DNA of 35,258 nucleotides, taken from Deltaproteobacteria bacterium. GTDB lineage: Bacteria > Myxococcota_A > Polyangia > Polyangiales > Houyiibacteriaceae. The DNA is taken from NCBI GenBank assembly GCA_004283055.1, contig SHLP01000026.1:1-35258 (forward strand), written 5' to 3'. Shown piece by piece: positions 1-35,258 of the stretch (positions are counted from its first letter, which is position 1; every line of letters starts with the position of its first letter). The position numbers and the translations under genes are program-made. The notes beneath the pieces were generated by a model that did no database searches, had not been told where the DNA came from, and worked only from the letters and a program-made list of their open reading frames with translations.

Positions 1-137
1 ATCCACTGATGGTCGTTGGTAGCGTCCGCGAACTTGTCTACGCGATCTTGTTCCACCGTCAGCCAGCCGCTGTAGCCGAGATGCTTTCCGACGGCGCTTT
101 TGAGATCGTGGGGGGATTCGAAGATGGTCTCAGGCAT
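1..137 (-). CDS. MaoC-family dehydratase (enoyl-CoA hydratase-like), N-terminal part
   Basis: Only the first 45 codons lie in the window; the gene runs off the left edge. The translation contains GYSGWLTVEQDRVDKFADAT followed by NDHQWI. This is the N-terminal signature of MaoC/NodN-type hot-dog dehydratases, which hydrate or dehydrate acyl-CoA thioesters in the cytoplasm. The catalytic Asp/His hydratase motif begins at or just beyond the edge, so activity cannot be judged. The ATG at 137 is preferred; an in-frame ATG at 158 would add seven residues. No strong Shine-Dalgarno is seen for either. The gene lies 39 bp downstream of the DUF502 gene on the same strand, so the two may be co-transcribed. 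The family call is good from the N-terminal motif, but the substrate cannot be inferred. Confidence 0.8.
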   Translation of the reverse strand, partial: MPETIFESPHDLKSAVGKHLGYSGWLTVEQDRVDKFADATNDHQW

Positions 138-176
138 TTCGGCAAAGGATACCCCCATTCAGCGCCAGTGCCAGTG

Positions 177-752
177 TCACACCGTCTGGCCGTCGACCAC
201 CGTCTTCGCCGCATTCATGTCGGTCACGCCGCCCGATACGATGAATGCCATGAACTCCGCCCCGTCGGCGTCCAGGAGGTGCACGCGGTCGCGCGGTACC
301 ACGACCAAGTTGCCCGCGAAGTTGTAGGACTCCGGCAGATACACCGACACGTGCCCCGCTAGATGTGGATCCGCGAATCGCTCGTTGGTGAGAAAGCCCA
401 GCACCTTGAGCCCGTGCGGGTTGATCTCGACCGCGACCGGCTGATCGAATTTGCGTTTGCTTCCAACGAACGCTCCAAACAGATCTCTGAGGGAGTTGTA
501 GAGGATCCGAACGAGCGGAACGCGCCGCATCCCCGCCTCCAAGACCGAGATCAGCTTATCGCCGACCACGTTGCCGGCCAGATAGCCAATGAGCGTTATC
601 CCGGCAGCGGTGATCACGATCCCGAGCCCGGGGATTCGCATGTTGAGCCAACGATCGAGCGTCGTCACCGTGAAGACGACGACCCAGACCGTGATGGCAA
701 CCGGTGCGAGGACCAGCAGCCCTTGCGCGAAGCTTCTCGTTAGCGTTCTCAT
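177..752 (-). CDS. DUF502 family membrane protein
   Basis: A protein of about 191 residues matching the DUF502 family, whose function is unknown. The N-terminus is basic (MRTLTRSFAQ), followed by a hydrophobic segment (GLLVLAPVAITVWVVVF). A second hydrophobic segment lies at about residues 40-60 (IPGLGIVITAAGITLIGYLAG). The family-typical region follows (RVPLVRILYNSLRDLFGAF) with a soluble C-terminal half containing FLTNERFADPHLAGHVSVYL and the SYNFAGNLVVVPRD stretch. The ATG at 752 is chosen because it gives the usual family N-terminus; a GTG at 767 would add five residues. It is divergent from the transporter starting at 807, leaving a 54 bp shared promoter region. The family assignment is firm, the function is not known. 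Confidence 0.88.
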   Translation of the reverse strand: MRTLTRSFAQGLLVLAPVAITVWVVVFTVTTLDRWLNMRIPGLGIVITAAGITLIGYLAGNVVGDKLISVLEAGMRRVPLVRILYNSLRDLFGAFVGSKRKFDQPVAVEINPHGLKVLGFLTNERFADPHLAGHVSVYLPESYNFAGNLVVVPRDRVHLLDADGAEFMAFIVSGGVTDMNAAKTVVDGQTV

Positions 753-806
753 GCGTTTTTCTATCACCCGCTTGCGCCCCGCGCATTACCAGGCAGAACG
801 CGCGGG

Positions 807-1691
807 GTGCCCGTCCTGTTCCCAAATTGGCATCGCGTCACGCCCGGGGTGCGCCACATGCTGCTGGGCACGCTGTTTTTCAGCGCGATGACGGTGTTCG
901 CAAAGTTCGCAGGCGAACGACTGCCGACCATGGAGCTCGTTCTCGCGCGGGTGCTGGTGACTCTCGTGATGAGCTGGTGGGCAATTCGCCGACTCGGGAT
1001 CAATCCCTGGGGTAACGACAAGAAGCTGCTTCTTCTGCGCGGCTTCGCCGGTTTCATGGGCTTGAGCTGCTACTTCTACGCCATCAATCACCTGCCGCTC
1101 GCCGACGCTACGGTGATCCAATTCTGCAATCCGATGCTCGCAGCGATCATCGCGGCGTTTGCGCTCAAGGAGCGGCTGCGTGGCTTGGATGTTTTCGCGA
1201 CCCTGTTCAGCATGACGGGCGTCGTGCTCGTCGCCCAACCGAGTTTTCTATTCTCGAGCGGTGTGCCCCTGGATCCAATCGCGGTCTTAGTGGGGGTCGT
1301 CGGCGCGATCTTTTCTGCGATCTCCTACGTCGTCATCCGTCGTCTTGGCTCCACCGAACATCACATGGTGGTCGTCCTCTACTTCCCACTCGTCACCGGC
1401 CCCGCTTCCTTGCCGCTGTTGGCCGTCGAAGGCATCGTGCTCCCCCAGGGCATCGAGTGGCTTCTGCTGTTGGGGATTGGCCTCGCAGCCCAGCTCGGCC
1501 AGATCGAGATCACCAAGGGCTTCAAGCTCGAGACGGCCGGCCGCGCGTCTTCTGTCACCTACCTTCAGATCGTTCTCGCGTACACCTGGGGGGTTCTCTT
1601 CTTCGGAGAGTACCCGAACGCGATCAGCATCGTCGGGGCGCTTCTGGTCGTCTTGGGCGTGTTCAGCCTGACTCGGAGCCCTCAGTCCTGA
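807..1691 (+). CDS. EamA/DMT-superfamily transporter
   Basis: A 294-residue inner-membrane protein with about ten hydrophobic segments arranged as two EamA repeats, the usual size and layout of drug/metabolite transporters. The first repeat starts with MLLGTLFFSAMTVFAKFAGE and includes the typical YFYAINHLPLADATVIQF segment and an Ala/Gly/Val-rich helix ending FALKERL. The second repeat ends with VLAYTWGVLFFGEYPNAISI and GALLVVLGVF. Relatives export amino acids, nucleotides or other small metabolites; the substrate here cannot be read from sequence. The start is GTG 807; ATG 858 inside the first helix is a shorter alternative. Its 3' end overlaps the convergent gene by 10 bp (1682-1691), so no terminator fits between them. 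Confidence 0.88.
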   Translation: MPVLFPNWHRVTPGVRHMLLGTLFFSAMTVFAKFAGERLPTMELVLARVLVTLVMSWWAIRRLGINPWGNDKKLLLLRGFAGFMGLSCYFYAINHLPLADATVIQFCNPMLAAIIAAFALKERLRGLDVFATLFSMTGVVLVAQPSFLFSSGVPLDPIAVLVGVVGAIFSAISYVVIRRLGSTEHHMVVVLYFPLVTGPASLPLLAVEGIVLPQGIEWLLLLGIGLAAQLGQIEITKGFKLETAGRASSVTYLQIVLAYTWGVLFFGEYPNAISIVGALLVVLGVFSLTRSPQS

Positions 1692-2434
1692 AGCAAGGGG
1701 TCGAACAGGCCAGGTTCGACACCAAGTGCTTCGAGGTTTTCGGCGCCTTCGACGTTGCTGATGAACGTCATCGTGCGCCCCCAGCCTTCATGTTGCGTAG
1801 AGACCTTCGCGCCGGTGCCGAGCTCCGTCCAGCCCTCCCAGCTCGTTTCGATGCCGCCGATCGGGATGATCTGCACCCACATGCGCCAGGCCTCGGGCAA
1901 GCCGTCGCCACCGGGAATCCAAAGGTACGCGTCGCCCGGCGTGACGCCGCCCGAGCCGTAACTCACCAGAAGAGCATCGCGTCCGTCGTCTAGCTTCACG
2001 AGCGAGCGTTCGACGCCGGGGTCGAAAAATTTGACGACCGGGTTGAGCCAGAAGGAGTCGTTGATCCAGTACGCGTAGGCTGCGCTGAGCGCTTCCTTCG
2101 CATCATCCCCAGTTTGTTCGGTGCCGGCATGCCACGCCCGGCCTGTTTTGTCCCGAGTCCAAAACAGCGCGCGCGAATCGCCCCAGCGAAGCTCGACGAG
2201 CCCACGTTCACGATCCCAGACGTAGTGGTGCCGCTCGAAGAATGACCATCGCACGGCTCCGGTTCGGTCCCAGGCGTCCTTTTGCACGGCCGCCTCCATC
2301 GATCGCGCCAGCGCGTCGGCTTCGGGCCCGGGCTCGCCGTCGGGCCTCGGCTCATCGAGCGAGTAGCCGAGTGCGACCAAGCCAACGAGCCCAACGATGA
2401 GAATCGCGGCTAGGATCTTGAACGCGCGCATCAT
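1682..2434 (-). CDS. membrane-anchored protein of unknown function
   Basis: A 250-residue protein I do not recognise. A single hydrophobic N-terminal segment (ILAAILIVGLVGLVALGY) follows the start and looks like an uncleaved anchor or signal peptide. The rest is soluble and probably periplasmic. It is rich in Trp and aromatics, with motifs such as RWSFFERHHYVWDRERGLVE and WINDSFWLNPVVKFFDPG, and has no cysteines visible. This resembles conserved hypothetical proteins with a lipocalin- or LolA-like beta-rich body, but that is only an impression. It is convergent with the DMT transporter, overlapping it by 10 bp, and divergent from the Cld-like gene with 47 bp between starts. The coding call rests on its length, codon pattern and coherent N-terminal anchor. 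Confidence 0.8.
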   Translation of the reverse strand: MMRAFKILAAILIVGLVGLVALGYSLDEPRPDGEPGPEADALARSMEAAVQKDAWDRTGAVRWSFFERHHYVWDRERGLVELRWGDSRALFWTRDKTGRAWHAGTEQTGDDAKEALSAAYAYWINDSFWLNPVVKFFDPGVERSLVKLDDGRDALLVSYGSGGVTPGDAYLWIPGGDGLPEAWRMWVQIIPIGGIETSWEGWTELGTGAKVSTQHEGWGRTMTFISNVEGAENLEALGVEPGLFDPLLQD

Positions 2435-2481
2435 GAGAACGGAACCGAGCCTACACTGTGCAGGAGGGGGGTAAAAGCGCT

Positions 2482-3267
2482 ATGAGTCTTTTCATGGCCC
2501 ATTCGCACGGACAACACGGCGGCGCACAAGCCGGTTCTCCCACGATCGACACGCGCGAGCGGGGTGCGCCCAAGGACGGCGAGCCTCAGCTCATGGATCG
2601 CCGGCTGTTCATGCAGCTGTTGGTGTTCCAGGTTCCGACCGGCACGTCCATCGCCGCCAACCAAGACGCGTTGCTCTCGGCCTTGAAAGAGGCGGACATC
2701 CCTGCGGTGGTATACGCCGACGCCAACGACCCCCGCGGTGTGGCTCTACTCACCTTCGGCGAGGATCCCGCGGTATTCGTCGATTCGGTCCGTCCGTTGT
2801 TCGAAGCGGCGCCCCTGCGTGACTGGGCGCTTCGCCCCGAGCTCACGATGATCGGCCGCACATATAGCAGCGGCTACGAGAAGGACCTCGAGTTTTGGCT
2901 GCTCGATCGCCCTAGGCAGACGGTCCTCAACCCCGACTGGAATTGGGCGGTCTGGTATCCGCTCCGTCGCACCGGGGCATTCGAGCAGCTCGAAGGAAGA
3001 GAGAAGGGCGGCATTCTTCGCGAGCATGCCACGATCGGGCGGGCGTACGGCGACCAGGACCTCGCACACGATGTGCGCCTCGCCTGTCACGGGCTCGACG
3101 CCAACGACAATGAATTCCTCATTGGTTTGATCGGGTCGACGCTTCATCCGCTCTCGCACGTCGTTCAGTCGATGCGGGGCACAGTGCAGACCTCCCAGTA
3201 CATTCAGCACATGGGGCCATTTTTCGTCGGGCGTGCGATCGGCCGTCATGCGGGCCGCCAGAAGTGA
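2482..3267 (+). CDS. chlorite dismutase/HemQ-family heme protein
   Basis: A 261-residue protein of the chlorite dismutase-like family (Cld, coproheme decarboxylase HemQ and relatives), which bind heme b or coproheme. Visible hallmarks are WAVWYPLRRTGAFEQL (about 157-170), REHATIGRAYG (180-190) with H182 as the likely proximal heme ligand, and the C-terminal GPFFVGRAIG motif. The stretch between H182 and GLD is about two residues longer than in HemQ, so the distal residue (Gln in HemQ, Arg in true Cld) cannot be assigned by eye. Residues 7-14 (HSHGQHGG) form an unusual His-rich leader. ATG 2482 is chosen over GTG 2458 because a GGAGGGGGG tract ends 10 bases before it. aroC starts 6 bp downstream, suggesting co-transcription. 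Chlorite detoxification versus a heme-biosynthetic role is unresolved. Confidence 0.78.
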   Translation: MSLFMAHSHGQHGGAQAGSPTIDTRERGAPKDGEPQLMDRRLFMQLLVFQVPTGTSIAANQDALLSALKEADIPAVVYADANDPRGVALLTFGEDPAVFVDSVRPLFEAAPLRDWALRPELTMIGRTYSSGYEKDLEFWLLDRPRQTVLNPDWNWAVWYPLRRTGAFEQLEGREKGGILREHATIGRAYGDQDLAHDVRLACHGLDANDNEFLIGLIGSTLHPLSHVVQSMRGTVQTSQYIQHMGPFFVGRAIGRHAGRQK

Positions 3268-3273
3268 GACCGC

Positions 3274-4374
3274 ATGCCTGGTAGTACGTTCGGTCGTCTT
3301 TTCCGCGTGACCACCGCGGGTGAAAGCCACGGCCCAGCCAACGTGGTCGTCATTGACGGCTGTCCTTCGGGGCTTCCGCTCTCCGAAGAAGACCTCATCC
3401 CGGACCTCGAGCGCCGACGCCCTGGCCAAAGCAAGATCGTCACGCAGCGCAAAGAGCCGGACAGCCCGGAGATCCTCTCCGGCGTGTTCGAAGGCGAGAC
3501 GACGGGGACGCCTATTGCGATCATCGTCCGAAACAAAGACCAGCGGACCCGAGACTACACGAACATCAAGGACGTGTACCGTCCGGGTCATGCCGACTAC
3601 ACCTTCGACGCGAAATTCGGTCGTCGTGATTATCGAGGCGGCGGACGTAGCAGCGCGCGCGAGACCGTGGCCCGCGTGGCGGCCGGCGCCGTGGCAAAAA
3701 AACTCATTGCAGAGGCGTTCGGTGGGGAGGTCGTCGGCTATGTGACGCAGGTCGGGGATATCCAAGCGACCATTCCCCCTGTAGTTACGCTCGACCAGGT
3801 GGAGCAGCTTCCCGACGGCGAGCCGAACATCGTCCGCTGTCCCGATCCGAAGTCCGCAGTGCGGATGGTCAAGCTCATCGAGAAGATGCGCAAGGACCAG
3901 GACTCGGTCGGAGGCGTTGCGGAGATCGTCGCGCGCAACGTGCCCGCAGGTCTCGGTGAGCCGGTCTTCGACAAGCTCAAGGCTGACCTTGGAAAGGCCT
4001 TGTTTAGTCTGCCAGCGGTGCTCGGCGTCGAGTACGGCGCTGGCTTTGCGGCCGCTGCGGCGCGCGGCAGCGAAAACAATGACGCGTTCGAAACCGACGC
4101 CGAGGGCATCGTCCGAACCCGAAGCAACCGTCACGGCGGCATGCTAGGCGGGATTTCGAGCGGGATGCCGATCGTCGTTCGGGCTGCCGTCAAGCCGACG
4201 AGCAGTCTTCCGCGAAGCCAAGACACCGTCACGTCGACGGGCGATGCGACGACGATTCGAACAACTGGTCGCCACGATCCTTGTCTCTTGCCGCGGTTCA
4301 TTCCGATGGCAGAGGCGATGGTCGCGCTCGTGCTCGCCGATCACTGGCTGCGCTGGCGAGCCATACGACTCTAG
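3274..4374 (+). CDS. aroC: chorismate synthase
   Basis: A 366-residue chorismate synthase, the last step of the shikimate pathway (EPSP to chorismate), acting in the cytoplasm with reduced FMN. Family signatures are all present: TFGRLFRVTTAGESHG at the N-terminus, RRPGQSKIVTQRKEPD, the long RPGHADYTFDAKFG / RDYRGGGRSSARETVARVAA block that forms the FMN/EPSP site, and GGISSGMPIVVRAAVKPTSS near the C-terminus. The length is normal. It starts 6 bp after the Cld-like gene and probably shares its transcript. Its TAG stop shares a CTAG tetranucleotide with the stop of the convergent small gene (4371-4374). Confidence 0.97.
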   Translation: MPGSTFGRLFRVTTAGESHGPANVVVIDGCPSGLPLSEEDLIPDLERRRPGQSKIVTQRKEPDSPEILSGVFEGETTGTPIAIIVRNKDQRTRDYTNIKDVYRPGHADYTFDAKFGRRDYRGGGRSSARETVARVAAGAVAKKLIAEAFGGEVVGYVTQVGDIQATIPPVVTLDQVEQLPDGEPNIVRCPDPKSAVRMVKLIEKMRKDQDSVGGVAEIVARNVPAGLGEPVFDKLKADLGKALFSLPAVLGVEYGAGFAAAAARGSENNDAFETDAEGIVRTRSNRHGGMLGGISSGMPIVVRAAVKPTSSLPRSQDTVTSTGDATTIRTTGRHDPCLLPRFIPMAEAMVALVLADHWLRWRAIRL

Positions 4375-4616
4375 CGCGCGAAGTTCCAGGCGATGATCGC
4401 GATGGCGGCGGTGACGAGGATCGCGGTCCACAGGAGGCTACCGCCTTTGCCGTCTTTGGCGCCGTCCGAATCAGAGCCGACGGCTCGCCGAAACCCGCCA
4501 ACCATGTTGCCCATGACGCCCGTGGTTTGTCCGCCAACCGTATTGCGCGAGGGGCCGTGACCCTTCTTCGCTCGCTTCTTCGTGTTGGCGCTCTTTTTCT
4601 GATAACGCTTCGACAT
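4371..4616 (-). CDS. small basic protein with a C-terminal membrane segment
   Basis: An 81-residue protein of unknown function. The N-terminal third is very basic (MSKRYQKKSANTKKRAKKGH). A Gly-rich linker with GGQTTGVMGNMVGGFRRAVG and an acidic/basic DSDGAKDGKGG patch follows. The last 20 residues form one transmembrane helix (LLWTAILVTAAIAIIAWNF) ending in AR. This is the layout of a tail-anchored protein with a cytoplasmic basic domain that could contact nucleic acid or lipid head groups. The ATG at 4616 starts 10 bp after the end of the upstream cytochrome gene, and it appears to be the last gene of that leftward operon. It overlaps the end of aroC by 4 bp. An upstream in-frame extension over the cytochrome gene looks like a shadow and is excluded. 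Confidence 0.72.
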   Translation of the reverse strand: MSKRYQKKSANTKKRAKKGHGPSRNTVGGQTTGVMGNMVGGFRRAVGSDSDGAKDGKGGSLLWTAILVTAAIAIIAWNFAR

Positions 4617-4626
4617 TCGGGCTATC

Positions 4627-6771
4627 CTATCCGGGATCGAGGCTTGCGTGAATTCCTTTTCGCGGAGGTGAGAGGGTGTAGTGCGGTATGGGTTGCCGAT
4701 CCCGACGGCACCTCGGGTGTTCTTGCTCACACGCTGCGAGCAGCTGCGGCTGCGCATCCGGAGCTCGATGGGCGAGCCATCGTTCCCTTGCGGGCGCCGC
4801 CTCGGACCGGCCCAGGCCTTCGAGGGCCAGTGCGCGGCTACGCAGCAAGCTCTCGTCGCGTGGCGCCAGGCGGAGGCCGGCCTCTGCAGCGGATAGCGCA
4901 TTCTCGTCTTCGGAGAGACTCCCATAGGCCCGTGCCAGGTCCCGCCAGGCACGCGGGTCCAGCGGAGAAGCGTCGGCGACCCGTTGATACGCTTTGGCTG
5001 CCGCCTTCCAGCGCCAGGCTCGGGAATATGCGTCCCCTCGGACGCGATCGAGGACAGGACTTGCTCCGATCAACGCCTCGGCGCGTGCGGCAAAGGACGA
5101 TGCTTCGCCGGGCCGACCCTGGGCCGAGGATAGGCGTGCCCGCAGTACGAGAGCCCGAGCGCTCAGAATCTCGGACTTCAGCTCGCGCGCCAGGCGCAAT
5201 GCGCGCTCGATGCTCGGTTTAGCGAGGTGTGCGTGTTCTTGCTTGGCATGCAGGTGCGCGAGGGCCTGCGTGAGCAGCCGCTCGACCGACGCTCGCCCAG
5301 CCCCGCCCGTCGCCTGATGCTCGCTCGCTCCCGCCCCCATCCAAACCGTTGCGGCGCCCAGCTCGGTGACTGGCTGATCCAGACATGGATCGAGAGCGAC
5401 CTTGCCACGTTGCTCGGCGCCGCGCGCGAACCGGACGCCTCGCTCGCTGCGGCTAGCTTCACACGCCAAGGCCTGAAAGCGAAGGCTGTGCTTACGGTGT
5501 AACAGGCGCACGTCGACCCGCAGCGGAAGCTCGAGCGCACGGGGAAGCGTCATCGAGTAGCGGACGGCCTGCGCATCGTGTGCCGGCAAAGTGCGGTCGA
5601 ACGCCAGAGCGGAAAATCGATGAACTCGATGCAAGATCTCGGGCGCGGACTCCGCATCGAGGAGCGTCGCACGCAGCATGAACACATCGTCCTTGCCGTC
5701 CTCGGTCGGGCGCGAAAGCCCGAGCAGCGTGCCGGAGGCATCACGAACCTCGACCTCGACCCACACGTCCTGCATGTCGCGTGCTCCGCCCGGGAACCGG
5801 TGGCCCGCGCCTCTGTTTTCGAGAAGCACGTCGAAGATGAGCCGCTCCGCGCCGCGGAGCCTCGATTCTTCGGGGAGAAGATAGCGCCGCCGGCCGGCGC
5901 GCACGGCCCCGACGTCTACGATCACCGCACCCTGGAGCTGTTCGATGGCCTGTCTAGCCTGCCTCGGGTCCGGCAACTGGGCGGCCATCGTCGTGTGAGA
6001 TGCGGCCCAGCGATGACTGCGGACCGTTCCGTCGTGGGCGACCGCCATCTCAGTATCGGAGGCCAACTCCGGCGCCATGTGGCAGCCCTGACAGCTATTC
6101 TCCTCGACCTCGACAATCTGGTCCTGCGCCGAGCCCGCGAACGCCGAGGACGCCCAGTCGCCCAAGTCGTCGATTCCGGGGAGATGGTTCTCGTTTCCGA
6201 TTGCGGGGCCTGAAAAGGAGCGGTGACATGAGCCGCAGAGCGCCGCTGTACGGAGCGGCTTCATGGTGAGCCGCGCGCGGTGCGCCTCGATCTCCTCGGG
6301 GTTTGCCGGGTCAGGAAGTACGACGGCCTGGTCGGTCAGTGAGAAGCTCGCGTTGCCGTCGGGCCGCGTAGACTCGACGCTGTGGCAGACCAGGCAGGTG
6401 ATGCCGGCGTACGCGAGGTCGTTGTCCGGCGTGACGCCGTGGTCGATGTCGCCCGAGATCAGGAGGAGCGGGTCGTGGCAGCCGGCGCAGAACCGGCTTT
6501 CGCGCTCGCCCCGCTCCTTGCGGAACTGATCGATGCTCGCACGGTACCAGGGGTTGTCGAACGACGCGTAGGCGTGGGCGCTGTTCGTCCAGTGAGACGC
6601 CACGTCGGAGTGGCAGTCCACACAATCATCGGTCGTAGCGAGCCTCGTGAGATCCAAGGCCGGAGCGCTCAGGAGCGATGGGCTCGCGGCCTGCCCGGTG
6701 GAGCGGAGCGGCTCCGGCGCGCGAGAGCAGCCTCCGATCCATATCAACGCCATGATGAGCCAGCGGGTCAT
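4627..6771 (-). CDS. pentaheme c-type cytochrome lipoprotein with C-terminal TPRs
   Basis: A 714-residue exported protein. The signal peptide ends in a lipobox (WIGGC, Cys15), so it is probably a lipoprotein on the periplasmic face. Five CxxCH heme-binding motifs follow: CVDCH (50-54), CAGCH (95-99), CLVCH (126-130), CGSCH (179-183) and CQGCH (227-231), as in cytochrome c554-like multiheme proteins. Residues ~280-450 form a beta-rich region with GHRFPGGARDMQDVWVEVEV. The last ~220 residues are Ala/Leu-rich helical repeats with TPR character (WRWKAAAKAYQRVADASPLD). It probably passes electrons in the periplasm or scaffolds a redox complex; no substrate is evident. It starts 43 bp after mlaE and is followed 10 bp later by the small tail-anchored gene. 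A related but octaheme protein is encoded at 22959-25241. Confidence 0.88.
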   Translation of the reverse strand: MTRWLIMALIWIGGCSRAPEPLRSTGQAASPSLLSAPALDLTRLATTDDCVDCHSDVASHWTNSAHAYASFDNPWYRASIDQFRKERGERESRFCAGCHDPLLLISGDIDHGVTPDNDLAYAGITCLVCHSVESTRPDGNASFSLTDQAVVLPDPANPEEIEAHRARLTMKPLRTAALCGSCHRSFSGPAIGNENHLPGIDDLGDWASSAFAGSAQDQIVEVEENSCQGCHMAPELASDTEMAVAHDGTVRSHRWAASHTTMAAQLPDPRQARQAIEQLQGAVIVDVGAVRAGRRRYLLPEESRLRGAERLIFDVLLENRGAGHRFPGGARDMQDVWVEVEVRDASGTLLGLSRPTEDGKDDVFMLRATLLDAESAPEILHRVHRFSALAFDRTLPAHDAQAVRYSMTLPRALELPLRVDVRLLHRKHSLRFQALACEASRSERGVRFARGAEQRGKVALDPCLDQPVTELGAATVWMGAGASEHQATGGAGRASVERLLTQALAHLHAKQEHAHLAKPSIERALRLARELKSEILSARALVLRARLSSAQGRPGEASSFAARAEALIGASPVLDRVRGDAYSRAWRWKAAAKAYQRVADASPLDPRAWRDLARAYGSLSEDENALSAAEAGLRLAPRDESLLRSRALALEGLGRSEAAPARERWLAHRAPDAQPQLLAACEQEHPRCRRDRQPIPHYTLSPPRKGIHASLDPG

Positions 6772-6814
6772 ATCGTCTGAGACGTTCGACGTTCCCTTTC
6801 GGATCTGATTCGGC

Positions 6815-7636
6815 TCAGAGGGTGCCGAAGCTGACGAAAATCTGCGTGAGGAGAGCGTCCGCCATCAAGATGCTAATCGAGACCACCACGACCGAGCGGG
6901 TCGTCGAGCGGCCGACGCCCTCGGTGCCGCCGCGGGTTTGAAGGCCGAAATGGCAGCCCAGAACCGCGATCAGGAAGCCGAAAAATGGGGTCTTGGAGAC
7001 GCCGCTGATGAAATCGTTGATTCTGAGGGAGTCGAGCGCGGTCGAAAAGAAGAACTCCATCGGAATCCCGTACGACAGCGCCGCGACGAGCATCGAGCTG
7101 AACATCCCGAGAATGAACGCGACGAATGTGATCAACGGCATGATCACGACGCAGGCGACTAGGCGCGGCACGACGAGCTTGCGAATCGGGTCCGCCCCCA
7201 GGGCTCGGATGGCGTCGACTTGCTCGGTCACCGTCATCGAGCCGAGCTCTGCGGCGATTCCGGCTGCGATGCGGCTGCCCACGACGAGCGCCGTCAGCGA
7301 AGGCGCGAGCTCGCGAGCCTCGGAAACCGCGATCACGCGGCCAAGGGTGTCTTTTGCGCCGAAGGCCTCCATCGACACCGCGAATTGAATGGTCATGACG
7401 ATCCCGACGAAGATCGCCGTCGCCGCCGCGATCGCCAGGCTCCGGACGCCGAGCTGCTCGAGCTGGTAGATGAACTCGTTGGTGTCGAAGCGCGTCGTGA
7501 ACATCGCGCGAAGCGTACGCCCGGCGAGAAGGGTCGAGGCGCCCACCTCCTCGACGAATTTTCGAAGACGCCGGATTTGATAGTCGGCCCAGGTGGTGAA
7601 GTTGCGAGGCCTGGTCGACGGTGATGCAGAGGTCAC
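6815..7636 (-). CDS. mlaE: MlaE/YrbE-type ABC transporter permease
   Basis: A 273-residue inner-membrane permease of the MlaE family, the membrane subunit of phospholipid or lipid transport systems (MlaFEDB in E. coli). The core signature is clear: ARELAPSLTALVVGSRIAAG, then AAELGSMTVTEQVDAIRALG, then ADPIRKLVVPRLVA. About five hydrophobic segments follow the usual N-terminal amphipathic region. The GTG start overlaps the stop of the upstream lipoprotein gene (GTGA, 7633-7636), so the two are translationally coupled. Partner genes for the ATPase (mlaF) and MCE substrate-binding protein (mlaD) are absent on both sides; the next gene downstream is a cytochrome. The subunits may be encoded elsewhere. 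The family call is firm, the cargo unknown. Confidence 0.92.
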   Translation of the reverse strand: MTSASPSTRPRNFTTWADYQIRRLRKFVEEVGASTLLAGRTLRAMFTTRFDTNEFIYQLEQLGVRSLAIAAATAIFVGIVMTIQFAVSMEAFGAKDTLGRVIAVSEARELAPSLTALVVGSRIAAGIAAELGSMTVTEQVDAIRALGADPIRKLVVPRLVACVVIMPLITFVAFILGMFSSMLVAALSYGIPMEFFFSTALDSLRINDFISGVSKTPFFGFLIAVLGCHFGLQTRGGTEGVGRSTTRSVVVVSISILMADALLTQIFVSFGTL

Positions 7637-8166
7637 GGCTGATCCGTCGTCGTGGTGAACCCAGCGAGCATCCGGTCGAAATCCGGCAGGGCCTCGTCGA
7701 AGGTCTCGCCCAGCGGCGTAATGAGGCCGAAGTCGTACACGCAGCCGTCCTTTTTGAGGATCTGGAGGAGGATCTGACGCGGGACCCCGTCGAGCTTCGC
7801 GGTGAACGAGGTGCGGAGCGCTTCACGGCCGTCCATCGGAACGAGGAGCTCCTCGACCATCTCTCGCTCCGTGAATCCGATCATGAGGTGGCTTCGAAGC
7901 GCTGTGAGCGGGATGTCTAGGCTGGGGTCACAGTCGGAGTCGACGTGAATGACCGCCCCCTTGGAACCGTTGTGCCAGGCCAGGTCGTTTTGCCGATCGA
8001 CGGAGACGGCCGTCCAGCCCTCGCCGACTGGACCGATCCTGTAGGAGGTCTCCTCACCCTGGTAGCGTCCGTTCTGGAGCGTGCCGGTGGTGGCACAGCC
8101 CACCGCTGCCAGACTCATCAAGAGCCAGATTGCCAGCCGCCGCCTCACTGCGCCGGACTCTAACAC
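7633..8166 (-). CDS. lipoprotein of unknown function coupled to mlaE
   Basis: A 177-residue predicted lipoprotein. A basic start (RRRLAIW), a hydrophobic stretch and the lipobox AAVGC give a lipidated Cys near residue 24. The mature part has two further cysteines (DSDCDPS and KDGCVYD) that could pair in the periplasm. No domain is recognised. It overlaps mlaE by 4 bp, which implies a shared role, perhaps an envelope-lipid accessory; that is inference from position only. The annotated start is GTG 8166; GTG 8148 just before the basic signal-peptide head is an equally plausible start and would shorten it by six residues. Confidence 0.82.
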   Translation of the reverse strand: MLESGAVRRRLAIWLLMSLAAVGCATTGTLQNGRYQGEETSYRIGPVGEGWTAVSVDRQNDLAWHNGSKGAVIHVDSDCDPSLDIPLTALRSHLMIGFTEREMVEELLVPMDGREALRTSFTAKLDGVPRQILLQILKKDGCVYDFGLITPLGETFDEALPDFDRMLAGFTTTTDQP

Positions 8167-8290
8167 GCCGGGCTTTGTTGTCGATTTCGACTTTTCAGCG
8201 TGAGGGCGAGCCGGGCTCGATTTGGTTCGCTACACTGTAGGGACCGTGGGTTGGGGGGCTCAACCAGAACAGACGACGCAGATTCGCGGC

Positions 8291-10303
8291 ATGGCGACGC
8301 TGGATCGGCTCGTCGTCGAAGGGAAGCTGCCGCCCGACCGCTACGACGAGGTCGTCATCCACGCCCAGCGGACCCAGTCGACCGCGGAGGAAGCGATCCT
8401 CCAGCTCGGCCTGATGAGCGAAGCGGCGCTCCTCAAGTACCTCGCCGGCTTCTACAAGACCCGATTCGTGAGCTCCGAGCGGCTTGCCAAGGCGGCCATT
8501 GACCGCGGACTCCTTCAGAAAGTACCCCGGAAGCTCGCCAAGCGGTTGACCGCCTTCCCCATCATGTACGACGCGAAGAGCCGAATGGTTTCGGTCGTTG
8601 CGGCGGACATGACCGATGAGGACGTGCGACAGCAGATGACCTTTGCAACGGGCGCACGAGGTGTACACGTCTACGTGGCACGCGAGGGCGCCATCCGCGC
8701 AGCTATCGCCAAGCACTACGATCAGGACAACCGACCATTCGACATGCTGCTGAGCGGCGCTTCGTCGCGCGAAGTTCGCTCGTCGCGAGAGTCCGACCCC
8801 GTACCCGGCTGGGGTCAGGTTTTCGAAGACAAAGACGGGCTGCTTGTCCGCCGTCGTAGGAAGCAGTCACTCGAGGCAGAGCAGCCTGCGAACGATCAGG
8901 CCATCGAGTATGAAGTCGACGAGCCGCCCCCGGAGACTGAATCGGGCATTTCTGCCGGGGAAACCCTGATCGAGCAACTCTCCGCTCCTGAGGAGGGGGG
9001 CGATCTTGCCGTCGACCCGGAGGTCTACCTAGAAACGCTCAGCGTGCTCGTGACGCTCATGGAGCAGCTCAATCCGCATCGAGGTGCCCATTCGATGCGC
9101 GTGGCGCGGGTGTGCAAGCAAGTCTGCGAGCGGATTCGACTCAGCAAGGCGCAGGTTCAAGGCATCTTGGTCGCCGCATACCTGCACGACCTTGGAGTTT
9201 CGACCGACTCGCATTCGACGCCGTTCGATGTAGCGCACGACGAGGCCAAGCAAGAGAACGCCCGCCGATTCTACAGCGCCCCGATTCGAATTCTCGAGAC
9301 CGTCGAACTTCCCAAGACGGCGGTCGACGCGCTTCGGCACCGCTTCGAGCGTTTCGACGGCAAGGGTTTCCCGGAACGATTGACGGGGAAAGACATCCCC
9401 CTCGGCGCTCGAATTCTTGCCATTGCCGAGAGCTATGTCGATTTGACCCAGAGTAAGAACAACGCGCTCGGGCAGCGCGTCTCTGCGGAGCAGGCGTGCG
9501 ATGCGTTGGAGCCCCACAAGGGAACGAGCTTCGATCCTGCGGTCGTCGATTGGTTGCGCCATATCGTCCTGGACGACGGGCTCAACGCGCAGATCATGTC
9601 CGAGCGCCATCGTGTGCTGATTGTCGATCCGGAACCGGAAGAGACTGCTGTGCTCGAGGTGCAGCTTGCCGGTCAGGGCTACGACGTCATCATCGAGCGA
9701 TCCATTAAAGGCGCGCTCCGGAGCCTGGAGGCCGATGCCTTCGACCTCGTGGTGAGCGAGGTCAACCTAGCGGATGGTCAAGGCTTCGAGCTTCTCGAGC
9801 TCATGCGCAAGAACGCACATGCCAAGACACCTTTGATGTTCGTGACCTCCGACCGCGCTCAGTCGTCGATCAATTTTGGGCTCGAGCTCGGAGCAGCAGA
9901 CTACGTCGTCAAACCCACGTCGGCCGCGGTCGTCGCGGCCAAGGTGGGGCGGATCATCGCGAACAGTCGCGCTCAAAGTGCTGGCGGCCGCGGCATCTCC
10001 GGATCGCTTCAAGAAATGGCGCTTCCCGATTTGATTCAGATGATCGCGAATGGCCGCAAGAACGGGATCCTGAGAGTTCGAAACGGCGCGTCGGAGGGCG
10101 AGCTGATGTTTCAGGATGGCGCGATTCATGACGCGCGCTTCGGTCAGCTTTGCGGCGCTGAAGCCGTTTACGGAGTGCTTCGACTCACGGACGGAGATTT
10201 TGCCCTCGAGCCCCAAACCGAGCCTGTGGCGGACTCCATCGGGATACCGACGCACCACCTCTTGCTAGAAGCGATGCGTAGGCTCGACGAAGAACAGCGC
10301 TAG
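8291..10303 (+). CDS. GspE-N / HD-GYP-like / receiver / DUF4388 signalling protein
   Basis: A 670-residue cytoplasmic multidomain protein. Residues ~1-145 resemble the type II secretion/MshEN N-terminal domain, which in some proteins binds cyclic di-GMP. An acidic linker follows (~160-240). Residues ~245-425 are HD-GYP-like: H267 in AHSMRV, H299-D300 in YLHDLGV, RFERFDGKGFP at 351-361 and the closing HKGTSFDP. Residues 441-555 are a receiver-like fold with K541. Residues ~569-660 are DUF4388, common in myxobacterial gliding and regulatory proteins. Key residues differ: the HHE of the GYP motif reads RFE, the Lys of HDxGK is Val, and the phosphoacceptor Asp is Glu490. Catalysis and phosphotransfer are therefore doubtful and it may be a binding or scaffold protein. 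ATG 8291 is chosen; TTG 8222 would add 23 residues. Confidence 0.85.
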   Translation: MATLDRLVVEGKLPPDRYDEVVIHAQRTQSTAEEAILQLGLMSEAALLKYLAGFYKTRFVSSERLAKAAIDRGLLQKVPRKLAKRLTAFPIMYDAKSRMVSVVAADMTDEDVRQQMTFATGARGVHVYVAREGAIRAAIAKHYDQDNRPFDMLLSGASSREVRSSRESDPVPGWGQVFEDKDGLLVRRRRKQSLEAEQPANDQAIEYEVDEPPPETESGISAGETLIEQLSAPEEGGDLAVDPEVYLETLSVLVTLMEQLNPHRGAHSMRVARVCKQVCERIRLSKAQVQGILVAAYLHDLGVSTDSHSTPFDVAHDEAKQENARRFYSAPIRILETVELPKTAVDALRHRFERFDGKGFPERLTGKDIPLGARILAIAESYVDLTQSKNNALGQRVSAEQACDALEPHKGTSFDPAVVDWLRHIVLDDGLNAQIMSERHRVLIVDPEPEETAVLEVQLAGQGYDVIIERSIKGALRSLEADAFDLVVSEVNLADGQGFELLELMRKNAHAKTPLMFVTSDRAQSSINFGLELGAADYVVKPTSAAVVAAKVGRIIANSRAQSAGGRGISGSLQEMALPDLIQMIANGRKNGILRVRNGASEGELMFQDGAIHDARFGQLCGAEAVYGVLRLTDGDFALEPQTEPVADSIGIPTHHLLLEAMRRLDEEQR

Positions 10304-10349
10304 CACCGGTCAGGTGTTCAGCGCTTCGCCAGTTTGAGCGGAGCACGGC

Positions 10350-13300
10350 GTGGGATATGCTGTGAACGTGCGTCTGTGCCATCAGTGCGGCGCGTCGGTA
10401 GAAGATGCCGCGCGCTTTTGTTCTGCCTGCGGTGCGCCCTCTGACGAGCACGAGGGTGGCGGTGAAGCAGACCCGCTCGTCGGACGTATCGTCGGCGGTT
10501 CCTATCTCCTGCAAGATGTCGTCGGCGTTGGGGGTATGGGGCGCGTCTACAAGGCCGAGCAGTCCACCCTTGGGCGGACCGTAGCGGTCAAGGTGATCCA
10601 CCCGCATCTCCTCGGCGACGAGCAAACCGTCGCGAGGTTCTACCAGGAGGCCCGTGCTTCGAGCCGCCTAAATCATCCCAACAGCGTTAGCATCATCGAC
10701 TTCGGTCGAACCGACGACGGGATTCTCTACCTCGCGATGGAGTTCCTCAGCGGCAAGGACTTGGCGTTGGTGATGCATGAAGAGGGGCCGCTCGAGGTAG
10801 ATCGAATCTGCAAGATCCTGATCAACACGCTCGATGCGCTCGGCGAAGCGCACGAGCTCGGCATCGTGCACCGTGATCTGAAGCCTGAGAACATCATCTT
10901 GCGCCCGCTTCGTTCGGGAGACGACCTGGTCAAGGTCGTCGACTTCGGCCTTGCGACGATCGTCGGCAAAGAGAGCTCGATCACGAAACCCGGCCTGGTC
11001 TGCGGAACGCCTGACTACATGTCTCCAGAGCAGGGCCGGGGCGATGGCGTCGATGGGCGCGGTGACCTCTATGCACTCGGTGTCGTGCTCTTCGAGCTTC
11101 TGGCCGGGCACCTCCCGTACATCGACGACACGCCCACGAGGGTCGTTCTGAGGCACATCAACGATCCGATTCCCGACCCGCGCACAGCGAACCCACCGCG
11201 AGAGGTTCCGGATCGCTTGGCGGAAGTGACGATGAAGGCGCTGGCCAAGGATCCCAATGAGCGCTTCCAGGTCGCTCGCGACATGCAGCAGGCGCTTCGC
11301 AGCGCCCTCGAGCAGACGCTGGTCCTCCGCGCCTCGGTCATCCCCTGCCCAAGCTGTGGTGCTCCGACGTCTCATGCCCAGAATTTCTGCGGTGAGTGTG
11401 GCGCACGGCTCGCCGGCCCCGAGCCCGCCCTGGGCAGCAATCGCTCGCTGCGGCCGTCGTTCTACCCGCCCTTGGGCTCGCAGCGTCTTTTCGTAGGGCG
11501 CGAAAACGAGCTTCGCCTGATCCGTGAACATCGTCATGCAGCCACACAAGGGGCGCACTGGGTGCACTTGTTTGGTGAACCCGGTGTGGGCAAGACTCGG
11601 TTCCTCACCGAGATCGCGGAGGTTGCCGCTGCAGAAGGCGATCTCGTCGTCGGTGCCGGCGCCCATCCGACCGGCTCGCCCGTGCCCTACGCGGCGATTC
11701 GCACCCTCCTGGCCGAGCTCCTGGAAGTCGACGATTCGGAGCTGGCGAGGATGGCGCTCAGGGGAGACGACCTCGGCTCCCAGCTCGCCTGCGCCGGGGT
11801 CAGTGAGGTGATGAATCCTTCTGGTCTGCTCGGCGGCGACGGCCGTTCGAGGACAGGCGCGGTGGCCGAGGCACTGGCCTCGGCGGTGCGGAGCGCGCGC
11901 GGGCGGGCATCGAGTGGGCGAGTCATGTTGATCCTCGATGACCTTTCTTACTGCGATGGGCTGACCCAGCGAACCATCGTAGAGCTCTCGCGCGCGCTCG
12001 GAACAGAGCCCGTGCTTTTGGTGACCGCCAGCGATCACGATCGAGGCATCCTCGCCGATGAAGTGATTCAGCTCGAAGGTCTCGACTCGGGGCAGGCCGA
12101 GGAGTTCTTGGCTGGCTCGTTCCATCTTCGTCTGGTGTCCGGGCTCGACAAGGTCACCGAGTCGGTCGGCGGTCAGGTCCTGCCGCTCCATCTGGAGCAG
12201 CTCGAGGCGCTTGGTGTGACCCCTGACGACGGGCCGGCTCCGCGCTTGGCGGACGCCATCGCGCGCCGCATCGAACGGCTCGAAGTCGACGCCCAGCGCC
12301 TCCTTCAAGCTGCTGCCGTTCTCGGCCGGACGTGCGACCTAGACGCCCTGCGCCGCGTCTCGGAGAACGATGAGCTGCACGGCCTCGACGAGCTTGCCGG
12401 GAACTCCCTCGTGCAGCTCGACGGCGGCAGGGTGAGTATCGTTCATCCGTTCATCGCGGACCTCGTCGCAGCGTCGATTCCCGCCGAGGCGCGCCGCGAG
12501 CTTCACCGCCGCGCCTTCGAGGTCCTGAGCGAGCTTCGAGCGCCTGAAGAGGTGCGTGCCGTCCACGCGTACAGTGGCGTCGATGCCGTGACCAGCCTCG
12601 TGGTTCTCGAGAAAGCCGGCGACGCCTCGATGGGTCGTGGCGATCACCTCGGTGCAGTTTTGCAGTACCGGCGCGCACTCGAGCTTGCTCGCCGGCAGAC
12701 CTTGGAAAGCGGCGATACCGTGTATGACCGAGCCATTGCCACGTTCAGCAGAAAGCTCGGAGAAGCGCTGGCAAGATCGGGCGATGCATCCGGTGCGGAC
12801 GGTGTGCTGCGTGAGGCGCTCGACCTCACAGCGCCGAACAGCGCGGATCGCGCGAGGATGCTCATGTCTCTCGGACGCATTGCGGCGCGTCGCGACCGGC
12901 CTCGCGACGCCATGCGGCAATACGGCCAAGCGCTCGAGCAGGTCGCCGGCGTCGAGCCCTCGATCGAGTCTCATCTTCAGGTGGCCATCGGGCGCATCCG
13001 TCGTATCGAGGGCGACCCACAGCACGCAGCGAACGCTTATCGACGCGCACTCGAGCTCTTCGGCGAAATCGGCGCGCCGGCGGATACTATCGCCCGTGCC
13101 CGGCTAGAGCTCGCCGACGCGCTTACGGCTGCGGGTGACCACGACGGCGCCGCTCACGAGCTCGCCAGCGTCGAGCGGGACGGGAGGGCGAGCGCCGGCT
13201 CGAGTCTCGTCGCTCGCGCCGTTGGCATGCTCGGCTCGATCGACGAGCTAGCCGGCCGGGCGCGTGACGCCCAGGCTCGATACGAAGAGGCCGCTTCCCT

Positions 13301-13376
13301 CGCTGCCGAAGCGGGCGATGCGCCCGGATATCGGCGCTGGCTTTCGGCCAGTAAAACGCTCCGAGCCAGCATCTAG
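10350..13376 (+). CDS. Ser/Thr protein kinase with zinc ribbons, AAA ATPase and TPR region
   Basis: A 1008-residue signalling protein. Residues 10-27 are a zinc ribbon (CHQC and CSAC). A Hanks-type kinase follows (~52-320) with GVGGMGRVYKAE as Gly loop, AVKV with Lys81, HRDLKPEN at 174-181 and DFG at 198-200; all catalytic residues look intact. A second zinc ribbon lies at 333-350 (CPSC and CGEC). An AAA/STAND-type ATPase follows, with FVGRENEL, Walker A GEPGVGKT (409-416) and Walker B VMLILDD (525-531). The C-terminal ~400 residues are helical TPR-like repeats. This is the layout of large myxobacterial PknB-type kinases that act as signal scaffolds. No transmembrane segment is seen. The start is ambiguous between GTG 10350, 10362 and 10368. 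It follows the HD-GYP-like gene by 46 bp. Confidence 0.92.
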   Translation: MGYAVNVRLCHQCGASVEDAARFCSACGAPSDEHEGGGEADPLVGRIVGGSYLLQDVVGVGGMGRVYKAEQSTLGRTVAVKVIHPHLLGDEQTVARFYQEARASSRLNHPNSVSIIDFGRTDDGILYLAMEFLSGKDLALVMHEEGPLEVDRICKILINTLDALGEAHELGIVHRDLKPENIILRPLRSGDDLVKVVDFGLATIVGKESSITKPGLVCGTPDYMSPEQGRGDGVDGRGDLYALGVVLFELLAGHLPYIDDTPTRVVLRHINDPIPDPRTANPPREVPDRLAEVTMKALAKDPNERFQVARDMQQALRSALEQTLVLRASVIPCPSCGAPTSHAQNFCGECGARLAGPEPALGSNRSLRPSFYPPLGSQRLFVGRENELRLIREHRHAATQGAHWVHLFGEPGVGKTRFLTEIAEVAAAEGDLVVGAGAHPTGSPVPYAAIRTLLAELLEVDDSELARMALRGDDLGSQLACAGVSEVMNPSGLLGGDGRSRTGAVAEALASAVRSARGRASSGRVMLILDDLSYCDGLTQRTIVELSRALGTEPVLLVTASDHDRGILADEVIQLEGLDSGQAEEFLAGSFHLRLVSGLDKVTESVGGQVLPLHLEQLEALGVTPDDGPAPRLADAIARRIERLEVDAQRLLQAAAVLGRTCDLDALRRVSENDELHGLDELAGNSLVQLDGGRVSIVHPFIADLVAASIPAEARRELHRRAFEVLSELRAPEEVRAVHAYSGVDAVTSLVVLEKAGDASMGRGDHLGAVLQYRRALELARRQTLESGDTVYDRAIATFSRKLGEALARSGDASGADGVLREALDLTAPNSADRARMLMSLGRIAARRDRPRDAMRQYGQALEQVAGVEPSIESHLQVAIGRIRRIEGDPQHAANAYRRALELFGEIGAPADTIARARLELADALTAAGDHDGAAHELASVERDGRASAGSSLVARAVGMLGSIDELAGRARDAQARYEEAASLAAEAGDAPGYRRWLSASKTLRASI

Positions 13377-13385
13377 CACTCTGCT

Positions 13386-13958
13386 ATGCTCCGCCACATG
13401 CGGCGCTGCTGGTTGATCTGCGTTCTGATCGCTGCGTTTGGCTGCGACCCTTTGGGCGAGTTCAGCACGGGCGAGGGTGAAGTCTACCGGGGCGAAATCG
13501 TTGGCGTGAACGACCCGACCAACTGCCCCAACGGTATCGACTGCTCGTTCATTCGACGAGGCTTTCCTTACGGTGTGACTCTCGATCTCACGTTCGACCC
13601 CGAGCGACAGTACGATAACCCGGGTACGATTTCGACAAGCGGGGAATCTTGCGGCCCCACGTTCTCGAATACTCCGTTGCTTCCGATTCCTCCTCTCGTG
13701 CACGATCAGCTCGGGCTCTATGAATTTCCGGGAAGCGGTAGGCTTCGCAACTACATGTTCGTCGCGCGGCCCGCCTCGGGTCCGCTCGACGGACGCGATG
13801 TCATGGTGTTCCTCTCGCTTCTTCGAGGTGGCAACATCGAGGTTCGCCTGGTTGCCGGCCCTGGTCTGGAAATCTGCGACCCAGCTGATTGCGACGTCAT
13901 CGATTCGGGTGCCTGCGATTACTTCGGCGTGTTCGGCCTCCGGAGAGAGACGCTCTGA
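13386..13958 (+). CDS. lipoprotein of unknown function
   Basis: A 190-residue predicted lipoprotein. The signal peptide contains a basic start (RHMRRCW), a hydrophobic core and the lipobox AAFGC with Cys20. The mature region is Cys-rich (CPNGIDC, ESCGP, EICDPADCDV, GACDYF), suggesting several disulfides on the cell surface or in the periplasm. No domain is recognised. The gene starts 9 bp after the kinase stop and its TGA overlaps the tsaD ATG by one base (TGATG), so translation of the two is probably coupled. A link to t6A synthesis is unlikely; the overlap more likely reflects compact packing. Confidence 0.78.
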   Translation: MLRHMRRCWLICVLIAAFGCDPLGEFSTGEGEVYRGEIVGVNDPTNCPNGIDCSFIRRGFPYGVTLDLTFDPERQYDNPGTISTSGESCGPTFSNTPLLPIPPLVHDQLGLYEFPGSGRLRNYMFVARPASGPLDGRDVMVFLSLLRGGNIEVRLVAGPGLEICDPADCDVIDSGACDYFGVFGLRRETL

Positions 13959-15028
13959 TGCGCGTGCTCGGAATCGAAAGCTCCTGCGACGAAACGGCTG
14001 CAGCGCTCGTCACCGAATCTGGCCAGGTGCTCGCCGACGTGGTGGCGAGCCAAGTCGCGATGCACGGGCCCTATGGAGGCATCGTTCCTGAGCTTGCCTC
14101 CCGGGCGCACATGCAGGCGATCATTCCGGTGATTCGAGAGGCGCTCAGCAAGGCGCCGGGTGGCCTCGACGGAGTCGATGCGATTGCCGTCACACAGGGA
14201 CCTGGTTTGGTGGGCTCGCTACTCGTTGGTGTCCAGGTCGCCAAGGCCCTCGCCTGGAGTATCGGCAAACCGCTCGTCGGCGTGAACCATTTGGACGGTC
14301 ACCTCTTGGCGGTCTATTTGCGAAGGCCCGAAGAGGATTCTGCTGACGAGGGGCCGGCCATGCCGTTCGTCGGCTTGCTCGTGAGCGGCGGGCACACGGC
14401 GCTCTATCGGGTCGAAGGCGCGGGCGACATCGCGCTTCTCGCACAGACCAGGGACGACGCGGCCGGAGAAGCATTCGACAAGGCGGCCAAGCTCCTCGGT
14501 CTGGGGTACCCCGGTGGCCCCGTGATCGATCGCCTGGCTTCGCGCGGAAACGCCGATGCCGTTTCGTTTCCGCTTCCAATGGCGTCGCGCAAGACCTTGG
14601 AGTTCAGCTTCTCGGGCTTGAAGACGGCCCTTGCGCGGCACGTTCAGAAGCACGGTGTCCCTGGCGACGAGCAAGAGCTCGCCGACCTCTGCGCCTCCTA
14701 TCAAGGTGTGATCGTCGAAAGTCTCGTTCGGAAGGCGGTTCTCGCATGCAAGAACCAGGGCTTGAACCGGCTGGTCATCAGCGGAGGTGTCGCGGCGAAT
14801 CGGGGGCTTCGCGCGAGAGCCAAGGAGGCCTGCGATGCAAATGGGTTGGCGCTTTTCGTTCCGCCTCCGGTTTCCTGCACGGACAACGCCGCGATGATCG
14901 CCATGGCTGCAGCACAGCGTCTGGTGGCGGGGGAGCGCGACGACTTGTCGTTTGCCGTCTACTCGCGCGACCCCGATAGGCGGCGAGGCAAGTTTCGAAG
15001 AGATGGATCGCTCGTAGAGCGCACCTAG
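13958..15028 (+). CDS. tsaD: tRNA N6-adenosine threonylcarbamoyltransferase
   Basis: A 356-residue TsaD/Kae1/Gcp protein. It transfers the threonylcarbamoyl group to A37 of ANN-decoding tRNAs together with TsaB and TsaE. It begins with MRVLGIESSCDETAAALVTE and carries the metal-binding HxxxH motif as NHLDGHLLA. The ATPase-fold motifs LLVSGGHT, DDAAGEAFDKAAKLLGLGYP and SGGVAANRGLR are also present. The length is normal. ATG 13958 is chosen because it gives the canonical N-terminus and follows a GGAGAGAG ribosome-binding site; longer in-frame extensions upstream run over the lipoprotein. priA follows after 7 bp. Confidence 0.97.
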   Translation: MRVLGIESSCDETAAALVTESGQVLADVVASQVAMHGPYGGIVPELASRAHMQAIIPVIREALSKAPGGLDGVDAIAVTQGPGLVGSLLVGVQVAKALAWSIGKPLVGVNHLDGHLLAVYLRRPEEDSADEGPAMPFVGLLVSGGHTALYRVEGAGDIALLAQTRDDAAGEAFDKAAKLLGLGYPGGPVIDRLASRGNADAVSFPLPMASRKTLEFSFSGLKTALARHVQKHGVPGDEQELADLCASYQGVIVESLVRKAVLACKNQGLNRLVISGGVAANRGLRARAKEACDANGLALFVPPPVSCTDNAAMIAMAAAQRLVAGERDDLSFAVYSRDPDRRRGKFRRDGSLVERT

Positions 15029-15035
15029 GCGGTCG

Positions 15036-17321
15036 ATGTCTACAGGCGCGTCGGAGTCCATCGAATCTCACTACGTCGAAGTGGCCCTTCCGGTGCCGTT
15101 GCGGAAGCTGTTTACCTACGATGTACCGGCGAAGCTGCGGGGCAGTCTCAAGCCGGGCAGCCGCGTCGCTGTTCCCTTCAGTCGCCGAAAGCTGGCTGGC
15201 TTCGTCGTGGCGGGGCGTGAGGAGCTGCCCGAAGGGGTGTCGCGTGCGCTTCCGGTAGCTGGCCTCCTCGAGTCAGAGCCGGTCTTCAGCCCCGAGTTGC
15301 TGCGATTCCTGGGCCGTGCCGCCAAGTACTACATGCATCCGCTCGGTGAGGTCTTGCGCGCTGCCGCGCCGGCCTTGCCGTCGGGGGCGATGCGACGGCT
15401 CCGTGAGGATGGCTTTCTGGAGGCGACAGAGAACCTCCCCGGACAGCGCGTCGCACACCACCGGACCTGGAAGCTGACGGCCACGGGCAAAGACGCGTCG
15501 GCCGCTCGCCTGGGCGCCCGGCAAAGGAGGCTCATGGATCAATTCGCAGGTCGCGATTCGATCCTTCTCGAGGAGCTTCGCGGCGAGGTCAGCGACCCAC
15601 GCGCCGTCGCGCGTTCGCTTGCAGAAAAGGGGTTTCTCGAAGTCCAGGAGGTGGAAGCCATTCGGGACCCGTTCTTTCGAATTCCGGTGACGCGCGACGA
15701 GCCACACCCACCGACCGCCGCGCAGCGACTTGCGATCGGCGCGCTCGTCGAAGCTCTCGAAAAACGAAGCGGGCAGGCGTTCCTCCTCCACGGCGTGACC
15801 GGGTCCGGAAAGACCGAGGTCTATCTTCGGGCGATCGATCAAGTCCGGAATTCCGGTCGTGGCGCGATTCTGCTCGTGCCCGAGATTGCGCTGACCCCGC
15901 AGCTCGTCGGAAGATTCCGTGCGCGTTTTGGTGACGACATCGCCGTGCTTCACAGCGCGCTGACTGCGCGTCAGCGAGAGGACGCATGGCAAGCGCTTCG
16001 CAAGGGCAGGGTGCAGGTTGCGATCGGCGCGCGCTCGGCGTTATTCGCCCCCGTTGCAGACCTGGGACTGATCGTCGTCGACGAGGAGCACGACCCCTCG
16101 TTCAAGCAAGACGAGGGTTTTCGCTACCACGCCCGTGACATGGCTTTGCTCCGCGCGCGGGACGCCGGGGCGATATGCGTGCTTGGGAGCGCTACGCCTT
16201 CGGTCGAGACGTATCATCGCGCGAACCACGGGCTCCTCGGCCTGCTTTCTCTGCCCAGCAGAGCGACGGGAGCGACCATGCCGGACGTGCAAATCGTGGA
16301 TTTGCGCCGACACCGAGTGGGCCCGACCGGGCATCCCCTCATCTCCGGTCCCCTTTTTGCGGCGCTCGGGCGCTGCCTGGACCAGGGCCATCAGGCGATC
16401 GTCTTTCTCAACCGACGTGGTTTCGCACCGAGCCTGCGCTGTGAGTCCTGCGGCCTCGTGGCGGAGTGCCCAGCGTGCAGCGTCGCTCTGACCGAACATC
16501 GTGGGCAGGGCGCGCTTCGATGCCATTACTGCGATTTTCAGCGCGCCATCGCCATTCCCTGCACAGCGTGCCAAGGCACGGAGTACAAACGGCTTGGCGT
16601 CGGCACCGAGCAGCTGCAGAAAGCCGTCGAAGAGAGCTTTCCGGACGCCTGCGTCGCACGACTCGATCGTGACACCGCGTCCGGTGATGGGGTCGAGCAG
16701 GTCCTCGATCGGCTTCGGAGCGGCGAGATCGACGTGCTGGTGGGCACGCAGATGGTTACGAAGGGACACGACATCGCGGGGGTGACCCTGGTGGGCGTCG
16801 CCCTTGCCGATCAAAGCCTGGCCTTCCCAGATTTCCGAGCCTCCGAACGCACCTTTCAGCTGCTCGCACAAGTCGCCGGCCGCGCTGGCCGTGCGGACAG
16901 CCCCGGAGAGGTCGTCCTTCAAACTTTTCAGCCAGATCACCCCGCAGTGCGTTTGGCGGCGCAGCATGATTACGAGAGCTTCTACGCCGAGGAGATCGGC
17001 GCGCGCCAAGAGGTGGGCTACCCACCCTTCGCACGCCTCGTCAGCGTGCGCGTCCACGCTGGGGCGGAAGACGAAGCACGGCGCGCCAGCCAAGCACTCG
17101 CTGACACGGCGCGCAGTCACCAGTCCGTCCAAGACGGCGCCGTCCAGGTGCTCGGCCCGGCCCCTGCTCCACTCGTGCGACTCCGCGGCCGTTACCACTA
17201 CCGTCTCTTGTTGAAGTCCCCCGAACGAAAGCTCCTCCGCAACGTGACCGCCCACCTAGCCGCCCGAATCGAAGCCGGCCTCGCCCCCGCCCACGCGACC
17301 CTGGACATCGATCCGCTCTAG
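15036..17321 (+). CDS. priA: primosomal protein N' (replication restart helicase)
   Basis: A 761-residue PriA, the 3'-5' superfamily 2 helicase that reloads the replisome at stalled forks. The N-terminal DNA-binding domain has ALPVPLRKLFTYDVP and RVAVPFSRRKLAGFV. Helicase motif I is GVTGSGKTE (~253-261), motif II is DEEH (~349-352) and GSATPSVE is motif III. The zinc-binding insertion (~469-512) has CESC, CPAC, CHYC and CTAC. GTQMVTKGHD and QVAGRAGR are motifs V and VI. All are intact. It lies 7 bp after tsaD on the same strand. The 3' flank is a 120 bp gap before the convergent flavoprotein gene. Confidence 0.97.
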   Translation: MSTGASESIESHYVEVALPVPLRKLFTYDVPAKLRGSLKPGSRVAVPFSRRKLAGFVVAGREELPEGVSRALPVAGLLESEPVFSPELLRFLGRAAKYYMHPLGEVLRAAAPALPSGAMRRLREDGFLEATENLPGQRVAHHRTWKLTATGKDASAARLGARQRRLMDQFAGRDSILLEELRGEVSDPRAVARSLAEKGFLEVQEVEAIRDPFFRIPVTRDEPHPPTAAQRLAIGALVEALEKRSGQAFLLHGVTGSGKTEVYLRAIDQVRNSGRGAILLVPEIALTPQLVGRFRARFGDDIAVLHSALTARQREDAWQALRKGRVQVAIGARSALFAPVADLGLIVVDEEHDPSFKQDEGFRYHARDMALLRARDAGAICVLGSATPSVETYHRANHGLLGLLSLPSRATGATMPDVQIVDLRRHRVGPTGHPLISGPLFAALGRCLDQGHQAIVFLNRRGFAPSLRCESCGLVAECPACSVALTEHRGQGALRCHYCDFQRAIAIPCTACQGTEYKRLGVGTEQLQKAVEESFPDACVARLDRDTASGDGVEQVLDRLRSGEIDVLVGTQMVTKGHDIAGVTLVGVALADQSLAFPDFRASERTFQLLAQVAGRAGRADSPGEVVLQTFQPDHPAVRLAAQHDYESFYAEEIGARQEVGYPPFARLVSVRVHAGAEDEARRASQALADTARSHQSVQDGAVQVLGPAPAPLVRLRGRYHYRLLLKSPERKLLRNVTAHLAARIEAGLAPAHATLDIDPL

Positions 17322-17324
17322 GAC

Positions 17325-17435
17325 GACCAGGGGGATGGGGCGCCGTACGGTTCGTTCGTAGTCGCGCCAGTGCGGGATGTAGTCGGCGGCCTTAGTAGAG
17401 CTTGGCGTGGAGGCGACCAAAAAGGCGCCAATCAC
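17325..17435 (-). pseudogene. possible 3' remnant of a Ddn/DUF385-type nitroreductase gene
   Basis: Immediately after the stop of the flavoprotein gene, the same minus-strand frame reads from a GTG as VIGAFLVASTPSSTK, then ADYIPHWRDYERTVRRPIPL and VVLERI. The last ~25 residues align by eye with the C-terminus of deazaflavin (F420)-dependent nitroreductases such as mycobacterial Ddn, whose end has the pattern YPxYxDYQxxTxRxIPxVxxEP. No stop follows at the expected place; the frame runs on antisense into priA, and the preceding family domain is missing. This fits a decayed fragment truncated on both sides. It could also be chance similarity, so confidence is low. Confidence 0.35.
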
Positions 17436-17441
17436 GGCCGC

Positions 17442-19172
17442 TCATTCCGCAGCTTCCTGCTCGTCTTGGCTGCGAGGCGCTCGCGCCGCATCCTCGGCGG
17501 CCAGAAACCCAAACGTCAGCGCCGGGCCGATGGTGCCGCCTGCGCCCGGATAGCTGCGCCCCATGACCGATGACGACGAATTGCCAGCTGCGTAGAGCCC
17601 GAGGATCACCTGGCCGTTCGCTCGCAGCACGCGGCTGTGCTCGTCGGTCACCAGGCCCCCCTTGGTTCCTAAATCGCCCGGGTAGATTTGCACGGCGTAG
17701 AAGGGAGGTGTCTCTACGGGACCGAGGGAGCAGTTGGGTTTCACGCGCGGGTCGCCGTAGTAGCGGTCCTGCGCGCTCCACCCTCGGTTGTAGTCCGGGT
17801 CTTCGCCTTTGACGGCGTGCTCGTTGAAGCGCGCGATTGTCGACTTCACCGTCACCGCTGGAATCTGGAGCTGCTCGCAGAGCGCGTCGAGGCTTGCCGC
17901 CTTGTAGAGAAACTTGCCGTCGCGGTAGCGACGGGGAAGCTGCTTGTCAGGCATGACCTTGCCCGGGGCGACAGGTCCGGCGATAGACGACTTCCGGTAG
18001 GTCGCATCGAAGATGTGAAACCAGCGAGGCTCGCTTGCGCCCGTTTTCGCGACATCGTCGTACATGCCGTTGACGACATCGATATACGGAGCGGCCTCAT
18101 TGGTGAATCGCTTCCCGGCCTGATTGACGAACAGCCCGTGCGGCAGGCTCTTTTCGACCACCAGGACCCAGGAAAACGGCGACTTGGGAACCATCGAGAC
18201 GGGAGTCCACCAGGCCTCGTCCATCAGGTCGAGCTCGCCGCCGGCATCGCGGCCCAAGCGAATCGCATCTCCCGTATTCGACGGTGTGCCGGCGGTCCAC
18301 TCGGTCGTGATGGGTTGCCGCTGATACTGCTTGCGCATTTCGAGGTTGCGGGAAAACCCACCCGCTGCAAGCACGACGCCGCGATGCGTCTTCACGCGTA
18401 TCGCCTCGCCCTTCTTGCGGAGCAGGGCCCCGACGACCTTGCCGTCCTCGAAAACCAGCTCTTCGACGCTGGTCTCGAGCCAGACCGGAACCTTTCGCTC
18501 TTTGAGCGACAGCAGAAGGCGCCCCGTCAAGGAGTTGCCCGCGCAGAGCTTCGTGTCGCGTCCCCAGCGCTTTCGCTTGAAGTACCGCAGCATGTATAAA
18601 AGCATTTGCCACGCCATGAACACCATGGTCTTGAAACCTACGCCGATCGCAGCCTGCGCTTCCTTTGCAGTGATGCCGAACTTGCCGAGAATCTGTGATT
18701 GCGGATGCGGCCGGCGCAGTCGCATTAAGTCCTCACGCAGCAGCGATCCGTCGAAGGGCACCGGATCCATCGAGCGGCCCCCGGGCAGCCCTCCTGGCGC
18801 TTCGGGGTAGTAATCGGTGTACTTCGCGAGCGGGACGTAGCGGACGTGTGTTTTTTCGTGCAGGTAGGCGAGCACACGTTTGCTTTCGCGGATAAAGAGC
18901 CAGAGACGTTCGTCCGGCACCTCGCCTTTGGTGATGTGCTTCAGATACTCGAAGCCCTTCTCGTCTGAATCGGCGATTCCTTCACGGGCCATGCCGAGAT
19001 TGTTGGCGACCCAGCACACCCCGCCTGACATCGCCGTGTTTCCACCGAAGAGCCCGCTCTTTTCGACGAGCAGCACGTCGAGTCCGAGGTCGTGCGCGCG
19101 CAGCGCGGCACCCATGCCTGCAGCTCCGCTTCCCATCACCAGTAAGTCGACTGTACGGTCCCACTCCGCCAT
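17442..19172 (-). CDS. FAD-dependent 3-ketosteroid dehydrogenase-like oxidoreductase
   Basis: A 576-residue flavoprotein of the FAD_binding_2 family (fumarate reductase / 3-ketosteroid delta-1-dehydrogenase group). The N-terminal Rossmann motif is LLVMGSGAAGMGAALRAHD (~10-28), followed by GGNTAMSGG. Features of the KstD branch are a Tyr-rich KYTDYYPEAPGG segment near residue 120, YPGDLGTKGG (497-506) and GRSYPGAGGTIGPALTFGF (538-556). Such enzymes dehydrogenate ring A of 3-ketosteroids, but related family members act on other ketones and the substrate is inferred. A good ribosome-binding site (AAAGGAG at 19180-19186) lies 7 bases before the ATG. Upstream are a TTGACA box and a KstR-type palindrome (19207-19220). 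The gene is divergent from def. Confidence 0.82.
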   Translation of the reverse strand: MAEWDRTVDLLVMGSGAAGMGAALRAHDLGLDVLLVEKSGLFGGNTAMSGGVCWVANNLGMAREGIADSDEKGFEYLKHITKGEVPDERLWLFIRESKRVLAYLHEKTHVRYVPLAKYTDYYPEAPGGLPGGRSMDPVPFDGSLLREDLMRLRRPHPQSQILGKFGITAKEAQAAIGVGFKTMVFMAWQMLLYMLRYFKRKRWGRDTKLCAGNSLTGRLLLSLKERKVPVWLETSVEELVFEDGKVVGALLRKKGEAIRVKTHRGVVLAAGGFSRNLEMRKQYQRQPITTEWTAGTPSNTGDAIRLGRDAGGELDLMDEAWWTPVSMVPKSPFSWVLVVEKSLPHGLFVNQAGKRFTNEAAPYIDVVNGMYDDVAKTGASEPRWFHIFDATYRKSSIAGPVAPGKVMPDKQLPRRYRDGKFLYKAASLDALCEQLQIPAVTVKSTIARFNEHAVKGEDPDYNRGWSAQDRYYGDPRVKPNCSLGPVETPPFYAVQIYPGDLGTKGGLVTDEHSRVLRANGQVILGLYAAGNSSSSVMGRSYPGAGGTIGPALTFGFLAAEDAARAPRSQDEQEAAE

Positions 19173-19206
19173 TCCGGCGCTCCTTTGCCACGGGTCGGTT
19201 CGAAAG

Positions 19207-19220
19207 TAGAACTTGTTCTA
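19207..19220. promoter_or_regulatory. palindromic operator matching the KstR consensus
   Basis: The sequence TAGAACTTGTTCTA is an inverted repeat with perfect 6 bp arms (TAGAAC/GTTCTA) and a 2 bp spacer. It fits TNNAACNNGTTNNA, the published consensus for KstR, the TetR repressor of steroid catabolism in actinobacteria. It lies 35 bp upstream of the KstD-like gene, just downstream of its candidate -35 box, where a repressor would block RNA polymerase. No TetR gene is in the window. Other TetR regulators may use similar sites. Confidence 0.6.
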
Positions 19221-19232
19221 GCGCTGGGCTCC

Positions 19233-19238
19233 TGTCAA
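19233..19238 (-). promoter_or_regulatory. candidate -35 box of the KstD-like gene
   Basis: On the minus strand this reads TTGACA, a perfect sigma-70 -35 element, 61 bp upstream of the KstD-like ATG. A convincing -10 hexamer at 16-18 bp spacing is not seen; the expected position falls inside the KstR-type palindrome (19207-19220), which would place the operator over the -10 region. Confidence 0.4.
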
Positions 19239-19250
19239 ACGGCCCCGATC

Positions 19251-19279
19251 TTGCGACCAGGGTTGCCCGGCGCTAGAAA
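19251..19279 (+). promoter_or_regulatory. candidate sigma-70 promoter for def-fmt-PduO operon
   Basis: TTGCGA (19251-19256) and TAGAAA (19274-19279) are separated by 17 bp, and each matches four of six consensus positions. It lies about 50 bp upstream of the def start. The match is modest and a GC-rich genome can give such pairs by chance. Confidence 0.3.
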
Positions 19280-19329
19280 GTGCTTACCTTTCAATGGTTT
19301 TGAGCGCCCAGGCGCTCGGAGGTTTCCAG

Positions 19330-19845
19330 GTGATCCGCCCCATACTCTTCTACCCTGACAAACGGCTCCGCGAGCCCGGAAAAGACGTCGAGGTCTTCGA
19401 TGCCGAGCTGCACAGTCTCATCGACGACATGGCCGAGACGATGTACGCGGCCCCGGGCGTCGGATTGGCTGCGCCGCAGATCGGTGTTTCAAAGCGCCTT
19501 TTCATCGTGGATGTGGCCTCTGACGAGGACGAGCCGAGCGACCTGCGCGTGTTCATCAACCCGGAAATCACAGCCGCCGACGGCGAGACCAGCTTCAACG
19601 AAGGCTGCCTCTCGTTCCCCGGTATTCGCGAAGACGTCGACCGGGCCGAGCGCATCACCGTCAGGGCCCTCGACCAGGATGGCAAACCCTTCGAGCTCGA
19701 GGCAGAGGGCCTCTTGGCAATTGCGATTCAACACGAAAACGATCATCTCAACGGCGAGCTGATGATCGACCATCTTAGCGTCCTGCGCCGCCGTATGGTG
19801 CATCGCGCGATGACCAAGCGAGCTGCGGTCGAAGCCGCGCAGTGA
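19330..19845 (+). CDS. def: peptide deformylase
   Basis: A 171-residue peptide deformylase, removing the N-formyl group from nascent proteins. The three metal/active-site motifs are intact: GVGLAAPQIG, EGCLSFPG (Val of the usual EGCLSVPG is Phe) and QHENDHLNG with the HExxH-type zinc/iron ligands. The GTG at 19330 is chosen because GGAGG (19318-19322) lies 7 bases before it and the protein then begins MIRPILFYPD, the family's usual start. An ATG at 19294 would add 12 residues with no support. fmt follows after 6 bp. Confidence 0.96.
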   Translation: MIRPILFYPDKRLREPGKDVEVFDAELHSLIDDMAETMYAAPGVGLAAPQIGVSKRLFIVDVASDEDEPSDLRVFINPEITAADGETSFNEGCLSFPGIREDVDRAERITVRALDQDGKPFELEAEGLLAIAIQHENDHLNGELMIDHLSVLRRRMVHRAMTKRAAVEAAQ

Positions 19846-19851
19846 CGGCCC

Positions 19852-20799
19852 GTGAGAACGATTTTTTTCGGCAGCCCCGAGTTCGCGGTGCCCTGCCTCG
19901 ATGCGCTGCACGAGGTTAGCGACGTAGTGGCGGTGATCTCTCAGCCGGATCGGCCTGCGGGGCGTGGGCTGGCGATGCGGGCTCCTGCCGTGAAGCAGCG
20001 CGCGTTGGAGCTTGGGCTCGGCGTTTCGCAACCAACGAAAGTCCGGACCGCCGAGTTCGCCGAACGCCTTCAGTCCCTCGAGGCGGACGTGGCCGTCGTG
20101 GTTGCGTACGGGCGAATCCTACCCCGTGCCGTTCTCGAGGCGCCTCGCTCCGGCTGCCTCAACGTTCACGCTTCGCTGCTTCCGCGCTGGCGAGGCGCGG
20201 CGCCCATTCAATGGTCGATCGTGCATGGCGACGAAGAGACCGGGGTGACGTTGATGCAAATGGATGAGGGCATGGACACCGGCCCGATCCTCGCAAGCGC
20301 TTCGACCCGGATCGCGCTCGATGACGACGCCTCGACGCTCAGCGAAAGGCTTTCGAAAATGGGCGCGGCGCTTCTGCGCGAACAACTGCCGCGCTACGTT
20401 GCGGGCGAGCTCGAGCCCCGGCCACAGGACGACGCGGCGGCGACGATGGCGCCTCTACTCGACAAATCAGATGGGCGCGTCCGATGGAACAAACCGGCGC
20501 AGGCGGTGCACAATCAAATTCGCGGCATGAATCCCTGGCCCGGCGCACATACCGTGCTGGGTGACCGGCACATCAAGGTCCACCGCGCGCTCGCGACGAC
20601 GCTCGATCCCGAAGGGGCTCGCCCCGGCGAAGTGATCGCGCTCGATCCGGAAGGCATTCTCGTTGCCTGTGCCGAGGGAACGCTCGAAATTCAGGAGCTT
20701 CAAGAGAGCGGCCGGAAGCGGGTCGATGCGCGCTCCTTTGCGAGCGGGCGCGGGGTTGCGGTAGGGGATTGCTTTACGAGCGAAGGGAATGAGGGATGA
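19852..20799 (+). CDS. fmt: methionyl-tRNA formyltransferase
   Basis: A 315-residue Fmt, which formylates initiator Met-tRNA using 10-formyltetrahydrofolate. It starts with a GTG (MRTIFFGSPEFAVPCLDAL). The formyltransferase core motif is present as NVHASLLPRWRGAAPIQW (catalytic Asn and His), followed by GVTLMQMDEGMDTGPIL with the catalytic Asp region. The C-terminal OB-like domain contains VHNQIRGMNPWPGAHT. The length is normal. It follows def by 6 bp, the classical def-fmt pairing, and overlaps the next gene by 4 bp (ATGA), so all three are likely one operon. Confidence 0.97.
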   Translation: MRTIFFGSPEFAVPCLDALHEVSDVVAVISQPDRPAGRGLAMRAPAVKQRALELGLGVSQPTKVRTAEFAERLQSLEADVAVVVAYGRILPRAVLEAPRSGCLNVHASLLPRWRGAAPIQWSIVHGDEETGVTLMQMDEGMDTGPILASASTRIALDDDASTLSERLSKMGAALLREQLPRYVAGELEPRPQDDAAATMAPLLDKSDGRVRWNKPAQAVHNQIRGMNPWPGAHTVLGDRHIKVHRALATTLDPEGARPGEVIALDPEGILVACAEGTLEIQELQESGRKRVDARSFASGRGVAVGDCFTSEGNEG

Positions 20800-21350
20800 A
20801 GATCTACACGAAGACAGGCGACGCTGGCGAAACCGGACTTTTTGGTGGAGATCGGGTATCGAAAGCCTCCCTTCGAGTCGAGACCTACGGCGAGGTCGAT
20901 GAGCTCAACAGCACCGTGGGTTGGGCGCGGGTTGCGGTGCAGGATCCGGAAGTCGATGCCCTGCTCAATCAAATTCAGAACGACCTGTTCGAAGCCGGCG
21001 CGGAGCTCGGCTCGACCGCTGAACGCAAAGACAAGAGCGCAATGCCACTGATCGCCGAGGCGCAGGTCGAGGCCCTGGAGCGTGCGATCGACAAGTACGA
21101 ACAAGGCCCTGCACCGCTGACTTCGTTCATCCTGCCAGGTGGAAGCGAGGGCGCGTCGAGGTTTCATGTTGCGCGCTGCGTTTGTCGCCGTGCGGAGCGC
21201 TCACTCGTCGCCCTCGGCGCACAGGAGACGCTTCGCGGCGAGCTCTTTCGCTACATCAATAGGCTGAGCGATCTGCTCTTCGTCCTGGCCCGTGCCGCCA
21301 ACCACCGAGCCGGCGTCGAAGACATCCCCTGGAAGGGCCTCGAGGGCTAA
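20796..21350 (+). CDS. cob(I)yrinic acid a,c-diamide adenosyltransferase, PduO type
   Basis: A 184-residue ATP:cob(I)alamin adenosyltransferase of the PduO/MMAB family, making adenosylcobalamin from cob(I)alamin and ATP. The ATP-binding N-terminus KIYTKTGDAGETGLFGGDRV is complete. It is followed by YGEVDELNSTVGWAR and the C-terminal LPGGSEGASRFHVARCVCRR AER helix, with the conserved Arg/Glu residues. The enzyme is a soluble trimer in known relatives. The ATG overlaps the fmt stop by 4 bp (ATGA), suggesting translational coupling. Its TAA overlaps the stop of the convergent acyltransferase gene by 4 bp (CTAA, 21347-21350). Confidence 0.95.
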   Translation: MKIYTKTGDAGETGLFGGDRVSKASLRVETYGEVDELNSTVGWARVAVQDPEVDALLNQIQNDLFEAGAELGSTAERKDKSAMPLIAEAQVEALERAIDKYEQGPAPLTSFILPGGSEGASRFHVARCVCRRAERSLVALGAQETLRGELFRYINRLSDLLFVLARAANHRAGVEDIPWKGLEG

Positions 21351-22849
21351 GGCATGTCGTCCGGGTCGAGGCTGAAGTCTCGCGTTCCGACTCGGCCGTC
21401 ACCAAGCACATCTCCCGGCAAGTCGAGTCCTTCGCGCATCTCTTCAACTGCTTGGTAGAGCGCCGCCCGCTCCGCCGACAGCCGCGCGATGATGGTGGAA
21501 CCCCACTGGCGCTTCGCGCGGATCTTGATCGACGTCCAGGTCCGTTTGACGAGCTCTAGGTAGATCAAAGCCAGCGCGCCGCCAAACGCGCCGATCAAAA
21601 AGGTGGTAGCGCCGGCGGGCCAGGGCGCGCGCGGAATACCGGCAAAGGAGTTGTGCAGCTCGAGCTGTCCGAGTCCCACCAGCAGGGCGAAAACCAACCA
21701 GGCGAGCGGAAACAAGATCAGGCCCGTGAGCAGCTTGATCGTAGCTGTGTCTTTGTATTGCCGCGATGCGATGCGAGAGACCACGTTGATGAGGAAGTAC
21801 GGGACCGCGTTGATCAGCAGCCCCAAGACGAGCACGGGAGGAATCACCAGAAACACGACGGCGGCTTGGGCAACCAGAAGCACGGGGAGCCACCTGGATT
21901 CGATGGGCGGTGGTTTGTCGAGATCGTCGTCCTCGAGCTTCACCTCCCGGAGGGCCGCGTCGTATGCCTCGACGCGATCCAGCAAGGCCTGCACGCCGTC
22001 GGGATCCGTTTGCAAGCGCGCGTAGTACGCCTTCCAAACCCGCGCCATCCCCAAGGAGCGCTCGGCCATGTCGGGGGCCTTGAGGCTCGTGCCCGCCCGC
22101 TTCGCCCTCTCTGCTCGGACCAAGCTGCGGACGCGATTCATCAGCTGATTCAGCTCCCAGCTTTCGGTCGCATGGGTCACCTCTTGAAGAACGGGCTCCA
22201 GAACCTGGGTCAGCTCGCTGCTTCGAGCACGCAAGGTTTCGTCGTCCCCTTCCGGAATCGGTGCCACAAGCTCGCTGGGCAAGACCAACGGCGCATGGAA
22301 CTCGACCAGCACGTCCGAACGAAACATCGTTTTATCGTCGTAGTGAAGGCCCACCGGAATAATCACGGGGGGAACGCCGCTGTCGGCGCAGAGTTGCTTA
22401 GCGCGGTAGTAGAGGCGCGCGGCGCCCGTCTTGAGCTCCTGGAGAAACGGATCGTCGTGACTCACGCCTTCGGGGAACAAGGCCGCAAAGCCGCCGTCGC
22501 AGACCGCCTGTGCCATCGCATCCAGGCTCTTGCGGTTCGCCTCTCGCCGTGCCTTTACGTCACCGTTTCTTGCATCGGTCGCGCGAAAAATGGGGACCGT
22601 TCCCAGCGCGCGCATCAAACGTCCGACGACGGGCCAGGTGAAGAGCCCGTGCCGCGCTCCGAATACGACCTGACGCGGAAAACCGCTGATGATGAGCGCG
22701 GGATCGACCAGCCCATTCGGATGCCAAGCGATGAGGATCCCGCCGCCCGTCTTCGGCACGCGCTCTACTCCCGCCACCTCCACGCGCCGAAAGAACAACC
22801 CCACCAGAAACCGCACCAGCCGAACCGCGTTGCTCCGCTCTATCTCCAC
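21347..22849 (-). CDS. PlsC-like lysophospholipid/glycerol-phosphate acyltransferase
   Basis: A 500-residue acyltransferase. The N-terminal ~220 residues hold the PlsC domain: AWHPNGLVDP (about 41-50) is the catalytic His/Asp motif, GTVPIFRA is the second block and FPEGVSHDDP is the Glu-Gly block that binds the phosphate of the acceptor. The spacing in HPNGLVD is H-x5-D rather than the common H-x4-D. A helical linker follows, then about four hydrophobic segments near the C-terminus (VLLVAQAAVVFLVIPPVLVL, LLTGLILFPLAWLVFALLVG). It is therefore a membrane-bound enzyme larger than ordinary PlsC, similar in layout to glycerol-3-phosphate acyltransferases of the Sct1/Gpt2 type. The start is a GTG preceded by AGGATGG. 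It is divergent from the octaheme cytochrome gene. Confidence 0.88.
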   Translation of the reverse strand: MEIERSNAVRLVRFLVGLFFRRVEVAGVERVPKTGGGILIAWHPNGLVDPALIISGFPRQVVFGARHGLFTWPVVGRLMRALGTVPIFRATDARNGDVKARREANRKSLDAMAQAVCDGGFAALFPEGVSHDDPFLQELKTGAARLYYRAKQLCADSGVPPVIIPVGLHYDDKTMFRSDVLVEFHAPLVLPSELVAPIPEGDDETLRARSSELTQVLEPVLQEVTHATESWELNQLMNRVRSLVRAERAKRAGTSLKAPDMAERSLGMARVWKAYYARLQTDPDGVQALLDRVEAYDAALREVKLEDDDLDKPPPIESRWLPVLLVAQAAVVFLVIPPVLVLGLLINAVPYFLINVVSRIASRQYKDTATIKLLTGLILFPLAWLVFALLVGLGQLELHNSFAGIPRAPWPAGATTFLIGAFGGALALIYLELVKRTWTSIKIRAKRQWGSTIIARLSAERAALYQAVEEMREGLDLPGDVLGDGRVGTRDFSLDPDDMP

Positions 22850-22869
22850 CCCACCATCCTATCCCCACG

Positions 22870-22928
22870 AAAAGGGGACAGTCCCCTTTTTTCACCTGTT
22901 AACCCTTTTGAAAAGGGGACTGTCCCCC
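22870..22928. repeat. pair of palindromes with GGGGAC/GTCCCC arms
   Basis: Two near-identical palindromes lie 20 bp apart. The first (22870-22890) has perfect 10 bp arms AAAAGGGGAC and GTCCCCTTTT around a central A. The second (22911-22928) has AAAAGGGGAC, a central T and GTCCCCC. The first is followed by two more T residues, so transcripts could fold into a 9 bp stem with a 3 nt loop and U-tract. They sit in the divergent intergenic region between the acyltransferase and cytochrome genes. The motif recalls REP-like elements; no transposase is nearby. Confidence 0.7.
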
Positions 22929-22958
22929 ATCTTTGATACGCGCTAGATCGCCTGGGTC

Positions 22959-25241
22959 ATGCCGCGTGCATTCGCTTGGGGGTTGCCGATTGCGCTCATC
23001 GCGCTCTCGTGGTCGTGCAGCAAGAGGCCGGGCGAGGTCGCCTCGGAGCAGTCGGAGGTGGCAGAACAGCCGCCGGCGAAACCGACGCTGACTCCGGCAA
23101 AGCTCGTGGGCACCGCTGCCTGCGCTTCCTGTCATGAGGCACAGCATGGCGACTGGCTGGGGTCGCATCATGATCTTGCCATGCAGACGGCAACGCCGGA
23201 GACGGTGCTTGGCGACTTCAACGACGTGAAGGTCAAGCACTTCAAAGAAACCGCGCGCTTCTTCCGCGAAGGAGACGCCTTTTTCGTCGAAGCTCCGGGC
23301 GCAAACGGTGAACGCGCGCGCTTCAGAGTGGTATATACGTTCGGAGTCCAGCCTCTGCAGCAATACCTGGTCGAGATCGAGCCCGGGCGTCTGCAGTCGT
23401 TCTTGTTCGCGTGGGATACGCGGTCGAGAGAGCAGGGCGGGCAGCGCTGGTTTCACCTCCAGCCCGACGAATACGTCGAGCCAGGCGACCCACTTCACTG
23501 GACCGCGCCTAGCTACAATTGGAACTACTCCTGCGCCGACTGTCATTCGACTGCGCTCAAGAAGAACTACGACCGAGCGACCAAGCGCTATTCGACCGAT
23601 TACTTCGAGATCGACGTTGGCTGCGAGGCTTGCCACGGCGCAGGGTCACGGCACGTCGAGCTCGCGGAGGCGACCGGGGGTTCAACCAATGCCCTCGCCG
23701 CAAATGCAGGCTTCGACCGACGCCTTCCCAGGCCCGCAGAACGCATCTGGACCTTTCGCGAGGGCGAATCCATCGCATCGTTGCGCCTGTCTTCCCCAAG
23801 TGATGAAGTCGAAACCTGCGCACCCTGCCATTCTCGACGCGCCGATTTTGGGGGCGAGAGCGCGAGCTTTCACGATCGCTACCGCGTCGCGACCCTCGAC
23901 GAGCTGCTTTACTTCGACGACGGCCAGATCCGAGACGAGGTGTACGTCTACGGCTCGTTTCTCCAAAGCAAGATGCACGCCGCCGGCGTGATTTGCAGCG
24001 ACTGCCACGATGGGCACAGCACGAAGCTTCGCCTGGAGGGCAACGCCGTGTGCAGCCGATGCCATCAAGCCGAGGTGTACGACGCGCCGGAGCATCTATT
24101 TCACGAGGCGGGGACTCCGGGCAGTCTCTGCGTCGACTGTCACATGCCCGAGCGCACGTACATGGTGAACGACGATCGAGCCGATCACCGATTTGGGATT
24201 CCGCGCCCGGCGCTTGCCGCCAAGATCGGCGCCCCAGATGCTTGCACCGGCTGCCACGCGAACAAGAGCGCCACGTGGGCTGAACGAGAAATCGCGCAGC
24301 GATTCGAGCATCGCGTGGCGCATCCCTTTGCCGAGGCGCTGCACGCAGCCCGGACGCAGCGGCCGGAGGGCGAGCCGGGCCTCGTAGAGCTCGTTGCGGT
24401 GGGCAAGACGCCGGCGATCGTGCGCGCGACCGCGCTCCTCGAGCTCCGCAACCTAGGCTCTCCAGCGCTTCCGGCCCTGCTGATGCGCGCTGGCAGCGAC
24501 CCGAGCCCCATCGTGCGACGCTCGGTTGCGGTGGCCGCCCGAAGCATGCCGCCCGAGCAGCGCGTCGAAGTGGTCCGCCCACTGCTCCGCGATGAAGCTC
24601 GATCGGTTCGAATCGAGGCCGTTTCCGCGGTGCTCGGTGTTCATGCAGGCGGCTGGAGCGCAGCTGATCGTGCCGCACTGAAGAGCGCGACCGCGGAGTA
24701 CATCGAGGCACGTTCGTTCAACACGGACCGCGGCGAGGGCCTGGCCGACATGGCGCATGTCGCGATGCTGGCTGGCGACTTCAACCACGCCGAGGAAAAT
24801 CTACGCGAAGCGCTCGAGATCGATCCGACGTTTACCGCGGCCTACGTCAACCTCGCCGATCTCTATCGATCGCAAGAGCAAGATGAAAAGGCCGAGTCAA
24901 CCCTTCGCCAGGGACTCGAGAAGGCCGCGGACCGAGCCGCCGTCGAGTTTGCGTTGGGCCTCGCCCTAGTTCGCCTTGGACGATACTCCGAGGCCATGGC
25001 GCACCTTCGCCGAGCGTACGAGACTCGTCCCGAGACCATCCGTTTCGGCTATGTTTACGCGGTGGCCCAGTTTGACGGAGGGCAGCGCGAAGCGTCCCTC
25101 CGCACCCTGCAGAACATACGCAAGCGCTACCCTGCGAATCGAGACGTCCTCCAGCTGCTCGCCGGCTACAATCAGCAGATGGGACGCGCGAAGGCCGCCG
25201 AGCGATACGCAACGGAGCTCGAGAAGCTCAACGCTCTCTAG
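22959..25241 (+). CDS. octaheme c-type cytochrome with HEAT-like and TPR repeats
   Basis: A 760-residue exported protein. The N-terminal hydrophobic segment (LPIALIALSWSC) ends at Cys20 and may be lipidated, although the lipobox is imperfect. Eight CxxCH motifs are visible: CASCH (55-59), CADCH (192-196), CEACH (222-226), CAPCH (287-291), CSDCH (346-350), CSRCH (365-369), CVDCH (391-395) and CTGCH (429-433). Residues ~465-560 have a HEAT-like pattern (LLELRNLGSPALPALLMRAG). Residues ~605-760 are TPRs (AEENLREALEIDPTFTAAYV). It probably acts in the periplasm as an electron-transfer protein with a protein-binding tail. Heme motifs spread over ~380 residues suggest a c554/octaheme-like fold. It has the same general plan as the pentaheme protein at 4627-6771 but is not a close copy. 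Confidence 0.9.
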   Translation: MPRAFAWGLPIALIALSWSCSKRPGEVASEQSEVAEQPPAKPTLTPAKLVGTAACASCHEAQHGDWLGSHHDLAMQTATPETVLGDFNDVKVKHFKETARFFREGDAFFVEAPGANGERARFRVVYTFGVQPLQQYLVEIEPGRLQSFLFAWDTRSREQGGQRWFHLQPDEYVEPGDPLHWTAPSYNWNYSCADCHSTALKKNYDRATKRYSTDYFEIDVGCEACHGAGSRHVELAEATGGSTNALAANAGFDRRLPRPAERIWTFREGESIASLRLSSPSDEVETCAPCHSRRADFGGESASFHDRYRVATLDELLYFDDGQIRDEVYVYGSFLQSKMHAAGVICSDCHDGHSTKLRLEGNAVCSRCHQAEVYDAPEHLFHEAGTPGSLCVDCHMPERTYMVNDDRADHRFGIPRPALAAKIGAPDACTGCHANKSATWAEREIAQRFEHRVAHPFAEALHAARTQRPEGEPGLVELVAVGKTPAIVRATALLELRNLGSPALPALLMRAGSDPSPIVRRSVAVAARSMPPEQRVEVVRPLLRDEARSVRIEAVSAVLGVHAGGWSAADRAALKSATAEYIEARSFNTDRGEGLADMAHVAMLAGDFNHAEENLREALEIDPTFTAAYVNLADLYRSQEQDEKAESTLRQGLEKAADRAAVEFALGLALVRLGRYSEAMAHLRRAYETRPETIRFGYVYAVAQFDGGQREASLRTLQNIRKRYPANRDVLQLLAGYNQQMGRAKAAERYATELEKLNAL

Positions 25242-25338
25242 CGTCGACGCCCGGCTCGGCCGGGGCGCGGTCCCAGGAGCGCTGATGGCGTTTGCGTCTT
25301 GACGGATCACGACCCTGCATGAGAGAAAAAAATTGCCC

Positions 25339-25866
25339 ATGCCATTCCTCGACGTCATGCATGCCTACTTTCGCGGCGAGCGGGTCGAGGCCCTCTACTT
25401 CATCGTGCCCATTGGGGTTTTGATGCTGGCATTTGCGGCGGTGACGCTTCGCGCCGAGCGTGGGGGTTTTGCCTGGGGCCTGGCCATTCCTCTCATCGTG
25501 TTTGGCCTCTTCGCGATCGGGGTAGGCGCCACGGTTGGGCTCCGAACGGCGGGGCAGGTCGAAGCCATCGAGTCGGAATTCCAACGCGAGCCCGGCTCCA
25601 TGCTCGCCAACGAGCTCCCGCGAATGCAGAAGGTCAACGCAAACTGGCCGATCTACATTGGGATGTGGACGTTAATGTTGCTGGTCGGACTTGGGTTGCG
25701 CTTCGGCTTGAAAGCGGATTGGGCGCACGGCGTCGGCCCGGCGCTCATCTTGATCGGAGCGATGGGTTTTCTGATCGACGGCTTCGCGGAACGGCGCGCC
25801 AGGCCTTACACCGCCGCGCTCGAAGCCCTTGCTGCCGAGCAGCATGTCGAGCTCCCCGCCGAGTGA
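25339..25866 (+). CDS. small integral membrane protein of unknown function
   Basis: A 175-residue membrane protein without a recognised family. Hydrophobic segments are at about residues 18-36 (ALYFIVPIGVLMLAFAAV), 44-66 (AWGLAIPLIVFGLFAIGVGA), 102-120 (WPIYIGMWTLMLLVGLGLRF) and 129-145 (VGPALILIGAMGFLIDGF). That makes four helices with a soluble loop (SEFQREPGSMLANELPRMQK) between the second and third. The ATG at 25339 is chosen; a TTG at 25333 would add two residues. It lies 97 bp after the octaheme cytochrome on the same strand, and a functional link is possible but unproven. Confidence 0.8.
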   Translation: MPFLDVMHAYFRGERVEALYFIVPIGVLMLAFAAVTLRAERGGFAWGLAIPLIVFGLFAIGVGATVGLRTAGQVEAIESEFQREPGSMLANELPRMQKVNANWPIYIGMWTLMLLVGLGLRFGLKADWAHGVGPALILIGAMGFLIDGFAERRARPYTAALEALAAEQHVELPAE

Positions 25867-25910
25867 TCGCTGGGTTTCGTTTTGCTGACCGTTCGGGGTA
25901 AGCTCCAGAC

Positions 25911-26672
25911 ATGGCTCGCCTCCTGGTTTGTTGGGTCCTGACGTTCTCGCTGGGCTGCAGGAGCCCAAGCGCGTCCACAGAGCCATCAGGCGAAGAAGAG
26001 GTGTTGCCGCCCGAACCTTCGGACACGCTGCCACCCGAAACCGATGAGGCTATCGAGCGGTCCGGGGCGGTCGGCGCTGAACAGGAGCTAGGCGAGCTTC
26101 CCGTACGGGAACCCAGCACTGCGCTCGAAGAAAAGCCCTCCAACGCCCCGATCGAGGCTCCTCCAGATGAACCCGTGCAACCGACACGCGATCTCGCAGC
26201 CGAATTGAGCGCCGCGATCGGTAGCCCTGCGGACTGCCTCCGCGACTATCGACCGGCCAGTGCGACGACTATTCGCATCAACATCAGCGCGATCGTTCGG
26301 CCTTCGGGACTGATCATCGAGCCGAGCGCGAGCGGCGCAGGGCTGTCGGCGAACGACCTCCGATGTGTCGAACAACGAGCCGGAGACGTGAATCTGTCGC
26401 CACTGGGCGGGGCAGTGTCGGAACCTGTGACTGCCGTCGTGAACATCGAGTATCAGCCTCCGCGGGTCGAGGAGTACGACGTCGGCGCTCCGACGCCAAA
26501 GCTCGAAGGCGTCGTCCAACCCCTCCCGAAGAAGAAGCCGATCCCCCCCAGTGGCGAGCCAATCGAAGGACCTGCGCCGGACCGCATCGACGGTCCGAGT
26601 GGCGTCCCGATCGACGGACCCAAGGGCGTCCCGATCGAGGGCCCCAAACCCAAGCAGATCGACGGCTACTGA
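25911..26672 (+). CDS. lipoprotein with AgmX/TonB-like C-domain and octapeptide repeats
   Basis: A 253-residue predicted lipoprotein. The signal peptide ends in the lipobox FSLGC (Cys16). Residues ~20-100 are an acidic, Pro/Glu-rich linker. Residues ~105-190 form a compact domain bounded by two cysteines (ADCLRDYRP and LRCVEQRAG) with the pattern IRINISAIVRPSGLII. This is similar to the C-terminal domain of myxobacterial AgmX/TonB-like proteins; the match is by eye. The C-terminal 41 residues (213-253) are five copies of an eight-residue unit P-x-x-x-x-I-[DE]-G: PSGEPIEG, PAPDRIDG, PSGVPIDG, PKGVPIEG and PKPKQIDG. The function is unknown; it is likely attached to the outer membrane with extended flexible ends. 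Confidence 0.78.
   Translation: MARLLVCWVLTFSLGCRSPSASTEPSGEEEVLPPEPSDTLPPETDEAIERSGAVGAEQELGELPVREPSTALEEKPSNAPIEAPPDEPVQPTRDLAAELSAAIGSPADCLRDYRPASATTIRINISAIVRPSGLIIEPSASGAGLSANDLRCVEQRAGDVNLSPLGGAVSEPVTAVVNIEYQPPRVEEYDVGAPTPKLEGVVQPLPKKKPIPPSGEPIEGPAPDRIDGPSGVPIDGPKGVPIEGPKPKQIDGY
26547..26669 (+). repeat. five tandem 24-base coding repeats (octapeptide P-x4-I-[DE]-G)
   Basis: The end of the lipoprotein gene holds five head-to-tail units of 24 bases encoding an eight-residue Pro/Gly-rich unit. The protein pattern is well kept (Pro at position 1, Ile at 6, Asp or Glu at 7, Gly at 8), while middle positions and third codon bases vary. That suggests an older, functionally maintained repeat rather than recent slippage. 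Confidence 0.8.
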
Positions 26673-26711
26673 GCCGACCCCAAACCCAGATGCTCGGCAG
26701 ACGTATCCGCT

Positions 26712-29216
26712 CTAGGTGACGTCACTGAGCTCCACCGGATTCGGCTCCACTCGCCAGATGTCCCGGCTGTAGTCGAGGATCGTGCGATCCGAGGAGAACG
26801 GCCCCATTCGTGCGGTGTTGAGAATCGACATCTTGGTCCACTTGGCCTGGTCTGCCCAGGCCTGGCTGACTTCGGTCTGACGGTCGACGTAGGACTGGAA
26901 ATCCGCCAGGACGAAGTAGTCGTCGTGGTAGATCAAGCTGTCGATCAAAGGTTGAAACAGCGCCGCGTTGCCGTGCGAGAAATGGCCGGAAGCAATTAGA
27001 TCCAGGACGCCTTTGAGTGACGCGTTTCGCTCATAGTGCTCGTAGGGTCGGTAGCCCGTCTCTCGCAACGATTGGATTTCATTGGTGCTGAGTCCGAAGA
27101 GGAAGAAGTTCTCGGCCCCAACGGCATCTCGGATCTCGACGTTGGCACCGTCGAGCGTGCCGATGGTCAGAGCGCCGTTCATCGAGAATTTCATGTTGCC
27201 GGTCCCCGAGGCTTCTTTGCCTGCAGTTGATATCTGTTCGGAGAGGTCGGCGCAGGGGTAGACGAGCTGGGCCGTCTTCACGTTGTAGTTTGGGATGAAG
27301 AAGACCTGCAGCCTGTCGCGCGTATCCGGGTCGGCGTTCACGACCTCGCCCACGGAATTGATGAGCTTGATGATGAGCTTGGCCATCGTGTAGCCGGGCG
27401 CCGCCTTGCCACCGAAGATGAACGTCCGTGGCGCCGTCGCGAAGCCAGGATTCTCCTTGATCATTCGGTACAGATGAACGATGTGGAGCACCGCCAACTG
27501 TTGACGCTTGTACTCGTGGATGCGCTTGACCTGAACGTCGAACATGGAATCGAGATTCGCCTCGACCTTCAGGAGTCGATACGCCTGCGCGGCAGCGGCC
27601 CGCTTTCGCGAGGTCTTGACGGCGCGCCACTGCGCGTGAAACTCGGGGTCATCCGCGAGCCCCTCCAGCCTGCGCAGCTGGGTTAGGTCGGTGATCCACG
27701 CCTCGCCGATTCGTTCGGTGATGAGCTCCGCGAGCTCCGGGTTGGCAAGGGCCACAAAACGCCGAGGTGTGACCCCATTGGTCTTGTTGTTGAACTTCCC
27801 TGGGTAGAACTGGTGGAAGTCGCTCATCACGCGGGTTTTGAGCAAGTCGGTGTGGAGGGCGGAAACCCCATTGACCGAGAAGCTGCCCACCGTGGCGAGA
27901 TTAGCCATGCGGACCGACCCGCCGCCGTGATCATCGATGAGGGACATGCGTCGTTGCCTCTCGCCTTCGCCTGGGAAGCGTTTGCGAACCTCTGCCATGA
28001 AACGGGCATTGATCTCGTAGATGATCTCCAAGTGACGCGGCAGCAATCGCCCAAACATCGACAGCGGCCAGGTTTCGAGGGCCTCCGGAAGCAAGGTGTG
28101 ATTCGTATATGCAAACGTGTCGGAGCTGATTTGCCAGGCGTCCTCCCAGCTCATCTCATGCTCGTCGAGCAGCAGGCGCATCAACTCGGGTATGGCGAGC
28201 GCCGGATGGGTGTCGTTGAGCTGAATCGCAAATCCATCGCTCAGAGTGTCCGGCCGACCTCCGCGGAGCTGATGTAGCCGCAGCAAATCCTGAAGCGAGC
28301 AGGAGACGAGAAAGTACTGCTGACGGAGCCTGAGCTCCTTGCCCTGCGCAGGCTCGTCGTTGGGATAGAGCACCTTGGTTAGCGTCTCTGAGGCGACCTT
28401 GCGTTCGACCGCTCCGTAGTAGTCGCCCACATTGAAGCTTCCGAAGTCGAAGGTTTCGGAGGCCTCTGCGGCCCAGAGGCGCAGCATGTTCATGTTGTTG
28501 ACCTTGTATCCCGGAATCGGGGTGGCGTAGGCAACTCCCTTCACCATGGTGTCTGGTATCCAGCGGACCCTGTAGTGACCGTTCTCATCCGTGTAGGGCT
28601 CCGTATGGCCGCCGAAGCCGACCGGATAGCTGTACTCTGGCCGAACGACTTCCCAGGGGTTGCCTTGCCGCAACCACTTGTCGGTGCGCTCAACCTGCCA
28701 GCCGTCGCGGATCTGCTGCTCGAAGATGCCGAATTCGTATCGCAAGCCGTAGCCTACTGCTGGAATCTGAAGGGTGGAAAGGGAGTCCATGAAGCACGCG
28801 GCGAGGCGGCCGAGTCCACCATTGCCGAGGCCGGGCTCGCGCTCTTCATCGACGAGCTCATCGAGGTTCTGCCCGAGCGACGCAACCGCCTCTGCGACTT
28901 GGCCGCGAATGCCGAGGTTGAGCAGTGCATTGTCCAGCGAAGGGCCCAGCAAGTACTCTGCAGACAAGTAACACACCACGCGTGTCGGATGGGCGAGCAA
29001 CGACCTCGCGGTGCTCAACCAACGCTGCATGAGCCGGTCTCGTACGGTGTACGCAACGGCCAGATAGTAGTCGGACCGGGTCGCCAGGGCGGGAACGTTG
29101 CCGCAGCGATAGAAGAGGTTCTCCTGAATTGCCTGGCGCAGCGTGTCGACGCTGACTCCGGTTCGGTCGTCATCGACGATCCTTGCCTTCTGGGGTGATG
29201 GGCGCTTCGGGTCCAC
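26712..29216 (-). CDS. glgP: glycogen/starch/alpha-glucan phosphorylase
   Basis: An 834-residue glycogen phosphorylase of the GT35 family, releasing glucose-1-phosphate from alpha-1,4-glucans with pyridoxal phosphate. The N-terminal FLSAEYLLGPSL-type motif is present as VCYLSAEYLLGPSLDNALLN. GNGGLGRLAACFMDS and the substrate region DTHPALAIPELMRLL follow. The PLP site is intact in KEASGTGNMKFSMNGALTIG, where the Lys of GNMKF binds PLP. The length is normal for bacterial enzymes. It starts at GTG 29216 with GAGGACGGAG upstream. It lies in the same orientation as malQ and glgX, with one divergently placed lipoprotein gene between glgP and malQ. Confidence 0.97.
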   Translation of the reverse strand: MDPKRPSPQKARIVDDDRTGVSVDTLRQAIQENLFYRCGNVPALATRSDYYLAVAYTVRDRLMQRWLSTARSLLAHPTRVVCYLSAEYLLGPSLDNALLNLGIRGQVAEAVASLGQNLDELVDEEREPGLGNGGLGRLAACFMDSLSTLQIPAVGYGLRYEFGIFEQQIRDGWQVERTDKWLRQGNPWEVVRPEYSYPVGFGGHTEPYTDENGHYRVRWIPDTMVKGVAYATPIPGYKVNNMNMLRLWAAEASETFDFGSFNVGDYYGAVERKVASETLTKVLYPNDEPAQGKELRLRQQYFLVSCSLQDLLRLHQLRGGRPDTLSDGFAIQLNDTHPALAIPELMRLLLDEHEMSWEDAWQISSDTFAYTNHTLLPEALETWPLSMFGRLLPRHLEIIYEINARFMAEVRKRFPGEGERQRRMSLIDDHGGGSVRMANLATVGSFSVNGVSALHTDLLKTRVMSDFHQFYPGKFNNKTNGVTPRRFVALANPELAELITERIGEAWITDLTQLRRLEGLADDPEFHAQWRAVKTSRKRAAAAQAYRLLKVEANLDSMFDVQVKRIHEYKRQQLAVLHIVHLYRMIKENPGFATAPRTFIFGGKAAPGYTMAKLIIKLINSVGEVVNADPDTRDRLQVFFIPNYNVKTAQLVYPCADLSEQISTAGKEASGTGNMKFSMNGALTIGTLDGANVEIRDAVGAENFFLFGLSTNEIQSLRETGYRPYEHYERNASLKGVLDLIASGHFSHGNAALFQPLIDSLIYHDDYFVLADFQSYVDRQTEVSQAWADQAKWTKMSILNTARMGPFSSDRTILDYSRDIWRVEPNPVELSDVT

Positions 29217-29343
29217 TGCTCCGTCCTCGAGGAATCAGACAGCTGTCTTTCAGCATTCGAGTCTCTGCTTTCGTCGAAGGGATGGCAAGCGGGAAGACAC
29301 GATGGTACAACCTGCCTCGTACCCGCGGGAAAGGACGGTATTC

Positions 29344-29931
29344 GTGAAGAAAACGAACCAATGCTTGGGCCGACGCCTTCAACAGACGACCTGTGCTGTG
29401 GCGCTCTTTACCTTGACGATTGCTAGCTTGGGCTGCGGCTCGCCCATGAAAAACGTAAGGCCAACAGGCATGGCAACCGGCAGCGTATTCAGTGTCGGCG
29501 GCGTCCAGGTCCAGGGGACCCAGATCCCGATCGTTGCCCGACGGGACATCTCTTCGCGTGGGGTCGGGAAGTATCCGGTAACGACAAACGAAACTTCCGC
29601 ATTCGCCGTGGCTGACGACATTCTGCGGAGTGACGGGACGGTCCTGATCGCCAGAGGAACTCCGGTCACAGCCAGGGTCACTCGAAAGGAACACACTCGA
29701 CTCGCGCGCCCGGGATGGCTCGAAATCGCGTTCCTATCGACGAAATCAGCCGATGGGGCCCTTGTAAGGCTCGACGAAACCGCTCTGAGGTTCGAAGGCA
29801 AGTCGCGAAAGGGTGGAATGATCGCCGGCGCCATCTTGGTGAGCCTGCTCTTCCTGCTTCGTACCGGTGGCGACGTCACCCTGCAGGCAGGCTCCACGTT
29901 CATCGCAAACGGCGAAATCATGCTGCGCTAG
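29344..29931 (+). CDS. lipoprotein of unknown function within the glycogen cluster
   Basis: A 195-residue predicted lipoprotein. The signal peptide runs to the lipobox ASLGC (Cys31). The mature part contains a beta-rich unit, AVADDILRSDGTVLIARGTP, VTARVTRKE and LARPGWLEIAFL. This pattern recurs in envelope proteins of unknown role that state a default value and a modified form of a surface property. A hydrophobic run follows (GGMIAGAILVSLLFLL) and then TLQAGSTFIANGEIML. GTG 29344 is chosen because AAGGA (29331-29335) lies 8 bases before it. It is divergent from glgP across 127 bp and ends by a shared CTAG with malQ (29928-29931). A role in glucan use is not supported beyond location. Confidence 0.78.
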   Translation: MKKTNQCLGRRLQQTTCAVALFTLTIASLGCGSPMKNVRPTGMATGSVFSVGGVQVQGTQIPIVARRDISSRGVGKYPVTTNETSAFAVADDILRSDGTVLIARGTPVTARVTRKEHTRLARPGWLEIAFLSTKSADGALVRLDETALRFEGKSRKGGMIAGAILVSLLFLLRTGGDVTLQAGSTFIANGEIMLR

Positions 29932-31496
29932 GGCTCGAAGCCGTCGGGAACAGCGTTGGAGCTCGCCGAGAGGCGGCCCGTTGCCTCTGCGAGCGCTCGC
30001 AGCTCTGTGGCCAACGCGTGACTGAGCTGCTCCGGCTCGAGCCTCCAGGTCCAGTTGCCTGTCGTGGTTCCGGGCCGATTCATGCGATGCCGCTCGTCGA
30101 GGTGAAGCAGGTCCTGCATCGGGAGGATCACCGTGTCTGCAGGCGACTCGAGCACTGCCCGAATCGCCGCTTCGACGACCTCGACGTCGCGGCTGGCCCC
30201 GAAGTAGCTCTGGACGCGCTCTAGATCGGCGCTGGCCTCGGCGTCGCCCGACTCGGCTCGGCGTTGAAGGTCCCGATACCAGCCGAGCATCGTATTGCTA
30301 TCGTGGGTTCCGGTGAACGCCACGCTCTTGTGCGGGTACTCGTCCGGATGATGGACGCGATTTCCCGAATCTCCGCCGAAGGCAAACTGCAGCACTTTCA
30401 TTCCTGGGAGCTGGTACTGGTCCCGCAAGTCCCACACCTCTTGGCTTACCGCGCCGAGGTCCTCTGCGACGAGCGGAAGCTCGCCGAACTCTCGCCTGAG
30501 CTCGTCGAGGAACGCGTGCCCGGGAGCGTCGATCCATTGCCCGCCCATGGCCGTCGCGGACTCGCTTGGAATCCGCCAATATCGCCTGAAGCCGATGAAG
30601 TGGTCGAGCCGGAGCAGGTCGAAGAGCTCGAGCTGGCGCTTCAGGCGGGACTTCCACCACGCAAAGCCGGTGCGCTCGTGCTGCTCCCAGTCGTAGAGCG
30701 CATTGCCCCAACGCTGCCCGTCTGCGGAAAATGCGTCCGGCGGAGCACCTGCGACGAACTTGGGGCGGCCGTTGGCGTCCAAGAGGAACGCCTCGGGGTG
30801 CGCCCAGACATCTGCGCTTCGGTGGGAGACGAACATCGGCACATCCCCGAAGATCCCGACCTTCCGATCCCTGCACTGGCCTCGAAGTGCCTGCCACTGA
30901 CGGTCGAACAGAAATTGCTCGAACGTGAAATACTCGATGTCGTCCGCGGACCCTTCACGGGCCGCCGAAAGGATGGACGTCCTCCGCTGGGCGAGATCTT
31001 CGGGCCAGGTCGTCCAGTCGGCCGTGCCGTAGCGGGATTGAAGGGCGATGAAGAGGCAGTAGTCGTCGAGCCAGCCCTGTTCGCGATCCCGGAACTCTAC
31101 GAAGGACCGTCGCATCTCGAAAGACCCTCGCTCGACGAATCTTCGGTACGCTTCCTGCCGCAGCTTCGACCGAACGCGCTTGGATTCAGCAAAGTCGGCG
31201 CTGGCCATTTTCGAGCCTGTGGGGAGCCCGTGGAGTTCGGTCTCGTCCAGCAAGCCGTCCTCTACCAGTGCTTCCGGTGAGATCAGGAGCGGCTCGCACG
31301 CGAACGCCGAGACGCTCGAGTAGGGTGACGCAGAGTCACCGATTGGGTTGAGGGGGAGCGTCTGCCACCAGCCCTGGCCGGCTTCCGCCAGGAAATCTAC
31401 GAAAGCGTGCGCGGCCGGCCCGAGGTCACCGGTGTACGCGCCAGCTGGGAGCGAGGTGATATGAAGGAGGATTCCGCTGCGCCTCGGGAGGTCCAC
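29928..31496 (-). CDS. malQ: 4-alpha-glucanotransferase (amylomaltase)
   Basis: A 522-residue GH77 amylomaltase that rearranges alpha-1,4-glucan chains and releases glucose from maltodextrins. It begins near RRSGILLHITSLPAGAYTGD and LGPAAHAFVDFLAEAGQGWW, typical of the family. The catalytic residues lie in LLRLDHFIGFRRYWRIP (nucleophile Asp), LPLVAEDLG (acid/base Glu) and FTGTHDSNTMLGW (third Asp). All are intact. The GTG start lies 2 bp after the stop of glgX, so the two are an operon. It converges with a lipoprotein gene through a 4 bp stop overlap. Confidence 0.97.
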   Translation of the reverse strand: MDLPRRSGILLHITSLPAGAYTGDLGPAAHAFVDFLAEAGQGWWQTLPLNPIGDSASPYSSVSAFACEPLLISPEALVEDGLLDETELHGLPTGSKMASADFAESKRVRSKLRQEAYRRFVERGSFEMRRSFVEFRDREQGWLDDYCLFIALQSRYGTADWTTWPEDLAQRRTSILSAAREGSADDIEYFTFEQFLFDRQWQALRGQCRDRKVGIFGDVPMFVSHRSADVWAHPEAFLLDANGRPKFVAGAPPDAFSADGQRWGNALYDWEQHERTGFAWWKSRLKRQLELFDLLRLDHFIGFRRYWRIPSESATAMGGQWIDAPGHAFLDELRREFGELPLVAEDLGAVSQEVWDLRDQYQLPGMKVLQFAFGGDSGNRVHHPDEYPHKSVAFTGTHDSNTMLGWYRDLQRRAESGDAEASADLERVQSYFGASRDVEVVEAAIRAVLESPADTVILPMQDLLHLDERHRMNRPGTTTGNWTWRLEPEQLSHALATELRALAEATGRLSASSNAVPDGFEP

Positions 31497-31498
31497 AG

Positions 31499-33589
31499 TT
31501 ACCTCGGGGTTTGTTCTGCGACGAGGACGACGGTCGAGTAGGGCTGAACGACGTGTTCACTTCCGACTACAATCTCCGCGTCGTCAGGGTGGGTGAAGTC
31601 GTGAGGGGACTCCCGGTGCGTGTCGATCAAGCGGCGCCACTGGCGCGGCTCGCCTTCGCGAAGGAAGGGAAGCTCGAAGGTCAACGGCTCCGAGTAGGCG
31701 TTGAACATGAAGTGCCAGCCGTACTGAAAAACGTCTACGGAAAAGGCCAAGCTCCGCGAGTGTGGCGCGAGGTCGGGTTTGTCGAGCTCAACGCCGTGCC
31801 AGTGCACCGGAACCGCACGGAGCAAGGCCGAAAGGGTCAAGCCCGGCACCTCAAAGGCGACGCTCAAGCGAAGATGGATCAGCTCTTTTACGAAACGATG
31901 AAGGCCGGCGTGCTTCTCGAGCAGGCTCCAGTCGAACCAGGTGAGCTCGCTGTCGTGACAGTAGGGGTTGTTGTTGCCGCGCTGAGTCCGGCGCGCTTCA
32001 TCGCCCATCAGCAGCATCGGAACACCCAAAGACAACAGGTTGGTGGTGAAGAAGTTCTTGATTTGCTGGTTGCGGAGCTGCTCGATCGCGGGATCATCTG
32101 ACGGACCTTCGACGCCGCAGTTCCAGCTCAAGTTGTAGTCTGAGCCGTCTCGGTTCCCTTCTTGGTTCTCCGAATTGTGCTTCTCGTTGTAAGAGACGAG
32201 ATCGTTGAGCGTGAAGCCGTCGTGGCAGGTGACGAAATTGATGCTCTGCTCGGCTTCGCGCCCCTGGCCTCCGTAGATATCCGGGCTGGCCAGAAAGCGT
32301 GCCGCCAGCTTCTCGACGTGCCCCTCGTCTCCACGGAAGAAGCCGCGCACGTCGTCGCGGAACTTGCCGTTCCATTCCTTCCAGTGGTCGCCGAAGAAAC
32401 TGCCGACCTGATAAAGGCCAGAAGCGTCCCAGGCTTCGGCGATGAGCTTGGTCCCGCTCAGGACAGGGTCGGTTTCGATGTCCCAGAGCACCGGAGGATT
32501 CGCCTCGACTTCGCCTTCAGTGTCACGCGCAAGGATGGACGCCAGGTCAAAACGAAAGCCATCCACATGCATTTCCGTCACCCAATGGCGCAAACTGTCG
32601 AGAATGAGGCGCCGCACGACCGCGTGGTTGGCGTTGAGCGTATTCCCGGTGCCGCTGTAGTTCGCGTAGCGCGCCCGGTTCTCTCGTTCGAGACTGTAGT
32701 AGATACGGTTGTCTAGACCCTTGAATGAAAGGGTTGCGCCGTCTTCTCCGGCCTCGGCCGTGTGGTTGTAGACCACGTCGAGAATGACCTCGATGCCGGC
32801 GCGGTGAAGCGCCTTCACCATGTCTCGGAACTCGTCCAGGATCTCCAGCGGCTGCCGGCAGGATGCATATTGGTAGTGCGGCGCGAAAAAAGAGATCGGG
32901 TTGTAGCCCCAGTAGTTGCTGAGCCCGGGCGGTGCTTCCTGTGGGTCGAACAGGAACACGGGCAAGAGCTCGACCGCGGTTACGCCGAGGTCGGTCAAGT
33001 ACGGGATCTTCTCGATGAGCCCTGCGTAGGTACCCCGCTTGTGCGCTGAAACCGACGAGCTCGGATGTCGTGTGAACCCGCGGACATGCATCTCGTAGAT
33101 GACCGTCTTGGCAAAGGAGTGCGCCGGGGCGATATCCCCCTCCCAGTCATACGTACTGAGGTCAGCGACCACGCTCTTCATCGCCGTCGCCGCCGTATCG
33201 CCCGGGCGGCGCGCGGCCTCGCGATCGTAACCTCTCGGAACGGCGACGGCACGACCATAGGGATCGAGCAAGACTTTCTCGCGATCGTAGCGGAGACCTT
33301 CCTCGGGTGCGTGCCGACCCTCGGCGCGATACGCATACAGTTGACCGGGGCGGAGACCCGGAACGAAGGCATGCCAGTAGTGAAATGTTCGATGGTTTCG
33401 CGACGGGTCGAGCCGGATGACGCGCGACGGCCGGGCGTCGTCGGGGCCGTCGAAGAGAAGAAGCTCGAGCGCTTCGCAATGCTTCGAATAGATGCTGAAG
33501 TTGACGCCACCGTCTCGAAGCGTCGCGCCCAGCGGATAGCTTTGTCCGTTTTCGATCATCGATGGAGCCCGCCTGGGTTTATATCTCAT
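31499..33589 (-). CDS. glgX: glycogen debranching enzyme (isoamylase-type)
   Basis: A ~696-residue GH13 debranching enzyme of the GlgX/TreX group, cleaving alpha-1,6 branches in glycogen before phosphorolysis. The CBM48-type N-terminus is YPLGATLRDGGVNFSIYSKH. GH13 motifs are intact: DVVYNHTAE, DGFRFDLASIL (nucleophile Asp), LIAEAWD (acid/base Glu) and FVTCHDGFTLNDLVSY. The ATG at 33589 is preceded by AGAGAG 5 bases away; an ATG at 33559 is an alternative. A longer reading frame upstream lacks homology and runs into the TRAP gene, so it is rejected. malQ starts 2 bp downstream. Confidence 0.96.
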   Translation of the reverse strand: MRYKPRRAPSMIENGQSYPLGATLRDGGVNFSIYSKHCEALELLLFDGPDDARPSRVIRLDPSRNHRTFHYWHAFVPGLRPGQLYAYRAEGRHAPEEGLRYDREKVLLDPYGRAVAVPRGYDREAARRPGDTAATAMKSVVADLSTYDWEGDIAPAHSFAKTVIYEMHVRGFTRHPSSSVSAHKRGTYAGLIEKIPYLTDLGVTAVELLPVFLFDPQEAPPGLSNYWGYNPISFFAPHYQYASCRQPLEILDEFRDMVKALHRAGIEVILDVVYNHTAEAGEDGATLSFKGLDNRIYYSLERENRARYANYSGTGNTLNANHAVVRRLILDSLRHWVTEMHVDGFRFDLASILARDTEGEVEANPPVLWDIETDPVLSGTKLIAEAWDASGLYQVGSFFGDHWKEWNGKFRDDVRGFFRGDEGHVEKLAARFLASPDIYGGQGREAEQSINFVTCHDGFTLNDLVSYNEKHNSENQEGNRDGSDYNLSWNCGVEGPSDDPAIEQLRNQQIKNFFTTNLLSLGVPMLLMGDEARRTQRGNNNPYCHDSELTWFDWSLLEKHAGLHRFVKELIHLRLSVAFEVPGLTLSALLRAVPVHWHGVELDKPDLAPHSRSLAFSVDVFQYGWHFMFNAYSEPLTFELPFLREGEPRQWRRLIDTHRESPHDFTHPDDAEIVVGSEHVVQPYSTVVLVAEQTPR

Positions 33590-33678
33590 GGCAACTCTCT
33601 GGAGACACTTTTGCGTTCCGGACCGGGATGCTGTTCGATGCGTCGAATGTGCTTCGCGAGAGGATCGAATCGCCGCCT

Positions 33679-34701
33679 CTACGGCGTCTGTGGGCTCTCC
33701 GCGACGATTCTTTCGACTGCATCGAGCAGGCTCTTGCTGTAAACGCGGCCAGCGAGGCTTTCTCTGGCCTTCTTTGCAACGGCGTCCCACTCCGCTTGGT
33801 AAGGCGAGGTGTCTACTTCGATCATGCCGCGAGCAACGAGCGACGCGTAGGCCCTTGCGTCGTCACGCCGCACGAGGGCATCGTTCGCCTTGGACGCGCG
33901 CACGCTGGTCGAGAGCAGGACTTTCTGATCGCTCTCAGAAAGCTCATCAAACTTCTCCTGTGTGACAATTCCTCCACCGACCATGATGTTGAAGTTGTCC
34001 TTCGCCATGTACTTGAGGCGCGTGTACCACTGCAGCGCGACCGCCGCGAGGGCGGAGGCGGGAACCGTGTCGACCATGCGGGTCTGCAGTCCTCCGTAGA
34101 CCTCGGGAAGGCCCATCCGAACGGCGTTGGCGCCAATCACGCTGATGAACTCTGCGAACACTGGATCATCCTTCCAGGCCCAGGGCCGGAAGCTCTTGAG
34201 GTCGTTCGGTCGAGCGAACGCGTTCGCCGAAAAGATCCGGTTTTTGCCTGCCTCACCCCAGTTTAGAAGCACGAAGCCTGCGTCCTTGAACATCTTGGCG
34301 AAACGGTCGTTGAGCTCGGTCCGTGCGCGCGTGAGCTGCGCGTATTCGGTGAGCAAGCCCGGCGCCGTGAGAACCAAGACCGGGCGCGCAACCATCCCGA
34401 GCCCCGTTGTTGAAATTCCTGCACCGTCCATTTGTCCGGCCCGCATCTTTCGGATGAAGTCGCGTTCGTCACCCTGGCTGCCTCCGGAGTAGAAGCGGAG
34501 CTCGACGCGATTGTCGGTCTCTTTCTTGACGCTTCGATTCCACGCCTTCGAGATTTTCATGAAGCCTGAGCCGGCGGGCGCGAGAGAGGCGAACCGGATG
34601 ATGATGGGCCCTGCGGCGCTGGCCTGCGGAGCCGAGACGGCGCCCGGCACCATGAAGGCGCTCGCGGCGAGCAAGAAGATAAAGGAGGAGCGGGTCTTCA
34701 T
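33679..34701 (-). CDS. TRAP transporter solute-binding protein (DctP family)
   Basis: A 340-residue periplasmic binding protein of the DctP family. The Sec signal peptide ends near SAPQASA (about residue 29). The mature protein shows IIIRFASLAPAGSGFMKISK, ELRFYSGGSQGDERDFIRKM and the helical C-terminal half with MVDTVPASALAAVALQWYTR. Such proteins deliver organic acids or similar solutes to a DctQ/DctM permease. No permease gene is adjacent: downstream lies glgX and upstream a divergent gene. It is therefore an orphan in this window. No Shine-Dalgarno is seen before the ATG. The ligand is unknown. Confidence 0.92.
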   Translation of the reverse strand: MKTRSSFIFLLAASAFMVPGAVSAPQASAAGPIIIRFASLAPAGSGFMKISKAWNRSVKKETDNRVELRFYSGGSQGDERDFIRKMRAGQMDGAGISTTGLGMVARPVLVLTAPGLLTEYAQLTRARTELNDRFAKMFKDAGFVLLNWGEAGKNRIFSANAFARPNDLKSFRPWAWKDDPVFAEFISVIGANAVRMGLPEVYGGLQTRMVDTVPASALAAVALQWYTRLKYMAKDNFNIMVGGGIVTQEKFDELSESDQKVLLSTSVRASKANDALVRRDDARAYASLVARGMIEVDTSPYQAEWDAVAKKARESLAGRVYSKSLLDAVERIVAESPQTP

Positions 34702-34779
34702 ATTTCAGTCGATACAAGCTTCGGAGGGCATTGCCAAGCAGCCGCCTGGGACGATACTCGATTCTGCGGAGGGAAAACG

Positions 34780-35258
34780 ATGAGCAATGAGGTCAACGTC
34801 GAGCGGCTCGCGGCGCTTTTCAAGCAGACCGGTGAAGCCCACCACCAGGCGTTTCTGCAAACCAACGGCGAGGATCCGGAGTGGCCGCTCTGGTACGCGG
34901 AGTATCTCCAGGATCGCTTGACGCCCTTCTTGGCAGCCCCGCTGACCAGGAGTCGGCTGGTGTTTTGTCTAATCGGGGCCGAAGACGAGCACCGAGCCAC
35001 GAAATCCGAGACGCCGTGGCCCGACTACTACGCGCGCCGCTTCATCGAATGCCTCGGTCCCGCGCAGAAACCGGAGAAGGACGCGTTGTCGCTCTACTAT
35101 TTCGACGGCTGTCCGTTTTGCGTTCGAGTGCACCGCGCGATCGACGCGCTTGGCCTCGAAGTCGAGCTTCGCAACATCTACACCGATCCTGCCCACCTCG
35201 CGGAGCTCCGCGAGCTCATCGGTGGCTCCCCAGGGGAGCTCACCCATGATGTCCTCCT
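34780..35258 (+). CDS. protein with unknown N-domain and glutaredoxin-like domain, partial
   Basis: The first 159 codons lie in the window and the gene runs off the right edge. Residues ~1-95 form a small domain common as a stand-alone hypothetical protein, with HHQAFLQTNGEDPEWPLWYA and a later WPDYYARRFIECLG. From residue ~104 a glutaredoxin/thioredoxin-like fold begins, LSLYYFDGCPFCVRVHRAID, with the redox motif CPFC at 111-114. The end in view (ELIGGSPGELTHDVL) does not show the usual TVP motif of glutaredoxins, so the fold is incomplete or divergent. GGAGGG (34768-34773) lies 6 bases before the ATG. It is divergent from the TRAP gene. Confidence 0.82.
   Translation, partial: MSNEVNVERLAALFKQTGEAHHQAFLQTNGEDPEWPLWYAEYLQDRLTPFLAAPLTRSRLVFCLIGAEDEHRATKSETPWPDYYARRFIECLGPAQKPEKDALSLYYFDGCPFCVRVHRAIDALGLEVELRNIYTDPAHLAELRELIGGSPGELTHDVL

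Follow-up and report, generated by a model that had tools for sequence, protein, structure and literature searches.

In the HD-GYP protein PmGH, replacement by Ala of H189, H221, D222, H250, H276, H277 or K225 essentially abolishes hydrolysis, Ala at E185 or D305 lowers it, and Ala in the GYP motif, at R314 or at K317 leaves it not much lower (PMC4159591, in part). Degenerate HD-GYP domains have been described in HdgB of Streptomyces (PMC6205966) and in VC1087 and VCA0895 of Vibrio cholerae (PMC4212101). The domain of Desulfovibrio vulgaris DvhD, whose HD pair reads SQ and whose HH pair reads MN, is metal-free, shows no turnover and binds c-di-GMP with a Kd of ~99 nM; its R650A and Y652A/R653A mutants weaken stabilisation by c-di-GMP (PMC13090378, excerpt). 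Among receiver domains, a 2015 survey found 4% to be without the phosphoacceptor Asp, Glu accounting for 26% of the substitutions (PMC12548384, excerpt). Glu at this position can mimic the phosphate and is not always activating, and the switching of such pseudo-receivers is called a mystery in a review (PMC12632262). The MshEN receptor module carries two 24-residue copies of the motif RLGxx(L/V/I)2xxG(L/V/I)2xxxxLxxxLxxQ, with contacts made via Arg, Gly and Gln and by Leu packing (PMC5013675, excerpt). The PATAN response regulator PixE of Synechocystis binds PilB1 (PMC7690835).

The gene studied here lies in a window of 35,258 nucleotides, the whole stretch of DNA that was analysed, and codes for a protein of 670 aa that joins GspE-N/MshEN, HD-GYP, receiver and DUF4388 domains in this order (Table 1). 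DUF4388 is presumably the PatA-like N-terminal domain. The open reading frame extends from a TTG at 8222 to 10303. The ATG used in Table 1 fits as start codon because the orthologues start at the same residue and most of those in the genus have a stop ~20 codons upstream. The initial annotation had set the feature at 8978-10000, which falls inside the gene and covers only its middle. Counting from the ATG, the residues that it named (RFERFDGKGFP at 351-361, Val303, Glu490, the HD pair, HKGTSFDP and Lys541) all read correctly in the translation, and the four-domain fusion that it proposed is borne out by Pfam matches above their cut-offs: MshEN at 66-146 only (47.3 bits, cut-off 23.1), HD_5 at 252-418, receiver at 442-548 and DUF4388 at 570-668. 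The Pfam scan gave no family for residues 147-239. An AlphaFold2 model of the whole protein has a mean pLDDT of 80.2 and a pTM of 0.49, with low confidence in the linker; the domains can therefore be trusted and their relative arrangement cannot.

Table 1. Coordinates of the gene, its domains and key residues, and its neighbours in the window
Feature	Coordinates	Strand	Basis
Divergent neighbour, MlaE permease	6815..7636	-	PF02405 229.8 bits
Divergent neighbour, 177-aa lipoprotein-like protein, no Pfam match	7633..8166	-	
Whole gene: GspE-N/MshEN, HD-GYP-like, pseudo-receiver and DUF4388	8291..10303	+	ORF, Pfam, orthologue starts
GspE-N/MshEN-like domain, residues 1-146, lacking the motif residues that contact c-di-GMP	8291..8728	+	PF05157 at 66-146; motif count; Foldseek match to PilF GSPIIA 9g1w
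Low-confidence linker, residues 147-239	8729..9007	+	pLDDT <50 at 157-239; dN/dS 0.185, highest of the parts
Degenerate HD-GYP domain, residues 240-430	9008..9580	+	PF13487 80.5 bits; fold match to HD-GYP structures, Z 15.4-19.4
HDLGV, residues 299-303, with Val where HDxGK has Lys	9185..9199	+	Translation and family alignment
RFERFDGKGFP, residues 351-361, with other residues at the HH and Tyr of HHExxDGxGYP	9341..9373	+	Translation and family alignment
Glu380, replacing the metal-ligand Asp (PmGH D305)	9428..9430	+	Profile alignment and family alignment
NNALG, residues 390-394, nucleotide-contact loop lost in the window's genus (R/K-N-P-Y/F-R in most relatives)	9458..9472	+	Family alignment; mapped onto DvhD and PmGH
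Pseudo-receiver domain, residues 438-562	9602..9976	+	PF00072 57.8 bits; Z up to 22.6 to receiver domains
Glu490 (GAG), replacing the phosphoacceptor Asp	9758..9760	+	Glu in 126/127 rows
Receiver Lys541, retained	9911..9913	+	Translation and family alignment
DUF4388 (PatA-like/PATAN) domain, residues 566-670, likely output	9986..10300	+	PF14332 81.1 bits, cut-off 25
Downstream neighbour, coding for a Ser/Thr kinase that has a zinc ribbon at its N-terminus, AAA_16 and TPR	10350..13376	+	

This predicted signalling protein is common to many myxobacteria and their relatives. All 183 searched genomes of the order have some match at E <=1e-10, and 160 of them reach E 1e-50 while 23 do not. Of 235 genomes drawn from the phylum, 34 reach 1e-40; 30 of these belong to the order, two to other parts of the class and two to a different family of the phylum. 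Of 326 confirmed relatives 80 were kept, and among these listed matches the named ones are MAGs titled Polyangiaceae, Sandaracinaceae, Myxococcales, Myxococcota or Deltaproteobacteria. The window's genus has an orthologue in 16 of its 18 other genomes, with 69-88% identity, and only weak matches in the other two (G027 and G030). Six genomes (G076, G077, G083, G084, G085 and G101) each contain two loci that match the HD-GYP/receiver/DUF4388 part, with ~40% identity to the query at either locus. Pfam finds the four domains in 46/46 members scanned, the window protein included.

Residues were compared in an alignment of 127 distinct rows, 17 from the window's genus and 110 others, that samples about one place per genus of the order; 60 regions were included besides the loci of the order-wide search, and 45 of the 79 loci of the relatives kept were put into it. 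Rows identical over the last 400 residues were dropped, as were the row identical to the window (L003), a control protein outside the family (L001) and a same-genus fragment without residues before 385 (L108), which was excluded from the residue counts. A tree built from the receiver and DUF4388 domains joins this fragment and the genus rows in one set (SH-aLRT 100), and Lys303 needs two changes overall. As aligned, the losses described below fall in two tiers, one that is family-wide and one confined to the window's genus, and most of them are traits of the family and not quirks of the window protein.

The HD-GYP fold is evident from a match to PF13487 (cut-off 27.2 bits) and from structural similarity to nine HD-GYP entries. 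The domain was folded alone because the structure matches of the whole model were filled by receiver domains; this model (pLDDT 92.5, pTM 0.91) is closest to c-di-GMP-bound DvhD (Z 19.4, rmsd 3.4, 180 residues aligned), with other HD-GYP entries within 2 Z units and the next-best HD structures at Z 10.8 and below. The window protein reads LHDLGV at 298-303, RFERFDGKGFP in place of the GYP motif and HKGTSFDP at 409-416. Throughout the family the HH pair is missing at 351-352 (0/127 rows), position 351 being Met in 86 rows, Leu in 22, Arg in 18 and Val in one, and position 352 mostly Tyr; the Tyr of the GYP motif (position 360) is likewise found in none of the 127 rows. Other positions hardly vary: Glu353, His267 and His299 are present in all 127 rows, Asp300 in 125 and an Asp or Glu at 380 in 126. 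Another HD-GYP protein of the same genome, the control mentioned above, is intact, with HDIGK and HHERWDGLGYP.

Two residues were considered as shifted substitutes for the lost His and both were rejected. H350, just ahead of the HH pair, does not replace it: the register E353-x-x-D356-G-x-G-x-P is fixed, and position 350 is His in 16 of the 17 genus rows but in only ~6/10 of the others. H320 was tried as a shifted mid-domain metal His; this position is His in 105/110 non-genus rows, whereas most genus rows have Lys. A separate position, His308 (9212-9214), is kept in 126/127 rows, where it sits in the Y-H-L-T stretch of relatives just after HDxGK; it is absent from the canonical HD-GYP paralogue, and its counterpart in the alignment with DvhD is R569 of the bridging site.

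With R351, F352, V303, F360 and E380, and no counterpart of the mid-domain metal His, the window protein is without three of the eight metal ligands (the HH pair and the mid His), carries Glu at the place of PmGH D305 and His at that of E185, and has lost the equivalent of K225. Since metal ligands and the K225 equivalent are missing, c-di-GMP hydrolysis by this domain is predicted to be very unlikely. The proposal of the initial annotation that the domain is non-catalytic is supported by the loss of HH, Lys and Tyr and by PmGH, in which an Ala substitution of one His of the pair, or of the Lys, abolishes activity (PMC4159591); Glu380, the missing mid His and the loop NNALGQ at 390-395 are further changes that it had not listed.

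Several of these changes belong to the window's genus. Position 303 is Val or Ile in 17/17 genus rows whereas it is Lys in 109/110 others; 394 is Gly in all 17 and Arg in 105/110 others; 393 is Leu or Ala in 16/17 against Tyr or Phe in 103/110; 320 is never His in the 17 rows, and position 380 is Glu in all of them. Residues 390-395 of the window protein stand against RNPYRK in relatives. The domain was not let go by the genus, as its within-genus median dN/dS of 0.088 indicates (GspE-N 0.097, linker 0.185, receiver 0.135, DUF4388 0.111); these values, from pairs with dS of 0.05-2.5 only, are rough because the median dS exceeds 1. Positions conserved in the others and changed in the genus are more frequent in HD-GYP (18/96) than in GspE-N (2/46) and DUF4388 (2/56) taken together (4/102; Fisher p 0.001), and than in all three other domains, the receiver (6/46) included (p 0.007).

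Some of the positions concerned map onto the nucleotide pocket of DvhD, according to a profile alignment that has an insertion of two residues next to R650. Non-genus rows are basic at the places of K582 (321, 101/110), R650 (390, 96/110) and R653 (394, 106/110), aromatic at that of Y652 (393, 103/110) and hydrophobic at that of M646 (385, 110/110). The equivalent of Tyr621 is never Tyr in the family, the other contacts being kept by most non-genus rows. The window protein has Q321, N390/N391, L393, G394 and F360 in place of K582, R650, Y652, R653 and Y621. Since non-genus rows keep pocket residues and the window protein does not, a receptor function may apply in the order but fits this protein poorly. 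Genus changes affect 5/13 mapped pocket positions against 13/83 other conserved HD-GYP positions (p 0.064, not significant), so that an enrichment of losses at the putative pocket is suggestive only.

The receiver reads VVSEVNL at 487-493 and VVKP at 539-542, and its combination of a clear PF00072 match with E490 assigns it to the Asp-less pseudo-receivers; E490 and D446-P447 do not fit a canonical receiver. The only row with Asp at position 490 (L196) is from outside the genus. Lys541 is found in 124/127 rows, one having a gap, and Thr or Ser at 519 in 118/127. The second acidic residue is Pro in 90/127 rows, with an acid one place later in 45/46 members. The Asp is retained by a receiver-DUF4388 paralogue of the same genome (L207, contig 21), which shows 38% identity in 246 aligned columns and also carries a long low-complexity tail. 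The initial annotation was right to read Glu490 as the end of phosphorylation on Asp, to which the window receiver is predicted to be refractory, and Glu often mimics phosphorylation (PMC12632262, PMC12548384, both in part). The near-unbroken Glu with Thr/Ser519 and Lys541 would fit a built-in active-like state, and the constitutively on state suggested by the initial annotation would fit too; comparison of the receiver structure matches with activated structures gave no diagnostic lean.

A different outcome was obtained for the suggestion that the GspE-N domain could read c-di-GMP. The two motif copies of the window protein match 4/11 and 6/11 key positions and 0/6 of the Arg/Gly/Gln contacts, which gives this reading no support. 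The register of the motifs is sound because the turn glycines 11 and 40 are spaced as in MshE (18 and 47). Across 46 members, 21 have none of these contacts, 18 have one and seven have two. The GspE-N-type structure listed by Foldseek is GSPII-A of Thermus PilF, which has a better motif and does not bind c-di-GMP (PMC11731258). Should a dinucleotide be read anywhere in the family, the HD-GYP pocket of non-genus members would be the more likely reader.

We privilege the view that the protein is a conserved non-enzymatic signalling adaptor, in which a dead HD-GYP domain accompanies a phosphomimetic pseudo-receiver driving the DUF4388 output, and we give this prediction about an even chance. Three modules are without working parts and yet carefully kept by evolution; the protein would therefore probably be neither an enzyme nor an ordinary sensor but an adaptor that is always on. 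Glu490 could mimic a permanent phosphate and lock the receiver, together with the C-terminal output, in an active-like state, and the HD-GYP and GspE-N folds could serve as dimerisation or docking modules. On this view, the HD-GYP domain in most of the order keeps a nucleotide pocket and may be a metal-free cyclic-dinucleotide receptor like DvhD; in the window's genus the pocket is gone too, so this protein would probably have no ligand, its control lying with partners or expression. The pseudo-receiver might instead be regulated by a small molecule or a partner, Glu490 being structural, a possible but doubtful alternative: direct or indirect control of such domains is known and replacement of the D site has no effect in some (PMC12632262, excerpt), yet the family-wide Glu, next to a Thr/Ser and a Lys that most rows retain, is at least equally compatible with a phosphomimetic. 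That the gene is a decaying relic without function is highly improbable. The three degenerate modules could suggest it, and so could the deletion of MXAN_2807 of Myxococcus xanthus, which does not figure among the mutants reported with growth, motility or development defects (PMC4877007, PMC8844925). However, MXAN_2807 is compared by description only, every domain is under purifying selection (within-genus dN/dS 0.09-0.14 per domain) and present in all members scanned, and the frames are open, free of stops, in the listed genus orthologues. A decayed copy, a pseudogene and a sequencing error are rejected on these data and on conservation in 17 genus rows; chance or assembly error is excluded because Glu490 is so widely shared and the HH pair is missing in every row.

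The remaining alternatives concern what the HD-GYP domain could still do. The hypothesis that the domain of the whole family, window protein included, binds c-di-GMP or cGAMP without metal in the manner of DvhD and signals to the receiver-DUF4388 half is unlikely in our view. It draws on the structural match to ligand-bound DvhD, on pocket-aligned positions 321, 390, 393, 394 and 385 being conserved in type in 96-110 of 110 non-genus rows, and on the 14 GGDEF, 10 PilZ and two HD_5 places from which c-di-GMP signalling can be deduced in the genome. It is opposed by the invariable lack of the Tyr621 equivalent, by a mapping that depends on a profile alignment with an insertion beside R650, and by V303 and the pocket substitutions of the window protein, where mutants of DvhD weaken stabilisation (PMC13090378, excerpt). 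We hold it possible, with a rather low probability, that the family at large is an undescribed class of metal-free cyclic-dinucleotide receptors in which a dead HD-GYP pocket is coupled to a permanently phosphomimetic pseudo-receiver and a DUF4388 output, and in which ligand binding has taken over the switching role of phosphorylation; the window's genus would then have become constitutive upon loss of the ligand. Distinctly less probable is that the domain retains another, single-metal phosphohydrolase activity on a different substrate through a classical H...HD...D site. The near-invariance of the HD motif, Glu353, Asp384 and the set H267, H299, D300 and D/E380, together with that of His308, makes a single metal and some such activity conceivable; the genus has nevertheless lost Lys303 and has Glu at 380 in all its rows, the invariant residues may merely hold the fold, and the neighbours suggest no substrate.

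Which partner the favoured adaptor would act on is a guess. An ATPase like PilB or GspE, from a type IV pilus or a type II secretion system, is proposed because a cyanobacterial PATAN response regulator binds PilB1, and the genome has eight PF00437 places; the recurring neighbours (MlaE permease, lipoprotein and kinase) count against PilB. The divergent lipoprotein-like and MlaE permease genes, which overlap each other, are found upstream in 11/11 genus loci with at least 2 kb of flank, and one or both lie near the target in 18/56 non-genus loci with enough flank. The kinase gene begins 46 bases downstream and follows the target in 14/14 genus loci and 6/52 others with enough flank. This neighbourhood hints at an envelope-related role, although not one that holds across the order. 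Positions 4627-6771 of the reverse strand code for a protein of 714 aa in which a cytochrome c554 domain is combined with TPR-like repeats.

A literature search over listings and passages returned no description of the four-domain family, which is no proof of its absence; the search on DUF4388 led to a single paper, on a nitrite reductase. Degenerate HD-GYP domains and pseudo-receivers are each already known, and what makes this family interesting is that all three losses are conserved and that one genus has taken a second step. A Glu-fixed receiver beside a dead HD-GYP domain, whose pocket is kept in most members and lost in one genus, offers a clean comparison of control by ligand and by phosphate, and if the receptor reading of the family is true, the two versions amount to a natural experiment on pseudo-receiver control. 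Annotation of such proteins as c-di-GMP phosphodiesterases, phosphorylated response regulators or c-di-GMP-binding MshEN proteins is probably wrong on all three counts.

Among the known systems, the window protein shares with DvhD (PMC13090378) the HD-GYP fold, the loss of HH and a non-catalytic state, here predicted. DvhD has kept the GYP Tyr and the c-di-GMP site and lost HD, whereas the window protein has kept HD and lost most of the site; DvhD resides in the membrane and combines HD-GYP with Cache and PAS domains, and the window protein adds GspE-N, receiver and DUF4388. PmGH (PMC4159591) is similar in fold (Z 18.2), in the equivalents of H189, H221 and D222 and in the GxP and FDP motifs, but its H250, H276, H277, K225, Y285, R314 and K317 have no equivalents in the window protein. 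The NosR-type REC-HD-GYP phosphodiesterase model NF053512 gives the best NCBIfam score, 142.7 bits, far under its cut-off of 400. MXAN_2807, a 661-aa protein with HD-GYP and MshEN, resembles the window protein by description (PMC8844925, PMC4877007, both in part). For the GspE-N part, the MshEN receptor (PMC5013675) and Thermus PilF GSPII-A (PMC11731258) share the fold and the second subdomain, and the Arg/Gly/Gln contacts set the MshEN receptor apart.

CmrT of C. difficile and other Asp-less receivers (PMC12548384, PMC12632262) resemble the receiver of the window in the Glu at the phosphoacceptor position, in the Thr and Lys kept, and in the Asp-x-Asp/Glu (446-448) found instead of the acidic pair. 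They differ in output, which is an OmpR-type DNA-binding domain in the CmrT type and DUF4388 in the window protein, whose receiver follows a degenerate HD-GYP domain. The combination of a receiver with a PATAN-type domain is shared with PixE and PixG of Synechocystis (PMC7690835, excerpt); these are CheY-like response regulators, whereas the receiver of the window protein is Asp-less and is joined to GspE-N and HD-GYP domains.
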